Assembly (NCBI GenBank): GCA_030065055.1
Contig: JASJDS010000002.1
Location: 1-64,000, forward strand
Length of the DNA: 64,000 nucleotides
Origin: Calothrix sp. MO_192.B10
GTDB lineage: Bacteria; Cyanobacteriota; Cyanobacteriia; Cyanobacteriales; Nostocaceae
Direction: 5' to 3'
Positions 1-64,000 of the stretch are shown here, piece after piece; position 1 is the first letter of the stretch, and each line of letters starts with the position of its first letter. The notes beneath the pieces are model-generated. The model was given only the letters and a program-made list of their open reading frames with translations. It was not told the origin of the DNA and did not search any database. Made by a program: the position numbers and the translations under genes.

Positions 1-26
1 CCTGCCTCTATTTAAATAGAGGCAGG
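1..26. terminator. Perfect 13-bp inverted repeat upstream of proB
   Basis: The first 26 bases form a perfect palindrome (arms CCTGCCTCTATTT and its complement) with no loop bases. No long T-run follows. It could end a gene lying upstream of the window or be a small palindromic repeat; the sequence cannot decide between these. Confidence 0.4.
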
Positions 27-100
27 CGCTTGGATAATTTATTCCTGGGTTCTGAATGTTTGATCAACACATAATCGTAACCAGGAATATACCTTGCTCC

Positions 101-1216
101 ATGTCGTCAACCATCGTAGTTAAAATCGGAACTTCCAGTCTGACACAGCCAGAAACAGGACAGTTAGCACTTTCGACCATTGCAACCTTAGCAGAAACCC
201 TATCTCATCTACGACGCAACAATTATCGCGTTATTTTGGTTTCCTCTGGTGCAGTTGGTGTTGGTTGTGCGCGTTTGGGGTTAACAGAACGACCCAAAAG
301 TATTACTATCAAACAAGCGATCGCAGCAGTAGGACAAGGTCGGTTAATGCGGGTGTATGACGATTTATTTACCACCCTCCAACAACCCATAGCCCAAGTT
401 TTATTAACTCGTAGCGATTTAGTGCAACGCAGCCGTTATTTGAATGTCTACAACACCTTACAAGAGTTGTTGGCATTGGGAGTGATTCCCGTTGTGAATG
501 AGAATGATACTGTGGCTGTGGATGAGTTAAAATTCGGCGACAATGATACCCTTTCAGCCTTAGTTGCCAGTTTAGTAGAAGCAGACAAGTTATTTTTACT
601 CACCGATGTAGATCGACTATACTCCGCAGATCCCCGTCATGTAGCTGATGCTCAACCAATTACATTAGTTAGTAATATTGAGGAATTAAACGCCTTACAG
701 ATAGAAACGGGTAATTCTGGTTCCCAATGGGGTACGGGGGGAATGGCAACTAAAATTGCAGCAGCGAGAATTGCTAGTAGTGCGGGAGTGCGAACCATTA
801 TTACCGAAGGACGTAATCCCCGGAACATAGAAAAAATCTTACAAGGGGAACCCATTGGTACTCATTTTGAACCCCATCCCGAACCCACATCTGCTCGTAA
901 ACGGTGGATAGCTTATGGTTTAGTACCTGGCGGTAAATTATATTTAGATCCTGGGGCAGTATTAGCCATTTCCCAATCGGGTAAATCATTGTTAGCCGCT
1001 GGTATTACCACAGTCGAAGGAAAATTTGATACCCAGGATGCGGTACAATTGTGCGATCGCAACGGTAATGAAATTGCCAGAGGATTGGTTAACTACAATA
1101 GTCAAGAACTAGAAAAAATTTGTGGGCATAGTTCTAGTGACATTCCTGCCATTCTTGGTTATGAAGGTCCAGAAACAGTGATTCACAGAGATAATTTGGT
1201 TTTAACTGCTGTGTAG
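101..1216 (+). CDS. proB: Glutamate 5-kinase (ProB)
   Basis: This enzyme phosphorylates glutamate at the gamma-carboxyl, the first step of proline synthesis, in the cytoplasm. The N-terminus [11 protein letters not shown] is the nucleotide-binding start of the amino-acid kinase fold. [17 protein letters not shown] is the glutamate-binding loop, and [11 protein letters not shown] and GTGGMATKI are family hallmarks. A PUA domain fills roughly the last 90 residues. The frame is open from position 56, but the ATG at 101 gives [13 protein letters not shown] and a usual length of 371 residues, so I chose it. No proA lies beside it. The gene seems monocistronic, with a dispersed repeat just downstream. 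Confidence 0.95.
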
Positions 1217-1226
1217 TTTCTCAGAT

Positions 1227-1309
1227 ATTTCCATAATTGAAATTACCACGGAAACTGACAAGTCATCACCAACGGATGTGATGAGAATGTTTGTCCTATC
1301 GTAGATCCC
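1227..1309. repeat. Dispersed 83-bp repeat, copy 1
   Basis: This stretch downstream of proB is closely similar to 22646-22729, which follows the first Uma2 gene. Shared blocks include TGAAATTACCACGG, GACAAGTCATCACCAA and GAATGTTTGTCCTAT. Both copies lie directly after a stop codon. It has no coding content. Its function is unknown. Confidence 0.75.
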
Positions 1310-1420
1310 ATATTCCACAGGTGCGATCGCTTTCATTGCAGTGCTACATCTCTACATAGGTTGCAATTTTACTAAAAAATATAGGTAAATATAACTCGTA
1401 GCTTAATTCAGTAATCCATA

Positions 1421-2242
1421 TTATGGGGTACCGTTTTCCTCCAACCAAGCAATCAAATCATCAATTTCAGAAATATCGAACAAAGCTACACATAAAGTTT
1501 CTAACTTCTCAACAGGTAAAACTTCAACCTTTTCAACAATGAATGATTCCAAATTTCCAAAACGTTTTTTAAGCAAAAGCATACACAATAACAGCTTTCC
1601 CTTTTCTTCTCCCTTTTGTTCGATATCTTGGTAAATAACTGACTCTCGCATAATATCCTCGCTTAAAAATCTACGAATTAAATCCTTCTCAAATTTTAAA
1701 CCTGCTAAAATCTCCGTATATGCTGCTATCTCTTGTCTTGACTCCCTACTAGGAATTTTAGCAACACTTTGGGCTACCTGGGATAATAACTGTTCGGGAG
1801 AATCTGTACGTGTTAATGGTGCAAGGGGTAGTAATGCTGGGTTATTAAGAAACATTGTAGAATCTTGCTCCCACATTCGTATGACTCGGTAACGATGGGA
1901 TGTCATTTCATTGATATATTCTTCAGTGAAAGCGATTTCGTTATTTATTTCTTGCAAAAAGATAACTACTTGCGTAATTGGAACATCATATTGTCTTACC
2001 AATCTCACGAAATAATCCAACATCCGCAAGGGAATCGGGGGGGTAGATTTAGTTAAAGTCTGAAATTCAATATGTAAAATTCTATTTTTTGTTTGTAGGA
2101 AAGTCACAGAATCTGCCCGTATTGGTTCGATACTCAATTCTGTTTTTAAGACTTTTACTGGTGATTCTACAGTTATTAACCAACGAGCAAAGTCTTCAGG
2201 ATATTTTTCTGCTAATAACTTACAAACGTTATCTGTACTCAC
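1421..2242 (-). CDS. Rpn family nuclease-like protein with C-terminal DUF4351
   Basis: The protein has 273 residues. The N-terminal two thirds match the Rpn (recombination-promoting nuclease, PD-(D/E)XK transposase-like) families that are abundant in cyanobacteria. The candidate active-site pattern is an Asp at about residue 44 followed by HIEFQT (E-x-Q type core). The C-terminal part, from about residue 205 (LLLCMLLLKKRFG to the end), resembles DUF4351, with its typical ending on IDDLIAWLEEN. Rpn proteins are endonucleases linked to RecA-independent recombination; that role is taken from the family. It lies alone on the minus strand between repeat-rich gaps, as mobile or accessory genes often do. 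Confidence 0.8.
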   Translation of the reverse strand: MSTDNVCKLLAEKYPEDFARWLITVESPVKVLKTELSIEPIRADSVTFLQTKNRILHIEFQTLTKSTPPIPLRMLDYFVRLVRQYDVPITQVVIFLQEINNEIAFTEEYINEMTSHRYRVIRMWEQDSTMFLNNPALLPLAPLTRTDSPEQLLSQVAQSVAKIPSRESRQEIAAYTEILAGLKFEKDLIRRFLSEDIMRESVIYQDIEQKGEEKGKLLLCMLLLKKRFGNLESFIVEKVEVLPVEKLETLCVALFDISEIDDLIAWLEENGTP

Positions 2243-2356
2243 TATGACACCCGGATTTATATATTTATGATTATAGATTTTTTATGAGTCAAATATTCCC
2301 GATTTATTATTCTGATATTAAGTAAGTCGGCGCAAACAATTCAAGGTATGTCATTG

Positions 2357-2566
2357 CGTAAAGCCTACGGCTCCCGCTGAGTCCTTACGGACAAGCTTAC
2401 GCGTACCGCAAGGTCCTCCGTAGGACTTACGCTTAGAGCGCAGCTCCTCTGTAAGAGGCGTGGAATGAAGTGAAACGTAAAGCCTACGGCTCCCGCTGAG
2501 TCCTAAATCCTACGGAGAACGGACACGCTGTGCGTACCGCAAGGTCGTCCGTAGGACTTACGCTTA
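2357..2566. repeat. Two tandem palindrome-rich repeats (CGTAAAGCCTACGGC type)
   Basis: Two related copies lie at about 2357-2433 and 2476-2566. Each starts CGTAAAGCCTACGGCTCCCG, passes through GCGTACCGCAAGGTC and ends CCGTAGGACTTACGCTTA. The ends of each copy are complementary, so each can fold into a long hairpin. Related pieces recur near 16389-16476 and 60735-60765. This is a dispersed cyanobacterial repeat family; no gene is seen here. Confidence 0.75.
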
Positions 2567-2602
2567 ATTTTTGAAAAAATATGTAGGGTTCAATTAAATA
2601 TA

Positions 2603-2741
2603 AACAAAACTGCCCAGCCTTACCCAAATCTACCCTGTATTTCCACGCTTTTTTGGCTTGCGGCGCGGGGGTTATTTATACAAACAACTTAATTCTACAA
2701 CGTGTCAAACCCCCGCGCCGCAAAGGCTGGGCAGTTTTGTT
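2603..2741. mobile_element. MITE-like 139-bp nested inverted repeat
   Basis: The 19-bp left end (2603-2621, starting AACAAAACTGCCCAGCC) is perfectly complementary to 2723-2741. Inside it, a 14-bp arm (2660-2673, GCGGCGCGGGGGTT) pairs with the segment around 2708-2721. The result is a long two-part hairpin. No transposase is present and no clear target duplication is visible. It looks like a small non-autonomous element or a repeat of that origin. Confidence 0.6.
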
Positions 2742-2751
2742 CAGATTTTCG

Positions 2752-2856
2752 GTAGGGGTGTGTTGTCGCACAGCGCAACGCACCAAAATCCGGATGAATG
2801 GTGCGTTACGCTTACGCTTTAGCGTAGCCATGCCCGGAGGGCTATACGCACCCTAC
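2752..2856. repeat. Imperfect palindromic repeat with GTAGGG/CCCTAC ends
   Basis: This segment begins GTAGGGGTG and ends CGCACCCTAC. It contains internal complementary blocks built around GGTGCGTTACGC and GCAACGCACC. It is a common type of cyanobacterial palindromic repeat. An open frame crossing it (2653-2982) has no coding character. Confidence 0.55.
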
Positions 2857-3048
2857 AAACTACAAACACTACAAACACCTAATTTCGTTCAAAAATCAAA
2901 CCGGATTCCTATATTCTCATTTAATATTAATCTTTTTAATTTAATATTAATCAAAGTCTCACTCAAGATTAACCTACAATAATAATATTCCATTCATCAT
3001 ATTCTATATACACATTAAATGTAGTTTTGAACAGCAGAGAATACAGAC

Positions 3049-3378
3049 ATGAAAACTAATAATCAAGTTGATGTGCCAATAGTTCTCGCCGGAAGATACA
3101 AAATTAAGCCAGAAAAAAGAGAGCGTTTTTTAGAACTTGCTCAAGCTGGGGTAGAACCTACTAGAAAAGAATCAGGTAATATTAGCTATAGTTTTTACGA
3201 AGAAGCTGGGGTAAAAAACTCATTTATTTATTTTGAAGAGTGGCAAAGTCGAGAGGCATTGGCAGAACATTTAAATCAGCCTTATATCATTCCTCTATTA
3301 AAGGAGTTTCCAGAAATGGTAGATGGAGAAGCAGATGTGAGAATTTATGATATAGAGGCTATAACCTATGGGCTATAG
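3049..3378 (+). CDS. Putative quinol monooxygenase, ABM-domain protein
   Basis: This 109-residue protein is the size of single-domain antibiotic-biosynthesis-monooxygenase (ABM, YgiN-like) proteins, which form dimeric ferredoxin-like barrels and often act on quinols or stressed aromatic compounds without a cofactor. Visible hallmarks are the opening strand VLAGRYKIKPEKRERFLELA, the segment SGNISYSFYEE, and YFEEWQSREALAEHLNQP. No signal peptide is present. It stands alone, with its own ATG and only a weak Shine-Dalgarno stretch. The true substrate cannot be read from the sequence. Other oxidation-related genes (tyrosinase, nitroreductase) lie within 10 kb. Confidence 0.85.
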   Translation: MKTNNQVDVPIVLAGRYKIKPEKRERFLELAQAGVEPTRKESGNISYSFYEEAGVKNSFIYFEEWQSREALAEHLNQPYIIPLLKEFPEMVDGEADVRIYDIEAITYGL

Positions 3379-3438
3379 GTCATATGAAACTAATTAAGCA
3401 AGGTTATATGATATCAATTATCAGATTTAAACAATAGA

Positions 3439-3558
3439 TAAACCTCGTCTGACTTGAGAACCGTGGCTTTATAACGTGACTTTGGGATTGCTTCCTTACG
3501 TCGCAATGACACATCTGAAAAATTAACAACTCCAGGTTTCAATATGGATGAGGTTTAA
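3439..3558. mobile_element. 120-bp MITE-like repeat (TAAACCTCGTC family), reverse copy
   Basis: The element is bounded by TAAACCTCGTC and the near-complement GATGAGGTTTA. It carries the internal blocks TTGCTTCCTTACGTCGCAAT and CTCCAGGTTTCAA. Full-length copies of almost the same size occur in opposite orientation at 12883-13001 and 20992-21111, and a split copy at 20910-21375. The constant length and ends mark it as a non-autonomous mobile repeat. Confidence 0.75.
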
Positions 3559-3627
3559 TATCGTATTTATCTATTAATAAATTTGTCAAAATGATATATT
3601 GTCTTCGCTTTTAACAATAGGTTGATG

Positions 3628-3673
3628 AGAGATTTAATAGCAAATTTATTTAAATTTTCAGCATTAAATCTCT
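3628..3673. promoter_or_regulatory. 11-bp stem hairpin in the amidohydrolase leader
   Basis: AGAGATTTAAT (3628-3638) is perfectly complementary to 3663-3673, with a 24-base AT-rich loop. It lies about 40 bases before the amidohydrolase start and might be a leader hairpin or an operator. There is no direct evidence of function. Confidence 0.35.
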
Positions 3674-3715
3674 GTTTATTCTACATTTAGTCTTCAAGAT
3701 AATGGAACTAGAATT

Positions 3716-5683
3716 ATGTTTGGTAATAGTCCCATAGCCAGAAGAAATTTTATTAAGTTAGCAGTTGCATCAGGGGTATCCACTTACTTTCTAACTTCAT
3801 GCCTTAAGTCTGAAGATACAGCAATTAATCAAAATACAAAAGCCGATTTAATCCTCAGAAATGGGCGTATTGCCACACAGGATCAACGCCGTTCCTTTGC
3901 TGAAGCTGTGGCTGTAACTAATGGTAAATTTATTGCTGTGGGTACAGATAAGGAGGTGATGGCATATAAAGGCGATCGCACCAAGGTGATTGATGTGAAG
4001 GGTAAAACAGTTATTCCTGGCATTAATGACACCCACACCCATTTGATTCGTGGTGGACTCAATTATAATATGGAGTTGCGTTGGGATGGCGTTCCATCTT
4101 TAGCTGATGCCCTGAGAATGCTGAGAGAACAGGCGTTACGGACACCTGCACCACAGTGGGTAAGGGTGATTGGTGGCTGGTCAGAGTTTCAGTTCGCCGA
4201 ACGCCGGATGCCGACCCTAGATGAAATTAATGCAGTTTCTCAAGATGTTCCGGTCTTTATTCTCCATCTTTACGACCGGGCTTTGCTTAATCGTGCAGCA
4301 CTCCGTGCCCTAGGAATTGACAAAAGTAGTGTAGCTCCCCAAGGGTCAACCATTCAACGGGATAGTAAAGGAAATCCCACAGGATTAATAATTGCTCAAC
4401 CGAATGCAGCCATTCTTTATGCTTCCATCGGTCAAGGACCAAAACTGAGTCCAGAGGATCAAATTAATTCCAGTCGTCACTACATGCGGGAAATGAACCG
4501 CTTAGGTATTACCAGCGTCATAGATGCTGGTGGTGGCGGACAAAATTTTCCAGAAGATTATCAAATTATCGATCGCCTTCATCAAGAAGGTTTGCTAACT
4601 GTTCGTATTGCCTACAATTTATTTACCCAAAGACCAGGGAAAGAAATAGATGATTTTAGTAACTGGACTAAAATTACTGACCCTGGGAAAGGAGATGATT
4701 TCTATCGTGTCAATGGTGCAGGGGAACTCTTAGTTTACTCAGCTGGTGACTTTGAAGATTTCACAGAACCCCGACCAGAATTACCCCAAAATATGGAAGC
4801 CAATTTGAAGGCAGTGGTGAAACTGCTAGCTGAAAAACGTTGGCCCTTCCGTCTGCATGGCACCTATGATCAATCTATCAGCCGTTTCCTGAACATCTTT
4901 GAAGAAGTAAATCGCGAGGTTCCTTTTAATGGAATGCATTGGATTTTAGACCATGCTGAAACCATTACAGACAAAAACATAGAACGTGTGCAAGCATTGG
5001 GTGGAGGTATTGCGGTTCAGCATCGCATGGCTTATCAAGGAGAGTATTTTCTCAATAGATATGGTAAAAAATTAACCGAACGCACTCCTCCAATCAAAAA
5101 GATGTTAGCAATGGGAGTTCCGGTAAGTTCCGGTACTGATGGAACGCGGGTTGCTAGCTATAACCCTTGGGTTGGTCTTTACTGGCTCGTCAGCGGTAAA
5201 ACTGTAGGTGGAACTAGCCTTTACCCAGAAGCCAATCGTTTCGATCGCATGGAAGCCTTGAGACTATATACAGCCAACGCAGGCTGGTTCTCAAATCAAG
5301 AAGGGGTAAAAGGTGCGATCGCACCAGGTCAGTTAGCTGATATGGTTGTTCTATCTGAGGATTATTTCTCAATACCTGAAGAACGCATCCGGGGTTTAGA
5401 ATCTGTTCTAACTATTGTTGACGGTAAACCTGTGTATGCCGCAGGTGAATTTAAAGACCTCGCACCACCACCATTACCAGTTAGTCCCGATTGGTCACCA
5501 GTTAAGTATTACGGTGGAGACCAAAACTCTCGGTTGATTACTAAAGTCTCCCATTTACCTTCCCATGTAGGTTGTTGCGCTCCAGTTCAAAATTTTGCTG
5601 GTAAGAATTCACCCATATCCCTCAGTAGTGCTGGTAGTTTATCTGGGTTATGGGGAAATCTTGGTTGTGCATGTTCTTTCTAA
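3716..5683 (+). CDS. Exported amidohydrolase (YtcJ-like), probable Tat lipoprotein
   Basis: This 655-residue metal-dependent hydrolase belongs to the amidohydrolase_3 (YtcJ-like) group. The N-terminus holds a twin-arginine motif (ARRNFIK, Arg9-Arg10), a hydrophobic stretch and a lipobox-like LTSC with Cys29, so it is probably exported folded and may be lipid-anchored. Metal ligands of the barrel are visible: HTH at 107-109, a His near 381 (LHGTYD), a His near 411 (DHAE) and an Asp near 472 (GTDGTR). The last 40 residues contain a CC pair and a CAC motif, an unusual Cys-rich tail. The substrate is unknown for the family. The gene stands alone, followed by about 970 bases of repeats. Confidence 0.85.
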   Translation: MFGNSPIARRNFIKLAVASGVSTYFLTSCLKSEDTAINQNTKADLILRNGRIATQDQRRSFAEAVAVTNGKFIAVGTDKEVMAYKGDRTKVIDVKGKTVIPGINDTHTHLIRGGLNYNMELRWDGVPSLADALRMLREQALRTPAPQWVRVIGGWSEFQFAERRMPTLDEINAVSQDVPVFILHLYDRALLNRAALRALGIDKSSVAPQGSTIQRDSKGNPTGLIIAQPNAAILYASIGQGPKLSPEDQINSSRHYMREMNRLGITSVIDAGGGGQNFPEDYQIIDRLHQEGLLTVRIAYNLFTQRPGKEIDDFSNWTKITDPGKGDDFYRVNGAGELLVYSAGDFEDFTEPRPELPQNMEANLKAVVKLLAEKRWPFRLHGTYDQSISRFLNIFEEVNREVPFNGMHWILDHAETITDKNIERVQALGGGIAVQHRMAYQGEYFLNRYGKKLTERTPPIKKMLAMGVPVSSGTDGTRVASYNPWVGLYWLVSGKTVGGTSLYPEANRFDRMEALRLYTANAGWFSNQEGVKGAIAPGQLADMVVLSEDYFSIPEERIRGLESVLTIVDGKPVYAAGEFKDLAPPPLPVSPDWSPVKYYGGDQNSRLITKVSHLPSHVGCCAPVQNFAGKNSPISLSSAGSLSGLWGNLGCACSF

Positions 5684-6022
5684 AAGAGAACAGCCACTAT
5701 AGCGCTACGCGCTAGGGAACAGGGAACAGGGAACGGGGAACAGCAGACTGTCAAAGGATTTCAGGATTTAAAAATGTCCTAACCTAAATACGTAGTGCTA
5801 TATGTACGGGAGTATCCCAAATGTGTAAATTTATTTTTTTGTAGCGCGGGCTTCTAGGGATGATTTTTATTTCGCGCAAAGACGAGCCAGTGCGTTGGGC
5901 GGCTCCGCCGACTTGAAGCAACTGGCGTGCAAAGGCGCAAAGGAACAATGTTTGTTCTCGGCTAAAAATGTAAATTCATCCCGCATTTATGCAACGCCAA
6001 ATAAGGTTTTTCCCTCCTGTCT
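5684..6022. repeat. Repeat-filled gap after the amidohydrolase gene
   Basis: The gap holds a run of GGGAACA heptamers (5714-5743) and an interspersed repeat at about 5870-5945 (GACGAGCCAGTGCGTTGGGC and GGCGGCTCCGCCGACTTG). A reverse-orientation relative of the latter lies at 19189-19277. No open frame here looks coding. Confidence 0.6.
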
Positions 6023-6627
6023 CATTTCCAGTCATTACCTCACGAAAAAATCCCACAAACAGGCATGAAAATGCGGGGGTGACTAACTCCTCAAGGGCGC
6101 ACGCAATGCGCCCCTACAAGAGCGCTGATTAACTATTTTCAAGCTAGTCTCCCACGAGAAAATCCCACACCTAAGCTGTCAACCATCAACTAACAACTAA
6201 CAACTAACAACTAACAACCATTTTCCAGTCATTACCTCACGAAAAAATCCCACAAACAGGCATGAAAATGCGGGGGTGACTAACTCCTCAAAGGCGCACG
6301 CAATGCGCCCCTACAAGAGCGCTGATTAACTATTTTCAAGCTAGTCTCCCACGAGAAAATCCCACACCTAAGCTGTCAACCATCAACTAACAACTAACAA
6401 CCATTTTCAAGTCATTCCCTCACGAAAAAATCCCACAAACAGGCATGAAAATGCGGGGGTGACTAACTCCTCAAGGGCGCACGCAATGCGCCCCTACAAG
6501 AGCGCTAATGAACTATTTTCAAGCTAGTCTCCCACGAGAAAATCCCACACCTAAGCTGTCAACCATCAACTAACAACTAACAACCAACAACTAACAACTA
6601 ACAACTAACAACCATTTTCAAGCTAGT
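6023..6627. repeat. Three tandem ~190-bp repeats containing variable heptamer runs
   Basis: Copies begin at AGTCATTACCTCACG near 6030, 6227 and 6410 (third copy ATTCCCTC), so the periods are 197 and 183 bases. Each copy has the blocks AGGCATGAAAATGCGGGGG, AAGGGCGCACGCAATGCGCC (or a close variant) and CTCCCACGAGAAAATCCCAC, and ends with TAACAAC heptamers. The heptamer number is four, two and six in the three copies. The 14-base period difference equals exactly two heptamers. The array ends just before the tyrosinase start and would lie in its leader or promoter. Confidence 0.9.
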
Positions 6628-6655
6628 CCTCCATACAATAATCTCACTAAGTACC

Positions 6656-8005
6656 GTGAAAACTCGTAAGAAACTGAAGAAATTCTCATTTTTAGCCTTT
6701 GTCGTCTTACTCACAATGACAGTGCTCCTCATCGTTGTCGGCTCGCAATTAGAGACTGTCTCTGCTCATTTTAAGACTTACTCAGAACCCGGAATACGTC
6801 CTGGCGTAGCTTATAAAATACCCTCCCTTCCTGCTCCAGACGCACCTCGTCCTGATCCAGCTTATCCCCAGTCTAATTCAGATGCGAACCTTCCAGTGCG
6901 TAAGAGTATTGTTGACTTAACACCCAAGGAGAAAGCCGCATTTGTCAATGCCCTCAAAACAGTTAAAAACACCATTCCCCAAGGTAGTAAACTGAGTATA
7001 TTTGACCAACTTGTTCTACAGCACGTTATGGTTGCAGGATTTGAGAAGCCGTTTAAATCCTCAGGTCCCGCATCAGGTTTCAATCCAGCTCATCCAGGTC
7101 ATCCTGCATTTTTACCTTGGCATCGACAGCTACTTGATGACCTGGAAAATGCTTTGCAGAAAGTAGACCCCAGTGTAACAATTCCCTACTGGGATTGGAC
7201 TGACCCCAAAGCCCTAGAGGTTATGCTCAGTGATGACTTTATGGGGGGAAATGGTAAAGGCGTTAAAGTTAAAATTCCCGGTGTCGGAACCTTTGAAGGA
7301 GGGCCAGTTCAATCCGGGCCTTTCGCTGACTGGACACTGAATGAAAAGATTCACATTGAACCGATTAATTTCTCATCATTGGGACCAAAAATTGTACGTT
7401 TTCTGCAAGTCCCTCCCTTTGACAAGTATCCCATGCCCAAAGAAGTCATCGATCGCATGATGAATCTCGATGACTACGATGTCTTTTCTGCGGTGCTAGA
7501 AGGAGGTGGTGTCGGGTTAAATGAGAAAGGAAAGTTGGTTGAAGATTGGGCAGTTCATGTCGCTTCCCATGCAATGATCGGAGGAGTGGTTTTAAAAGAT
7601 TACCAGAAAACAGCGCTTCCGGCTAACCAAGCCAGGAATCTAGGAACAATGATGAGTATCCTTAGCTCCCCCTACGATCCCACATTTTGGTTAACCCATT
7701 CTAATGTGGACCGTTTGTGGGCAGAATGGCAGGATCGCGGACATACAGGAGAAAAATTCTATCCTGCAAAAGGGAAGGATTATGGATATAATCTCAACGA
7801 TCCAATTTGGCCTTGGGATGGCGGTAAATCTAAACCAGGAAATCTGAATGATACGGACTTAGTATCTATGTTACCTGTAACCAATAAAATTATTACTGCC
7901 GCAGACCTTCTTGATTTTCGCAAACTCGGTTACACCTATGATACAACTCGTCTTCGTAGTGTAAAACCACTCCTAGAACCCAAGTCTAAACCCAAGCATT
8001 CATGA
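6656..8005 (+). CDS. Membrane-anchored tyrosinase (type 3 copper protein)
   Basis: This 449-residue protein belongs to the tyrosinase/catechol oxidase family, which oxidises phenols and o-diphenols at a dinuclear copper centre. The N-terminus has a Lys/Arg-rich start and one hydrophobic segment (about residues 11-30), so it is secreted or anchored facing outward. CuA residues are His123, one or both of His146 and His149, and His156 in HPGHPAFLPWHR. IPYWDWT follows at about 176. CuB is HVASHAMIGG near 301-310 and DPTFWLTHSNVDRLWAEW near 340-357. The start codon is GTG. A tandem-repeat array sits directly upstream. The C-terminus after about residue 420 is short and basic, so there is no long capping domain. 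Confidence 0.9.
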   Translation: MKTRKKLKKFSFLAFVVLLTMTVLLIVVGSQLETVSAHFKTYSEPGIRPGVAYKIPSLPAPDAPRPDPAYPQSNSDANLPVRKSIVDLTPKEKAAFVNALKTVKNTIPQGSKLSIFDQLVLQHVMVAGFEKPFKSSGPASGFNPAHPGHPAFLPWHRQLLDDLENALQKVDPSVTIPYWDWTDPKALEVMLSDDFMGGNGKGVKVKIPGVGTFEGGPVQSGPFADWTLNEKIHIEPINFSSLGPKIVRFLQVPPFDKYPMPKEVIDRMMNLDDYDVFSAVLEGGGVGLNEKGKLVEDWAVHVASHAMIGGVVLKDYQKTALPANQARNLGTMMSILSSPYDPTFWLTHSNVDRLWAEWQDRGHTGEKFYPAKGKDYGYNLNDPIWPWDGGKSKPGNLNDTDLVSMLPVTNKIITAADLLDFRKLGYTYDTTRLRSVKPLLEPKSKPKHS

Positions 8006-8471
8006 ATGATTAGGGAGTGTTTTCAAACCGCAAAATCCCTCACCCTAAAGGGTGGGGCTATACGATCAAAGCCCACCTCCGTGGGCTAAAAACCTTGATT
8101 CTTCGTGTCCTTTGTGCCTACCCTGCACCGAAGCCGCTGCGCGTCTAATGCGGTTCATAATTCATCCCTTTATTCAGCAACGCCAAAATCAGGTATCTCA
8201 AGCTCTTATTCTCTGCGCCTCTGCGCCTCTGCGTGAGACAAATTCATAAATCTTCACTGTTGCCTGTTGCCCGTTCCCTGTTCCCTCTCCCGTTGGCGCG
8301 GCCGCCCTGAAAGGGCTAGGGAGTTGATACTTACAAACTTTCTCAGTTTTCTCATATAACTCTTAGGGAACCCTAATTTAACCATCACAACAGATTCAGC
8401 TTCATCACCGATATTGGTTATCAACAAAGAAAAACACCGGAAACAAACATTAATTCAGGAGAACAATATTC
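8006..8471. other. Gap with repeat fragments, no gene
   Basis: At 8010-8028 it carries one end (TAGGGAGTGTTTTCAAAC) of the 183-bp inverted-repeat element found complete at 35496-35678, but the matching other end is missing. Further on are GCGCCTCTGCGCCTCTGCGT and CCCGTTCCCTGTTCCCT repeats. A short open frame at 8052-8249 covers repeat DNA and is not believable as a gene. The last 100 bases are AT-rich and could hold the promoter of the next gene. Confidence 0.55.
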
Positions 8472-9041
8472 ATGGTTAAGCGAACCAACTACTACAAAGA
8501 ATTACAAGCAGATTATTCAAGACCTGGATTAGTTGCAGAAAAACTTAAAGGGCAACTAATTGAAAAAGCTGAAAAATTTTTGGCAATGAAGGAGGATGTA
8601 CTACCAGCAATTACTGATGATTATAATCTAGATCAAATCGAACAAGAAAATAAAGAATGGTGGCCTACTCATTGCGAAGCTTTGAGACAAGGTAGAGGTG
8701 ATATTCTCACAGGTGAATATCGAGATGACCTCGTTTACTTCTGTCAAGATGGTCCCTACCAAGGTTTGGAACAACAAAAAGCACGAGAATTACATTGGTG
8801 GGCATTAATTGCTCAACCAGGAGTAACAATGGTTTGGCCTATTGTGATGTTTTCGGGAGAACATACTTATTTTGAGTGGAAATGTTTGGACGATGAAACC
8901 AACGAAACTATTGCCAAAGGAAACGTTACTTGGGTTCGTCGCGGACATAGAGGTGGTTGCTATCTGAAAACCGAACAATTAACTTTCTATCGCGATGTTT
9001 TCGCTGCTAATGAATTATTGAAATTAATTAAGGTTGCTTAA
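8472..9041 (+). CDS. Uncharacterised NTF2-like (SnoaL-type) protein
   Basis: This 189-residue soluble protein is without a signal peptide. I do not recognise a named family with certainty. The pattern EALRQGRGDILTGEYRDD, then VYFCQDGPYQGLEQQK, then a series of Trp-rich strands (WWALIAQPGVTMVWP, HTYFEWKCLDD, NVTWVRRGHRGGCYL) is what a cone-shaped NTF2-like fold looks like. A Shine-Dalgarno-like CAGGAGA precedes the ATG at suitable distance. The stop is two bases before the start of the AhpD-like gene, so the two are surely co-transcribed. A DJ-1/PfpI gene follows. The set suggests handling of a small reactive metabolite, but this is inference. Confidence 0.7.
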   Translation: MVKRTNYYKELQADYSRPGLVAEKLKGQLIEKAEKFLAMKEDVLPAITDDYNLDQIEQENKEWWPTHCEALRQGRGDILTGEYRDDLVYFCQDGPYQGLEQQKARELHWWALIAQPGVTMVWPIVMFSGEHTYFEWKCLDDETNETIAKGNVTWVRRGHRGGCYLKTEQLTFYRDVFAANELLKLIKVA

Positions 9042-9043
9042 TC

Positions 9044-9400
9044 ATGACAGAACCAACTAGTTACAAAAATGCAGTTTTAGATGATAAAGAACTGCAAGCA
9101 GGTTTGAATAGTATTAACCCTAAATTTGGTGACTTTTGCACCCGCGTTGCTGGGGAAGCTTGGGGTTTACCCTTGATAGATCAAAAAACAAAAGCATTAA
9201 TTACAATTGCTGTTGATGTTGTTAACCAAGACCAAACAGGTGCAGGAAATCCTTTCGGTGCTCATGTGAATATGGCAATGCAGCAAGGAGCAACCCGTGA
9301 AGAAATAGAAGAATTACTTTTATTCATGTGCGTTTATGCAGGTTTTAATAAAGCTGCTGGTTGTTTTGGAATGCTGAATGAAATTCTCGGAGAAACCTAA
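9044..9400 (+). CDS. Carboxymuconolactone decarboxylase family (AhpD-like) protein
   Basis: This 118-residue all-helical protein is of the carboxymuconolactone decarboxylase family. It opens with a conserved FCTRVAGEAWGLPLIDQKTK block and has the helix GAHVNMAMQQGATREEIEELL typical of the family, close to the gamma-carboxymuconolactone decarboxylase subgroup. The CxxC redox pair of true AhpD is absent: only single cysteines are visible (FCTR, MCVY, GCFG). An alkylhydroperoxidase role is therefore unlikely, and a decarboxylase or lyase-like role is possible. It begins two bases after the preceding stop, in an operon with the NTF2-like gene and probably the PfpI gene. Confidence 0.85.
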   Translation: MTEPTSYKNAVLDDKELQAGLNSINPKFGDFCTRVAGEAWGLPLIDQKTKALITIAVDVVNQDQTGAGNPFGAHVNMAMQQGATREEIEELLLFMCVYAGFNKAAGCFGMLNEILGET

Positions 9401-9506
9401 AACACTTACAAAGTAAGGTAATGGGTAAAGGAACCTCGTAAACTTACATATTCATCTATTACCCATTATCAATTAATTATCCATGAATTAAAGGAAGTAC
9501 TAAAAA

Positions 9507-10139
9507 ATGGCAGTTAATACTAAAGGTAAAATCGGCGTACTCGTGGAGGAACACTTTGATGAAACAGAGTACAAGAGATTTAATGAATTCTTCCCCGAAA
9601 ATGGCTATGAAGTAGAGTATATTTCTCATCTTTGGGGTCAAGAAAGTTTAACTTTTAAAGGTAATGACCACGAAGATGAAGTCACCGTGAATGTAGAAGT
9701 TAATGATATTCAGATAGCTGATTATCAAGGTTTTATTCTTATCGGTGGCTATGCAATGGATAGATTGAGATATCAGCCTCATCCTCAGCCTGGTAAGCCT
9801 AACAATGCTCCTGCTGTAAACTTTCTACGTCAGGCAGTAATAGAGATGGATGCAGGAAAATTAAAGATAGGAACAATCTGTCATAGTCTTTGGTTATTCT
9901 GTGCGGATAAATCACTTTTGAATGGTCGGAAAGTAACTTGCGCCCATAACATTATTTGTGACGTAGAAAATGGTGGAGGAGTAATTGTTTATGAAGATGA
10001 TGAAACTATTTCCAGCTACGTTGATGGTGGTTTAGTAACTGGAAGACATCCAGGAGTGGTTGAGGAATTTATGCAGGTATTCTTAAAGGAAATTGAAACA
10101 CTACAACCAAAATCTGCGAATGTTTCTTCTGTAAAGTAA
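9507..10139 (+). CDS. DJ-1/PfpI family protein
   Basis: This 210-residue protein has the DJ-1/PfpI flavodoxin-like fold. The opening KIGVLVEEHFDETEY supplies the conserved Glu region, GFILIGGYAMDRLR is the glycine-rich strand, and GTICHSLWLF is the nucleophile elbow with Cys followed by His. SYVDGGLVTGRHPG near the end is typical of the PfpI branch. Family members act as glyoxalases, deglycases, chaperones or amidases; which applies here cannot be read. An AAGGAAG Shine-Dalgarno precedes the ATG. It sits about 105 bases after the AhpD-like gene. Confidence 0.9.
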   Translation: MAVNTKGKIGVLVEEHFDETEYKRFNEFFPENGYEVEYISHLWGQESLTFKGNDHEDEVTVNVEVNDIQIADYQGFILIGGYAMDRLRYQPHPQPGKPNNAPAVNFLRQAVIEMDAGKLKIGTICHSLWLFCADKSLLNGRKVTCAHNIICDVENGGGVIVYEDDETISSYVDGGLVTGRHPGVVEEFMQVFLKEIETLQPKSANVSSVK

Positions 10140-10542
10140 TTGGGTTACTGATGTGGGCAAAATTCTATTACTTGCCCACCATAATACAACCAGGATTTAC
10201 GCACGGACAATGTAATTACATTCTCAATTAGCCCAAATGTCCGCCTAGGAATAAATTCCCAGGCTCAAAGACAAAGTCTGATAAATCAGACTGGGTAGGG
10301 CTTGCAGCGCGTTTCAACGTGCTTGGTTTATTAGCCTTGAAATAAATTTCAAGGTGGGAATGTGGGCTAAGCGACATTGGTGCAAGTTGTTAGTTGAAAC
10401 ACACTTCGTGTACTCACTGTAGAAATAAATTTCCAGGTGGATTATCGGACTAAACGACATTGGTGCAAGTTGTTAGAACAACTATATTTTCTGTTCATTA
10501 ATCTAATTGTGACTCACTAATAATATTTAAGGTAATGAGATC
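10140..10542. repeat. Gap with direct repeats and small hairpins
   Basis: Direct repeats of about 55 bases lie at 10339-10393 and 10422-10476, sharing GAAATAAATTTC and GACATTGGTGCAAGTTGTTA. Two small hairpins are seen: 10153-10179 (GTGGGCAA stem, 11-base loop, possible terminator after the PfpI gene but without a T-run) and 10276-10291 (GTCTGA stem). No coding frame is credible here. Confidence 0.6.
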
Positions 10543-12369
10543 ATGGGCAATACAGTAGATTTTCCTTTTTCTGATTTAATAGCTGGTTATGTTACTTACT
10601 TTAATGCAGATAATGATATTTTTGGTTTGAAAACATCAGATGGTAGGGAGTTTGAATGTGCTTTAACTCCTATGACTTATGCCAAATTGGTGCAAAACTT
10701 GGATGAAGGATACCCTGATGCAACGCCTTTAATCCGGTCAATGCTTGTACCAGGTCGCTATTTATTTACTTATTGTATTTTCTATCCCGATCGCACCAGG
10801 GTTGATGCTAAACAAATAGTATTTGTTGGGCGTAAAGAAAATGACTACGTTTTTGAGAAGCAGAATTGGTGGATTAATCAGGTACGCTCCCTTGCCAATT
10901 TCTATTTAACAGCTCAATTTGGCGATGAAGAAATTAATTACCGTAACTATCGCACCAATCTGAGTTTATCTGGTGCGAGGTCAACTGTAAATTTTCGTCA
11001 AGAAACTGATACTATTTCTCGTTTAGTGTATGGTTTTGCCACTGCATATATGCTCACAGGGGAAGATAAGTTTCTCGAAGCCGCAGATAAGGGAACTGAA
11101 TATTTGCGGGAACATATGCGGTTTGTAGATTTAGATGAAGGGATCGTTTATTGGTATCATGGGATTGATGTTCAGGGAGAACGGGAACATAAAGTATTTG
11201 CTTCTGAGTTTGGGGATGATTATGATGCTATCCCTGCATATGAGCAAATTTACGCTTTAGCTGGTCCCATTCAAACCTATAGAGTTACGGGTGATCCCCG
11301 AATTATGGATGATACAGAAAAGACCATTAAGTTGTTTAATGATTTTTTCCTAGATCAAAGCGAACATGGTGGTTATTTTTCCCATTTAGAACCTGTGATG
11401 TTAGACCCCAAAAGTGATTCTTTGGGCAATAACAAAGCCAGAAAAAACTGGAACTCTGTGGGTGATCATGCACCTGCTTACTTGATTAATCTTTGGTTAG
11501 CCACAGGTAAACAGGAATATGCAGATATGCTGGAATATACTTTCGACACTATCGTTGAGCGTTTCCCTGACGATGAAAATAGTCCCTTTGTTCAGGAAAG
11601 GTTTCATGAAGATTGGTCTGCTGATACTACTTGGGGATGGCAGCAAAATCGGGCAGTTGTGGGGCATAATCTAAAAATTGCTTGGAACCTCATGCGGATG
11701 AACTCCCTTAAATCGAAACAAGATTACACCCAACTAGCTACTAAAATTGCCAATATTATGCCAGAAGTTGGTAGCGATCGCCAACGGGGTGGTTGGTTCG
11801 ATGTGGTGGAACGTATTCTGACTGAGGGTGAATCTGTTCATCGTTTTGTATGGCATGATCGCAAGGCTTGGTGGCAACAAGAACAATCAATACTTGCTTA
11901 TCTGATCCTTGCTGGTGTTGTTGAAGGAGAAGAGTATCACCGTTTAGCACGAGAAGCTGCTGCTTTTTATAATGCTTGGTTCCTGGATATAGAAGATGGT
12001 GGGGTTTATTTCAATGTTTTAGCTAACGGTATTCCTTATCTGGCTGGTGGAAATGAACGTGGTAAGGGTTCTCATTCCATGAGTGGTTATCACTCGACTG
12101 AGTTGTGCTTTTTGGCATCAGTTTATACTAACTTACTGATTACTAAGCAACCGATGGACTTTTACTTTAAGCCCGTACCGGGAGGATTTCCAGATAATAT
12201 TCTCCGAGTATCTCCTGATATATTACCTCCAGGAAGTATCAAAATAGCTTCAGTAGAAATTGATGGAGAAGCTTATCACAATTTTGATGCAGATAAGTTA
12301 ATTGTAAAATTACCCCAGACAAAAGAACAGGTAAAGGTGAAGGTAAAAATTGTACCAGTAGATAGTTAA
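10543..12369 (+). CDS. AGE-family (N-acylglucosamine 2-epimerase-like) protein
   Basis: This 608-residue protein has an N-terminal part of about 120 residues (possibly a small beta domain, FGLKTSDGREFECALTP) followed by an (alpha/alpha)6 barrel as in N-acylglucosamine 2-epimerases and related sugar isomerases. Barrel hallmarks are RLVYGFATAYMLTGEDKFLE, a His-rich GHNLKIAWNLMRM near residue 375, and WWQQEQSILAYL near 445. RGSHSMSGYHSTEL-type His residues lie near 510. The substrate is unknown, and the N-terminal extension makes it longer than the usual 400 residues. It is preceded by AAGGTAATGAG, a weak Shine-Dalgarno. A short linker with a repeat separates it from the first STAS gene. Confidence 0.75.
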   Translation: MGNTVDFPFSDLIAGYVTYFNADNDIFGLKTSDGREFECALTPMTYAKLVQNLDEGYPDATPLIRSMLVPGRYLFTYCIFYPDRTRVDAKQIVFVGRKENDYVFEKQNWWINQVRSLANFYLTAQFGDEEINYRNYRTNLSLSGARSTVNFRQETDTISRLVYGFATAYMLTGEDKFLEAADKGTEYLREHMRFVDLDEGIVYWYHGIDVQGEREHKVFASEFGDDYDAIPAYEQIYALAGPIQTYRVTGDPRIMDDTEKTIKLFNDFFLDQSEHGGYFSHLEPVMLDPKSDSLGNNKARKNWNSVGDHAPAYLINLWLATGKQEYADMLEYTFDTIVERFPDDENSPFVQERFHEDWSADTTWGWQQNRAVVGHNLKIAWNLMRMNSLKSKQDYTQLATKIANIMPEVGSDRQRGGWFDVVERILTEGESVHRFVWHDRKAWWQQEQSILAYLILAGVVEGEEYHRLAREAAAFYNAWFLDIEDGGVYFNVLANGIPYLAGGNERGKGSHSMSGYHSTELCFLASVYTNLLITKQPMDFYFKPVPGGFPDNILRVSPDILPPGSIKIASVEIDGEAYHNFDADKLIVKLPQTKEQVKVKVKIVPVDS

Positions 12370-12420
12370 GGGGAACTCACAAGGGGGAAGTCATTCAATT
12401 TTGGATTTTGGATTTTAGCT

Positions 12421-12465
12421 TACCCTCTCTTTAATAAGGAGAGGGTGCCGCAGGCGGGTGAGGTT
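12421..12465. repeat. Interspersed ACCCTCTC hairpin repeat, copy 1
   Basis: TACCCTCTCTTTAATAAGGA followed by GAGAGGGTGCCGCAGGCGGG folds into a short stem (ACCCTCTC/GAGAGGGT). An almost identical copy lies at 37765-37809 with the same flank GCCGCAGGCGGGTGAGGTT. It sits just after the AGE-type gene and could act as a terminator there. Confidence 0.65.
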
Positions 12466-12556
12466 GTATAAGTATTCATCTGCACATGATATAAATAATT
12501 AAAGTCTTTTCCCCTGTGTTTGTTCAAAGTAAACAGTTCATAATGATGGTAAAAAA

Positions 12557-12901
12557 ATGGAAATTAGTATCGAAGAAGTTGATGGAATCAAGGTAGTTAT
12601 TTTAGTAGGTGAAATAGATGCTAAGACAGCACCAAAGGTACAGCAGCAAGTTTTCACTTTAACAGCAACGGACAAGAAAATTCTGATGGATTTGTCCCAA
12701 GTAAGGTATATGTCTAGTGCTGGTTTACGGATGTTACTTTCACTATATCGCCATACGACTGCTAAAGATATCAAGCTTTTACTGGTAGGACTTTCAGAGG
12801 AAATTGAAGATACAATGTCTGTGACAGGATTCCTCAATTTTTTCGCAACCTCGAAAACCAGAGAATCCGGATTAATAGCACTTAAACATCATCCATGTTG
12901 A
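12557..12901 (+). CDS. STAS-domain anti-sigma factor antagonist (first copy)
   Basis: This 114-residue single STAS domain is of the SpoIIAA/RsbV type. It opens MEISIEEVDGIKVVILVGEI with the conserved strand, then DAKTAPKVQQQVF. MDLSQVRYMSSAGLRMLLSL carries the phospho-acceptor Ser (M-S-S-A-G-L). In partner switching, the unphosphorylated form binds an RsbW-type kinase and frees its target. Kinase and phosphatase genes lie 4-5 kb downstream together with a second STAS gene. The last residues (about KHHPC) are encoded by the left end of a MITE-like repeat that starts at 12883, so the natural C-terminus may have been replaced. Confidence 0.9.
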   Translation: MEISIEEVDGIKVVILVGEIDAKTAPKVQQQVFTLTATDKKILMDLSQVRYMSSAGLRMLLSLYRHTTAKDIKLLLVGLSEEIEDTMSVTGFLNFFATSKTRESGLIALKHHPC

Positions 12902-13001
12902 AACCTGGAGTTTCTAATTATTCTGATGTGTCATTGCGACGTAAGGAAGCAATCCCAAAGTCCTGTTATGAAACTACAGTTCTCAAGGTAGACGAGGTTT
13001 A
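12883..13001. mobile_element. 119-bp MITE-like repeat (TAAACCTCGTC family)
   Basis: The left end TAAACATCATCC and right end GACGAGGTTTA bound a copy of the family also found at 3439-3558 and 20992-21111. It overlaps the last 19 bases of the first STAS gene and supplies its final codons and stop. Confidence 0.75.
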
Positions 13002-13084
13002 AATAAATGACTAGGGAACAGGTAAAAGTAAGGCATTGAGGAATCTTACATTTCTTAACTGTTAATTGACAACTGACAACTAAT

Positions 13085-13753
13085 ATGAAACAACAAAATT
13101 TACTTCCATTAAGCGTACAAGAAACCATAGAACAGCGTCGAGCGGCTCGTTCATTTGAGAATAAATCAATTCCACCAGAAACTCTCAATCAAATTTTGTC
13201 TTTAGGATTACAGTCTCCTTCTGGTTTTAATCTTCAACCTTGGCGATTTATTGTAGTTAAGGAACAGGAAAATAAGGAAAAACTCAAGGCTTGTGCATTT
13301 AATCAGAAGCAAGTATCTGAGGCTGCTGTAGTCATCATTTGTTGCGGAGATAGGGGAGTTTCAAAACCGGAATATATCGAGTCAGTAATTCAATTGGGCA
13401 AGGATAATGGTGCGGTTAATGATGTTTATGCCGAGCATATACGTACTTCCGTTCCCAAATTATTTGAGAATCAACCATGCTTTGAATCAATAGAAGCTTG
13501 GACTAACCGCCAAACCATGTTAGCTGTTGCTTACATCATGATGGTTGCTCAAAGTTTAGGAGTTGATAGTTGTCCGATGGAAGGCTTTTCAGCCACTCAA
13601 GTGAAGGAAGCTTTTAATATTCCTGCAGAAGTTGATGTTTGTTGTTTGTTAACTCTTGGTTATGCAGCAGAACCATTTAAGAAATATGGTGGAAGGTTTG
13701 GGATAGAACAGGTTTGCTATGGGGAAAGTTATGGAGAGCAATTTGAAGTTTAG
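13085..13753 (+). CDS. Nitroreductase-family flavoprotein
   Basis: This 222-residue protein is of the FMN-dependent nitroreductase family, which uses NAD(P)H to reduce nitro compounds, quinones or enones. The FMN phosphate-binding start EQRRAARSFENKSIPPETL and the helix SGFNLQPWRFIVVKE are clear. AVAYIMMVAQSLGVDSCPMEG is the conserved second half with the family Gly-x-Asp-Ser-Cys-Pro motif. LLTLGYAAE closes the fold. It lies between a mobile repeat and glgX, with the same orientation. The substrate cannot be inferred. Confidence 0.9.
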   Translation: MKQQNLLPLSVQETIEQRRAARSFENKSIPPETLNQILSLGLQSPSGFNLQPWRFIVVKEQENKEKLKACAFNQKQVSEAAVVIICCGDRGVSKPEYIESVIQLGKDNGAVNDVYAEHIRTSVPKLFENQPCFESIEAWTNRQTMLAVAYIMMVAQSLGVDSCPMEGFSATQVKEAFNIPAEVDVCCLLTLGYAAEPFKKYGGRFGIEQVCYGESYGEQFEV

Positions 13754-13820
13754 TTGAGTATAAGCTTGATGGAAAAATGAAAAGTAATCAAACAGCAAAG
13801 AGATTAATCAATCAAGGAAT

Positions 13821-15968
13821 ATGGAATATATAAACTCAGCGATCGCCAGAATTGATATTCATCCAACCCATAATTTTCAAGAATTTAAATTGCGTTGTGG
13901 AAAGCCCTTTCCCTTTGGTGCAAATTTAGTTCCAGGTGGGGTTAACTTTTCTATCTATTCGAGTTATGCTACTTCTTGTACCTTAGTTTTGTTCGAGAAA
14001 CATTCTCCCGAACCAATAGCAGAAATTCCCTTTCCAGAAGAATTTAGGATTGGTAATGTTTATTGCATGATTGTCTTTGGTTTGGACTACGAATGCATCG
14101 AATATGGTTATCGGATGGAAGGACCAAATGATTTTCAGGCGGGTCATTGGTTTGATAAAAGTAAAGTTTTGATGGACCCTTATGCCAAAATTATTGGCGG
14201 ACGGGATATTTGGGGTAAAACACCAGATTGGAATGATATTTACCACCATCGGTCTCGGATTGCTTTTGATGATTTTGATTGGGAAGATGACAGGCTTTTA
14301 GAAATTCCTCTGGAAGATTTGATTATTTATGAAATGCATGTCCGTAGCTTTACCCGTCACCCTAGCTCTGAAGTCAAACATCCAGGTACATTTGCAGGTA
14401 TTCGGGAAAAAATCCCTTATCTCAAACAGTTGGGTGTAAATGCAGTAGAATTAATGCCCATATTTGAATTCGATGAATTTGAAAATAGTCATCTTAATCC
14501 TGAAACAGGGGAAACCCGCTATAACTACTGGGGTTACAGTACTGTAGGATTCTTCGCGCCTAAAGCTGGCTATGCTGCTACAGGTAAGTTTGGGATGCAG
14601 GTAGATGAATTGAAGGCATTAGTTAAAGAGTTACACAAAAATGGGATTGAGGTAATTCTCGACGTAGTCTTTAATCATACAGCAGAAGGAAATGAGAATG
14701 GCCCTTACATTTCCTTTCGGGGTATAGATAACCAAACCTACTATATGCTCACCCCAGAGGGTTACTATTATAACTTCAGTGGTTGCGGTAATACTCTCAA
14801 CTGTAATAACCCAATTGTCAGGGGTATGGTGCTTGACTGTCTACGTTATTGGGCTAGTGAATATCACATTGATGGTTTCCGTTTTGACTTAGCTTCTATT
14901 TTAGGTCGTGACCCTTGGGGCGCCCCTTTAGCTAATCCTCCACTCTTAGAAACCCTGGCTTTTGACCCTATTTTGGCAAGGTGTAAGTTAATTGCAGAAG
15001 CTTGGGATGCAGGTGGTTTATATCAAGTCGGTTCCTTCCCTGCATACGGACGGTGGTCAGAATGGAACGGGAAATATCGCGATCGCATTCGTAAATTTCT
15101 CAAGGGCGATGGTAATATTGGGGAGATGGCACAATGTTTACAAGGTTCTCCAGACCTTTATGCTGCTAGTGGTCGTCCTCCTTCCACATCGATTAATTTC
15201 ATTACCGCCCATGATGGTTTCACTTTAGCCGACTTAGTTTCTTACAATGGCAAACATAACCAAGCTAATGGCGAAAACAACAACGATGGCACCAATGATA
15301 ATGAAAGTTGGAACTGTGGTGTAGAAGGGTGGACAGAAGATAATAGAATTAATATTCTGCGACAACGACAAATGAGAAACGCGATCGCCATGTTAATGGT
15401 TTCTCAGGGTGTACCGATGTTACTCATGGGTGATGAAGTTGGACGTTCTAAGCAGGGTAATAATAACACCTATTGTCACGATAACGAATTAAATTGGTTG
15501 GATTGGAATCTGTTAAACAAGAATGCAAATTTATTCCAATTTACTCAACAGTGTATTGCATTTCGTAAGTCTCATCCCGTCCTCAGAAATAGTCAACATT
15601 TCCAAAATCGCGATCGGGTTGGTAGTGGTTATGCAGATATTACTTGGCATGGTACTCAAGCATGGGATGCTGATTGGTCAGATCATAGCCGTACTTTAGC
15701 ATTCATGCTTTGTGGTAAACATACCAAACAAGGAACTATTGAAGATGACTACATTTATGTAGCCATGAATATGTACTGGGAATCACTGCAATTTACAATT
15801 CCCAGTTTACCATCGCACATGGAATGGCACATATTTGTCAATACTGGATGCACACCAGGTAAAGATAGTTGGGAACCAGGGAACGAACCTAAATTAGCAA
15901 ATCAAAAAGACATACTTGTCGGAGAACGTTCTGTAGTTATTTTAGTTAGTCGCCATCTTAGTAATTAA
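13821..15968 (+). CDS. glgX: Glycogen debranching enzyme (GlgX/isoamylase type)
   Basis: This 715-residue GH13 isoamylase-type enzyme hydrolyses alpha-1,6 branches of glycogen. An N-terminal CBM48-like domain (GKPFPFGANLVPGGVNFSIY) is followed by the barrel. Conserved regions seen are DVVFNHTAEG, DGFRFDLAS with the nucleophile Asp near 356, LIAEAWDAGG with the acid Glu near 393, and FITAHDGFTL with Asp near 464. The AAGGA box sits eight bases before the ATG. The stop is 15 bases before the second STAS gene, so glycogen breakdown and the partner-switching proteins are probably in one transcript. Cyanobacteria often have more than one such gene. Confidence 0.95.
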   Translation: MEYINSAIARIDIHPTHNFQEFKLRCGKPFPFGANLVPGGVNFSIYSSYATSCTLVLFEKHSPEPIAEIPFPEEFRIGNVYCMIVFGLDYECIEYGYRMEGPNDFQAGHWFDKSKVLMDPYAKIIGGRDIWGKTPDWNDIYHHRSRIAFDDFDWEDDRLLEIPLEDLIIYEMHVRSFTRHPSSEVKHPGTFAGIREKIPYLKQLGVNAVELMPIFEFDEFENSHLNPETGETRYNYWGYSTVGFFAPKAGYAATGKFGMQVDELKALVKELHKNGIEVILDVVFNHTAEGNENGPYISFRGIDNQTYYMLTPEGYYYNFSGCGNTLNCNNPIVRGMVLDCLRYWASEYHIDGFRFDLASILGRDPWGAPLANPPLLETLAFDPILARCKLIAEAWDAGGLYQVGSFPAYGRWSEWNGKYRDRIRKFLKGDGNIGEMAQCLQGSPDLYAASGRPPSTSINFITAHDGFTLADLVSYNGKHNQANGENNNDGTNDNESWNCGVEGWTEDNRINILRQRQMRNAIAMLMVSQGVPMLLMGDEVGRSKQGNNNTYCHDNELNWLDWNLLNKNANLFQFTQQCIAFRKSHPVLRNSQHFQNRDRVGSGYADITWHGTQAWDADWSDHSRTLAFMLCGKHTKQGTIEDDYIYVAMNMYWESLQFTIPSLPSHMEWHIFVNTGCTPGKDSWEPGNEPKLANQKDILVGERSVVILVSRHLSN

Positions 15969-15983
15969 ATCAAGGAGAAAATT

Positions 15984-16307
15984 ATGACTTTTCAAGCAAT
16001 TCTAGAAAATACTGATGCTAACATCGCCAAAATTACTTTATCCGGAGAATTAAATGCTGCAACAGCACCAACTTTTAAACAAGAAATCGAAAACGCCACA
16101 GCCACAGATATTCAAAAGCTAGTTTTAATCATGAAAGACTTGGAATATATGTCAAGTGCTGGTTTAAGAATTTTAATATTTGCCAAACAAAAAATGGGTG
16201 CTAATGTTGACATTTATCTAATATCCCCTCAAGAGATGGTGCTAGATACTATTAAAAAAACTGGCTTTCATCACAGTGTAATTATTATGGATAATGATGA
16301 TTTTTAA
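15984..16307 (+). CDS. STAS-domain anti-sigma factor antagonist (second copy)
   Basis: This 107-residue STAS protein has KITLSGELNAATAPTFKQEI and the phospho-site segment MKDLEYMSSAGLRILIFAKQ. It shares fold and Ser motif with the protein at 12557 but is clearly a different sequence, so it is not a recent copy. AAGGAGA lies seven bases before the ATG. It follows glgX by 15 bases and precedes the RsbW-like kinase gene by about 250 bases, with a mobile repeat between. It is the likely direct partner of that kinase. Confidence 0.92.
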   Translation: MTFQAILENTDANIAKITLSGELNAATAPTFKQEIENATATDIQKLVLIMKDLEYMSSAGLRILIFAKQKMGANVDIYLISPQEMVLDTIKKTGFHHSVIIMDNDDF

Positions 16308-16351
16308 ACTTCAAAAATACACAGTGAAAGATATGATGTCATTTTTGATTC

Positions 16352-16516
16352 AGGACTTACGCACAAGCTACGTATTTACGTCATTACGTAAAGCCTACGG
16401 CATAGCTGAGTCCTTCGGACACGCTGCGCGAACGCTTACCGCGTTAGCGTGCGCGAAGCGCTTACGAAGTGAAGTAATCGCAAAGCCTTATTTTTCGTCA
16501 CGAGTGCGTAAATCCT
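16352..16516. mobile_element. 165-bp MITE-like element, AGGACTTACGCA ends
   Basis: It is bounded by AGGACTTACGCA (16352-16363) and the near-complement TGCGTAAATCCT (16505-16516). The interior is palindrome-rich (TAAAGCCTACGG, GCGTTAGCGTGCGCGAAGCG). A shorter relative with the same ends lies at 34754-34870. It sits inside the gap between the STAS and RsbW-like genes. Confidence 0.75.
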
Positions 16517-16556
16517 ATGATTATCGAAGACATATTTTTATGTACAAAATCCAAAC

Positions 16557-16982
16557 ATGGAATCTCTAAAAGTCGCCGGGGAATTAGAATCCTTAGATGA
16601 GATAGCAAAGTACGTATTATTTGCTGCTAAACAAGCGTGTTTACCTAAAACAAAAGCGTACAAGCTTCGTTTAGCAGTAGATGAGATCGCTACAAATATT
16701 ATCATTCATGGTTACAAAGAAGCTGGAATTAAAGGAGACATAGTATGTCATGCTCAACTTAGCGATAAAAGTTTAATCATCCACCTGGAAGACAGAGGTA
16801 TTGAATATGATTCCACAAAAAAAGAACAGCCAGATGATTTATTAAAGCCACTGGAGACAAGAGAGATTGGTGGGTTGGGAATTTATTTAGCAGCTAGTGG
16901 AGTAGATAAATTTTTGTATCAACATATTGATCACCGCAATCGCCATACCTTTGTTGTCTACAGGGATTCTGGAAGCAATTAA
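16557..16982 (+). CDS. RsbW-like anti-sigma factor / serine-protein kinase
   Basis: This 141-residue protein has a GHKL (HATPase_c_2) fold as in RsbW and SpoIIAB. LRLAVDEIATNIIIHGYKEA is the N-box with the Glu and Asn that bind Mg-ATP. IHLEDRGIEYDS and the glycine-rich EIGGLGIYLAASGVDKF complete the ATP lid region. It should phosphorylate a STAS antagonist and sequester a target, classically a sigma factor. No sigma factor gene is present in this window. The ATG at 16557 matches the family start. It stands between two MITE-like repeats. Confidence 0.9.
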   Translation: MESLKVAGELESLDEIAKYVLFAAKQACLPKTKAYKLRLAVDEIATNIIIHGYKEAGIKGDIVCHAQLSDKSLIIHLEDRGIEYDSTKKEQPDDLLKPLETREIGGLGIYLAASGVDKFLYQHIDHRNRHTFVVYRDSGSN

Positions 16983-16989
16983 TGATATT

Positions 16990-17399
16990 AGGACTTACGC
17001 AATTGGCATATTTTTTCTGTAGGGGAGGCAAAATGCGGTGTAGATTTTCTGCCCGCATTATTGCCGTTGCGTGACGCTGCGATCATATTTGAACGTAGTC
17101 ATCAGGGGGTGCATCCCAGTTTTTATTTTGCCATTAGATAAAAATGAACCTGTCATTGCGAGGAGGAACGACGTTCGCGGAGCGTGTCCGAAGGACTTAG
17201 CAATCGCATAGACTATTCTTGCTTCGAGATTTTGCGTTCGCGAAGCGTGTCCAAAGGACTTATGCTTCGCTTCACTTCGTTGCGTATGTCCTATCGGACA
17301 AGCTTCGCTAACGCAATGACGTACAAAAGTGGGATGCTCCCGTCATCAGGCTTGTAACCTCACGCACCAATCACTGATTGTGACAATTGCCTAAGTCCT
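16990..17399. mobile_element. 410-bp element with 16-bp terminal inverted repeats
   Basis: AGGACTTACGCAATTG (16990-17005) is complementary, with one mismatch, to 17384-17399. The interior has no coding frame of note and contains the core repeat GTCATTGCGAGGAGGAACGA at 17155 onward, whose relative lies at 21118-21310. It fills almost the whole gap between the kinase and phosphatase genes. It is probably a non-autonomous element. Confidence 0.7.
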
Positions 17400-17453
17400 G
17401 ATTTATTTATTGTTATTTTTAAAGACAATTAATAATTATAGGAGAGAAAGTAA

Positions 17454-19148
17454 ATGTCATTCAGATGGCTTAAATTACCCCAGTCTCGCTTATCTCGGCA
17501 TATAGTTTTTGTAGCTTTTGCCAGTATCTTAGTAGTTGAAGCCATGATTCTTATTCCCTCAATTATCAGAAGAGAGAAAGAATTCCTGAATCAGTTGCAA
17601 GAAGTATCAGCAGGAAAAGTCTCTGTACTCACACAAATAACTGCACCAGGTGTAGTAGAAGAAACAGATGAGCAAATACTACAACAAGTAAGTAGTTTAC
17701 CACAACTAAAGCCAATACCTTTAATGGGGAAGCTAAGACATATAATTGTTGGAGGTGCTCTTTATACTGCTGAAGGAAAATTGATTGGTAGCTTTGGAGA
17801 GAAACCAAAACTTTCCGTTTTGGAATTACAAAAAAATCCACACAAAACTTTTCGTACTCAGGATGGCTTAAGATACGATGCAGGTTGGACACCAAAAAAA
17901 CTGAGAAGAGATAATTTCTTAATTATCCGTCATGATGTCTCATCTGTACAACCAGAATTAAATGCTTTTACCATGAGAATTGCTGGTTTAGTATTGATAA
18001 TCTCTATTTTTGTCACATTCGGTGTATGGATAGCATTAGAACCTATTGTTATTCGTCCCATTTTATCTTTAAGGGATGATTTAATTCGAGCAGGAGAAGC
18101 TATTAGTCAAGACGAAAAAAGTCCTGATTTTTCCTCATCTGTGATTCAGCGTAAAGATGAATTAGGAGATGTAATTGCTGCATTTAAAAAGATGTTTAGT
18201 CAAATTACAGAAGCAATTTACAATCGCAAGCAAGCTGAATTAGCATTACAAGTAAGTCTAAATAAACTGGAAGCTTATTCTGAGGCTCTTAACCACGAAT
18301 TGGAAACAGGTAGAGAAATACAAAAGAACTTTTTGCCAACTAAATTAGTCGAAAAAGAAGGCTGGGAAATTGCAACTTTTTTTGAACCAGCACGTCAAGT
18401 CGCAGGTGATTTTTACGATACCTTTGAACTGGCAAACGGTAGTATTGGTTTGGTAATTGCTGATGTCTGTGATAAAGGAGTCGGAGCAGCTTTATTTATG
18501 GCTTTATTCCGCAGTATGCTACGAGTATTTGCTTATCAAAGTAAACTTCGAGGACCCTCCCATGCGATTTTAGAAGCAAATCAGCCAATTGAAAACGGTT
18601 GGTTGGGTAAATCAACGTCAACTAATTTAGCTCACCTCAATGCTCTGCAAGCTGTTTCCCTAACCAATGACTATGTTGCCAAAAATCACAGCGAGCTTGG
18701 TATGTTTGCCACACTATTTTTTGGTATTTTAGAGCCTAAAACAGGACTTTTAACATACATTAACGGCGGACATGAGCCACTATATATTCTTGACAAACAA
18801 GGAGGGGTAAAACAGCGACTCCAAGCAACAGGACCAGCTGTAGGTATGCTTCCAGAAATGAAGTGGAATATTGCTCAAACTTACTTGCAACCAGGAGAAT
18901 TGCTCTTTGGTTACACAGATGGAGTTACAGAAGCACGTTCTATAGAAGGTGAATTCTTTTCACAGGAAAGATTAGAATCTTTGTTAAATAAACCTTTACC
19001 CTCCGCTGACATTCTATTAAAGCAAATAAAGGAAGTACTAGCAGCTTATATGCAAGATGCTGAACAGTTTGATGATATTACAATGATAGCTCTACGACAT
19101 ATTAATTCTGTAACGCATTCCCCACACATAGAATGCGGGGGCTTTTAG
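17454..19148 (+). CDS. Membrane PP2C-type phosphatase with HAMP (RsbU-like)
   Basis: This 564-residue signalling phosphatase should dephosphorylate STAS antagonists. Transmembrane helices at about 17-37 and 174-197 enclose a periplasmic sensor of about 135 residues. A HAMP domain follows (about 197-260), then a coiled-coil linker (EAYSEALNHELETGREIQ) and the SpoIIE/PP2C domain from about 300. Metal-binding motifs are VAGDFYD at 316-322, IADVCDKGVGAALFMA at 335-350, and GYTDGVTEA and DDITMIAL near the end. AGGAGAGAA precedes the ATG. The last few residues are encoded by a small hairpin repeat (19114-19137), so the tail may be recent. Confidence 0.93.
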   Translation: MSFRWLKLPQSRLSRHIVFVAFASILVVEAMILIPSIIRREKEFLNQLQEVSAGKVSVLTQITAPGVVEETDEQILQQVSSLPQLKPIPLMGKLRHIIVGGALYTAEGKLIGSFGEKPKLSVLELQKNPHKTFRTQDGLRYDAGWTPKKLRRDNFLIIRHDVSSVQPELNAFTMRIAGLVLIISIFVTFGVWIALEPIVIRPILSLRDDLIRAGEAISQDEKSPDFSSSVIQRKDELGDVIAAFKKMFSQITEAIYNRKQAELALQVSLNKLEAYSEALNHELETGREIQKNFLPTKLVEKEGWEIATFFEPARQVAGDFYDTFELANGSIGLVIADVCDKGVGAALFMALFRSMLRVFAYQSKLRGPSHAILEANQPIENGWLGKSTSTNLAHLNALQAVSLTNDYVAKNHSELGMFATLFFGILEPKTGLLTYINGGHEPLYILDKQGGVKQRLQATGPAVGMLPEMKWNIAQTYLQPGELLFGYTDGVTEARSIEGEFFSQERLESLLNKPLPSADILLKQIKEVLAAYMQDAEQFDDITMIALRHINSVTHSPHIECGGF

Positions 19149-19188
19149 ATATCCATATATTGCACATGGACAACTATTCTTTGCGTCT

Positions 19189-19277
19189 TTGCACGCCAGT
19201 TGCTACCCTGACGGGAAGCCGCTGCGCGTCTACAAGTCGGCGGAGCCGCCCAACGCACTGGCTCGTCTTTGCGTGAG
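19189..19277. repeat. Interspersed repeat, reverse relative of 5870-5945
   Basis: It contains TCTTTGCACGCCAGTTGC, CAAGTCGGCGGAGCCGCCCA and ACGCACTGGCTCGTCTTTGC, matching the complement of the repeat after the amidohydrolase gene. An extra ACGGGAAGCCGCTGCGCGTC block is present here. It is non-coding. Confidence 0.65.
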
Positions 19278-19359
19278 AAAAAGCTTTGTCTAGGTTTTAT
19301 GTAGCAGTAAAATATGTAGCGATTACATCAACGTCATGGATTGCCATGCCAACGCTACC

Positions 19360-19866
19360 ATGTCTAAACCTCCAACTCGCTTCCCTCAAATTAACCCAGA
19401 TACGAAAGCAGCAAGATTAAAACGTCTGCGTGTTTTCAGTCGCTTGCTAGATAAAGCCATTCCCATCCCCGGTACCAATGTTGGTATTGGGTTAGATCCA
19501 ATTTTAGGATTATTGCCAGTGGGAGGAGATTTTTTAGGCGTATTACTTGCCGCATATATTGTTCTAGAAGCAGCTCGTCTAGGAGCATCTCAAAGTACTT
19601 TGGGCAAAATGTTCATTAATATTGCTATAGATGCTTTCGTGGGCGTTATACCAGTGTTAGGGGATATATTTGATATTGCCTGGACAGCTAACGAGCGTAA
19701 CATTAAATTACTCGAAGAGCACCTCCAAGCCCCCCACCAGAGAAGAAAGGCAGATAGTTGGTTCGTATTTGTCATTTTAGCGGGATTGTTAATCTTGGCT
19801 GTGGGAGTCGTCGCATTTGTCATAATAGTATTAAAACTGCTGTGGGGTAATTTAACTGGCAGTTAA
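19360..19866 (+). CDS. DUF4112 membrane protein
   Basis: This protein of about 168 residues matches the DUF4112 family, whose function is unknown. The conserved core is RLLDKAIPIPGTNVGIGLDP, then ILGLLPVGGDFLGVLLAAYI and a second glycine-rich turn VIPVLGDIFDIAWTANERN. A strongly hydrophobic C-terminal segment (SWFVFVILAGLLILAVGVVA) is a clear membrane helix. The frame opens at an ATG at 19336, but the ATG at 19360 (MSKPPTRFPQ) gives a more typical start. The next gene starts about 20 bases after its stop, suggesting co-transcription. Confidence 0.85.
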   Translation: MSKPPTRFPQINPDTKAARLKRLRVFSRLLDKAIPIPGTNVGIGLDPILGLLPVGGDFLGVLLAAYIVLEAARLGASQSTLGKMFINIAIDAFVGVIPVLGDIFDIAWTANERNIKLLEEHLQAPHQRRKADSWFVFVILAGLLILAVGVVAFVIIVLKLLWGNLTGS

Positions 19867-19886
19867 ATGAGTTTTTGAGAAGAGTT

Positions 19887-20843
19887 ATGAAAAAAGATTG
19901 GTGGCAGGCGAATTTTCCCAAAGGACGGCAACAGGTAACTATTAGTGATAGTCATGGTTATCCCGTACAAATTGCCTATGGCGAAGTTGGTACTGGTAAG
20001 CCCCTATTTCTACTACATGGATTAGGTAGTTGGAGTTACAATTGGCGTTCTAGTATTCAGCCTTTATCTGAACACTTCCGGGTGATTTGTTTTGATGCTA
20101 AGGGTTATGGTTTTTCGGAAAAATCCTTATGGCGACGAGAGAAAAAAGGTCATCAAATCCTGGAGTTGGAAAGGATTATTCTCGCACTTTGCGATGAACC
20201 AGTAGTACTTTTGGCAGAATCTTTAGGTGGATTAGTTTCCCTTGCCTTAGCCCAAAATAATCCCGAATTAATCGGACGTTTAGTAGTTGTCAATGTACCC
20301 GTTTTTGCAGAACGTTTACCCCATTGGGGAATGTGGTTACTTTCTCAAATCCCCCTGGAACTAATCCAAACCGTTGATACCCTGCGTCTCAATTATTTGT
20401 TTGCCCCCCTAGTTCGAGAACTTATGGCAACAGAACGGCGCGGGGTAATGTTCGATCCCTCAAAATTAACCGAAGATGATGTTTACTGGATAGCTTATCC
20501 TTATACAGATATTCCTGGCACTCTTACCAAAGTTGCGGAAGAATTACAAATAGCCGCCCAGGAAATTCAAGATTTGCAAGAGAATAAACCTAATCTACTC
20601 AGTACAATTCAACAAAATCTCCACAAAATTGAATGTCCTACCCTGATTTTGTGGGGGGAACAAGATAGTTGGTTCCCAGCAGAACATGGAACAAAATTAC
20701 ATAAACATATTCCCAATTCCCAACTAAAAATTTTGGCAAACTGCTGTCATGATGCCTCGTTTGGTTCTTCAGAAGAGTTGAATTCTGAAGTTATATCATT
20801 TTTGCGAAATACAAATTTTCTCGAACATCCCAAACTGATATAA
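19887..20843 (+). CDS. Alpha/beta hydrolase
   Basis: This hydrolase of about 318 residues has the alpha/beta fold. Oxyanion-hole region FLLHGLGSWSYNW, nucleophile elbow LLAESLGGLVSL (Ser), acid LWGEQDSWFP (Asp) and a C-terminal NCCHDASFGSSEE (His) make a complete triad. A cap region of Pro/Leu-rich helices (LPHWGMWLLSQIPLELIQ) lies in the middle. The frame can start at TTG 19875, but ATG 19887 with GAGAAGAG just before it is better. It follows DUF4112 closely. The substrate is not predictable; cyanobacterial relatives include esterases and haloalkane-dehalogenase-like enzymes. Confidence 0.88.
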   Translation: MKKDWWQANFPKGRQQVTISDSHGYPVQIAYGEVGTGKPLFLLHGLGSWSYNWRSSIQPLSEHFRVICFDAKGYGFSEKSLWRREKKGHQILELERIILALCDEPVVLLAESLGGLVSLALAQNNPELIGRLVVVNVPVFAERLPHWGMWLLSQIPLELIQTVDTLRLNYLFAPLVRELMATERRGVMFDPSKLTEDDVYWIAYPYTDIPGTLTKVAEELQIAAQEIQDLQENKPNLLSTIQQNLHKIECPTLILWGEQDSWFPAEHGTKLHKHIPNSQLKILANCCHDASFGSSEELNSEVISFLRNTNFLEHPKLI

Positions 20844-20970
20844 CCCTCTTTAATCACTTTCGCGCTTATAAAAATGCAAAACCCTTATTTTTGCGGACTT
20901 TGATAAATTTAAACCTCGTCTATGTTGAAACCTGGAGTTTCTAATTATTCAGATGCGTCATTGCGACGTA

Positions 20971-21326
20971 ATACTAAGTTGCATTCAAAGATAAACCCCG
21001 TCCATGTTGAAACCTGGAGTTTCTGATTATTCGGATGTGTCATTGCGACGTAAGGAAGCAATCCCAAATTCATGGCTCGAAAACTACAGTTCTCAAGGTA
21101 GATGAGGTTTAGTACCCAGTCATTGCGAGGAGGAACGACGTTCGCGGAGCGTGTCCGAAGGACTTAGCAATCGCATGGTTTTGTTCTTAGTGAGAGATTT
21201 TGCGTTCGCGAAGCGTGTCCGAAGGACTTATGCTTCACTCCACTTAGTTACGTGAGCGCTTCGCGCACGCTACGCGAACGCAATGACATAAAAAAAAAGT
21301 GGGATGCTTCCAACGCAACTTGGTAT
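20971..21326. mobile_element. 356-bp inserted element with ATACNAAGTTGC ends
   Basis: ATACTAAGTTGCATT (20971-20985) is complementary, with two mismatches, to 21312-21326. It interrupts a MITE-like copy. Inside it sits a full 120-bp MITE copy (20992-21111) and a palindromic core (21118-21310) shared with the element at 16990-17399. No transposase gene is present. Confidence 0.7.
20992..21111. mobile_element. 120-bp MITE-like repeat (TAAACCTCGTC family), intact copy
   Basis: This copy runs from TAAACCCCGTCC to GATGAGGTTTA and has the same length and internal blocks as those at 3439-3558 and 12883-13001. Confidence 0.75.
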
Positions 21327-21409
21327 GAGGAAGCAATCCCAAAGTCATGTTATAAAACTACGGTTCTCAAGGTAGTCCCGATGAAAAAATTTTCACCATC
21401 AAGGAGTGT

Positions 21410-21967
21410 AGGTTGGGTAGAACGAAGTGAAACCCAACAATAACAATATTTTTGGGGAACATCCCAATTTTTCAAAAATATCCGGTAGTGGGAGCATCTT
21501 GCTCCCTTTACATACAAAGCAGGCAAGATGCCCACACTAGACCTCTCCGGAAATGAGATATCAACCCTGACTGCACAAGGCTTTTACATTCTTTTTCGGA
21601 GATGTCTACTACAATATTTAATAATATTTGGGATGCTCCCTATTTTTGCTAGTTGGGTTACTCTGCGAGAAGCCGCTGCGCGTCTACGTCCCTCAACCCA
21701 ACCTACAATTTATCCTCTCCTTCTCTAACTTCGCGCTCTTTGCGCCTTTGCGGTTTTTTCTTCTACCACTGTTTCTAAGATACAAGGTTGGGTAGAACGA
21801 AGTGTAGACGCAACAACGGCTTGGAGAAGAGTAACTCAACAAATCGAACGAAGAATGTTGGGTTTCGTCCCTCAAACGCCACTTCTCTCAACGCGGGGAA
21901 CCCGCGCACAAGAGTGGCTCCCCAACCTACAATTTATGCCAATTTTGGGTTTGAAAACACGCCCTAG
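21410..21967. repeat. GTAGGTTGGGTAGAACGAAG repeats and a partial 183-bp element
   Basis: GTAGGTTGGGTAGAACGAAG with GAAACCCAACA lies at about 21410-21440. A second relative at 21785-21967 ends GTTTGAAAACACGCCCTAG, the right end of the element that is complete at 35496-35678, with the same internal GAGTGGCTCCCCAACCTACA. Its left inverted end is missing. Short open frames across 21250-22110 are repeat DNA, not genes. Confidence 0.65.
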
Positions 21968-22022
21968 GGCTATACGCAGTCAACTTTTGACTTTTGACTT
22001 CCCCGTAGCGGTATATATCCCA

Positions 22023-22039
22023 TCCTCAGAAAAGCTGAG
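22023..22039. promoter_or_regulatory. Small hairpin before the first Uma2 gene
   Basis: CCTCAG pairs with CTGAGG around a five-base AAAAG loop. It lies 36 bases before the ATG of the Uma2-type gene. No T-run follows, so it may be a leader hairpin or chance. Confidence 0.3.
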
Positions 22040-22074
22040 GAATAATAAGATAATAGGGAATAGTGGAGGGAGCG

Positions 22075-22641
22075 ATGTCTGTGCAATTACTCCGGCACAA
22101 ATTCACAGTTGAGCATTACCACAAGATGATTGAGTCGGGAATTCTCAACAAGTATGACAGGGTGGAACTGATACGGGGAGAGATAGTTGAGATGGCAGCT
22201 ATTGGGACAAAGCACGCAGGTTGTGTAAATAGATTAAATAATATGTTAGTCCCCCTATTAGGGGATAGAGTAATTCTCAGCATTCAAAATCCTGTAGTAT
22301 TGAGCGATAACTCCGAACCACAACCTGACATTGCTTTATTACAACCCCGTGAAGATTTTTACGCATTCGCCCATCCACAGCCACAAGATATTTTCCTCGT
22401 CATAGAAGTGGCTGATAGTACGATGAAATATGACCGAGAAGTGAAGGTTCCTCTTTATGCTGAAGAAGGTGTGCTGGAAGTTTGGTTAATAGATATCAAT
22501 GAGGAATGGGTGGAAGTTTATCGAGAACCTGCAAGGGATGGGTATAAAAATGTAGGAAAATTCAGCAGGGGTGAAAGTTTATCTATTCAAGCTTTTGCTG
22601 ATGTAAGTATTAGTGTGGATGACGTATTAGGTAATGCCTAA
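22075..22641 (+). CDS. Uma2 family (DUF820) endonuclease-like protein, first
   Basis: This 188-residue protein is of the Uma2/DUF820 group, a PD-(D/E)XK nuclease-like fold that is greatly expanded in cyanobacteria. It opens with the typical FTVEHYHKMIESGILNKYDR and VELIRGEIVEM. The candidate active site is EPQPDIALLQP (Asp) with IFLVIEVADST (Glu-x-Ala). LYAEEGVLEVWLIDINEEWVEVY is family-typical. GGAGGGA just before the ATG at 22075 supports that start over the upstream GTG. The biological role of the family is not established. A second, distant member follows at 22820. Confidence 0.88.
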   Translation: MSVQLLRHKFTVEHYHKMIESGILNKYDRVELIRGEIVEMAAIGTKHAGCVNRLNNMLVPLLGDRVILSIQNPVVLSDNSEPQPDIALLQPREDFYAFAHPQPQDIFLVIEVADSTMKYDREVKVPLYAEEGVLEVWLIDINEEWVEVYREPARDGYKNVGKFSRGESLSIQAFADVSISVDDVLGNA

Positions 22642-22645
22642 GGAG

Positions 22646-22729
22646 ATTTCCAGAATTGAAATTACCACGGGAGGTGACAAGTCATCACCAATGGATATGA
22701 TTAGAATGTTTGTCCTATGGCAGATCCAT
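22646..22729. repeat. Dispersed 83-bp repeat, copy 2
   Basis: It starts five bases after the Uma2 stop and is closely similar to 1227-1309 after proB. Shared blocks include GACAAGTCATCACCAA and GAATGTTTGTCCTAT. The stretch GTAGGGGCGCAATGCTTGCG follows it as a separate small palindrome. Confidence 0.75.
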
Positions 22730-22819
22730 TGTAGGGGCGCAATGCTTGCGCCCTTGTGATTGGTAAAATTATTTTCAGAAATCACCTAAATTATCAATTG
22801 CTACCCAGAGGAAAGAATT

Positions 22820-23359
22820 ATGGTGGTTGCTCCTGTTAACTGGGATAATTATTCCCTAGAAGATTTTATGACGAATCCCCCTGAGAAAACCGAATGGGTG
22901 GATGGTCAATTAATAGAAAAAGCAGGTGCAACACTAAGACATGGAAAAATTCAATTGAGACTTGGTTGCTATTGGGATAATTACAAGGAATCTAGCGGAC
23001 AAGGTGGAAAAGTTTATATTAATGTACCTTGTCGCACCAATAAACAAGGACGTTCTCCTGATGTTGCTTATTTAACCCCTGAGCTTGTTACACAGTTTGG
23101 TAATGTTCCCACTTTACCCCGGAGTTTTCCTTTGAGTGCGGAGATTGTTTCACCTACGGATTTAGCGGAAAATGTGTTGTTAAAGGCACAGGAATATTTA
23201 GAGTCTGGCAGCGAAGAGGTGTGGTTGGTGTTTCCTGACAGTCGCTGGGTGATGGTAATTACTGAAAATCAAGGTTTAATGTTTACATCTGGTCAGGTGG
23301 TAAGTACGCAAAAAGTTTTGACAGGTTTTAGTGTCGCAGTGGATGAATTATTGGCTTAA
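22820..23359 (+). CDS. Uma2 family (DUF820) endonuclease-like protein, second
   Basis: This 179-residue Uma2/DUF820 protein is only distantly related to its neighbour. Hallmarks are the start NYSLEDFMTNPPEKTEWVDG, the Asp region QGRSPDVAYLTPE, the Glu region LSAEIVSPTDL, and EYLESGSEEVWLVFPDSRWV. AGAGGAAAG precedes the ATG. No operon partner is evident, although a small antitoxin-like gene follows after 53 bases. Confidence 0.88.
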   Translation: MVVAPVNWDNYSLEDFMTNPPEKTEWVDGQLIEKAGATLRHGKIQLRLGCYWDNYKESSGQGGKVYINVPCRTNKQGRSPDVAYLTPELVTQFGNVPTLPRSFPLSAEIVSPTDLAENVLLKAQEYLESGSEEVWLVFPDSRWVMVITENQGLMFTSGQVVSTQKVLTGFSVAVDELLA

Positions 23360-23412
23360 TATATTTTGAATTTTGACTTTTGAATTACGCGCAGTGGTAC
23401 TAGGAGGATGGA

Positions 23413-23637
23413 ATGAAAGCGATAGAAGTTACGGGAAGTGTTGATGATAAAGGACAACTTTCTTTAGATAAACCGTTAACTTTGGCAAAACACAGCCGCG
23501 TGCGAGTGATTATCCTTGTATTGGAAGATGAGGAGGGGGATGATGAATTTACGGAGTCAGCAAGTGAAAGTTTTCGTCAGGGTTGGCATGATGTAATGAC
23601 TGGAAATACCATACCTGTTTCTCAATTATGGTCTTAA
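23413..23637 (+). CDS. Small antitoxin-like protein (RelN type), no partner
   Basis: This 74-residue protein starts MKAIEVTGSVDDKGQLSLDK, a short beta-rich AbrB-like opening, followed by RVRVIILVLEDEE and an acidic linker to a C-terminal WHDVMTGNTIPVSQLW helix. This architecture is that of cyanobacterial RelN-type antitoxins, which normally precede a RelE-type toxin gene. AGGAGGATGGA lies just before the ATG. After its stop there is only AT-rich DNA and then the end of a gene on the other strand, so no toxin gene is present. It is either orphaned or acts in trans. Confidence 0.75.
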   Translation: MKAIEVTGSVDDKGQLSLDKPLTLAKHSRVRVIILVLEDEEGDDEFTESASESFRQGWHDVMTGNTIPVSQLWS

Positions 23638-23825
23638 CGAAGAATAAAATGCTTAAAAACTAGGTTTTAACGTGTAATATCAATACAATTTACCGAATAT
23701 CAATTAAATAACCCATTTTCTGGTATTAATGAATCGGTGCTATGGCAAAAATAAAAAAAATTTTGATCACTCCGCTCCGCTATGCTAGAAGAGGGAAAAG
23801 AGAAGAAGGGTAGAGGTGAAAAGAA

Positions 23826-26800
23826 TTAAAGTATAAAACAATACTCGATATTCCTCCCAAACGCGCAGACAACCCGAAAACCGCCACTGTAGTTGATGTA
23901 GTCGCGCCCCGCCCAATAGGTGAAGTCGCGGTACGCCGAGCGGCAGAGTACAGGAAAGGTGAGCCAGGAACCGCCCCGCAGCACAGCATAATCCTTTTTT
24001 TGAGAAAGATTATTATTATTATCAAACCAAGCACTGCCATCAGTGGGCGCCCCCTCATAGTTATCATGCCAATCATCAAGGCACCATTCCCAAACGTTCC
24101 CGTGCATATCGTATAAACCAAAGGCATTTGCTACCTGAAACATCCCTACTGGAGTTGTTTCACCGCGACTTACGCCTCTTTCTCCAGAACCATAGATGTA
24201 GCTGCCATTATAATTCGCCAAATCGGTTGAAATTGTCTCCCCAAATTGAAATGGGGTTGTTGTTCCAGCTCGACAGGCATATTCCCACTCTGCTTCACTG
24301 GGTAATCGAAATTCCCGCCCTGTATGCTGGGAAACACGGGCACAAAACTCCACAGCATCATACCAATTTACTTGCTCTACAGGACGATTAGCACCTTGGA
24401 AATGAGAAGGATTAGATTTAAGTTCACGTTCTACTTGAGGTAGTGCTGCAACGGCTTGCCACTGTGCCTGAGTTATTGGATACTTACCCATCAGGAATGG
24501 TGCTACTGTCACTTGGTGCTGTGGGCGTTCCCTATCGCTCGATTCTTCCTCTTTAGGGGGTGAACCCATCAAAAATGTGCCGCCTGGAATTTCTACCATT
24601 TCCAAGATGACACCATTGCCCAAATCTATCTCTTCTGTGGGTGGGTGTTCCACTAAGCGAATTGACTCTATACCGTCCTTTATTTCTGCAATCAGCATGG
24701 GAATTTCTTCTCCAAGCTGTTTTAGTGTTTTGGCAGTTTCTCTACGAGTTTTTAGCACTTCGCTGTCATTGTTTAAAAGCCTCCGCAGGCGAGGAATGGC
24801 TGGTTTAGCATCTTTGCCCATCTTAACCAAATCTTCAGCCGCACGGGCGCGATATTCTGCTTCTGGTGCGGAAAGTTCCTGAATCAGCATCCTGACTCGC
24901 CGTTGGCGTTGAAATTGTCGTACTACTTCGGGATCTAATCCTGCCTTTTTGCCCAGTTCCTCCACCACAAACTCAGGAACGCCAACCCTTTTCCCTTTCA
25001 CCTCACAACAGTCCCGCAGTGCTAGTAAAAAGCCCTTAATTTCTTCCGGAAATCCTGGTTTATGCTCGGCTTGAGCTAAAATCTCCCTCCAAGCATCCTC
25101 ATCATTGCCATACTGCTGAACCAAGTGCAATCCTGCCAAATACTCGGCTAAAGGATCTAAAGTAAAGCGCAGGGTTTGCAAGTCAGGTTTCTTCTTCCGC
25201 ACCAGGTAGAGTCGCGATTCCAGATATTGAAGGTGCTGTTTAGCTTTCTCTGCTGCTGTTTCTGCGTCCAATTCCAAGGCTTCCAAGTTAATTAATACCT
25301 GCTTACAATCGGCAGATTCGGGTTTAAAGGTAGGCTCAATGCATTTCCAAGCAACAAGTTGAGCAATTTCATGTACCTTCTGATGGCTTAATTCGCCTGA
25401 CGTTGATTTATTCAGTTCGTTTAAGTATTGCAGCATCAAATCGGGCACATTATCAGGTAACTCGTCCGTAGATGTACCTTCTTTGGCAGCAATCATCTGT
25501 TCGGCGTAAAGTTTCACCAGTAGGATGGTAAGTCCTTGTTTATTCGATGTTTTGGTTTCCACTTGTCTAACACTTGCCATCCCTTCCAAGCGACGGTAAG
25601 CTTCAGAATAATCCAAGCCATCAAATAGTTCTGCTTTGCCCTTTTTTTCTAAATAGCGGTTAAGGAAAGAAGCCAAACTACCCACAGAAATCCGAAACGG
25701 TTCTATAAAGGTGGGGGTGATTTCTGAACCCAAAATATTCTTGAGGCGAGAAGTAACAATTAAAGCATTAGCGGGAAACTCCTGATTATCTGGTTGAATT
25801 TTCTTGCGGGTTTCTTCTCCCATTTCTGAAAGATGATCGACAATCAGTAAAATCCGCTGCTGTCTGAGTAATTGCTTTAACAGTTCCTCTGGAATTACTT
25901 TACCTGACTGGGTTAACTCCTTCAACAACCCACCAATGGTTTCCAGTAATGAGCCATCAAACTCATCCTCAATCAAAATAGGTAATATTGGATGCTGACA
26001 AATGCGATCGCTTTTTCCTAATTTCATTGCCCATTTAGCAATTTGACAAGCCAGACTGGTTTTCCCTGAACCACCTTCCCCCCAAATTACTACCCGTACC
26101 TGAGATTGAGAAAAAGTATCTTTCAGTACCTTGGCATTAAAATCAGGGATATCAACTTTATGCTCATTCAATAGAATGGGTTCAGCAACATAAATTTCGT
26201 GCTTCTTAACGGTATCCCTACCCTCAAATTGTTCCTTGGCTTTGTGAATCCGCTCCCTTACCCAAGCATCTAACACTCTGGGATGATACTTGAGGAACAG
26301 TAAATACCGCAGAGACACAGGCAATTTCACAACCGGAATCGTAAACGTTGCCGGCTTCACCCATTCATCCAGCTTTAACAGCCAAATAGGGCGGACAATA
26401 AATATACCAAGATAACCAACCAAATACCCCACAGCTAACCAAAACCAAGGATTATCCTTAACCCATTTAACTACCTGGTAAAAGGTTTGCTCTTTTAGCT
26501 GTTCTAACCTAGTTTCCAGCCTACTACTAACCTGACTTAAGTCATCAATGTATTTTTTCTTATTCTTTAACCCCTGCTTATTTTGTTCTACAGCAGTAAC
26601 AGCTTTATCCAAACTCTGCTTTAGTGCTTCTAGCTTTTGAACCGCCTCCAAGTCCCATTCTGTGAAATTATCCGCCTCCTTTTGCACTCCCTCAGCAATC
26701 TGCACTAAAGCCGAAGTAGCATTACTACTAAGGGTTTCATCACTGCGCTTCAAGACTCTTACCAGTGCAGGCACAGCACTTTGGGCATCTGCACCAATTT

Positions 26801-27071
26801 TTCCCAAAGTAGAGGCTGCATAGGCACGAATTGCCGGATTATCATTTAGGGCAAGTGCTAGAGGTGCGATCGCATTCTCCCCACACTTTACCAATTCATC
26901 ACTGGCAGCTTTACGACTTTTATCATCCTTTAACTTTTGAATCTGCTCCTTCACATCTGCTGGCGTACAATTCTGCGCCCAAGTATTACTACTGACAAAT
27001 AAAGGTAGCAATAAACTCAAGCAAGCAGCATTAAACCAGAAAGTAATCTTGTATGAGGAGCTTTGACTCAT
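23826..27071 (-). CDS. Membrane NACHT NTPase with HEAT repeats and FGE-like domain
   Basis: This 1081-residue STAND protein has, in order: a signal-peptide-like start (about 1-32); HEAT-like repeats (about 45-125, NPAIRAYAASTLGKIG); a coiled coil (about 140-195); a transmembrane helix (about 208-227, WFWLAVGYLVGYLGIFIV); NACHT with Walker A GEGGSGKT near 331 and Walker B ILLIVDH near 407; a second HEAT block (about 735-800, EYRARAAEDLVKMGKDA); and a formylglycine-generating-enzyme/SUMF1-like domain from about 815 (EIPGGTFLMGS, LPSEAEWEYACRAG, GNVWEWCLDDW, RGGSW). The likely topology puts the first HEAT block outside and the NTPase inside. STAND proteins are sensors in signalling or defence; the role here is inferred only. 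It stands alone. Confidence 0.9.
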   Translation of the reverse strand: MSQSSSYKITFWFNAACLSLLLPLFVSSNTWAQNCTPADVKEQIQKLKDDKSRKAASDELVKCGENAIAPLALALNDNPAIRAYAASTLGKIGADAQSAVPALVRVLKRSDETLSSNATSALVQIAEGVQKEADNFTEWDLEAVQKLEALKQSLDKAVTAVEQNKQGLKNKKKYIDDLSQVSSRLETRLEQLKEQTFYQVVKWVKDNPWFWLAVGYLVGYLGIFIVRPIWLLKLDEWVKPATFTIPVVKLPVSLRYLLFLKYHPRVLDAWVRERIHKAKEQFEGRDTVKKHEIYVAEPILLNEHKVDIPDFNAKVLKDTFSQSQVRVVIWGEGGSGKTSLACQIAKWAMKLGKSDRICQHPILPILIEDEFDGSLLETIGGLLKELTQSGKVIPEELLKQLLRQQRILLIVDHLSEMGEETRKKIQPDNQEFPANALIVTSRLKNILGSEITPTFIEPFRISVGSLASFLNRYLEKKGKAELFDGLDYSEAYRRLEGMASVRQVETKTSNKQGLTILLVKLYAEQMIAAKEGTSTDELPDNVPDLMLQYLNELNKSTSGELSHQKVHEIAQLVAWKCIEPTFKPESADCKQVLINLEALELDAETAAEKAKQHLQYLESRLYLVRKKKPDLQTLRFTLDPLAEYLAGLHLVQQYGNDEDAWREILAQAEHKPGFPEEIKGFLLALRDCCEVKGKRVGVPEFVVEELGKKAGLDPEVVRQFQRQRRVRMLIQELSAPEAEYRARAAEDLVKMGKDAKPAIPRLRRLLNNDSEVLKTRRETAKTLKQLGEEIPMLIAEIKDGIESIRLVEHPPTEEIDLGNGVILEMVEIPGGTFLMGSPPKEEESSDRERPQHQVTVAPFLMGKYPITQAQWQAVAALPQVERELKSNPSHFQGANRPVEQVNWYDAVEFCARVSQHTGREFRLPSEAEWEYACRAGTTTPFQFGETISTDLANYNGSYIYGSGERGVSRGETTPVGMFQVANAFGLYDMHGNVWEWCLDDWHDNYEGAPTDGSAWFDNNNNLSQKKDYAVLRGGSWLTFPVLCRSAYRDFTYWAGRDYINYSGGFRVVCAFGRNIEYCFIL

Positions 27072-27153
27072 TGATGCACAGAAATATCAAACTAATACTA
27101 CCGCATTTTGTTGGATTCAGTAGTGAAAAATGCTCCTCAAATAATTGGTTAAC

Positions 27154-27213
27154 AGATCCCCGACTTTTACCCTACGGGAAGCCGCTAACGCGTCTACAAA
27201 AAGTCGGGGATCT
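27154..27213. repeat. 60-bp hairpin repeat with AGATCCCCGACTTTT arms
   Basis: AGATCCCCGACTTT (from 27154) pairs with AAAGTCGGGGATCT (to 27213), around a loop with GGGAAGCCGCTAACGCGTCT. It is a common cyanobacterial interspersed hairpin. It lies in the divergent gap between the NACHT gene and gcvT. I saw no glycine-riboswitch core in this gap. Confidence 0.6.
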
Positions 27214-27299
27214 AAACACCGCGAGCCTTAATGGTTCAAAAATCAAACACCAACCCCGTACTATAGATAAGATGTTCACCTTGGATACGAAAACTACCT

Positions 27300-28427
27300 G
27301 TGGCTAATCAAGCAGAAACTCTCACTCGCACACCCTTATTCCCCCTCGCCCAAGAACTAAAAGCCCGATTTACCGGCTTTGGTGGCTGGGAAATGCCTGT
27401 CCAATTTAGCGGCATCACCAAAGAACATGAAGCTGTAAGAAATAATGCCGGGATGTTCGATATTTCCCACATGGGTAAATTTACTCTCCAAGGCAAAGAA
27501 TTAATCCCTCAACTCCAGAAAATAGTACCGTCTGACTTCAGCCGCTTACAGCCAGGGCAAGCACAATACAGCGTCTTGTTAAATGAAAACGGCGGTATTA
27601 TCGACGACATCATTTTTTACTACCAAGGTGTAGATGATACTGGTACGCAACGGGGAGTATTAATTGTCAATGCTGCTACCACTGCTAAAGATAAGGCATG
27701 GTTACTCAAACATACAGATACCAGTAAAATACAATTTCAAGACCTTTCCCCAGACAAAGTATTACTAGCCATCCAAGGACCAAAAGCCACTGGCATCCTC
27801 CAGCAATTTGTCAGCGCAGATTTAAGCCCCATCAAAGCCTTTGGACATTTAGAAGCCAATGTACTTGATAAACCAGCCTTCCTTGCCCGTACTGGTTATA
27901 CAGGGGAAGATGGCTTTGAGATAATGGTAGATCCCGAAGTTGGCATAGAACTGTGGCAAAAGCTACTGGATGCTGGGGTGACTCCCTGTGGACTTGGTGC
28001 CAGGGATACCCTGCGACTGGAAGCAGCTATGGCACTATATGGACAAGATATTGATGATACCACTACCCCCCTAGAAGCGGGTTTGGGGTGGTTAGTTCAT
28101 TTAGATACCAAAGGTGATTTTATTGGACGTGCAGTCCTAGAACAGCAAAAATCCCAGGGTATAACCCGTAGATTGGTGGGTTTACAAATGCAGGGACGCA
28201 ACATTGCCCGCCACGGATATCCAGTATTATCATCAGGTAAAGTTGTCGGAGAAGTTACTAGTGGAACCCTTTCGCCTACCCTTGGTTATCCCGTAGCCTT
28301 AGCTTACTTACCCAAAGAAATAGCCAAAGTAGGACAGGAACTAGAAGTAGAAATCCGTGGCAAACATTACCCCGCAGTGGTAGTGAAAAAACCTTTTTAT
28401 CGTTCCACAAGTCGCCTAACTAACTGA
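27300..28427 (+). CDS. gcvT: Glycine cleavage system T protein (aminomethyltransferase)
   Basis: This 375-residue protein transfers the aminomethyl carbon of glycine from lipoyl-H protein to tetrahydrofolate. It opens RTPLFPLAQELKARFTGFGG and has GGWEMPVQFSGITKEHEAVR, the conserved MFDISHMGKF, GYTGEDGFEIMV and GLGARDTLRLEAAM signatures, and the C-terminal GEVTSGTLSPTLGYPVALAY. The start codon is GTG. gcvH follows after about 100 bases and gcvP a further 500 bases on, so the T-H-P set is complete except for the shared L protein. Confidence 0.97.
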   Translation: MANQAETLTRTPLFPLAQELKARFTGFGGWEMPVQFSGITKEHEAVRNNAGMFDISHMGKFTLQGKELIPQLQKIVPSDFSRLQPGQAQYSVLLNENGGIIDDIIFYYQGVDDTGTQRGVLIVNAATTAKDKAWLLKHTDTSKIQFQDLSPDKVLLAIQGPKATGILQQFVSADLSPIKAFGHLEANVLDKPAFLARTGYTGEDGFEIMVDPEVGIELWQKLLDAGVTPCGLGARDTLRLEAAMALYGQDIDDTTTPLEAGLGWLVHLDTKGDFIGRAVLEQQKSQGITRRLVGLQMQGRNIARHGYPVLSSGKVVGEVTSGTLSPTLGYPVALAYLPKEIAKVGQELEVEIRGKHYPAVVVKKPFYRSTSRLTN

Positions 28428-28530
28428 TAACATTTGAGATTGTGACAGAAATAACGTATTTTGGCGTTATTCCATCTCCTGTCACATGGAGAACCATAAT
28501 TAATGATTGTGTTTTGGGAAGGTAAGTAAT

Positions 28531-28917
28531 ATGTCAGATTATCCTAAAGATTTAAGATATTTGGATACCCATGAATATGTACGCTTAGAGGGCGACATGG
28601 CGACTATTGGCATTACCGCCTTCGCCGTAGATCAATTGGGTGATATTGTATTTTTGGAATTACCAGAAGTTGAAGACTCTGTGAGCAAGGGTGAAGGCTT
28701 TGGTTCCATTGAATCAGTAAAGGCAGTGGAGGATCTTAAATCACCGGTAACAGGTACGGTGGTAGAACGCAATGAAGCCATGATTGACGCACCAGAAAAT
28801 GTTGCGGAAGATCCCTATGGTGAGGGATGGTTACTGAAAGTGCGAGTTAGCGACTCCAGTGAGGTAGATAAAGCCATGAGTGCGAAACAGTATAGTGCCC
28901 TGGTGGAGGGAGAGTGA
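28531..28917 (+). CDS. gcvH: Glycine cleavage system H protein
   Basis: This 128-residue lipoyl carrier of the glycine cleavage system has the opening [16 protein letters not shown] and the lipoylated Lys64 in [35 protein letters not shown] is the conserved C-terminal half. The frame is open 24 bases upstream, but the ATG at 28531 gives the family-standard start and puts the lipoyl Lys at residue 64. The stop codon lies inside the first units of a purine-rich octamer repeat. Confidence 0.97.
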
Positions 28918-29164
28918 AGGAGGGAAGGAGTGAAGGAGGGAAGGAGTTTTTTTCTTCCAAAATAAGAGAATATCAACAAATAAATTATCTTGTAGGGGCA
29001 CGGCATCGATAAGATAACCGGATTGCCAACAATCTCAAACACGCCGTGCCCTTGCCCTGAGTTGGATATTCTCCAACCAAAACGATGGTTTTCCAAGTAG
29101 AGATGATGAGGTGATGGAATGATGGGATGATGGGATGATGGGATGATGAGGTGATGGAATGATG
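28912..29164. repeat. Octamer tandem repeats between gcvH and gcvP
   Basis: GGAGGGAA/GGAGTGAA octamers run from 28912 to 28947, overlapping the gcvH stop. GATGATGG-type octamers run from 29102 to 29164. Between them is a hairpin element (28992-29053). No coding sequence is seen up to the gcvP start. Confidence 0.75.
28992..29053. mobile_element. 62-bp GTAGGGGCACGGC inverted-end repeat, copy 1
   Basis: It begins GTAGGGGCACGGCA and ends with GCCGTGCCCTT, an inverted match. Relatives lie at 33451-33510 and 37380-37442. It is a small palindromic mobile-type repeat lying between gcvH and gcvP. Confidence 0.65.
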
Positions 29165-29413
29165 TGTTTTGGCTCATATTCACTCCTTCACTCCTTCACT
29201 CCCCATTCCCCATAAATAAATCGATGAAAATTACATAAACTGATTCTTTTGGGAGAACCACTCAAGGATAATTGTTGCAAAATATGAAATAGTTATTACG
29301 AATTGCATACACCAGAATGCATGGAAGAAAATGTCATTTATGTTTCCTTCTGCATTTCCCGTACTGCATTCCCCGTTCTATATTCAAGTTAGTCACGTCT
29401 GGAGAATAACTTA

Positions 29414-32320
29414 GTGGTATTAGAAGCCCCTCGTCCTCAGTCGAGTAATCAGCCTATGTTGGGCAATAGTAGTCAAAAGTCAAGCGATTTTACACAACGT
29501 CACATTGGACCAAATTCTCATGACATCCAGAAAATGCTGGATGTATTAGGGCTTGCTAGTTTAAATGATTTGATTGACAAAGCTGTGCCACAAGGCATTA
29601 GGCTAGCTCGTTCTCTAGAATTACCAGCAGCGTTAAGCGAGTATGCTGCACTAGGCAAGTTAAAAGACATAGCCTCGAAAAATCAAGTTTTTCGCTCATT
29701 TATTGGCATGGGATATTACGACTGTATTACCCCCACGGTAATTCAGCGCAATATATTGGAAAATCCCGGTTGGTACACTGCATATACTCCCTATCAACCA
29801 GAAATTGCCCAAGGAAGATTGGAAGCTTTATTAAACTTCCAAACCATGATGATTGATTTAACTGGGTTGGAAATCGCCAATGCTTCCCTATTGGATGAAG
29901 CAACAGCAGCAGCGGAAGCCATGAGCATGAGTTATGGCGTTACTAAACACAAGGCGAATGCTTTCTTTGTCTCCCAAGATTGCCATCCCCAAACCATCGA
30001 CGTGTTACAGACCCGTGCCAGACCTTTGGGGATTAATATTATAGTTGGGGATCATCAAACCTTTGATTTTTCAGAACCAATTTTTGGGGCAATTTTACAA
30101 TATCCCACCACTGACGGCACAATTTACGACTACCGCGCTTTTGTAGAAAAAGCCCATGCTGAGGGTGCATTGGTAACGGTAGCTGCCGATCCTTTGAGCT
30201 TAACTTTACTCACACCCCCCGGTGAATTTGGTGCTGATATTGCCGTAGGTAGTACTCAACGTTTCGGTATTCCTATGGGGTATGGGGGACCCCACGCTGC
30301 TTACTTTGCTACCAAGGAAAAGTATAAGCGTCAGGTTCCTGGAAGAGTTGTGGGTGTCTCGAAAGATACCCAAGGCAATCCAGCATATCGCCTATCCTTG
30401 CAAACTAGAGAACAGCACATCCGCCGGGAGAAAGCTACCAGTAATATTTGTACAGCACAGGTATTGCTAGCGGTGATGGCAGGTATGTATGCTGTATATC
30501 ATGGTTCTGCTGGATTAAAAGCGATCGCACAAAAAATCCATCAGCAAACTGCCATCCTAGCAGAAGGTTTAAAGCGGCTTGGTTACAACATTACCAATGA
30601 ATACTTCTTTGATACCCTGCGGGTAGATTTAGGCAACCGCAGCATGAAAGATATTCTCGCTGCTTGCGAACTCCAGAAAATTAACCTCCGCATTTTTGAT
30701 AACAATAGTGTAGGTATTTCCCTGAGTGAAACTACCACTACTGAAGATATCACAGACCTGTTAAATATTTTCGCAGGTAATTCCCCCACTCCTTCCACTT
30801 CTTTTACTCCTCCTACTTCATTACCTCCAAACCTCTGCCGCGAAAGTAGTTACCTCACCCATCCCGTATTCAACAGCTACCACTCAGAAACAGAGTTACT
30901 GCGCTACCTGCACAAATTGGAATCTAGAGATTTGTCCCTGACAACATCCATGATTCCCTTGGGTTCCTGTACCATGAAACTCAACGCCACATCGGAAATG
31001 ATCCCCGTAACTTGGGCGGAGTTTGGTCAGATTCACCCCTTTGCCCCCCAATCCCAAACCAAGGGTTATCAACTCCTATTCCAGCAATTAGAGGAGTGGT
31101 TAGCAGAAATCACCGGATTTGCGGGCATTTCCCTCCAACCCAATGCCGGTTCCCAAGGGGAATACGCTGGATTGTTGGTAATTCACCAATATCATGAAAG
31201 TCGGGGAGAAGGACACCGCAACGTTTGTTTAATCCCCACCTCAGCCCACGGAACCAATCCCGCCAGTGCGGTAATGTGTGGCATGAAGGTAGTTGCCGTT
31301 GCCTGCGATGATGAAGGTAATATTGACCTAGATGACTTGAAAGCCAAGGCAGAAAAGCATAGCAACGAACTCGCCGCTTTAATGGTGACATACCCCTCCA
31401 CCCACGGCGTATTTGAATCAGCAATTCAAGAAATCTGCGCCGTAGTTCACAGCCACGGTGGGCAAGTATACATGGATGGGGCGAATATGAACGCCCAAGT
31501 AGGACTTTGTCGTCCAGGGGATATTGGTGCTGATGTATGTCACCTCAACCTGCACAAAACATTCTGTATTCCCCACGGTGGCGGTGGTCCAGGAATGGGA
31601 CCCATTGGGGTTGCTACCCATCTAATGCCCTTCCTCCCTGCACATCCAGTAGTGAAAATGGGTGGAGAACTAAGTATGGGCGCAGTATCCGCTGCTCCTT
31701 GGGGTAGTGCCAGCATCCTAGTAATTTCCTGGATGTACATTGCCATGATGGGTGCAGATGGTTTGACAGATGCAACCAAGGTAGCAATTCTCAACGCCAA
31801 CTACATTGCCAAACGCCTGGAAGATTACTATCCTGTTTTATATAAAGGCAACAATGGTCTAGTAGCCCATGAATGTATTTTAGACCTGCGTAACTTGAAA
31901 AAATCCGCCGGAGTGGAAATTGATGATGTTGCCAAAAGGCTAATGGACTTTGGTTTCCATGCCCCCACAGTTTCCTGGCCCGTGGCTGGTACAGTCATGG
32001 TGGAACCAACGGAAAGCGAATCCCTAGCAGAGTTAGATCGTTTCTGTGAGGCACTAATTACCATTCGCCAAGAAATTGCTGAGATTGAATCTGGTAAGGT
32101 GGATGCTGGGGATAATTTGCTGAAGAATGCACCCCATACCGCAGCCAGTTTGCTGACAGCAGAATGGAATCACCCCTATTCCCGCGAACAAGCAGCTTAT
32201 CCCGCACCTTGGGTTAAGGATAATAAATTCTGGCCTGCTGTAGGTCGCATTGATGCGGCATTTGGGGACAGAAATTTTGTGTGTTCTTGTGTACCAATGG
32301 AAGCATATTCCCAGGAATAG
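29414..32320 (+). CDS. gcvP: Glycine dehydrogenase (decarboxylating), P protein
   Basis: This 968-residue PLP enzyme decarboxylates glycine and loads the aminomethyl group on the H protein. The N-terminal half carries [17 protein letters not shown] and the fold-type I repeat; the C-terminal half has the PLP Lys near residue 715 in [18 protein letters not shown]. The ending [11 protein letters not shown] is canonical. The first codon is GTG; an ATG at 29457 is an alternative start that would drop 14 residues. A second, altered copy of its last 106 bases lies at 33331-33436 beyond an RTX gene. Confidence 0.97.
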
Positions 32321-32407
32321 TTGAGTGGGTACTACTAAGAACAACTGGTAAATAAAACATAATCACAGATGCACCTTGATAAATAATTATCAGCGTGCAT
32401 TTTTATT

Positions 32408-32437
32408 ATTTTCCTTTGGATAAAGGAGGATTCACCA
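32408..32437 (+). pseudogene. 30-bp relic of the RelE-type toxin gene
   Basis: These 30 bases match 34054-34083 inside the RelE/ParE-type toxin gene at 29 of 30 positions. In the same frame they read IFLWIKEDSP before an early stop. The match ends abruptly at both sides, so this is a scrap left by rearrangement between gcvP and the RTX gene. Confidence 0.6.
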
Positions 32438-32564
32438 CTCTGAATTATGCTTTGAGATATATTCACACAATAAATACTAAAAATAAATATTTCTGGCGAC
32501 AAAAAATACATATATTAGTACATGAAACTGTAAAAAATAGTGTATTTACCCTAAGTAAAAACTT

Positions 32565-33332
32565 ATGAATGACATATTAAATGAGATTATTGGGACAGGC
32601 CAACCAGACGCATTAAACGGCACACCATTAGATGATTTGATTAATGGTCGTGGTGGCAATGACAACATCAACGGCAATGGTGGCAATGATAGAATTCGGG
32701 GTGGTCGTGGTAACGATAATATCAATGGTGGTTCGGGTAATGATAGAATTCGGGGTGGAGGTGGTAACGACATCATCAACGGCAATGGTGGTAACGATCG
32801 GATCTTTGGTGATGGTGGTGACGACTTGATCAATGGTGGTTCAAGCAATGATAGAATTTGGGGTGGTCGTGGTAATGATACTATCAACGGCAATGGTGGC
32901 AATGATCGGATCTTTGGTGGAGCTGGTAATGACCTGATCAATGCTGCTTCGGGCAATGATAGAATTTGGGGTGGTCGTGGTAACGATATCATCAACGGTA
33001 ATGGTGGCAATGATCGGATTTTTGGTGGAGCTGGTAATGACACCATTAATACTGGTTCTGGTAATGATTTCATTAATTCCGGCTCTGGTTTCGATATTAT
33101 TCGACTGAATGGGGGTGAGGATACCGTCGTTCTCAGGGTGGGAGAAGGATTCGATATAATTGAAAACTTCCAGCTGGGGAATACTCAGTTTCAAGCAGGT
33201 AATACTAACAACCTGGAGTTTGAGGCTTCGGGGAATGGGGTCGATATCTTCCGCAACGGTGATAAAGTAGCCTTTGTGAACAATACGCAAGTTAGCACAT
33301 TTGAAGATAATTTAGGCTCCATATTCCTATAG
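32565..33332 (+). CDS. RTX-type calcium-binding repeat protein
   Basis: This 255-residue protein consists largely of about 17 nonapeptide RTX units (GGxGNDxIx) from about residue 27 to 180. They alternate in an 18-residue super-unit: one unit reads GNGGNDRIF, the next GGRGNDxIN. These repeats bind calcium in a parallel beta-roll. The last 75 residues ([14 protein letters not shown] onward) resemble the C-terminal part of secreted cyanobacterial RTX proteins, where a type I secretion signal is expected. No transporter gene is near. The stop codon TAG is formed across the junction with the duplicated gcvP 3' end: T is 33330 and AG is 33331-33332. Confidence 0.88.
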
Positions 33333-33436
33333 CAGCTTATCCCGCACCTTGGGTTAAGGATAATCAATTCTGGCCTGCTGTAAGTCGTATTGATGAGGCA
33401 TTTGGGGACAGACATTTTGTGTGTTCTTGGGTGCCA
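33331..33436 (+). pseudogene. Degenerate copy of the gcvP 3' end
   Basis: About 99 of 106 bases match 32191-32296. In frame it would read [17 protein letters not shown] and later [11 protein letters not shown] before a stop. Substitutions include Lys to Gln, Gly to Ser, Asn to His and Cys to Trp, so it is not under the constraint seen in the real gcvP end. It lies directly after the RTX gene and before a palindromic repeat. Confidence 0.88.
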
Positions 33437-33450
33437 AACGATCCCAAATT

Positions 33451-33510
33451 GTAGGGGCACGGCACCGATAACATAACCATATTGCCAAAAATATGAAACA
33501 CGCCGTGCCC
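33451..33510. mobile_element. GTAGGGGCACGGC inverted-end repeat, copy 2
   Basis: It begins GTAGGGGCACGGCACCGATA and ends CGCCGTGCCC, with an interior much like the copy at 28992-29053. It lies just after the gcvP 3'-end copy. The rest of the gap up to 33731 shows no gene. Confidence 0.65.
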
Positions 33511-33731
33511 TAACCATGAATATATAATATTTTTTCGTTCACCCCTAAAATACAAGGGACGGGGTAACTCCGCCCCTATGAATGATAGGATTGGTAAAAT
33601 TGGGGATCTTATTCTCCACTTTGCTTTTCAATCTGGATTTTAGACTTATTTATCATACAAGCGATCGCATGATAGACAAAATAATTTCAAACTATTAACA
33701 TGAAATTATCAAATAATTTATTGAAAATATA

Positions 33732-34019
33732 ATGCTTAGTCTGAGTGACATCCATCCTCTCTCTGAGTTTCAACGGAGTGCTAAAGCTTTCCTGGCAAGG
33801 CTCAGAGAAACCAAAACACCAATGGTTCTGACTGTTAATGGCAAAGCTGCTGTAGTTATTCAAGATGCTGAAAGCTACCAGCAACTTCTTGATAAAATTG
33901 AATTGCTTGAGTCTATGGCAGGTGTTCGCAAGAGTATTGAGGAGTTCGAGCGAGGAGAAGGTATACCTTTAAAGGAAGCATGGAAGCAACTTCGGGAAAA
34001 GTATGGCTTACCAGATTGA
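33732..34019 (+). CDS. Phd/YefM-family antitoxin
   Basis: This 95-residue protein has the Phd/YefM fold: LSDIHPLSEFQRSAKAFLAR with the DNA-binding N-terminus, the strand PMVLTVNGKAAVVIQDAESY, and an acidic C-terminal helix (SIEEFERGEGIPLKEAW) that would wrap the toxin. It overlaps the toxin gene by 17 bases, as in many type II modules. It should repress its own promoter, probably within the AT-rich DNA at 33600-33731. No clear operator was identified. Confidence 0.92.
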   Translation: MLSLSDIHPLSEFQRSAKAFLARLRETKTPMVLTVNGKAAVVIQDAESYQQLLDKIELLESMAGVRKSIEEFERGEGIPLKEAWKQLREKYGLPD

Positions 34020-34353
34020 AATCTCTCCTACCGCAGTGGCAGATATAGAAAGTATTTTCCTTTGGATTAAGGAGGATTCACCAGAACAAGCTTATCGTTG
34101 GGTGAGGGGATGTTATGAAATTATGTTGACCCTAGAAAATTTCCCGAAGCGTTGCTCATTGGCTCTCGAAAGTCAATATATGGGAATTGAGGTGCGTCAA
34201 CTTCTCTATAAAAAGCAATTCTATATTTTATTCACGGTGAGTGAAGAAGTTGAGGAGCAGGAAGGAAGTGTGCGTATTCATCGCGTGCGTGGTGGTTCTC
34301 AACAGAGACTTCAAACTATAGATCAACTTTTAGGTGACGAACCAGAAACCTAA
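34003..34353 (+). CDS. RelE/ParE-family toxin
   Basis: This 116-residue protein is of the RelE/ParE superfamily. YQIEISPTAVADIESIFLWI is the opening, RQLLYKKQFYILFTVSEE is the central strand pair, and VRIHRVRGGSQQRL the closing strand with basic residues. It overlaps the antitoxin gene. RelE proteins cut mRNA on the ribosome and ParE proteins poison gyrase; this sequence does not decide between them. A 30-base scrap of the same gene is found 1.6 kb upstream after gcvP. Confidence 0.9.
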   Translation: MAYQIEISPTAVADIESIFLWIKEDSPEQAYRWVRGCYEIMLTLENFPKRCSLALESQYMGIEVRQLLYKKQFYILFTVSEEVEEQEGSVRIHRVRGGSQQRLQTIDQLLGDEPET

Positions 34354-34427
34354 AGCACCGTTGTCATCAGTTTTGTATGTTACGCGATCTAAAATTATAT
34401 ACACAACAAGAGCGATCGCGCTTGAAA

Positions 34428-34690
34428 TTAAATTCCACATTTTTGAAGATGAGAAAAGAAAGCTACCTCTGAATCAGCACTTTCAAAAATTTTCAAACCC
34501 ATCCTACCAAACCTACTCCAATACCAACCCCAACCTATATATCTTGCCCAACTAGGAAGGTATCCTGGACGAAGAATATCTTGAGCCTTTGTACCAGCAC
34601 TACGAACATTTCTCTCTAGTATTTCAATCATTTGCCAATCACCATTAATACGCCATCCCCCTTCATGTTTTGCGATTATTTTGGCATATC
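34428..34690 (-). pseudogene. Possible gene remnant encoding a Trp/Tyr-rich segment
   Basis: On the minus strand a frame reads IIAKHEGGWRINGDWQMIEI, continues to a segment with WARYIGWGWYWSRFGRMG, and ends at 34428. Only an internal ATG (34631) is available and no usual start lies before the upstream stop. The composition looks coding rather than repeat-like, so this may be the tail of a lost gene. I do not recognise a family, and chance cannot be excluded. Confidence 0.3.
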
Positions 34691-34753
34691 AATTTTTAGA
34701 TTATTTTAGTATATTAACTGACAACATGATTAAATATATTGCCTAATATACTC

Positions 34754-34870
34754 AGGGCTTACGCAAAAGCTACGTATTTACGTCATTACGTTTGCGTAGC
34801 ATGTCCGGAACGGACGAACGAAGTGAAGTAATCGCAAAGCCTTATTTTTCCTCACGAGTGCGTAAGTCCT
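34754..34870. mobile_element. 117-bp MITE-like element, AGGNCTTACGCA ends
   Basis: It runs from AGGGCTTACGCA to TGCGTAAGTCCT and shares GCTACGTATTTACGTCATTA and AAGTGAAGTAATCGCAAAGC with the 165-bp element at 16352-16516, but has a shorter middle. Confidence 0.75.
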
Positions 34871-34922
34871 AATACTGAAAGATTTACAATGAATTGCGAT
34901 CGCTAAATGAACTAAAATTTTT

Positions 34923-35120
34923 ATGGAAAAGCAACATCATAAAACTATATGTAATGAATGTGTTTTTTATGACTTAGTAGAAAGTACTCCACAATGTCTT
35001 CACCCTGAGGAAGTAGGGGTTAATTGTAGTAATGTAACTTTTTGCAATTCATTTCAACCATTACAGGAAATTGATAGCCCTTGTGTATCATTTAGTGAAG
35101 ATGAAGTTGGAACCACTTGA
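34923..35120 (+). CDS. Small cysteine-rich protein, unknown
   Basis: This 65-residue protein has a C-x2-C pair at 10-13 (CNECVFYD), further cysteines at about 25, 35, 41 and 54, and many acidic residues. The pattern ICNECVFY ... PQCLHPEE resembles small zinc-ribbon-like or metal-binding proteins, but I recognise no family. The ATG is at 34923 after an AT-rich leader. The gene at 35154 begins 33 bases after its stop, so the two may form an operon. Confidence 0.6.
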   Translation: MEKQHHKTICNECVFYDLVESTPQCLHPEEVGVNCSNVTFCNSFQPLQEIDSPCVSFSEDEVGTT

Positions 35121-35153
35121 CAGGAGTCAGTATAAGTGAGTTTTAATAATTGA

Positions 35154-35456
35154 ATGAGTAAATTTCAAATTGATATAGACTTCGCCCATGTAGATTTTTC
35201 TGAGTTGGAAACTGAGGAAGATTTTCGTGCCGAAGCAAAAAAATTACTGCCTGCTGCACTTTTCCAATTTGGTGAAGCTGTGGCACTGAAAACCTGGGAA
35301 GAAATGCAACAAAAACTTTCTGGTAAGGGTTCCCAAAGTGAAAAACGTCGATTTATTCAAGCAACGGGAAGGAATTATCAGCGTCAGGCAAGTAACCGCG
35401 AAAGGCAAGAGCTAGAAGACTATATCGTAGAGCAACTACAGCAGTATAAAAAGTAA
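35154..35456 (+). CDS. Small hypothetical protein
   Basis: This 100-residue protein has no signal peptide or membrane helix. It starts MSKFQIDIDFAHVDFSELET and is mainly helical and charged, ending in ELEDYIVEQLQQYKK. A central basic stretch KGSQSEKRRFIQATGRNYQR is noticeable. No family is recognised. It probably shares a transcript with the Cys-rich gene upstream and is followed by a mobile repeat. Confidence 0.6.
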   Translation: MSKFQIDIDFAHVDFSELETEEDFRAEAKKLLPAALFQFGEAVALKTWEEMQQKLSGKGSQSEKRRFIQATGRNYQRQASNRERQELEDYIVEQLQQYKK

Positions 35457-35495
35457 TATAGGAATCCGGTTTGATTTGTGAAATCACTCGTGATG

Positions 35496-35678
35496 CTAGG
35501 GACTGTTTTCAAACTATTGCGTAGGTTGGGTGGAACGAAGTGAAACCCAACATTCTTCGTCCGATTTGTTGGGTTTTGTTCCTCAAACGCCACTGACTAT
35601 AACGGAGGGAACCTCCGTAACGGAGTGGCTCCCCAACCTACAATTGACACTAATTTTGGGTTTGAAAACACGCCCTAG
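35496..35678. mobile_element. 183-bp element with 19-bp inverted ends (complete copy)
   Basis: CTAGGGACTGTTTTCAAAC (35496-35514) pairs, with two mismatches, with 35660-35678. The interior contains GTAGGTTGGGTGGAACGAAG and GAGTGGCTCCCCAACCTACA. A partial relative lies at 21785-21967, and a lone left end at 8010-8028. It is a non-autonomous mobile-type repeat. Confidence 0.75.
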
Positions 35679-35784
35679 GGAACTCTTAACAGGGAACAGA
35701 AAATGTACTGAGATTTTTAAGCGCAAGCGCAGGCTACGCCAACAAAAATCAAATATGAGTCATATATAGGGACAAGATGGCCAA

Positions 35785-35814
35785 AAACCCAGTCTTGACA
35801 TTAAGGCTGGGTTT
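35785..35814. terminator. 12-bp stem hairpin, terminator-like
   Basis: AAACCCAGTCTT pairs with AAGGCTGGGTTT (one wobble pair) around a six-base loop. It is a stable stem. A run of T does not follow, so intrinsic termination is uncertain. The surrounding gap from 35679 to 36022 shows no gene. Confidence 0.4.
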
Positions 35815-36022
35815 AGTGGGTTATGTCCCGTGGCTATTTATAACAGTATTGATAAGCGAATTAGTGTTCTGATTATATATACAACGCCCACATAATCAAT
35901 TTCGGAAAAAATCGGCAGCATCCCAATTTTTCCAAAATATTACGTAGTTGGAGCCGGACAGATTTCACAGTAGACTCAGTATAAATCATGTATTTTGCGA
36001 TCGCTTTCTGTGGCTTGTTGTT

Positions 36023-37297
36023 GTGAAACACAAATTACCTACTGTTATCTTTAGTCTCTCCGTAGCACCTTTAATTTTCTTTACCCCATTACAGCCTTTG
36101 GGATATCTGGCACTGAGCCGCCCAGAATGTAGGGTACAAAAATGGTATTTACCAACTTCTAGTTCTCCCCAAACAACCAAAGATAAATCAAAACCAACAT
36201 CCCCTCCACCCCTAGTACCCATTGCCAAAGCTCCATTTACTTGTTGTGAAGTAGATAATTCTTGTAAAGACCAGCAAATTTTCGGAGAAGATGGTGATAA
36301 AAAGGCACTATTAACAGCAATCGATCGCAGTTTGCAATATTTACAAACCCCTAGGGCAGTGCGGGCTTATCAGAAGTATAAAATACCAGAAATTAGCCGC
36401 GATCGCGTGAAAAAAAGTTTAACCAGATTCCGGCAAATTCTGTTACAGTCTAAATCAGCACAGGAATTAAATGCTGCGATCGCTAAGGAATTTGTGCTGT
36501 ATCAATCGGTGGGTCACAATGGCAGAGGTTCCGTATTATTTACATCCTATTATGAACCCATCTATGCTGCTAGCCGGGTTCCCACCGCAGAATATCGCTA
36601 CCCCATGTATCGCTTACCTCCAGATATTAAATCCTGGAGGAGACCCCACCCCACCAGGTTAGAGTTGGAAGGGGCAGATGGTTTACAAGGTTCTCAAGGA
36701 AAATTAAAGGGGTTAGAATTATTTTGGTTTCGCGATCGCTTAGAACCATATATGATTCAAATTCAGGGTTCTGGTAGATTGCAACTAACCGATGGAACTC
36801 AAACCACCGTGGGTTATGCAGGTAACGTTGCCCACAATTATAAAAGCATCGGACGGGAAATGATTCAAGATGGTGTTCTACCCAAACAGGGAGTCACCAT
36901 GCCCACAATTCTGGATTATTTCCAGAAAAATCCCCAAGCCTTAAACATATACATTCCCCGCGATCCCAGCTTTGTGTTTTTCCGAGAAACCTATGGCTCT
37001 CCAGCAGGGGGTTCTATTGCCGTTTCTCTGACTAAAGATCGTTCCATCGCTACAGATAAATCCCTTATGCCTCCGGGTGCTTTAGCCCTAATCCGCGCTT
37101 ATTTGCCTTTCCCCAATGGTGAAGGTAAAATGGAACACCGCATAGTCAGCCGTTATGTTCTCGATCAAGATGCGGGAGGGGCAATTAAAGGTGCTGGAAG
37201 GGTTGATTATTTTACTGGTAGTGGTAAAGTAGCAGGCGAGCGTGCTGGAGTAACTGTTGGTGAAGGGCAATTTTATTATCCATTACTGAAGCAGTAA
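36023..37297 (+). CDS. mltA: Membrane-bound lytic murein transglycosylase A (MltA)
   Basis: This protein of about 424 residues cuts peptidoglycan glycan strands in the periplasm. A signal-like segment (PTVIFSLSVAPLIFFTPL) follows the chosen GTG at 36023; the frame is open upstream from a TTG at 35948 but lacks a signal-like start. The MltA domain shows GRGSVLFTSYYEPIYAASRV and FWFRDRLEPYMIQIQGSGRL. The C-terminal 3D domain has the Asp-rich pattern RYVLDQDAGGAIKGAGRVDY with FTGSG. There is no obvious lipobox. It appears monocistronic. Confidence 0.9.
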   Translation: MKHKLPTVIFSLSVAPLIFFTPLQPLGYLALSRPECRVQKWYLPTSSSPQTTKDKSKPTSPPPLVPIAKAPFTCCEVDNSCKDQQIFGEDGDKKALLTAIDRSLQYLQTPRAVRAYQKYKIPEISRDRVKKSLTRFRQILLQSKSAQELNAAIAKEFVLYQSVGHNGRGSVLFTSYYEPIYAASRVPTAEYRYPMYRLPPDIKSWRRPHPTRLELEGADGLQGSQGKLKGLELFWFRDRLEPYMIQIQGSGRLQLTDGTQTTVGYAGNVAHNYKSIGREMIQDGVLPKQGVTMPTILDYFQKNPQALNIYIPRDPSFVFFRETYGSPAGGSIAVSLTKDRSIATDKSLMPPGALALIRAYLPFPNGEGKMEHRIVSRYVLDQDAGGAIKGAGRVDYFTGSGKVAGERAGVTVGEGQFYYPLLKQ

Positions 37298-37379
37298 TCC
37301 AATTTTAGATTTTGGATTGTTCTCAAAGAGATAATATTTATACCATTTTGAAAAAAGAATGGGACAGATGGGTGGATGG

Positions 37380-37442
37380 GTAGGGGCACGGCACCATAGT
37401 GATAGTTTTATACACTAAAAGATTGTGGATGCCGTGCCCTTA
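37380..37442. mobile_element. GTAGGGGCACGGC inverted-end repeat, copy 3
   Basis: GTAGGGGCACGGCACCATAG opens and GATGCCGTGCCCTTA closes this short palindrome-ended repeat. Its interior differs from the other two copies while the ends are kept. Confidence 0.6.
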
Positions 37443-37515
37443 CGAATCATGTATGTGTCGCAAACATTATTTGAATTGGTATTACACGTCCAAATCCCAC
37501 CGAAAAACTAAACCC

Positions 37516-37629
37516 ATGCAATCTAAAACTCTAGAACAACTATCTGCTGCTGATGCCGAAGCAATCCTGTCCCATCTCCCAGAAGGGTATCGCTACACGA
37601 ACAAAGCCCACCTACCCTGCAGGCTTTAG
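37516..37629 (+). pseudogene. Short open frame, possible truncated gene
   Basis: An ATG at 37516 opens a 37-residue frame starting MQSKTLEQLSAADAEAILSH. The first 30 residues look like a normal helical protein start, and the frame then runs into a repeat (Pro/Cys-rich end, then a stop). I suspect the start of a gene cut by a repeat insertion. No family is recognised. Confidence 0.3.
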
Positions 37630-37764
37630 TCTGTTAGCGGAGCGGCTTATCGAAGAGTCACCCAACCATCAAAAACCTTGGTATTGTTGGGTTTCACTCC
37701 GTTCAACCCAACCTACATTTATTTTTATCTTCCCAGAGTGACAGAACAGGGTTAATCCCTCTTT

Positions 37765-37809
37765 TACCCTCTCCTTAATAAGGAGAGGGTGCCGCAGGCG
37801 GGTGAGGTT
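37765..37809. repeat. Interspersed ACCCTCTC hairpin repeat, copy 2
   Basis: It is almost identical to 12421-12465 (TACCCTCTCCTTAATAAGGA then GAGAGGGTGCCGCAGGCGGG). It abuts the 3' end of the antiporter gene on the minus strand and may serve as its terminator. Confidence 0.65.
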
Positions 37810-37811
37810 TT

Positions 37812-39437
37812 TCAGTTTTGCAGACTTTCCACTAAAATTACAGGAATCGAACTCGCTTCCAACACAGCTTGGGAAACCGAACCAACTAACACCCTTTCCC
37901 AAGGTTGGTGTCCCCGTTTTCCCAGAATAATATCAGTAACCTCATACCTCTGAGCAGCATTAATAATCTCTTCGGGAATATTACCCGTAGTAGTTACAAA
38001 TTCATAGCGGATATCAGATAATAACTGCTGAGTTTGGACTTTAAGTTTTTCCACAGCAGCTTCATCGGGAATACTAATCACATATAATACGATCGCTTCA
38101 CCATTCGTCTGTCTGGCTAAATCTCCTACCTTCTTCAACACCTCCACGGCTAAAGGAGAAGTATCCACCGCAGCTAATAACAAAGTACGGCTAGCAACCG
38201 TGACTTTTGTGGGATCGACCTCTCCCTTTTGTAATAACTTAGGAGCAAAAGTAGCCGTTGCCCAAGCCCCTAAAGGTGCGGTAATTAAAATAGATAAAGC
38301 TGCGATCGCTAAAATTATTTCTCCCCCTGCAATCCCTTGACTGAGGGGAATTGCGCCAATGGCTGCTTGTACGGTGGCTTTAGCAGAATTTCCTGGCAGT
38401 AAAAATAATTTTTCTCGCCAATTCCAATTACTACCCCAAGTAGAAAGATACCAACCAATTGCTCTACCAATAAATAGTCCCACAGCTAAAATCAACACAC
38501 CTGGTAAAAGCATACTTTCTAACACTTGTAATTGAATAGTTGCCCCCATTAACACAAACAAAATAATCTCAGCAACTATCCACAGACTATTAAAACCAAC
38601 CCGCAATCTCCGAGCCAAGGGTGCATCTAATTCAATGAGGAAAAAGCCCATTGCCATAGTTGCTAAATAACCAGAAAAATAAGGGAAACTCTTAGCAGAA
38701 ATTACAGTGAACAAAGCTAAACTAGCAGCAATTAAACTATCTTGGATACCATTTTGAGTCCAGTTTTGACTTGCCAATACATAAACTAGTAAACGGGCTG
38801 CTAAATAGCCACAAATAAGACCCAAGCCTATTTGTAAAACTATCTGTAAAGGTAATAATTGAATAGCAGTTAAACTGAATCCCCCCAGAAGGGTAATATT
38901 TTGTATACCCTCCTTACCCAAGAAATTTACCAATAGGCTAAATACTAACAACAGCAACACATCAGATAGGGCACTACCAGTTAAAATTACATCAGGTATA
39001 CCCTTAGCCACACCCCAACCCAAACTTTTGAGTCGCAACATTCCTGGAACAATCACCGCAGGGGATTCAGCAGCAATCACACAACCGAGCAAAAGCCCCG
39101 TAAACACATCAAATTTAAACAAAAACATCGCCGTAATAGTAATAGCGATCGCTTCCCCTGTAGCTGGTAAAAATCCTAACCGTAGAGCAACTGTACCCTG
39201 TTGAGCCAGCTTTTCCCTATCCAAACCCAAACCCGCTTTCATGAGAATAATCATCACTGCCACAGTTCTTAATTCATCAGCAGCATTAAGTACATCCACA
39301 CTGAGTAAATTAGCAACCTGGGGACCAATAATCATCCCCACTAGAATCATGCCAATTAAAGGCGGTGCCCCCAAACGACGGGCAATTTGACCCCCGAAAA
39401 GGCCCGATACCAGAATCCATAGCACACTGACTAACAT
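37812..39437 (-). CDS. CPA2-type cation/proton antiporter with universal-stress domain
   Basis: This protein of about 541 residues has 12 or more membrane helices of the monovalent cation:proton antiporter-2 type (RLGAPPLIGMILVGMIIGPQ, LGCVIAAESPAVIVPGML with the exchange-site region, MGFFLIELDAPLARRLR). From about residue 410 a soluble universal stress protein domain follows (LLLAAVDTSPLAVEVLKKVG and GKRGHQPWERVLVGSVSQAV, the nucleotide-binding type loop). It should exchange Na+ or K+ for H+ with gating by the cytoplasmic domain. The upstream TTG at 39479 is less likely than the ATG at 39437. Confidence 0.88.
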   Translation of the reverse strand: MLVSVLWILVSGLFGGQIARRLGAPPLIGMILVGMIIGPQVANLLSVDVLNAADELRTVAVMIILMKAGLGLDREKLAQQGTVALRLGFLPATGEAIAITITAMFLFKFDVFTGLLLGCVIAAESPAVIVPGMLRLKSLGWGVAKGIPDVILTGSALSDVLLLLVFSLLVNFLGKEGIQNITLLGGFSLTAIQLLPLQIVLQIGLGLICGYLAARLLVYVLASQNWTQNGIQDSLIAASLALFTVISAKSFPYFSGYLATMAMGFFLIELDAPLARRLRVGFNSLWIVAEIILFVLMGATIQLQVLESMLLPGVLILAVGLFIGRAIGWYLSTWGSNWNWREKLFLLPGNSAKATVQAAIGAIPLSQGIAGGEIILAIAALSILITAPLGAWATATFAPKLLQKGEVDPTKVTVASRTLLLAAVDTSPLAVEVLKKVGDLARQTNGEAIVLYVISIPDEAAVEKLKVQTQQLLSDIRYEFVTTTGNIPEEIINAAQRYEVTDIILGKRGHQPWERVLVGSVSQAVLEASSIPVILVESLQN

Positions 39438-39706
39438 TTTATTGAAATAAATACTACTAAAGATAGATGTTTTTCCCAAAAATTATCTGACTAAATATAC
39501 AGCACAATGTATTGCCAAAAAATTAATATTTATTTTATAAATAGCCTATGAATTATGTAGTCAAAGTGGTATTAAATAATAAAAATTACTGGCAAATTCT
39601 CCAGAATATATTATGAAATATAAGTGAGAGAACCGTACTAAATTGGAGTGCAATTTCTACCCTAAACCTTAATGTTAGGGTCGATACAATTAAATTGCGG
39701 CTTCAA

Positions 39707-39732
39707 TAATGCTGTTTGCTTTGACAGCATTA
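39707..39732. promoter_or_regulatory. Hairpin abutting the htpX ribosome-binding site
   Basis: TAATGCTGT (39707-39715) is perfectly complementary to ACAGCATTA (39724-39732) around an eight-base loop. The Shine-Dalgarno AGGAGA (39735-39740) starts two bases after it, ten bases before the ATG. A second small hairpin (ACCCTAA/TTAGGGT, 39659-39681) lies upstream. These could influence htpX translation, but this is inference. Confidence 0.45.
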
Positions 39733-39749
39733 GCAGGAGAACAAAAACT

Positions 39750-40619
39750 ATGACAAATCAATTGAAAACTGCTGCTTTGCTAGCTGCCCTAAGTGGTCTT
39801 TTGATTGCAATTAGCCATTTAGTAATTAGGGGTACTGGTGGCTTGATAATTGGGCTAATTTTGGCAGCAGCAACCAACTTATTTGCTTGGTATCAATCGG
39901 ATAAAATTGCCTTGGGAGCTTACCACGCTCGGGAAGTTTCCCCCCAAGCTGCACCGGGACTATACCAGATGGTAGAAAAATTATCCCAAAGAGCAAATCT
40001 ACCCATGCCAAGGGTATATATAGTTCCCAGTCAGAATGCTAATGCCTTTGCTACAGGACGGGACCCAGAACACGCAGCTGTCGCCGTTACCGAAGGAATT
40101 TTAGACATTCTCCCACAAGAAGAACTAGAAGGGGTAATTGCCCACGAACTGACTCACATCGCTAATCGAGATACCCTTACCCAAGCCGTTGCAGCTACCA
40201 TTGCTGGTGCTATTTCTTATTTGGGACAAATGCTGAGTTATAGCCTCTGGTTCGGTGGTATGTCCCGAAATGATGATCGAGGAGGAAATCCTTTGGGAAT
40301 CATCGCCACGGTTATTCTAGCCCCCCTAGCAGCAACAATTATCCAATTAGCCATATCTCGGACAAGGGAATTCTCCGCTGATGCTGGTGCCGCTAAATTG
40401 ACTGGGAATCCTCGTGCTTTGGCTCAAGCCTTACAGCGTTTAGAATCCACAGCAAGGCAAATACCAATGACAGCGAATCCAGCCTTTGAGCCTTTATTAA
40501 TTATTAATTCCTTGTCAGGGAAGTTTTTAGGGAACTTATTTTCCAGCCATCCGGCTACGGAAGAGCGAGTTGCTGCATTATTAAAATTAGAACAACAGAT
40601 GTTGGCAAGAGGCTATTGA
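39750..40619 (+). CDS. htpX: Membrane zinc metalloprotease HtpX (M48)
   Basis: This 289-residue membrane protease degrades damaged membrane proteins. Two membrane segments lie at the N-terminus (LLAALSGLLIAISHLVI and GGLIIGLILAAATNLFAWY) and further helices later in the sequence. The zinc motif HELTH is at 132-136 with EFSADAGAAKLTG supplying the third ligand. FSSHPATEERVAAL is the conserved C-terminal end. The ORF is open from 39672, but ATG 39750 with AGGAGA ten bases before it fits the family start. A purine octamer array begins at its stop. Confidence 0.93.
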   Translation: MTNQLKTAALLAALSGLLIAISHLVIRGTGGLIIGLILAAATNLFAWYQSDKIALGAYHAREVSPQAAPGLYQMVEKLSQRANLPMPRVYIVPSQNANAFATGRDPEHAAVAVTEGILDILPQEELEGVIAHELTHIANRDTLTQAVAATIAGAISYLGQMLSYSLWFGGMSRNDDRGGNPLGIIATVILAPLAATIIQLAISRTREFSADAGAAKLTGNPRALAQALQRLESTARQIPMTANPAFEPLLIINSLSGKFLGNLFSSHPATEERVAALLKLEQQMLARGY

Positions 40620-40674
40620 AAGGAGGGAAGGAGGGAAGGAGGGAAGGAGTGAAGGAGTGAAGGAGTGAAGGAGT
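40619..40674. repeat. Purine octamer tandem repeat (AAGGAGGG/AAGGAGTG)
   Basis: About seven octamer units start directly after the htpX stop: AAGGAGGG units first, then AAGGAGTG. The complementary sequence recurs at 41249-41296, after the next gene, in inverted orientation. The same units occur at 28912-28947. Confidence 0.8.
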
Positions 40675-40837
40675 GTAGACACTCGGAGAGCGGCTACTTA
40701 ACAGAAGCCACTTCGTGTCTACGTTGCAGGGCAGGAGGGAGAGGTATCTCAAATTCATATCTTTATTCAGCAACACCCAAAATCAACAACAGATTATCTG
40801 TTTTTCACAATCCAACAATCTAAAATCCAAAATTGTT

Positions 40838-41230
40838 ATGACTGATAAAAACACTGAAAACAAAGCGATCGTCGAAGTTACACCACAAACTAATGCTCTA
40901 GTAGAAACGGAAATGGCTGGTGAAACTGACGAAGTAAAAAATGAAACCAAAGCTTTGATTGATGCGATTAAAAAACGCGCCCAATCCGAGGCTCAGTCAG
41001 CTGGTACGCTCACCCGCGAGACTTATTTAAACGCAGTACGTCAAGCACGGGAAACCATTGAAGCAAACCAGTTGATAGAACGCGATCGCATCGAACACGC
41101 ATTTGATATGATTCAACAAGAAGCTCAAAAAAACTGGGATTCTATAGCTAAAGAAGTACAAGATTTAGGCGATCGCTTGCAAGCAGCCGCCAAAGCTGCC
41201 TGGGATGTTTTGACTGCACCGCGCTCTTAG
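40838..41230 (+). CDS. Small helical protein, unknown
   Basis: This 130-residue soluble protein is almost wholly helical and charged. It starts MTDKNTENKAIVEVTPQTNA and contains KNETKALIDAIKKRAQSEAQ and IEHAFDMIQQEAQKNWDSIA, patterns of a coiled coil. No family is recognised, though such proteins are frequent in cyanobacteria. The frame is open from 40715 through repeat DNA; the ATG at 40838 is the sensible start. It is framed by inverted purine-octamer arrays. Confidence 0.7.
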   Translation: MTDKNTENKAIVEVTPQTNALVETEMAGETDEVKNETKALIDAIKKRAQSEAQSAGTLTRETYLNAVRQARETIEANQLIERDRIEHAFDMIQQEAQKNWDSIAKEVQDLGDRLQAAAKAAWDVLTAPRS

Positions 41231-41248
41231 GAGTTCGGAGTTAGAATT

Positions 41249-41296
41249 CTTCCCTCCTTCACTCCTTCCCTCCTTCCCTCCTTCACTCCTTCCCTC
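41249..41296. repeat. Pyrimidine octamer tandem repeat, inverted relative of 40619-40674
   Basis: CTTCCCTCCTTCACTCCTTC and similar units form an array in inverse orientation to the one before the gene at 40838. RNA from the whole segment could fold with these arms as a long imperfect stem. Confidence 0.75.
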
Positions 41297-41447
41297 TGCT
41301 CCCCACATCTGCCAAATAGGCAGAATTATTTGAGATTTATTGATCTGGAATTATCAGAAGTACAAATGATGCTAGATAATGAAAAAGCTGTGACATTTAC
41401 TTGTTGTCTTTGGCTCTGTAATTATCTGTAATTAAGAAATAATCCCT

Positions 41448-43235
41448 ATGCGAACTCACTATTGCGGCGAACTCCGAAACACGGACATTGGAGCAACTGT
41501 TACCTTATACGGCTGGGTAGACCGTCGCCGCGATCATGGGGGCGTGATATTTTTAGATTTACGCGATCGCTCTGGCATTGTGCAAATTGTCAGTGATCCC
41601 CAACGCACACCAGATTCCTACGAACTAGCCAACTCTCTGCGTAATGAATATGTTGTGGAAATCCAAGGAAGGGTAACACAACGTCCAGAAGAATCCCTGA
41701 ATACCCGTATACCCACAGGGGAAGTGGAAATTTACGCCGAGCAAATTAACTTGCTCAATGGCGTTCACAAACAACTACCTTTCCAAGTTTCCACTGCGGA
41801 AACCGATCCGGTAAAAGAAGAATTACGACTTAAGTATCGCTACTTAGATTTACGACGCGATCGCATGGCGAGTAATTTACAAATTCGCCATCAAGTAGTG
41901 AAAGCTATGCGTCGGTTCCTGGAAGATAATGAAGGGTTTATTGAAGTGGAAACCCCTGTCTTAACCCGTTCTACCCCCGAAGGTGCTAGGGATTTTATTT
42001 TACCCAGCCGTGTCAACCCCGGTGAATGGTTTGCTCTACCCCAATCACCCCAACTGTTCAAACAGCTATTAATGGTAGCTGGTTGTGACAGATACTATCA
42101 AATTGCCCGTTGTTTCCGGGATGAGGATTTACGGGCTGACAGACAGCCAGAATTTACCCAATTGGACATGGAAATGAGTTTCATGTCCGTAGAAGATATT
42201 ATCGCCCTAAATGAGAAATTAGTGGCTCATATCTTTAAAGCTGTGAAAGGAATTGATGTGCCTACCCCTTTCCCTCGCTTTACCTATGCTGAAGCCATGG
42301 AACGCTACGGTACAGATAAGCCAGATACCAGATATGGTTTAGAACTAGTGGATGTTTCTGACATCCTGAAAGATAGTGGTTTCAAAGTCTTCCGGGAAGC
42401 GATCGCCCATGGGGGAATTGTGAAAATTCTCCCCATCCCCAATGGTAATGATGCTATTTCCAATGTCCGCATTAAACCCGGTGGAGATATCTTTAAAGAA
42501 GCCAGCGAAGCTGGTGCTAGGGGGTTAGCATTTATCCGGGTACGGGAAGATGGGGAAATAGATACCATCGGTGCCATTAAAGACAACCTTTCCCCGGAAC
42601 AAAAACAAGAAATTTTAACTCGCACAGGTGCCAAACCCGGACATCTACTCTTATTTGGAGCAGGTGATACCCCCACTGTCAATAAAACCTTAGATAGATT
42701 GCGGCAATTCATGGCTAAGGAATTTCAGTTAATTGAGCCAGATAAAAATCATCTGCTGTGGATTACTGATTTTCCCATGTTTGAATGGAATGCCGACGAA
42801 AAGCGCCTAGAAGCTTTACATCACCCCTTTACCGCTCCCCATCCCGATGATATCAAGGATTTAAAAACAGCCCGCGCCCAGGCTTACGACCTAGTTCTCA
42901 ACGGCTTTGAAATAGGTGGTGGTAGTTTGCGGATTTACCAACGGGAAATCCAAGAGCAAGTATTTGATGCCATCGGACTTTCCCCAGAAGAAGCACATAA
43001 TAAATTTGGCTTTCTCCTAGAAGCATTTGAATATGGAACCCCACCCCACGGTGGTATTGCTTATGGCTTGGATCGATTAGTAATGTTACTGGCCAAAGAA
43101 GAATCAATCCGTGACGTAATCGCCTTTCCTAAGACACAACAAGCACGATGTTTGTTAACAGAAGCACCTGCCAGTGTAGATGACAAACAGCTCAAAGAAT
43201 TACAAGTTGCCTCTACCTATAAGCCCAAACCATAG
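41448..43235 (+). CDS. aspS: Aspartyl-tRNA synthetase
   Basis: This 595-residue class IIb synthetase charges tRNA-Asp (in many cyanobacteria perhaps also tRNA-Asn). The anticodon-binding OB domain is at the start ([20 protein letters not shown]). Motif 2 is [20 protein letters not shown] and motif 3 is [20 protein letters not shown]. The bacterial-type GAD insertion domain lies between about 290 and 420. The N-terminus [10 protein letters not shown] is canonical. It stands alone, with a long AT-rich gap after it. Confidence 0.97.
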
Positions 43236-44388
43236 ACTAAATGAGAAATTAGCAAGAATGGCGGACATCCCGACGGATAGTCCCCATTTTTGTTTGAAAT
43301 CAATTCAATACTTAGCTTTTAATCGTTTTCAGTAGATACACCCTTGTTATTTGTCGTCTTAATTGACTAAGTTATATGTGTTGATAATCTAAAATAAATA
43401 TGAAATTCATTTAAAGTCACCACCTATACCAATATTTGTAGTTATATTATTTATTGTAAGCAAAAAAATATTAACTATCATTAGTTGATATGTTGCAAGT
43501 ACATTTATCACTAAACAACTCAAAAATAAATGAGCGAATAAATAAGCGATTTATTGTTGGTTTACGGAGCATGGTGAAAATACAATGTAACTGAGCCAAA
43601 TTGAAAAATCATCATTGACTAATATGTAGTCTCTAGAAACACGAATTTAATTGTGAAAGCATATTTAGACTTAAAGGTTAATTTTTGACAAATTACAAGT
43701 CAAAATGTTTTCAATGATTAAACATAACTTCTATTCTTAATTTAAGCATCTAACATAGTACAGCTATCAGATTAGCATAGTAGATATTAATATATTTAAG
43801 TGTTATTTTGCAATTATTTATAGGCTTAAATATTAGTTAACATCTATTCCAAATTCAAACTGCTATTTTCACAAAAAAACTTTCAATATTTTGCTGATGT
43901 GTACCAAATAGTAGTGAATACAATAAATAATAACTCTGACATTGCGTCAATTCCTAACTAGCACATTTTATAACCCCTATATAGCAAGGCTTTTAGCCAA
44001 ACAATAAAAATGTGTTTGTTTCATTCGTTACTAGAAGCGAAAAAACGCAGCTAGTCGGACTCATATCTTGCACCTAACCGTATAAACTTGGAAAAACTTA
44101 AATAAGGCACAATAAAGTTACATTATTTTACTGAGCTTTTTTCCTTAATACTATGTGATTAAATCACATAAATTTATATTGGTGCAAGATGTGAGTAAAT
44201 ATCTAAATTAAATATTTAACAAAGATGAATTGATGGAGCTGGGCTTCGATGGTCATTTGATCTCAGTCCCTCCAACGTAACCTTCTTTATCCTGTTAGTT
44301 TGCAATTTGGAAACAAAGCGTGTTTTCCATAAGCAAAGTATGTCGAGGATAGGTCATTAACCCTTAGTTGTGGAGAGAGGAGGTCGAA
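43236..44388. other. AT-rich gap before the polysaccharide cluster
   Basis: About 1.1 kb has no credible gene on either strand. ACTCATATCTTGCACC (44059-44074) is complementary, with one mismatch, to 44181-44196, a pair of 16-base arms 106 bases apart. The base composition is far richer in AT than the flanking genes. It probably holds the main promoter of the following cluster, and could hide a small RNA, but nothing is certain. Confidence 0.5.
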
Positions 44389-44814
44389 TTGCAGAGAAGG
44401 TGTGACCGAAATCGGAAACGTTCAAAACGAAGAGCAATATACTGTCCAATTCATGGATGTTATTTAGATAGTGTTAGTCAAAAGTATCCATTATTTACCT
44501 CGAGTCCAGGACAATTACAGCAGCGAGGTGTGCGGAAACGAGAAGCATTAATGTTAATAGCTTCTCAAACAGCAGTCACCCTTGAAAATGAGTGGTTAGA
44601 AGCTTTTTGGTGCAAGGAGTGTCAGCAAAAAAAGTGGTATCACGTTCATAAATCACCTACTAACACCTATGAGATTGCAGTTGCATCCGCAGAACTTTGG
44701 CAACAAGCAATGGGGGTTACTTATCCCCAGGGAAATCCTTCTGTTGGTGAATTTACTAGTCGAAATTCACGGACAATGAACTATCGGGGACATCAATATT
44801 TTGATAAAGTATAG
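44389..44814 (+). CDS. Small zinc-ribbon-like protein at the head of the EPS cluster
   Basis: This protein of about 141 residues has a very basic start (RNRKRSKRRAIYC) and two candidate metal-binding pairs: CPIHGCYLDS and, later, FWCKECQQKKWYHVH. The C-terminus is Ser/Thr- and Asn-rich. No family is recognised; it could be a nucleic-acid-binding regulator. The frame opens at a TTG at 44368, but AGAGGAGG at 44376-44383 is placed properly for the TTG at 44389. It is the first gene after the long gap and the likely lead gene of the cluster. Confidence 0.6.
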   Translation: MQRRCDRNRKRSKRRAIYCPIHGCYLDSVSQKYPLFTSSPGQLQQRGVRKREALMLIASQTAVTLENEWLEAFWCKECQQKKWYHVHKSPTNTYEIAVASAELWQQAMGVTYPQGNPSVGEFTSRNSRTMNYRGHQYFDKV

Positions 44815-44987
44815 CACTACGGTTAAAGGTTAGCACAAATTGAGAGTCCAGAATGAAGGCTTAGTAAGCTTTTCCCTCCTGACTTCTGCTTCCAGCTCTC
44901 GCTGCCTAATTCAAACAGATTGCAGATTTATCACAAACATTTACAATTCCTGAATCAGGGGATAATTTTTCCGATTTGTATGCAGAT

Positions 44988-46256
44988 ATGAAAATTGCCT
45001 ATCTAGTTAATCATTATCCTCATGTGAGTCATAGCTTCATCCGACGAGAAATTATAGGTATTGAAGCTTGGGGGATCGAAGTCGCTCGGTTTTCCATTCG
45101 TCCCTGTACCTCTGCATTAGTTGACGAAGCAGACAAACTGGAATTAAGGAAAACTCAATCTATTCTTGGTGTTGGCATTCTCAGCTTACTCTTGGCTGTA
45201 ATTCAAGTTTTCTTCACTAAACCCGTTCACTTTCTAAGAGGTTTACAGCTAACTTGGAAAATAGGCTGGCATTCAGACCGGGGACTTGTGAGGAATTTAG
45301 CGTATCTGGCTGAGGCTTGTGTCCTCCTGATTAAATCTTCTGATTTGGAAATAGCCCACATTCACGCTCACTTTGGTACTAATTCAACTACGGTAGCTAT
45401 GCTGTGTCATGCTCTAGGTGGTCCATCCTATAGTTGTACTATTCATGGTCCCCAGGAGTTTGACAGAGCTACTGTTCTTGCTTTAGATGAGAAAATCAAA
45501 CGAGCATCTTTTGTGGTAGCAATCAGCTCCTTTGGTAAGAGTCAGTTATATCGATGGTGCGATCGCCAATATTGGTCAAAAATTCATGTAATTCACTGCG
45601 GTGTAGATGAAAAATTCTTGCGCGAATATGAGACTCCGATGTCAGAAGAGCCTCGTTTAGTCTGTGTTGGACGACTGGACGAACAAAAAGGACATTTACT
45701 TTTAGTCGAAGCAGCAGCTAAATTAGCCGGTGAGGGATTAGATTTTAAATTAGTGTTTGTTGGCGATGGCTCTTTGAGAGGTGAGATTGAAACTGCGATC
45801 GCTCAACTGAATTTACATAATCACATTGAGATTACCGGTTGGGCTAGTAGTACTCAAGTGCGAGACCAGATATTAGCTGCACGAGCCTTAATATTACCTA
45901 GTTTTGCTGAAGGTTTACCGGTAGTGGCAATGGAGGCTTTGGCTTTAGGTCGTCCAGTCATCAGTAGTTGCATTGCTGGAGTTCCTGAATTAATTGAGCA
46001 TGGTAATTGCGGCTGGCTGATAACACCTGGGTCCTTAGAGGATTTAACAGCAACTATGGGTAAAGTGTTGCAGTTACCCGTGAAAAAACTCCAACAAATG
46101 GGTCAGACGGGGAATGAGCTAGTTGCTCAACGCCATAACATTGCCGTAGAAACAGGGAAATTGGCGGCACTATTTCAGTCTAATGAGGTTAAGGATTTGC
46201 TCCAACAGTCATCTATTAGAGTAGGCTTATCAGACGAAAATTTGGTTAATAGCTAG
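44988..46256 (+). CDS. GT4-family glycosyltransferase
   Basis: This protein of about 422 residues has a GT-B fold. The N-terminal domain holds MKIAYLVNHYPHVSHSFIRR and HIHAHFGTNSTTVAM. The C-terminal domain has the GT4 signatures RLVCVGRLDEQKGHLLLVEA and the E-x7-E pattern AEGLPVVAMEALALGRPVIS. Members transfer a sugar from a nucleotide-sugar to a lipid-linked acceptor at the inner membrane face. The ATG at 44988 gives the family start; the TTG at 44976 is less likely. It is first of several such genes in the cluster and lies 60 bases before the flippase gene. Confidence 0.9.
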   Translation: MKIAYLVNHYPHVSHSFIRREIIGIEAWGIEVARFSIRPCTSALVDEADKLELRKTQSILGVGILSLLLAVIQVFFTKPVHFLRGLQLTWKIGWHSDRGLVRNLAYLAEACVLLIKSSDLEIAHIHAHFGTNSTTVAMLCHALGGPSYSCTIHGPQEFDRATVLALDEKIKRASFVVAISSFGKSQLYRWCDRQYWSKIHVIHCGVDEKFLREYETPMSEEPRLVCVGRLDEQKGHLLLVEAAAKLAGEGLDFKLVFVGDGSLRGEIETAIAQLNLHNHIEITGWASSTQVRDQILAARALILPSFAEGLPVVAMEALALGRPVISSCIAGVPELIEHGNCGWLITPGSLEDLTATMGKVLQLPVKKLQQMGQTGNELVAQRHNIAVETGKLAALFQSNEVKDLLQQSSIRVGLSDENLVNS

Positions 46257-46315
46257 TTAATAGCAATAATTCCAAATCATGAATAATAAAAATTTCCCTT
46301 ACAATCAAAGTAAAT

Positions 46316-47680
46316 ATGTCATCAAGCACACTTAAACGACAAGCTATTAGCGCTACAATTTGGAGTCTTATTGATGCATTTGGTGGTTATGCAATCCGCT
46401 TTGGTTCTAATTTATTGCTGACCCGCTTACTCGTTCCAGAGTATTTTGGGATGATGGCTTTAATTCATCCGTTTATCTCTGGATTACAAATGTTTTCAGA
46501 TATTGGTATTGGCCCTAGCATAATCCAAAACAAGCGCGGTAACGATCCAGATTTTTTGAATACAGCTTGGACAATACAAGTTATTCGAGGCTTGGGACTA
46601 TGGCTAGCTACCTTATTAATTGCTTGGCCTATTGCATCTTTTTATCAACAACCAAGTTTTCTATGGCTGGTACCGATAGTTGGACTAAACCCATTAATTG
46701 CTAGTTTTAACTCTACTAGCATTTCTATACTCAGACGAGATCTAGAAGCCTTAAAGCTAACAAGATATGAGCTTTTAGGATATGCCTACATGAATATAAT
46801 TACAATTTTTTGGGCTTGTTTAAATCCAACTATTTGGGCTATTGTTGGTGGAAGCTTGGTCTCAAAATTCATCAATTTAATACGAAGTCACAGATTAATT
46901 CCTACAATTTCTAATCATTCAATTTCTAATCATTTTGCCTGGGATAAAAATGCTGCCAAAGAAATCTTCTCTTTTGGTCGGTGGATATTTATATCTACAA
47001 TGATGACATTTTTGGCGACACAACTTGACCGACTAATGTTGGGAAAATTATTTCCCTTAGAAATTTTAGGGGTTTATGCTGTTGCTATTGCCTTGGCAGA
47101 AATGCCCAGACAGCTCATTCAAAATATTAGTGGGAAAGTTATTTTTCCTATAATTGCCAAATTTCAAGATTTACCTCGCAAACAACTAAGAGAGAAAATT
47201 ATCAAGAAGCGATGGATATTATTAATTGGCATGGCATTTGTTGTATCTATGGTAGTTTGTTTTGGCGATCTGCTCATCTTGGCACTATATGATAACAGAT
47301 ACAAAGACGCTGCTTGGATGTTGCCAATTTTGTCCTTAGGGATGTGGCCTGCCCTACTAGTAACGACAAATACTACAGCTCTAATAGCAATTGGTAAACC
47401 TATATATATTGCTATTGGCAATTTCGTTAAATTTATTTATATGTTTATTGGTATACAATTAGGATTTTCCCTAATGGGAATTGTGGGAGTCATAATTGTT
47501 ATTGCTTTTAATGATTTACCTATTTATTTAGTAGTAAATTATGGTCTTTGGAAAGAAGGACTAACAGGAATTTGGCAAGATACTATGACAACATCGTTTC
47601 TACTTTTATTAATTTTTTGCATCATAGTATGTCGCCATCTTCTAGGATTTGAATTACCAATTAGTAGTATTTTATTATAA
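46316..47680 (+). CDS. Polysaccharide flippase (Wzx-type, PST family)
   Basis: This 454-residue polytopic membrane protein has about 12 to 14 helices and the opening LKRQAISATIWSLIDAFGGY of PST-type oligosaccharide flippases. RLLVPEYFGMMALIHPFISG and FGRWIFISTMMTFLATQLDR are family-typical. It should flip lipid-linked repeat units across the inner membrane. Its presence with a Wzy-like protein indicates the Wzx/Wzy route. Composition is AT-rich compared with aspS. Confidence 0.9.
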   Translation: MSSSTLKRQAISATIWSLIDAFGGYAIRFGSNLLLTRLLVPEYFGMMALIHPFISGLQMFSDIGIGPSIIQNKRGNDPDFLNTAWTIQVIRGLGLWLATLLIAWPIASFYQQPSFLWLVPIVGLNPLIASFNSTSISILRRDLEALKLTRYELLGYAYMNIITIFWACLNPTIWAIVGGSLVSKFINLIRSHRLIPTISNHSISNHFAWDKNAAKEIFSFGRWIFISTMMTFLATQLDRLMLGKLFPLEILGVYAVAIALAEMPRQLIQNISGKVIFPIIAKFQDLPRKQLREKIIKKRWILLIGMAFVVSMVVCFGDLLILALYDNRYKDAAWMLPILSLGMWPALLVTTNTTALIAIGKPIYIAIGNFVKFIYMFIGIQLGFSLMGIVGVIIVIAFNDLPIYLVVNYGLWKEGLTGIWQDTMTTSFLLLLIFCIIVCRHLLGFELPISSILL

Positions 47681-47764
47681 AATGAGATTCAAAATGATAA
47701 TAAAAAAGATTCACAAAACATTATATATTAACTTACCATATAAATAGATTAGCTATTTTTTAAT

Positions 47765-48648
47765 ATGAAATTACCCGACTTTATTATTATTGGTGCTGCA
47801 AAATCAGGAACTACCAGTTTATACCGATACCTTAAGAAACATCCACAAGTTTATTTTCCTCCTAAAGATGCCAATCCATTACTAGGAAGTAAAGAGTCCA
47901 ATTTTTTTGGTGATGACAATAAGTACGCATTGGGAATACAAGCTTATGCTTCCTTGTTTAAAAATACCCAACCCCACCAGATTTGTGGAGAAGCGTCAAC
48001 AGACTATACAAAATGTTCCCTCGAACCGCAGAACGTATAGCCAAGATACTCCCTCATGTAAAGCTAATTTACATCATGCGACACCCTGTAGAGCGTGCAT
48101 ATTCTTATTATGTACATCTTCAACGTAACAAAAAAGTAGAAGAAACTTTTGAACAGCATATTCAAAGAACAAATATTTGCTTGGATGGTAGTAACTATAT
48201 GATGCAAATCGAGCAATATCTTAATTTTTTCCCCAGAGAATTTTTGCTATTACTGTTAATGGAAGATTTAATTAATCAACCTGGTTTAACCTTAAAGAAG
48301 GTTTGTCAGTTTTTATCGATTGATGATGATATTGACTTAGTTTCCGGTGGAAAAATAATTGCAAATGCTAGTCGCGATAATTTCAATGATAATATTCGAG
48401 CAAAAATTACTGCACCATTACGTTTAATCCCGATACTAAATATAGCTGCAAAAAAGATGCCTCAATCTTGGCGAGATGTATCTTATAAAATGATTCAAAA
48501 AATGCCATTTGCTAAAGATATTCAACAACAATATTTACCACAACCAATGCTTATAGAAACACGATATACTTTGTTAGAGCAATTCAAAATATCCAATGAA
48601 AAACTAGCTAATTTTATGAACTGTGACTTATCACATTGGTCTAATTAG
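47765..48648 (+). pseudogene. Sulfotransferase gene with a one-base frameshift
   Basis: Two frames together give a complete PAPS-dependent sulfotransferase of about 294 residues. The first (47765-48040) has the PAPS 5'-phosphosulfate loop GAAKSGTTSLYRYLKKHP and reads to CGEASTDYTK. The second resumes FPRTAERIAKILPHVKLIYI with the 3'-phosphate region MRHPVERAYSYY, to the stop at 48648. The switch is at the A-run 48010-48013; one extra A would restore the frame. It is a real inactivation, a sequencing error or, less likely, programmed shifting. It lies between Wzx and Wzy genes. Confidence 0.85.
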
Positions 48649-48741
48649 CCAGTCTTAGTCACACAGAAATTATAAATTAATATATATGAAAAATTTATTT
48701 CTCTATATACCCTTGATGAAAAGTTTTAAACCGAACAAAAT

Positions 48742-50127
48742 ATGAGTCCCCAAGCACAACTAGTCATGCTCCTCTGGTTACCAGTTGTTCTTTACCTATT
48801 TATTCGGTTTTCGGCTCAAAGAGCAGTTGTTATCAGCTTTATCGTGGCGTGGCTTTTTCTACCACAAAAAGCGGGATTTTCCTTTCCCGGTTTTCCAGAT
48901 TATGAAAGGATGTCAGCTACTTGCTACGGTATATTGCTAGCTACATTTATTTTTGATGTTCAACGCTTCCACTCATTTAAATTTAGCTGGCTTGACTTAC
49001 CAATGCTAATTTGGTGTGCATGTCCTTTTGCTTCTTCGATGAGTAATGGCTTAGGAGCTTATGATGGACTAGCACAATTACTGCAACAAACTGTATCCTA
49101 CGGAATACCATATTTTCTTGGTCGTATATACCTAAATAATCTAGTTGGATTACGCCATTTAGCAATTGCAATATTCACAAGTGGGTTAATTTATGCTCCT
49201 TTATGCATATATGAAGCTCGTATGAGTCCAGTGTTTCATCGAATGCTCTACGGTTATGTTGATGTCAGAGCTTTTGCTCAGGGATTTCGTTACGGATCGT
49301 TTAGACCGACGGTATTTATGGAACATGGTCTTGCAGTTGGTATGTGGATGATGGCTGCAACACTTATTGGAATCTGGTTATGGCAATCTGGGGTAATCAA
49401 GCAAATGTGGGGCATTCCCATGATGTGGTTAGTTACGGGATTATTAGTCACATTCGTAGTAGTTAAATCAACTGGTGCATATTTCTATTTGTTGTTGGGA
49501 TTAATTATTATGTTTGTTGCCAAAAAATTTCGTACTGCTTTGGCAATGTTATTAATAATTGTGGCTATGTCTTCTTACTTATATATGGGGGCAAGTGGAG
49601 TTTTTACTAGTGATCGCATTGAGGGGGCTGTCTCGGCTTTAGAAGTTATAGTCGAACCAAGTCGAGCTTCATCTTTAGGATATAGAATGAGTAATGAAGA
49701 ATTACTCTCGGAAAAAGCACGACAACAGCCAATTTTTGGTTGGGGAGGTTGGGGAAGAAACCGTGTATATAAAGAAATTTGGACAGGTGAACTGATAGAT
49801 GTGTCCATTACTGATAGTTTATGGATTATTGCCTTTGGTATTAACGGATCGGTAGGTTTAATTGCTTTATTTAGTTCTTCCCTACTACCTGCTGTAAGTT
49901 TTTTCTGGTTAAGGTATCCAGCCAAATCCTGGTTTAAAACTGAAATTTCACCAGCAGCAGTATTATCAGTGGTTACAACCTTATATATGTTGGACTGTAC
50001 TTTAAATAATATGCCAAATCCAGTGTTTACATTAGCAAGTGGGGGTATTGCAGGATTAGTAATTAAAAAAGAGAAAACGAAGAGTCACAGATTCAGAACT
50101 TATGCAAGTGCCACAAGGAAAATCTAA
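48742..50127 (+). CDS. O-antigen polymerase/ligase-like protein (Wzy-type)
   Basis: This 461-residue membrane protein has about ten helices. Between helices is a long loop (around 160-190 and 290-350) with SSLGYRMSNEELLSEKARQQ and IFGWGGWGRNRVY, the loop style of Wzy/WaaL-type enzymes. It would polymerise lipid-linked repeat units at the periplasmic face. Sequence conservation of this family is low, so the call rests on topology, loop motif and neighbours. Confidence 0.75.
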   Translation: MSPQAQLVMLLWLPVVLYLFIRFSAQRAVVISFIVAWLFLPQKAGFSFPGFPDYERMSATCYGILLATFIFDVQRFHSFKFSWLDLPMLIWCACPFASSMSNGLGAYDGLAQLLQQTVSYGIPYFLGRIYLNNLVGLRHLAIAIFTSGLIYAPLCIYEARMSPVFHRMLYGYVDVRAFAQGFRYGSFRPTVFMEHGLAVGMWMMAATLIGIWLWQSGVIKQMWGIPMMWLVTGLLVTFVVVKSTGAYFYLLLGLIIMFVAKKFRTALAMLLIIVAMSSYLYMGASGVFTSDRIEGAVSALEVIVEPSRASSLGYRMSNEELLSEKARQQPIFGWGGWGRNRVYKEIWTGELIDVSITDSLWIIAFGINGSVGLIALFSSSLLPAVSFFWLRYPAKSWFKTEISPAAVLSVVTTLYMLDCTLNNMPNPVFTLASGGIAGLVIKKEKTKSHRFRTYASATRKI

Positions 50128-50248
50128 ATTTAATTCTGTAGTAGATACCTTAGTATCAAAAGTAAGTAATAAGCTAACTATGAACAGGGAAATATACCAG
50201 ATAGGTAAGTCTTATTTTTAATAAAACCAAACTACTAAATCAAAAACT

Positions 50249-51256
50249 ATGACACCAAACTATATTTTAATTGTTGGGCAAGGACGCTCAGGAACTAATT
50301 GGTTACTCGATATACTTGATGCTAGTACAACAACTCATTGTCGCAATGAACCGAATGAGTTAGAAACATCCCTTCTTGCTCAATTGCCTGCACCAACTGT
50401 CAAGCGATCGCTTGACAATAATTTTGGAAAACAGTGGGATCGGTCGATGTCCTCGGCTGCGTTAAAGATGAGTGGACGAGACCGAATCGATAATACTAAC
50501 AAATTCTATTTATATCAGGGGATATTTCAATGGGTTGGTATTTCACTCTTCAGTAAGAAGTGGTTGCGTCTGCTAGCTTCTTCTGTAATGCCTCAGTTAA
50601 ACCAACCAGATTGGCTCATACCTTGGTGGTTTGCTAATTCACAAGCACTCAAGGAAGCATCTACTGTGCTGAAGTTAAATCAAGCTCCAGCATGGGCTGA
50701 TTGGGTACTAAATAACCGACCAAATACTATAGTGATTCACATTGTCAGGCATCCTGGAGGATTCTTGAATTCCTGGCAGAAAAGGTATTTAAAAGTTAAT
50801 GATACAGACGAGGTAAAAAAAGCTAATGCAAAACGTCTGAAACAGATTGCCGATATTGATCCATACTGGGCAAAACTTTTTGGAGATATAGAGGCAATGG
50901 AAGTAGATGAATCAGAGTTGTGGTACTGGCGTTATGCAAGTGAAACAATTCATGCTGCTGGTAATCATAAGCCCAATTACATACGAATCATTTACGAAGA
51001 CTTGGTATCAGACACACTGAAGATATCGAAGCAAATATATCAAAAATGCAACTTACCGTGGACAAAAGAAATAGAAACATCAATTTTCAACAGCACGTCT
51101 AATTCTAATGTAATTGCCAGTGCTTGGCGTAAACATTTAAATACTCAACAAATTGCATTAGTTGAGCGTGTTGTAAGTGATAGTCCAATGTCTCAATGGT
51201 GGCAGGATATATCACCTCAAACAGCCGGTGTTGTCAGTTATAATCATGAGTTTTAA
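50249..51256 (+). CDS. Sulfotransferase (second in the cluster)
   Basis: This 335-residue cytoplasmic enzyme transfers sulfate from PAPS. The 5'-phosphosulfate loop is IVGQGRSGTNWLLDILDAST near residues 7-26. VIHIVRHPGGFLNSWQKRYL near 167 is the 3'-phosphate-binding part, and IRIIYEDLVSDTLKISKQI is the typical later helix region. It is intact and differs strongly from the frameshifted gene, so it is not a recent copy. It starts about 120 bases after the Wzy-like stop. Confidence 0.88.
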   Translation: MTPNYILIVGQGRSGTNWLLDILDASTTTHCRNEPNELETSLLAQLPAPTVKRSLDNNFGKQWDRSMSSAALKMSGRDRIDNTNKFYLYQGIFQWVGISLFSKKWLRLLASSVMPQLNQPDWLIPWWFANSQALKEASTVLKLNQAPAWADWVLNNRPNTIVIHIVRHPGGFLNSWQKRYLKVNDTDEVKKANAKRLKQIADIDPYWAKLFGDIEAMEVDESELWYWRYASETIHAAGNHKPNYIRIIYEDLVSDTLKISKQIYQKCNLPWTKEIETSIFNSTSNSNVIASAWRKHLNTQQIALVERVVSDSPMSQWWQDISPQTAGVVSYNHEF

Positions 51257-51303
51257 GGGTTATTCTAAATCATGAAAATCTGAGAATTTATTTTTCTACA
51301 ATA

Positions 51304-52503
51304 ATGCCTAAAAAGCTAAGAATTTTATATGCACCAGGTCCGGGAAATATAATCGAAACTTATAAACATTGGACCAAGGATGAGGACGATCCATCACAAG
51401 TAGCAGTTACCTATTCAAGTCAATTTTATGAAGTATGTGATGCTTTAGATGCCCAAGGTTATGCGATCGCTTCCCCCATTGGAGAAGCTCAATTTTTGCA
51501 TGACAAACGCTTTCAAATTCGACATCTTCCAACTCCATTACGCCAAGCCCCAGGATTACTCTATCATTTAGGTTTACTACAGTATGAACTCCAGTTGATA
51601 GCTACCACTCTTAGTTTTAGAGCCAATGTTGCAGTGGTAGGGGATGGTAGAATACACTGGTTTATCTTGTTGTTACTACATTGGTTGGGAGTAAAGGTGA
51701 TACCTTCTCTACATTGTGTTTTGTGGTGTAAGTATCTTAAGCAAAGCAAAACACAGAGATTGCTTTTGAAACTCAATCAACATCTGTTTACTAACTGCGC
51801 TGCCATATTAACAGCATCGGATGATATAGCTAAACAAGTTATACAAATTACTGGTGGTTTACATCCGCCAATAGTGCCATTTTTACCCCACTACCGTCGC
51901 TCAGAGTTTGCAGAAATAGGTAAACCAGATGAGCAACGTTCACCGTTTCGAGTGTTGTTTGCAGGTCGCATCGAGTCAAATAAAGGTGTTTTCGAGCTTT
52001 TAGAAATTGCCAAGCGTTTTACCAGTGAAGGCAGACATGATATTAAGTTTGATATTTGTGGCAAAGGGTCGGTACTTGAGTCTTTATGTCTTGCCGTGAA
52101 GGAAGCTGGAGTAGATTCTTCCTTTGTCTGCCATGGTCATTGTAACAAGCCGCAAATGCGTGAAATGTTCAATCGGGCGCATGTTGTGATTGTGCCAACA
52201 AGAAAAGACTTTGCAGAAGGTTTTAACCAAGTTGTTGTTGAAAGTATTTTGGCTGGTCGTCCAGTGGTTACTTCATCCGTGTGTCCAGCTTTGTCTTATG
52301 TTAAGGAAGCCGTCGTTGAAGTTCTACCTGAAGACACCAATGCTTATGGTGATGCCTTGTTGAAGTTGTGCGATGACCGTCAGTTCTATGTACAAAAACA
52401 AAAGGCATGCCTAGGTTTGCAAAAGCAATTTTATGATGCCTCCCAAAGTTGGGGCAGTGTCCTTAAGTCTCTACTAGTAAACATTGAAAAAGGAGAGCTA
52501 TGA
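51304..52503 (+). CDS. GT4-family glycosyltransferase
   Basis: This 399-residue GT-B enzyme has VLFAGRIESNKGVFELLEIA in the C-terminal domain and the E-x7-E motif in AEGFNQVVVESILAGRPVVT. The N-terminal half is less conserved and contains a hydrophobic stretch (HWFILLLLHWLGVKVIPSLH) that could touch the membrane. Its stop overlaps the next start (ATGA), so it is translated together with the following sulfotransferase. Confidence 0.88.
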   Translation: MPKKLRILYAPGPGNIIETYKHWTKDEDDPSQVAVTYSSQFYEVCDALDAQGYAIASPIGEAQFLHDKRFQIRHLPTPLRQAPGLLYHLGLLQYELQLIATTLSFRANVAVVGDGRIHWFILLLLHWLGVKVIPSLHCVLWCKYLKQSKTQRLLLKLNQHLFTNCAAILTASDDIAKQVIQITGGLHPPIVPFLPHYRRSEFAEIGKPDEQRSPFRVLFAGRIESNKGVFELLEIAKRFTSEGRHDIKFDICGKGSVLESLCLAVKEAGVDSSFVCHGHCNKPQMREMFNRAHVVIVPTRKDFAEGFNQVVVESILAGRPVVTSSVCPALSYVKEAVVEVLPEDTNAYGDALLKLCDDRQFYVQKQKACLGLQKQFYDASQSWGSVLKSLLVNIEKGEL

Positions 52504-53399
52504 AACCTAATTACATGGTTATTGGAGCGTCCAAATGTGCAACCTCCACAATCTGCAATTTATTGGGGCAACATCCTGATATTTTTATGGTCAAATGTAA
52601 AGAGCCACAGTTTTTCTCCAAAGATGAGGTCTATTCCCGAGGATTAGATTGGTATGAATCACTATATGAAGAGTCGGGAGATCGAAAAATGCGAGGAGAA
52701 GGTAGCAATACCTACACACAAAAGGAGGTTTTTCCGAATACAGCTTCTCGAATTGTTGCTTATAATCCCAATTTAAAACTGATTTATGTTGTCCGCAATC
52801 CAATTGCTAGAATCGAGTCCTTCTGGATGGAGATTCGAGGGCAGGGTGGAGAAGCAGTTCACTATGACTTCAATACGGCGGTGCGAGTTAACCGAGATTG
52901 GCTAGTCGATGCTTCCAACTACTGGCAACAAATCAACGAATATCGACCTTATTTCTCCGACGAGCAAATCCACATCATCTTTTCTGAAGATTTGAAAGCT
53001 GACTCGACAGCAGTAATGCATCGCTGTTTTGAGTTCCTTGGTGTCGAGCCGGATATGCCGTTTATGGACTTGAATCTTCACATAAATCGTACAACTAACA
53101 GGGCTGTACCAAAGAAAACCCTATCTCAACTACGTGAATACTCAATTTTCCGCAATGCAGTGAAATTGGTTCCAGAATCTTTTCGCATATCAATCAAAAG
53201 ACAACTATTTTTCCAAAAAATCAAAAGTAAACCACAATGGAATCCAGAAACCCGTGAATGGGTGGCAGATTTACTCGAAGCCGATACTCATAAATTTTTG
53301 GAATACTGTGGAAAAACTAAAGACTTTTGGAATCTTCGGGATTCGGGATTGCCTTCCCAAGAAGATACTAAGCAGCTCAATCTACTCCAAAAAGGCTAA
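52500..53399 (+). CDS. Sulfotransferase (third in the cluster)
   Basis: This 299-residue PAPS-dependent sulfotransferase starts MKPNYMVIGASKCATSTICN, in which Cys and Ala replace the more usual Ser-Gly of the phosphosulfate loop. LKLIYVVRNPIARIESFWME is the 3'-phosphate region. KEPQFFSKDEVYSRGLDWYE resembles heparan/NodH-type enzymes. The start overlaps the stop of the GT4 gene by the ATGA arrangement. The pairing suggests a sugar is added and then sulfated, but this is inference. Confidence 0.9.
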   Translation: MKPNYMVIGASKCATSTICNLLGQHPDIFMVKCKEPQFFSKDEVYSRGLDWYESLYEESGDRKMRGEGSNTYTQKEVFPNTASRIVAYNPNLKLIYVVRNPIARIESFWMEIRGQGGEAVHYDFNTAVRVNRDWLVDASNYWQQINEYRPYFSDEQIHIIFSEDLKADSTAVMHRCFEFLGVEPDMPFMDLNLHINRTTNRAVPKKTLSQLREYSIFRNAVKLVPESFRISIKRQLFFQKIKSKPQWNPETREWVADLLEADTHKFLEYCGKTKDFWNLRDSGLPSQEDTKQLNLLQKG

Positions 53400-53451
53400 A
53401 AGATACTAAATCCAATCTCAAACAGGAACCATCCAGAAAGAAGTTGTGTAA

Positions 53452-54456
53452 ATGTCTAATGTAATTGAACCAAAAAATCTACTTTCATTGCTCGTAGTTA
53501 TTGTTAACTATCGTACACCTCATTTAACCATCGACTGCTTACATTCTCTTGTGGACGAAGTGCGATCGCTCCCCGGAACCCGTGTTATTGTTACCGATAA
53601 TGCTTCCGGTGACGACTCAGTTGACAAAATTCAAACTGCTATTGAAAATGAAAGTTGGCAAGATTGGGTATCATTCATGCCACTAGAACACAATGGTGGT
53701 TTTGCATTTGGTAATAATGCTGCAATTCGTCCGGCTCTAAATTCTCCTACTCCCCCAAATTACGTTCTCTTACTTAACCCAGATACTATAGTTCGTCCTG
53801 GTGCTTTAAAAGTACTTATGGACTTTATGGAAGAACATCCCCAAGTAGGAATTGCTGGTAGTCGTCTAGAAGATCCTGATGGTACTCCCCAAGTTTCTGC
53901 TTTTCGCTTTCATTCCATTTTGAGCGAACTCAATGCAGGTTTACGTCTGCGATTTGGTAAAAAATTTAAAGAACGTTGGGCTGTTATCCCCCCTACCCTT
54001 CCTCAAGAAATTACCCAAGTTGATTGGGTGGCTGGAGCCAGCATGATGATACGCCGTCAAGTTTTTGAACAGGTCGGTTTAATGGACGAAGGATACTTCA
54101 TGTACTATGAAGAGGCTGATTTTTGCTTGCAAACTAATAGGGCTGGTTGGGCTTGCTATTATGTCCCAGAGAGCCGAGTGGTACATTTAGTCGGTCAAAG
54201 TTCTGGAGTTACCGATCCTAAAGCTCCACGCAAACGTCGTCCACAGTACTGGTTTGATTCTCGGCGACGTTACTTTGTCAAAAATCACGGTTGGCTGTAT
54301 GCATCCTTAGCAGATGCTGCTTTTGCTTTTCCTTTTGCCCTGACCAAATTACGTTGGATGATGATGGGACAACGTTCTACTTATCCACCAAATTTCTTGA
54401 TTGATTTTATCCGCAATAGTGCGATCGCCAAAGGATTTATTCAATCCCCACAATAG
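53452..54456 (+). CDS. GT2-family glycosyltransferase (rhamnosyltransferase-like)
   Basis: This 334-residue GT-A enzyme opens SLLVVIVNYRTPHLTIDCLH. NASGDDSV is the first Asp site, EHNGGFAFGNNAAIRPAL the acceptor loop, and LLLNPDTIVRPGALKVL carries the DxD-like metal site. MDEGYFMYYEEADFCLQTNR is the catalytic-base region of WbbL-like transferases. These often transfer rhamnose, but the actual sugar is not known here. It is followed after 41 bases by the acetyltransferase gene. Confidence 0.9.
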   Translation: MSNVIEPKNLLSLLVVIVNYRTPHLTIDCLHSLVDEVRSLPGTRVIVTDNASGDDSVDKIQTAIENESWQDWVSFMPLEHNGGFAFGNNAAIRPALNSPTPPNYVLLLNPDTIVRPGALKVLMDFMEEHPQVGIAGSRLEDPDGTPQVSAFRFHSILSELNAGLRLRFGKKFKERWAVIPPTLPQEITQVDWVAGASMMIRRQVFEQVGLMDEGYFMYYEEADFCLQTNRAGWACYYVPESRVVHLVGQSSGVTDPKAPRKRRPQYWFDSRRRYFVKNHGWLYASLADAAFAFPFALTKLRWMMMGQRSTYPPNFLIDFIRNSAIAKGFIQSPQ

Positions 54457-54497
54457 ATACCAATAGAGTTAGTACTTACCAATAAATAGAACATATT

Positions 54498-55064
54498 ATG
54501 GTCACACAACAAGACCTAATATCAAGTCCTACACTAGCAACAAGCAATACCCTTGGACTTTGGCAACAAATTAAAGAAGACTGGATTGCCCACGGACGTG
54601 ATTGGACAAAGCCTGGATTTAGAGCGGTGGCTGTTCAACGCTTTGGTGTATGGAGGATGAAAATTGAGCCCAAATTCCTCCGCGCTCCCTTTAGTATTCT
54701 CTACCGGGCTTTATATCGTAAAATCCGCAATACCTACGGCATTGAATTACCTTATACCGTTAAACTTGGTCGCAGGGTAATTATTGAACATCAAGGGGCA
54801 ATTGTCATTCATGGAAATTGCACCATCGGCGATGATTGTATTATTCGCCAAGGTGTAACTTTGGGTAATCGCTACCTAGAACGTCCATTTGATGCACCAA
54901 AACTAGGAACTCGCGTCAATGTTGGCGCAGGAGCGAAAATTTTTGGTGATGTCACCATCGGCGATCGCGCTAATATTGGTGCTAATGCAGTAGTTCTAAA
55001 TAATGTACCAACTGAAGCAACCGCCGTAGGTATTCCAGCTAAAATTATCGGCAGTAGAAATTAG
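54498..55064 (+). CDS. Hexapeptide-repeat acetyltransferase (serine acetyltransferase-like)
   Basis: This 188-residue left-handed beta-helix acyltransferase has an N-terminal helical region followed by hexapeptide repeats: IHGNCTIGDDCIIRQGVTLG and VGAGAKIFGDVTIGDRANIG. The closing TAVGIPAKIIGS is typical of sugar acetyltransferases and CysE relatives. In this context it probably O-acetylates a sugar of the polysaccharide rather than serine. It is shorter than true CysE (about 240 to 270 residues). Confidence 0.85.
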   Translation: MVTQQDLISSPTLATSNTLGLWQQIKEDWIAHGRDWTKPGFRAVAVQRFGVWRMKIEPKFLRAPFSILYRALYRKIRNTYGIELPYTVKLGRRVIIEHQGAIVIHGNCTIGDDCIIRQGVTLGNRYLERPFDAPKLGTRVNVGAGAKIFGDVTIGDRANIGANAVVLNNVPTEATAVGIPAKIIGSRN

Positions 55065-55198
55065 GGTAACTTTTAATGCATCAACAATTCTCATTAATCT
55101 GGTGTCATTACTGAGGAAGTAGGGAGAGAATAAAACAATCTTTACATTGGAGCCTTGAATTTTGAATTTTTGGCAAACACTTGACAATTCTCTCCCAA

Positions 55199-55522
55199 TG
55201 CAAAAAAAAGTAGGTGATAACTGTAATATCTGATGGGGCAATTTTCGTAAACTGCACCATTCGCGAACCAGTGACCATTGGTTGTGGTTGTCATTTAGAA
55301 AATAGTTTCATCGGTCCTTACAGTAGCATTGCGGATGGAGTAACTTTAATCGACGCAGACATAGAACATAGCGTTATTTTACAAGATGCAAAAGTCATCG
55401 GTATTCAACAGCGAATTGTGGATAATGTTATCGGACAACGGGCTCAGTTTAAAGTCGCGCCCCAATGTCCTAAAGCTTTACCTTTTCTGATTGGCGATGA
55501 TTCACAAATCGAACTAGTTTGA
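55199..55522 (+). pseudogene. Remnant of a sugar-phosphate nucleotidyltransferase (C-terminal beta-helix)
   Basis: A 102-residue frame starting at GTG 55214 reads CTIREPVTIGCGCHLENSFI and GPYSSIADGVTLIDADIEHS, then ends FLIGDDSQIEL. This is the C-terminal left-handed beta-helix of long RmlA-type nucleotidyltransferases. The catalytic nucleotidyl domain is absent. Just upstream another frame from ATG 55199 reads KVGDNCNI before a stop, fitting the same helix with a frame break. So this looks like a decayed 3' part, although a free-standing beta-helix protein is possible. Confidence 0.6.
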
Positions 55523-55545
55523 TTGGACTATTATTGGAGAAATTA

Positions 55546-56682
55546 ATGTCAACAGCTATTCCTTTTAATCGCCCAGTAACTGTGGGGAAAGAATTCGCAT
55601 ACATCCAAGAGACCATTGAAAATATGGATCTTTCTGGAGATGGTGCCATTACTAAGAAATGTCATAGTCTACTAGAAGATATTCTACAAATCCCAAAAGT
55701 ATTACTGACTACTTCCTGCACCCATGCTTTGGAAATGGCTGCATTATTATTAAATATGCAACCGGGAGATGAAGTAATTGTTCCTTCTTTTACTTTCGTT
55801 TCTACTATCAATGCTTTTGCTTTGCGGGGTGTACGTCCCATATTTGCCGATATTCGTCCAGATACCCTCAACCTAGATGAATCCAAACTCGAAAAACTGA
55901 TTACTCCCCAAACTAAAGCAATTTTACCTGTACACTATGCAGGTGTTGGGTGTGAAATGGACACAATCATGGATATTGCTGGACGTTATGGTATACCAGT
56001 AGTTGAAGATAATGCTCATGGATTATTTGCTAAATATAAAGGTAAGTATCTAGGTACTTTCGGCTGTTTAGCAACCCAAAGTTTCCATGAAACCAAGAAT
56101 TTCACCTGTGGCGAAGGGGGAGCTTTATTAATCAATGACCCCTATTATATAGAACGGGCAGAAATTATCCGTGAAAAAGGGACTAACCGCAGTCGTTTTT
56201 ATCGCGGTCAGGTAGATAAATATACTTGGGTAGACATTGGTTCTAGTTACTTACCCTCAGGTATACTTGCAGCCTTTTTATATGCTCAAATTGAAGCTCG
56301 GCAACAGATTCAAAGCAAACGACAGCAAATTTGGGAATATTATTACAATCATCTTCAAGACTGGGCACAGGAGAAAGATGTACGACTACCGATTGTACCT
56401 TCCGAATGTGAGCAAGCATACCATATGTTCTATATGCTCATGCCCTCACTAGAAAAGCGTCAGGCTCTCATCGAACATTTACGTTCCCAAGGAATTAGTA
56501 GTGTTTTTCACTATTTACCCTTGCACCTATCTCAAATGGGGCGGAAGTTTGGTGGTTCAGAAGGAGATTGTCCAGTTACTGAAAGTGTGAGCGATCGCTT
56601 ACTCCGTTTACCCTTTTACAATAATTTGACCGAAGAAGACTTGGCAAGAATTATAGCTGCCATCAAAGACTTTGATACATAA
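55546..56682 (+). CDS. wecE: dTDP-4-amino-4,6-dideoxygalactose transaminase (WecE/RffA-like)
   Basis: This protein of about 378 residues is a DegT/DnrJ/EryC1 PLP aminotransferase. The start IPFNRPVTVGKEFAYIQETI and NMDLSGDGAITKKCHSLLED match WecE/RffA, which makes dTDP-4-amino-4,6-dideoxy-D-galactose from the 4-keto sugar. PLP residues include SCTHALEMAALLLNMQPGDE, VVEDNAHG and the Schiff-base Lys in SFHETKNFTCGEGGAL. GGAGA before the ATG at 55546 fixes the start. It implies a 4-amino-6-deoxy sugar in the polysaccharide. Confidence 0.9.
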   Translation: MSTAIPFNRPVTVGKEFAYIQETIENMDLSGDGAITKKCHSLLEDILQIPKVLLTTSCTHALEMAALLLNMQPGDEVIVPSFTFVSTINAFALRGVRPIFADIRPDTLNLDESKLEKLITPQTKAILPVHYAGVGCEMDTIMDIAGRYGIPVVEDNAHGLFAKYKGKYLGTFGCLATQSFHETKNFTCGEGGALLINDPYYIERAEIIREKGTNRSRFYRGQVDKYTWVDIGSSYLPSGILAAFLYAQIEARQQIQSKRQQIWEYYYNHLQDWAQEKDVRLPIVPSECEQAYHMFYMLMPSLEKRQALIEHLRSQGISSVFHYLPLHLSQMGRKFGGSEGDCPVTESVSDRLLRLPFYNNLTEEDLARIIAAIKDFDT

Positions 56683-56721
56683 GTCTAATGTTTATCTACA
56701 TAAGAACAAGAGGTATAAGCT

Positions 56722-57828
56722 TTGGTAACAGAACGATATAAATCATGGTTAGGATATGCAGCTGGGTGGTGTCAGTATGCATATCTGCGTACCATTCTCC
56801 GGACTACAGCCCGTTGGTCACCACTAAAAGATCCAGCAGAAGGCTACACGGTCATTATAGGCGTACCGTGGCAGTTGTGGGAACTGATTGATATACCACT
56901 TCTGTCACTACAGCGTGCTAACATATCTAGCTGCCGGGAAGTGATTCTCGCAGTGGATACTACAGAAGCTCAACTGCAAAAAAAGTATGGAGCAGATGGC
57001 ATTGCCAGAACTCTAGAAAATTATGCTAATTTACAACCTCGTTTGCTCTACTACAACAGGTGGCAGCAAAACGTTTGTGGGGTATTACGCTGGAACTGGA
57101 TCGATTGCTGGCTAACTTGGGTGATTGGGTTGTCAGCAACTAAGACTCGCTTTGCACTTCTGCATGACTTTGATGCGGTGGTAATCGATCCAGAATTTTG
57201 CCAGAAACATTTTAACCTGATTGCAGAAACTGATAGTGCCTTCGTCGGCGTGCAGATAGACAAAGCTTTCGATTCCTATCAAGGAGCCAAAATTTTTAGA
57301 ACCATAGAACTAATGCTCGATGCATCCTTAGTGCGATCGCAGTTTGCCCCGGTTGATTTGTTCAATCGCCCTCGTATGCTTGGTAAAGCTCGCATTTTGT
57401 GCGATATTCTTCGTGATATCCAACTCCGTGTTCCTCAACAAAAAAGGCTGTTCCACAAACTAAAAGAAGACCAGATTGTGCATCCCTCCCAGGTAGTTAG
57501 TCAGTGGCATCAACTCCGTAAAGCCGCAGGCAGATTCACACCAATTGGTTATTGTCCCTTGTTAGTGGTACCATACTTTCGCCATATCAAAGGAGATTCA
57601 ACATCTCTAATCCGTTTGACTGAAAACCTCCAAGCCGGAAATATGGTAATTGAATTTGAGGGCAGTAGCCTAGATTTAAGCAGACTAAACCCAGTGGGAC
57701 GTGAGTGGATCGCCAAACAAATTGAGCGACTGGATATTTACTTTTCTGGAACTGTAACAGACATCGTCAAGATTTACTGCGATCAGATTCGGGTACACAA
57801 TTCTAATTCTATGGTAAGTCTTTCCTGA
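56722..57828 (+). CDS. Putative GT-A-like glycosyltransferase, unknown family
   Basis: This 368-residue protein is not matched to a known family by eye. It has VILAVDTTEAQLQKKYGADG and the acidic motif RFALLHDFDAVVIDPEFCQK near 140-160, a D-x-D-type pattern as in GT-A enzymes. EGYTVIIGVPWQLWELIDIP precedes it. No membrane helix is present. The start is TTG 56722 with AAGAGG upstream. It lies tight between wecE and a GT4 gene, which supports a sugar-transfer role. Confidence 0.6.
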   Translation: MVTERYKSWLGYAAGWCQYAYLRTILRTTARWSPLKDPAEGYTVIIGVPWQLWELIDIPLLSLQRANISSCREVILAVDTTEAQLQKKYGADGIARTLENYANLQPRLLYYNRWQQNVCGVLRWNWIDCWLTWVIGLSATKTRFALLHDFDAVVIDPEFCQKHFNLIAETDSAFVGVQIDKAFDSYQGAKIFRTIELMLDASLVRSQFAPVDLFNRPRMLGKARILCDILRDIQLRVPQQKRLFHKLKEDQIVHPSQVVSQWHQLRKAAGRFTPIGYCPLLVVPYFRHIKGDSTSLIRLTENLQAGNMVIEFEGSSLDLSRLNPVGREWIAKQIERLDIYFSGTVTDIVKIYCDQIRVHNSNSMVSLS

Positions 57829-57895
57829 AACTGCCACCCAATCACCCAATTTTTTTAACACTATTTAAAGCAAATTAATTATAGATTAGCTAACT

Positions 57896-59011
57896 ATGGG
57901 TAAAGAATCATCTCATATTGCTATTTATCTGCATTCCATTTTCAATGGTGGAGTTGATCGGATAATGGTTAACTTAAGTCGTGGTTTCATTGAACGTGGT
58001 ATTAAGGTAGACTTGGTAGTTGATTCTCCTGGACTTCTTCATCTATGGGATTGGCCACCAGAAGTTCGAATTGTAGACCTAAAAGCTTCTAAGAACATAC
58101 TCCCAAGATTCTCCAAATTAGTTGATTATCTACGTCAGGAGAAACCTACGGCTTTACTAGCAGGTAACCACTACTCCAACGAAATAGCAGTATTAGCTAA
58201 ACTAATGGTTGGGATATCTACAAAGATAGTGGTAGTTGAGCAAATTTCTGTTTCTACGGAAGCAAATAGCAAACCTATATTCAATTTAAGGCATTGGACT
58301 CCTCTTTTTATAAAGTTTTTATATCCTAGAGCAGATGGAATTGTCGTAGCTTCTCAAGGTGTAGCTAAGGACTTAGTTAATGTAACTGGATTATCTAAAG
58401 AAAGATTCCGGGTAATTTATAACCCGGTATTGAGCCCAGTAATTTGGGAAAAAGCCAAAGAGCCCATCGATCATCCCTGGTTTACTCCAGGAGATGTGCC
58501 AGTAATTATGGCTGCGGGGAGATTGGAAAAGCAAAAAGACTTCCCAACCCTAATTAAAGCTTTTGCTCAAGTCCGACGATTACAACCAGTTCGACTAGTA
58601 ATTTTCGGAGGAGGCTCCCAAAAGCCTCAGCTTCAGGAACTAGTACGTGAATTAAGTTTAGAAAATGATGTATCTTTTCCTGGTTTTGTAAAAAATCCAT
58701 ATGCTTATGTAACCAAATCAGCCCTGTTAGCATCATCCTCAGCTTGGGAAGGATTGCCGACTTTTTTGATCGAAACTATGGCTTTGGGAATTCCTATAGT
58801 TTCTACTAACTGTCCAAGTGGACCAGCAGAGATATTAGATAATGGTAAGTATGGCGAACTTGTTCCTGTTGGTGACTCAAAAGCCCTGGCAGAGGGAATT
58901 GTAAAAGTTTTGTCTGGTCAATCAAAGTCTGTTGTTCCAAGTTGGCTTGAGCAATTCACCATCCAAAATGCAGTTCAAAAATATCTTGATGTTATGGGTA
59001 TACAGGAGTAG
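57896..59011 (+). CDS. GT4-family glycosyltransferase
   Basis: This 371-residue GT-B enzyme has an N-terminal SIFNGGVDRIMVNLSRGFIE (acceptor-side glycine loop) and the C-terminal GT4 motifs IMAAGRLEKQKDFPTLIKAF and the E-x7-E in WEGLPTFLIETMALGIPIVS. It is of the type that adds N-acetylgalactosamine or related sugars, but the true donor is not known. A 283-base AT-rich gap with no gene follows. Confidence 0.9.
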   Translation: MGKESSHIAIYLHSIFNGGVDRIMVNLSRGFIERGIKVDLVVDSPGLLHLWDWPPEVRIVDLKASKNILPRFSKLVDYLRQEKPTALLAGNHYSNEIAVLAKLMVGISTKIVVVEQISVSTEANSKPIFNLRHWTPLFIKFLYPRADGIVVASQGVAKDLVNVTGLSKERFRVIYNPVLSPVIWEKAKEPIDHPWFTPGDVPVIMAAGRLEKQKDFPTLIKAFAQVRRLQPVRLVIFGGGSQKPQLQELVRELSLENDVSFPGFVKNPYAYVTKSALLASSSAWEGLPTFLIETMALGIPIVSTNCPSGPAEILDNGKYGELVPVGDSKALAEGIVKVLSGQSKSVVPSWLEQFTIQNAVQKYLDVMGIQE

Positions 59012-59294
59012 TATTTAATTTTTAAAAATAAATGAACTAAGAATTTATCGTAAAAAGGTTTAATTGTCAGTATACATAGCAAGAATCAAGTGTGATTCCT
59101 ATATCTGCTTATTTGATAAACAAATGAATCTTACTATTTTCAAACTGCCTACTTTTTTTACAGGAGTAATATATGCTAGAAAAGCTTGTTTTTTTGTATG
59201 TATTTTTTTTTAATATCAAAAAACGAGAGATTATATACTTATTTTTATACTAAGTATTGCTGACTCGTAACAAGTTAATAGATTTGTACAATTT

Positions 59295-60572
59295 ATGAAA
59301 ACTATCAAAATCAAAAACTTATTGCAGCATATAGGCAAACGCCAGATGCGTAATGTGGTCAATCTGAGTTTAGGCAGACCCTTGAGGATGTCTAATTTTA
59401 AATCCATGACATTAGATTGGGATGATGTTAAAATTGCTAATGAATGGTTGTCTAGTGGTTTGTCCTGGGAAGATGCAAAAGTAGTTTCACAGTATGAGAC
59501 AGAATTTTCCCAGTGGAATGGTTCCAAATATGCTTTTGCATTTATGGCCGCAAGGGTGGCACTCAGTGCCTGTATTTATTCCCTGGATTTACAGCCAGGA
59601 GATGAGGTCATCTTGCCTGGTTATACTTGTGTTGTCGTTCCTAATGCTTTTAAATGGGCTGGTGTAAAAACCGTATATTGCGATATTGAATTAGATACCT
59701 ATGGACTGGATGTTAACCAGATAGAGAACAAAATTACTTCCAAAACCCGCGCTATTTTATTGCACCATCTTTATGGGATAGTTTGCCGAGATTATGAAGC
59801 TATTTTAGATTTGGCAAAACGCCGTGGTTTAAAAGTAATTGAAGATTGTGCTCATTCTACAGGTGCTGAGTATCGAGGACGTAAGGTGGGTAACTTTGGT
59901 GATGTTGCCATTTACAGCAGTGAAAGATCTAAGGTCTTTAACACCATTCAGGGGGGTGTTGCTGTTACCAATGACGATGTATTGAGTCAAAGACTTAAAG
60001 AATACTATGAAAAAGCTCCCTATCCTGATAAATTATTGATTGATAAGCAGTTAAATAATGTATTACTTGAGTTTTATCAGTTTAAACATCCTCAGTCTTG
60101 GTGGCTAGGAGATGTATACTACGCTTTTAATTCCCACAACAAAATCTTTAGTACTACTTGGCAAGAAGAACAAGGCATTCGTCCTACTTACTATGGTCAA
60201 AAAATGCCAGCACCAATTGCGGCTCTTGGACTCAATCAACTCAAAAAAATTGACTATTACAGTAAATGTAGGCGGGAAATTTCTAAGACTTGGGAACAGT
60301 GGTGCCAGGAAAATGGCTATAAGAAACCACTTGTGATTGATGGTTCCGCTCCAGTTTATCTATTTTATCCAGTCCTAGTTGAACCAGAAATTAAGCGAGA
60401 GGTAAAATGGTGGGGATTTAAAAACTTTAATGTTAGTGTTGGTGATTGGTTTAATACTCACATATATCCCGTACCAGAAAGGATACCAGGATGTAAAAAT
60501 GCAGATATTGCAGTCCAGCAGTGCATTAATTTTCCTACTTTAAACCAGATGTGTAAATTTCCCGACCTTTGA
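59295..60572 (+). CDS. DegT/DnrJ/EryC1-family aminotransferase, divergent
   Basis: This 425-residue PLP aminotransferase has LDLQPGDEVILPGYTCVVVP, VIEDCAHSTGAEYRGRKVGN and a Lys in IYSSERSKVFNTIQGGVAVT, which has the same spacing from the Ser as the Schiff-base Lys of the family. The N-terminal 45 residues (IGKRQMRNVVNLSLGRPLRM) are unlike WecE. It likely aminates a second keto sugar, or it is a remote relative with another role. It is preceded by about 280 AT-rich bases and so may have its own promoter. Confidence 0.85.
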   Translation: MKTIKIKNLLQHIGKRQMRNVVNLSLGRPLRMSNFKSMTLDWDDVKIANEWLSSGLSWEDAKVVSQYETEFSQWNGSKYAFAFMAARVALSACIYSLDLQPGDEVILPGYTCVVVPNAFKWAGVKTVYCDIELDTYGLDVNQIENKITSKTRAILLHHLYGIVCRDYEAILDLAKRRGLKVIEDCAHSTGAEYRGRKVGNFGDVAIYSSERSKVFNTIQGGVAVTNDDVLSQRLKEYYEKAPYPDKLLIDKQLNNVLLEFYQFKHPQSWWLGDVYYAFNSHNKIFSTTWQEEQGIRPTYYGQKMPAPIAALGLNQLKKIDYYSKCRREISKTWEQWCQENGYKKPLVIDGSAPVYLFYPVLVEPEIKREVKWWGFKNFNVSVGDWFNTHIYPVPERIPGCKNADIAVQQCINFPTLNQMCKFPDL

Positions 60573-61102
60573 TGTAAGTACTTGGATCAAATTAATTTGG
60601 GTGTGGCTCTTCTGGGAAGACGAAAATAACAATTGCTTTATACGGCTATAACCCTTTCTATGTCTAAAATTATGTTGTCTAACCTAATTGCGTAGAATTA
60701 AGCGATTCTCTAAAGAGACGCTACGCGGTAAGCGAAGCTATGCCGTAGGCTTTACGCTAAAAATTAAACGTAAAAACCTTTTTTCAACCTGTGACACAAT
60801 GTTACAAAAAGATATGATTTTGTTTTTGAGATTTGAACGAAAATATTTTTAGAATGACTGAAGCTTGTAATTTTTGCCCCGTATGAATTTTAGGCTTTAT
60901 GCCAAGGTTAAATTTTTCTTTCTAAAAGAGCCGCACCCAATTAATTTAGCATCTTGTTTGGTTAGGAAATAGGAAAAAGGGAAGGAGGAACAATTGCAAA
61001 CTATTTCCCATAAGCTGTCGCGTATTTAATTTGCATAATTCAAAAAGCCAAAAGTTTTACCAACACTTAGTTTCATTCTTTTAACTTTTGACTTGCTTAG
61101 AT
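60573..61102. other. Gap with a palindromic repeat, no gene
   Basis: A repeat at about 60683-60770 has GCTACGCGGTAAGCGAAGCT and CCGTAGGCTTTACGC, related to the family at 2357-2566 and 16389-16476. The rest is AT-rich. No credible open frame was seen. It may split the cluster into two transcripts. Confidence 0.55.
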
Positions 61103-61741
61103 ATGTGCCAAGGACAAATAAATTTCATGAATCAGCTAGGATTACCGAGGATGCAAATATTAGCTGTCATCGTAAACAACCAGTGGAAGCCAGGAATTGG
61201 CGATCCTAGCTTCATCGGCTGGTTTACTTTTACTGCATATTTTCTTGCCTCTGCTTGTTGCTTTTTCTATGCCCTGCGTACTCGTCGCTTATCTTCCAGG
61301 AATAGATACAATCAGCATAGTTTACTATGGTGGAGCTTGGTGATAGCCTTACTGCTACTAGGTCTTAATAAACAATTAGATCTACAGTCCTGGTTGATGA
61401 TGACTGGTAAAGAATTTGCCAGAACTCAAGGCTGGTATCAGCAGCGTCTGACTATTCATATGTGGCTGATTACCGGTATAATTACAGCTGTGTTTGCTCT
61501 ATTCTTATTAGCAGCACGGGCAATGCGAAACATTTGGCAAAAGTATTGGCTGGTGCTGTTTGGTGTCATGTTTCTAGCCACATACCTGGTAACACGGGCC
61601 CCTTCATTCCATCACGTTGCTCATATGCTACATTGGCAACGCGAGATTTTTCGTATGAACTGGATTTTAGAACTAGCAGGTATTGTTTGCATCGGGGTGT
61701 CAGCGACGATCAATCTCCGCAAGTCCCTAACGTCTCGTTAG
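61103..61741 (+). CDS. Small polytopic membrane protein, unknown
   Basis: This protein of about 212 residues is predicted to have five membrane helices (near WFTFTAYFLASACCFFYALR, LLWWSLVIALLLLGL, LTIHMWLITGIITAVFALFL, YWLVLFGVMFLATYLV and WILELAGIVCIGVSATI). The conserved-looking start GIGDPSFIGWFTFTAYF and LNKQLDLQSWLMMTGKEFAR suggest a family, but I cannot name it. The frame opens at TTG 61088; ATG 61103 or ATG 61127 are the likely starts. It sits inside the polysaccharide cluster just before a GT4 gene. Confidence 0.6.
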   Translation: MCQGQINFMNQLGLPRMQILAVIVNNQWKPGIGDPSFIGWFTFTAYFLASACCFFYALRTRRLSSRNRYNQHSLLWWSLVIALLLLGLNKQLDLQSWLMMTGKEFARTQGWYQQRLTIHMWLITGIITAVFALFLLAARAMRNIWQKYWLVLFGVMFLATYLVTRAPSFHHVAHMLHWQREIFRMNWILELAGIVCIGVSATINLRKSLTSR

Positions 61742-61804
61742 TAGTATTAAAAAAATAATGACAGCACGACAGCTTAGCTTGGTGTCAAATTTGGAGAAAT
61801 AAAA

Positions 61805-63082
61805 ATGGCTAATAAAAAGTTGAAAGTATTACTTATTGTAGAGCAATGCAATCCGGAAGGTTTTTCCGTTCCTTTAGAAGGTTACAATTACTACAAAGCC
61901 ATTAGTGAAATAGCTGATGTTACCCTAGTTACCCATGGCAGGAATGAAAAAACTATTCAAAAAATAGCTGCTCACAAAGATGTTGTTTATATCCATGAAA
62001 GCAATTTCAGTGGTAAATATCATTCCTTAGTAGAAAAATTAACTTATAGGGGTAGAGTAAATTGGCCTCTATATAATGCCCTTAGTTACCCAATATATGC
62101 AGAATTTAATCACAAGGTTTATCAAAAATTCAAAAATAAAGTGCGTAGGGGAGACTATGATATAGTGCACGCTCTGACTCCTATGATGCCTAGGTATCCA
62201 GTCAAGATAGCTAGAGAATGTAAAAATACTCCTTTTATTCTTGGACCAGTTAATGGAGGCGTTCCTTTCCCATCAGGATTTCAAGAAGTAGCTAAACAAG
62301 AATCGGCTCATTTCAACTTTTTACGAGCTGTTGGTAGATATCTAATTCCTGGATATGTAGACACTTATAAAAAGGCAGATAAAGTACTAGCAGGTTCTAC
62401 TTTTACTTTAAAGTTATTGAAGAGTTTATTTAAATTTTCCGAAGATAACATAGAACTGTTTTATGAGAACGGTATTTCTAGTAATTTTATTAATTATAAA
62501 CCTAAACCCCAACAGTCTGAAAAAATAAACTTACTCTTTGTTGGTAGACTAGTTCCCTACAAAGGAGCAGATATGGTTATAGAAGCCCTTGCTCAATTAG
62601 AACAATCTATCCGCGAGCGAGTACTATTAACCATAGTTGGCGATGGTTCAGAAAAAGCCTCTTTAGAATTAAGAGTAAAAGAACTTAATTTAAGCAATAT
62701 AGTGCAATTTGCAGGCTGGGTTCCTCAACATAAGACAGTTGAATATTATCGTCGGGCAGATATCTTCTGTTTCCCTTCTGTCCGCGAATTTGGTGGAGCG
62801 GTGGTATTAGAAGCTATGGCTTGTGGACTACCATGTATCGTTGTTAACAATGGTGGCATTGGAGAATATGTAACAGAAAAAACTGGTTTTAGTATCGAGC
62901 CAATTTCTAAAGAATACGTTATAAAAGAAGTATCTGACAAGATAAGTATTCTTGCAAAGAATCAAAAAATAATTACGGAAATGTCAACCCAAGCTGTTGA
63001 GAGAATCAAAGAATTTGAATGGGGTAATAAAGCAAATCAAATAATTAATTTATATCAAGATATGCTTAGTAAATATAAATGA
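61805..63082 (+). CDS. GT4-family glycosyltransferase
   Basis: This 425-residue GT-B enzyme has DYDIVHALTPMMPRYPVKIA, then FILGPVNGGVPFPSGFQEVA in the N-terminal half, and INLLFVGRLVPYKGADMVIE with the E-x7-E-type REFGGAVVLEAMACGLPCIV in the C-terminal half. GGAGAAA precedes the ATG. The acceptor-binding half resembles transferases that act on lipid-linked oligosaccharides. It is followed by a further sulfotransferase gene after about 110 bases. Confidence 0.9.
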   Translation: MANKKLKVLLIVEQCNPEGFSVPLEGYNYYKAISEIADVTLVTHGRNEKTIQKIAAHKDVVYIHESNFSGKYHSLVEKLTYRGRVNWPLYNALSYPIYAEFNHKVYQKFKNKVRRGDYDIVHALTPMMPRYPVKIARECKNTPFILGPVNGGVPFPSGFQEVAKQESAHFNFLRAVGRYLIPGYVDTYKKADKVLAGSTFTLKLLKSLFKFSEDNIELFYENGISSNFINYKPKPQQSEKINLLFVGRLVPYKGADMVIEALAQLEQSIRERVLLTIVGDGSEKASLELRVKELNLSNIVQFAGWVPQHKTVEYYRRADIFCFPSVREFGGAVVLEAMACGLPCIVVNNGGIGEYVTEKTGFSIEPISKEYVIKEVSDKISILAKNQKIITEMSTQAVERIKEFEWGNKANQIINLYQDMLSKYK

Positions 63083-63191
63083 TACTAAGAATAGTTTTGG
63101 TGAGAGAGCTATAAAATTAATTCACTAGCAATAAATATTCATTCTCTAAGAGAATTACAATTTTGAAATTCTATAATATATAGACTAATTA

Positions 63192-64000
63192 ATGATGACA
63201 AATAAACAAAATGTTCGTTTAGATCCCGTATTCGTAATTGGCTATAGCAGATCGGGAACAACCATGCTACGTCTAATGCTCAATAGACATCCAGATCTGT
63301 TCATACCGAAAGAATCTGAATATTTTCAAAAAGTTCCGAGACAATATCGCGATCGAATTCACCAAGTGAAAGATATCGATCGCATACTCAAAACCCTCCC
63401 CAATTATTATGATTCTATTTTAAATGAAGAACAGTTTAGAGAGTTATTGAAACAGAATCTACCAGGTGATAACAGAATACTACTAGCTTGTTTATATCAA
63501 GCTTGTGCAGCTTCTATGGGTAAAAATGATGTGCGTTGGGGAGAAAAAAAGCCTCAGAATTGGCAGTTTGTTTATCGATTACGAAGCTGGTATCCACAAG
63601 CTCAGTTTGTGAATATTATTCGCGATCCAAGGGATGTAATTACATCTATGGAGAGGTCATTATCTGAAATAGTACCACTCCGGACGATTTTTCCTGCACA
63701 TATAATCCTTGCATGGCAATGGCAATTTGTTTTTAAAACTATGATTCAACAGGAAAAAGCATTGGGAAATCAACGTTATTTAAAACTGAGATATGAAGAT
63801 TTAGTATCAGAATCAATTACTCATCTAACTACAATTTGTGAATTTTTGAGTTTATCAACAAACTTTGTTAATGATATGCTTAATTTCAATGAAGATGCTC
63901 GCGATCCCAAAATAGGTGATGGTGGTCAGCATATGTTAGGTACAAAGAACAAATTAAATGTGCAAAGCATTGGTAATTTTAAGAAATTTTTGAGTAAGCA
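63192..64000 (+). CDS. Sulfotransferase (fourth), cut by the window end
   Basis: The frame is open from ATG 63192 to the last base, giving the first 269 residues. It starts with DPVFVIGYSRSGTTMLRLML (5'-phosphosulfate loop) and NRHPDLFIPKESEYFQ, then FVNIIRDPRDVITSMERSLS (3'-phosphate region) and YLKLRYEDLVSESITHL. This fits the Sulfotransfer_3 type. The usual length of about 280 to 330 residues means that a short C-terminal part lies beyond the window. The double ATG (63192 and 63195) leaves the start uncertain by one residue. Confidence 0.85.
   Translation, partial: MMTNKQNVRLDPVFVIGYSRSGTTMLRLMLNRHPDLFIPKESEYFQKVPRQYRDRIHQVKDIDRILKTLPNYYDSILNEEQFRELLKQNLPGDNRILLACLYQACAASMGKNDVRWGEKKPQNWQFVYRLRSWYPQAQFVNIIRDPRDVITSMERSLSEIVPLRTIFPAHIILAWQWQFVFKTMIQQEKALGNQRYLKLRYEDLVSESITHLTTICEFLSLSTNFVNDMLNFNEDARDPKIGDGGQHMLGTKNKLNVQSIGNFKKFLSK

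Follow-up and report, generated by a model that had tools for sequence, protein, structure and literature searches.

A Calothrix membrane NACHT protein with a DGR variable region at the end of its FGE-like C-terminal domain

A central STAND NTPase (NACHT, MNS or nSTAND1) combined with an FGS (FGE) domain is characteristic of a group of conflict proteins (eLife 2021, PMC8195603) that are often associated with a DGR, either close by or at another site of the genome, and, when DGR-diversified, have been proposed to sense invaders within the cell (PMC8195603, PMC10907252). DGR-diversified targets in which a NACHT NTPase is joined to a domain of the C-type-lectin (CLec) fold have been published for a multicellular bacterium; DGR targets in general have been proposed to gain their CLec ends by recombination; and in characterized STAND proteins, the sensor is usually C-terminal and the effector N-terminal (PMC10907252). 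The same combination of a central NACHT NTPase with an FGE-like domain is found in the gene described here, which lies in the window, a stretch of 64,000 nucleotides of Calothrix sp. MO_192.B10 (contig JASJDS010000002.1, positions 1 to 64,000; genome of 7.76 Mb, denoted G000, assembly 96% complete; its relatives are denoted G001, G002, G041, G171 and G173). We propose, with a probability of about 0.6, that the product of this gene is a membrane-anchored STAND (NACHT) switch in which the C-terminal FGE-like domain, a remote DGR target, senses an intracellular ligand, most likely that of an invader, with the output conveyed via the membrane helix and the HEAT module.

The gene (window positions 23826 to 27071, minus strand, as are all features below unless stated) is an intact open reading frame encoding 1081 amino acids. 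The protein starts with a signal-peptide-like N-terminus (residues 1-33, ending in SSNTWAQ; 26973-27071) that has a hydrophobic peak at residues 9-27 and conserved W31, A32 and Q33. The open frame reaches just 5 codons upstream of the ATG, so the signal-like segment lies at the real start, and the concern of an earlier note on this DNA that a correct start might remove the segment falls away. There follow N-terminal HEAT repeats (residues 71-127; 26691-26861; HEAT_2, PF13646, 6.9e-12), long paired helices (residues 141-195; 26487-26651), a transmembrane helix (about residues 208-228; 26388-26450) that is kept across homologues, the NACHT NTPase (residues 327-433; 25773-26093; PF05729, 28.4 bits against a cut-off of 26.7), the NACHT C-terminal helical domain NCH4 (residues 671-714; 24930-25061; PF22731, 2.1e-20), a helical, HEAT-like linker (residues 720-786; 24714-24914) and the FGE-like domain of the C-type-lectin fold (residues 816-1081; 23829-24626; FGE-sulfatase, PF03781, at residues 824-1068, 3.7e-56). 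The occurrence of a signal-like start, HEAT repeats, one membrane helix, NACHT, further HEAT and an FGE-like domain in one protein, as the earlier note described it, is confirmed by the reading frame, the Pfam matches, hydropathy and a structural model. The C-terminal HEAT segment is helical in the model, but its sequence match is weak (HEAT_EZ, 0.012); where a coiled coil had been claimed, two model helices (141-162 and 171-194) do stand, the coiled coil itself being a prediction of that first reading only. The anatomy was incomplete in that NCH4 and, chiefly, the DGR variable region (VR) at the C-terminus (23853-23975, from GGSW to the 3' GGGAGG motif) were overlooked. Directly after the VR (23826-23852), the gene has no TAG stop and reads on to EYCFIL; a TAG stop just 3' of the VR is present in most of the paralogues with a VR of the same class and in the G002 sequence.

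The NACHT core has the hallmarks of its clade of STAND NTPases: the PF05729 match above the cut-off, a Walker A motif (GEGGSGKT) with G and K invariant among homologues, a Walker B motif (LLIVDHLSE) and the helical extension NCH4. The AlphaFold model (mean pLDDT 72.6) contains the helices of the HEAT part, the two long helices, a membrane helix at residues 208-226, the NTPase fold and more helices, with the C-terminal domain poorly modelled in the full-length protein and its variable part at low confidence; the best Foldseek matches of this model among solved structures are NLRC4 and NLRP3. Sequence and model together support the assignment of the protein as a predicted membrane STAND NTPase with an NLR-like fold.

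Hydropathy yields only two strong peaks compatible with membrane segments, the one near the N-terminus and another at residues 214-232. Among 22 aligned homologues, the signal-like start and likewise the membrane helix are retained, with W31, A32 and Q33 at least 90% conserved, and because of this conservation the HEAT repeats are probably located outside the cytoplasmic membrane, with the NACHT and FGE-like domains inside; the charge asymmetry flanking the membrane helix is modest. The earlier note proposed looking for the same domain order in homologues, and this order is indeed common to the relatives. The N-terminal part contains no known effector domain or EAD, and the signal, HEAT and membrane module is likelier to be an output or anchor than a sensor.

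The C-terminus of the protein, VLRGGSWLTFPVLCRSAYRDFTYWAGRDYINYSGGFRVVC, resembled a DGR variable region, and this resemblance prompted four tests. A search of the same genome with the VR DNA detects five paralogous VRs (75-83% identity). VRs of this class are carried in the genome by one NB-ARC/NACHT protein, by two NACHT-GUN4 proteins and by two kinases. For five of the genome's six VRs (the VR of contig C112 was left out of the count due to a pattern mismatch), differing sites at codon positions 1, 2 and 3 amount to 0.44, 0.40 and 0.11; upstream, in the FGE region, the values are 0.23, 0.17 and 0.44. The codon differences among the VRs include 155 amino-acid-changing and 9 silent ones. A template repeat (TR) was predicted from these VRs by filling the variable codons with AAC; in a search of 218 family genomes, its top two matches were real AAC-rich TRs (93% and 90% identity). 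The second of these matches the TR of Nostoc spongiaeforme FACHB-130, which lies directly 3' of a reverse transcriptase (RT) with the DGR motif IGNLTSQ. Between the window gene and its orthologue in G002, 25 of the 33 template-A sites of the VR differ versus 6 of 81 other sites (p=6e-13), with 45 differences in the 400 bases upstream of the VR. Two further orthologous VR pairs point in the same direction (19/31 TR-A versus 9/80 non-A sites, and 17/32 versus 14/76), as do the differences from the TR of locus L192 (19/31 TR-A sites versus 7/89 others). Thus, whether orthologues are compared with each other or VRs with the real TRs found in relatives, the differences are concentrated at TR-A sites. 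The conserved 3' end of the VR, GGTTTTCGGGTTGTCTGCGCGTTTGGGAGG (23853-23882), is IMH-like: VRs end in GGGAGG, and several TRs have GGGATG at that site, a contrast that resembles the IMH*/IMH difference of other DGRs. These comparisons show the last ~40 residues to be a DGR variable region, rewritten at template adenines since the split from a near relative.

It is extremely unlikely that the VR differences instead reflect ordinary gene conversion among FGE paralogues or relaxed selection, and not mutagenesis by reverse transcription, although the genome has at least 17 FGE paralogues and its own DGR is broken. The variation is concentrated at template adenines; relaxed selection would reach codon position 3, but the VRs vary at positions 1 and 2 and are nearly fixed at position 3; and, against gene conversion, the nearest VR paralogue in the same genome is just 83% identical.

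Two observations concern other VRs of these genomes. The kinase-FGE paralogue on C112 (L025) and its G002 counterpart (C242, L102) have identical C-terminal protein tails including the VR, so that, unlike in the other pairs, this VR has either not been rewritten since the species split or been exchanged recently; a pattern mismatch kept this pair, too, out of the automated TR-A count. Furthermore, contig C95 of G002 (L112, L221) carries a third class of TR next to a gene that has a VR; the stretch examined there contains no DGR RT, and the VRs on C143 and C39 of the window's own genome resemble this third class.

Complete cassettes of the same class, comprising variable protein, RT and TR, are present in N. 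spongiaeforme, N. desertorum, Calothrix sp. HK-06 and Calothrix sp. PCC 7103, and Dulcicalothrix desertica has a partly matching DGR cassette. The only DGR-type RT found in the window's own genome is a fragment (C46, positions 1978-2724, L230) that covers residues 1-187 of 352; a stop-containing insert of ~140 bp disrupts it, and it breaks off ahead of the catalytic YVDD motif. In a comparison of RTs, its closest counterparts are those of the Calothrix sp. HK-06 and D. desertica DGRs, and the insert has no second copy among the loci compared. There is no TR near this fragment and none was found in the 96% complete assembly, such that a cognate RT, TR and accessory protein were not found together in this genome. 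The RT encoded by G002 is intact and is accompanied by a TR of another class; a small ORF that adjoins this RT in the usual position of the accessory protein is a candidate for this role. A search of G001 for a DGR RT gave no match. Several candidates in the window's own genome were dismissed: a putative TR on C294 near an RT is a chance match of 19 nt next to the maturase of a group II intron; the other RVT_1 matches are of the group II intron type (one a fragment), one retron-like and one Ty3/gypsy-like, none with the DGR RT motif; and, of the PF05635 four-helix proteins considered as the DGR accessory, the one that shares its contig (C33) with an FGE paralogue is flanked by peptidase genes and has no RT near it. 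The Ty3/gypsy-like retrotransposon RT (C70, positions 878-1360, L050) suggests eukaryotic contamination of the assembly. The window VR thus appears to be an orphaned, or former, remote target: its mutator is defective or gone from this genome, unless an intact one lies in an assembly gap. A broken DGR does not support ongoing diversification in this strain, and the receptor appears now to be fixed in the sequenced strain unless a working DGR lies in such a gap or returns by transfer.

The C-terminal domain modelled alone (pTM 0.73) matches, in Foldseek searches, PvdO (1.3e-16), formylglycine-generating enzymes and the DGR variable protein TvpA of Treponema denticola (2y3c, 4.7e-11), so that by these matches and that to PF03781 it has the CLec fold expected of a DGR variable domain. 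It thus resembles the formylglycine-generating enzymes and PvdO in fold and overall sequence, but differs from them in lacking the catalytic CxxxxC pair and in having a hypervariable C-terminal segment. The two cysteines of CxxxxC bind copper in the solved formylglycine-generating enzymes. In an alignment of 45 homologues, this pair is absent from the window protein and its relatives; what is conserved, at 90% or more for each residue, is C1043 followed by R1048 at +5. The missing pair argues against catalysis by the FGE-like domain, and its identity as an enzyme was rejected on these grounds.

The earlier note had arranged the protein the other way round, with the periplasmic HEAT repeats sensing an outside signal, NACHT relaying it across the membrane and the FGE-type domain acting as the catalytic output. 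The domain order and the plausible topology suit this model, and HEAT repeats commonly bind proteins. An FGE-type output is nonetheless improbable: the domain has a hypermutated surface and no CxxxxC pair, its closest solved relatives include TvpA, and HEAT-NACHT homologues without FGE are common, which indicates that FGE is not the needed output. Given that the domain carries a DGR variable region and lacks the cysteine pair, it is most likely, judging from sequence, a hypervariable ligand-binding sensor at the usual C-terminal position of STAND proteins and not an output.

A strong relative of residues 1-815 is present in 64 of the 218 genomes of the same family. On the same signal, transmembrane and NACHT body, the relatives have C-termini with no addition (about 818 amino acids), with HEAT, or with HEAT and FGE, and this variation makes the C-terminus the exchangeable part. 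FGE-bearing orthologues are found in G001 and Calothrix rhizosoleniae SC01, whose genes are identical, G002, G171, G041, G173 and Mastigocoleus testarum, the last with an internal FGE deletion. The end that carries the VR thus seems to have been grafted onto a membrane NACHT protein of older origin, which agrees with the proposed gain of CLec ends by recombination (PMC10907252).

In G002, the closest relative, the orthologue (C279, L263) occupies the same place, with flanking DNA 95-97% identical. Within the gene, DNA identity is 91-96% over residues 1-79, mostly 43-62% over residues ~80-760 and 86-93% over residues ~781-1019; the corresponding protein identities of start, core and end are 91%, 44% and 89%. 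The G002 core is closest to that of G041 (65%), and the core type of the window is found in C. rhizosoleniae, M. testarum and G171 (69-86% identity to the window). The simplest reading is that the core was replaced by recombination inside the gene; the presence of the window-type core in G001, which is more distant, would place the replacement in the G002 lineage, and the full-length G041 gene with the G002 core type argues against a chimeric assembly. As a separate observation, the VR of the G002 orthologue ends early through a frame-changing length difference. Taken together, this receptor locus may be diversified at two levels, by DGR hypermutation of the sensor surface and by exchange of the membrane-NACHT core between close species, with the signal/HEAT start and the FGE end kept; the outcome would be NLR-like or allorecognition-like, a transmembrane STAND protein coupling a cytoplasmic hypervariable sensor to the envelope, a scheme that we offer tentatively.

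The neighbouring genes are ordinary: gcvTHP, an alpha/beta hydrolase, DUF4112 and two Uma2 genes. No defence-specific gene is among the neighbours in the window, and a defence-island context was accordingly rejected. PADLOC gives no good match (best 0.004). The claim that the gene stands alone and needs no partner holds for the gene neighbours but not for the VR, which depends on a DGR elsewhere. The two Uma2 genes are in tandem (22063-23359), and the G002 locus has room for one (about 250 bp versus about 920), so that one was inserted in the window or deleted in G002. Just past gcvP (32565-33332, plus strand) lies a gene for a protein of RTX-type calcium-binding nonapeptide repeats (PF00353, 7e-43).

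Under the proposed mechanism, the N-terminus would be exported, with the HEAT repeats outside the cytoplasmic membrane and NACHT and the variable domain inside. The variable C-type-lectin-like surface would bind a ligand inside the cell, with a phage or another invader as its most likely source; binding would trigger nucleotide exchange and oligomerization of NACHT; and the membrane helix with the HEAT module would then provide the output, for example, by acting on membrane or envelope integrity. A serious rival is that the same DGR-diversified receptor has self or neighbour ligands and a regulatory role, tuning cell-cell recognition, differentiation or stress signalling in filaments. The same VR class occurs on Ser/Thr kinases and GUN4-STAND proteins of this genome, the exchange of cores between close relatives at one locus resembles recognition loci, and Vallota-Eastman et al. 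have argued for regulatory tuning in cyanobacteria (PMC7517822). There is, on the other side, no pointer to a particular self ligand, and STAND-lectin proteins are generally tied to conflict (PMC8195603, PMC10907252); we consider self-recognition rather unlikely and sensing of an invader the preferred reading.

For the question of what cellular DGR targets do, this locus amounts to a clean natural experiment. Three related species have the gene; its sensor tip has been rewritten, one of the species has an exchanged core, and the DGR is intact in one, broken in another and not found in the third. The locus also corrects a misreading that is easily made, since the "FGE-sulfatase" tail of a cyanobacterial NACHT protein can be a hypervariable sensor and not an enzyme. 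Should the receptor prove to sense phage, the known parallel between bacterial NLRs and those of animals or plants would extend to a STAND protein that is anchored in the membrane and whose sensor is tuned by a retroelement.

Searches of the main texts of openly readable papers turned up neither the signal-HEAT-membrane-NACHT-FGE architecture nor an exchange of cores at a locus of this kind. These two features look new, whereas DGR-linked STAND-FGE proteins, NACHT-CLec targets and cyanobacterial remote variable proteins have already been published. The STAND-FGS proteins have N-terminal EADs or enzymatic effectors (PMC8195603), in place of which the window protein has the signal-like segment, HEAT repeats, helices and membrane helix. 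The antiphage STAND proteins bNACHT and Avs share with it an NTPase switch, a C-terminal recognition region and an NLR-like fold, but those characterized have repeat sensors and often nuclease effectors (summarized in PMC10907252), and the window protein is no good match to the PADLOC models. Cyanobacterial remote variable proteins are similar in that a C-terminal CLec VR is grafted onto dispersed signalling proteins, some with a transmembrane segment or signal peptide; the fusions described are to kinase, caspase, TIR, GAF, GUN4 and CHAT, and the words NACHT and HEAT are absent from the main text (PMC7517822). Like the window protein, the targets of DGR 3 and DGR 6 of Thiohalocapsa PB-PSB1 combine NACHT or nSTAND1 with a DGR-diversified C-terminal CLec/FGE domain, and degenerate DGR loci with a broken RT are reported there, as in the genome studied here (PNAS 2024, PMC10907252); the Thiohalocapsa targets adjoin their DGR loci, whereas the window gene is a lone remote target beside gcvTHP that has a HEAT membrane module.
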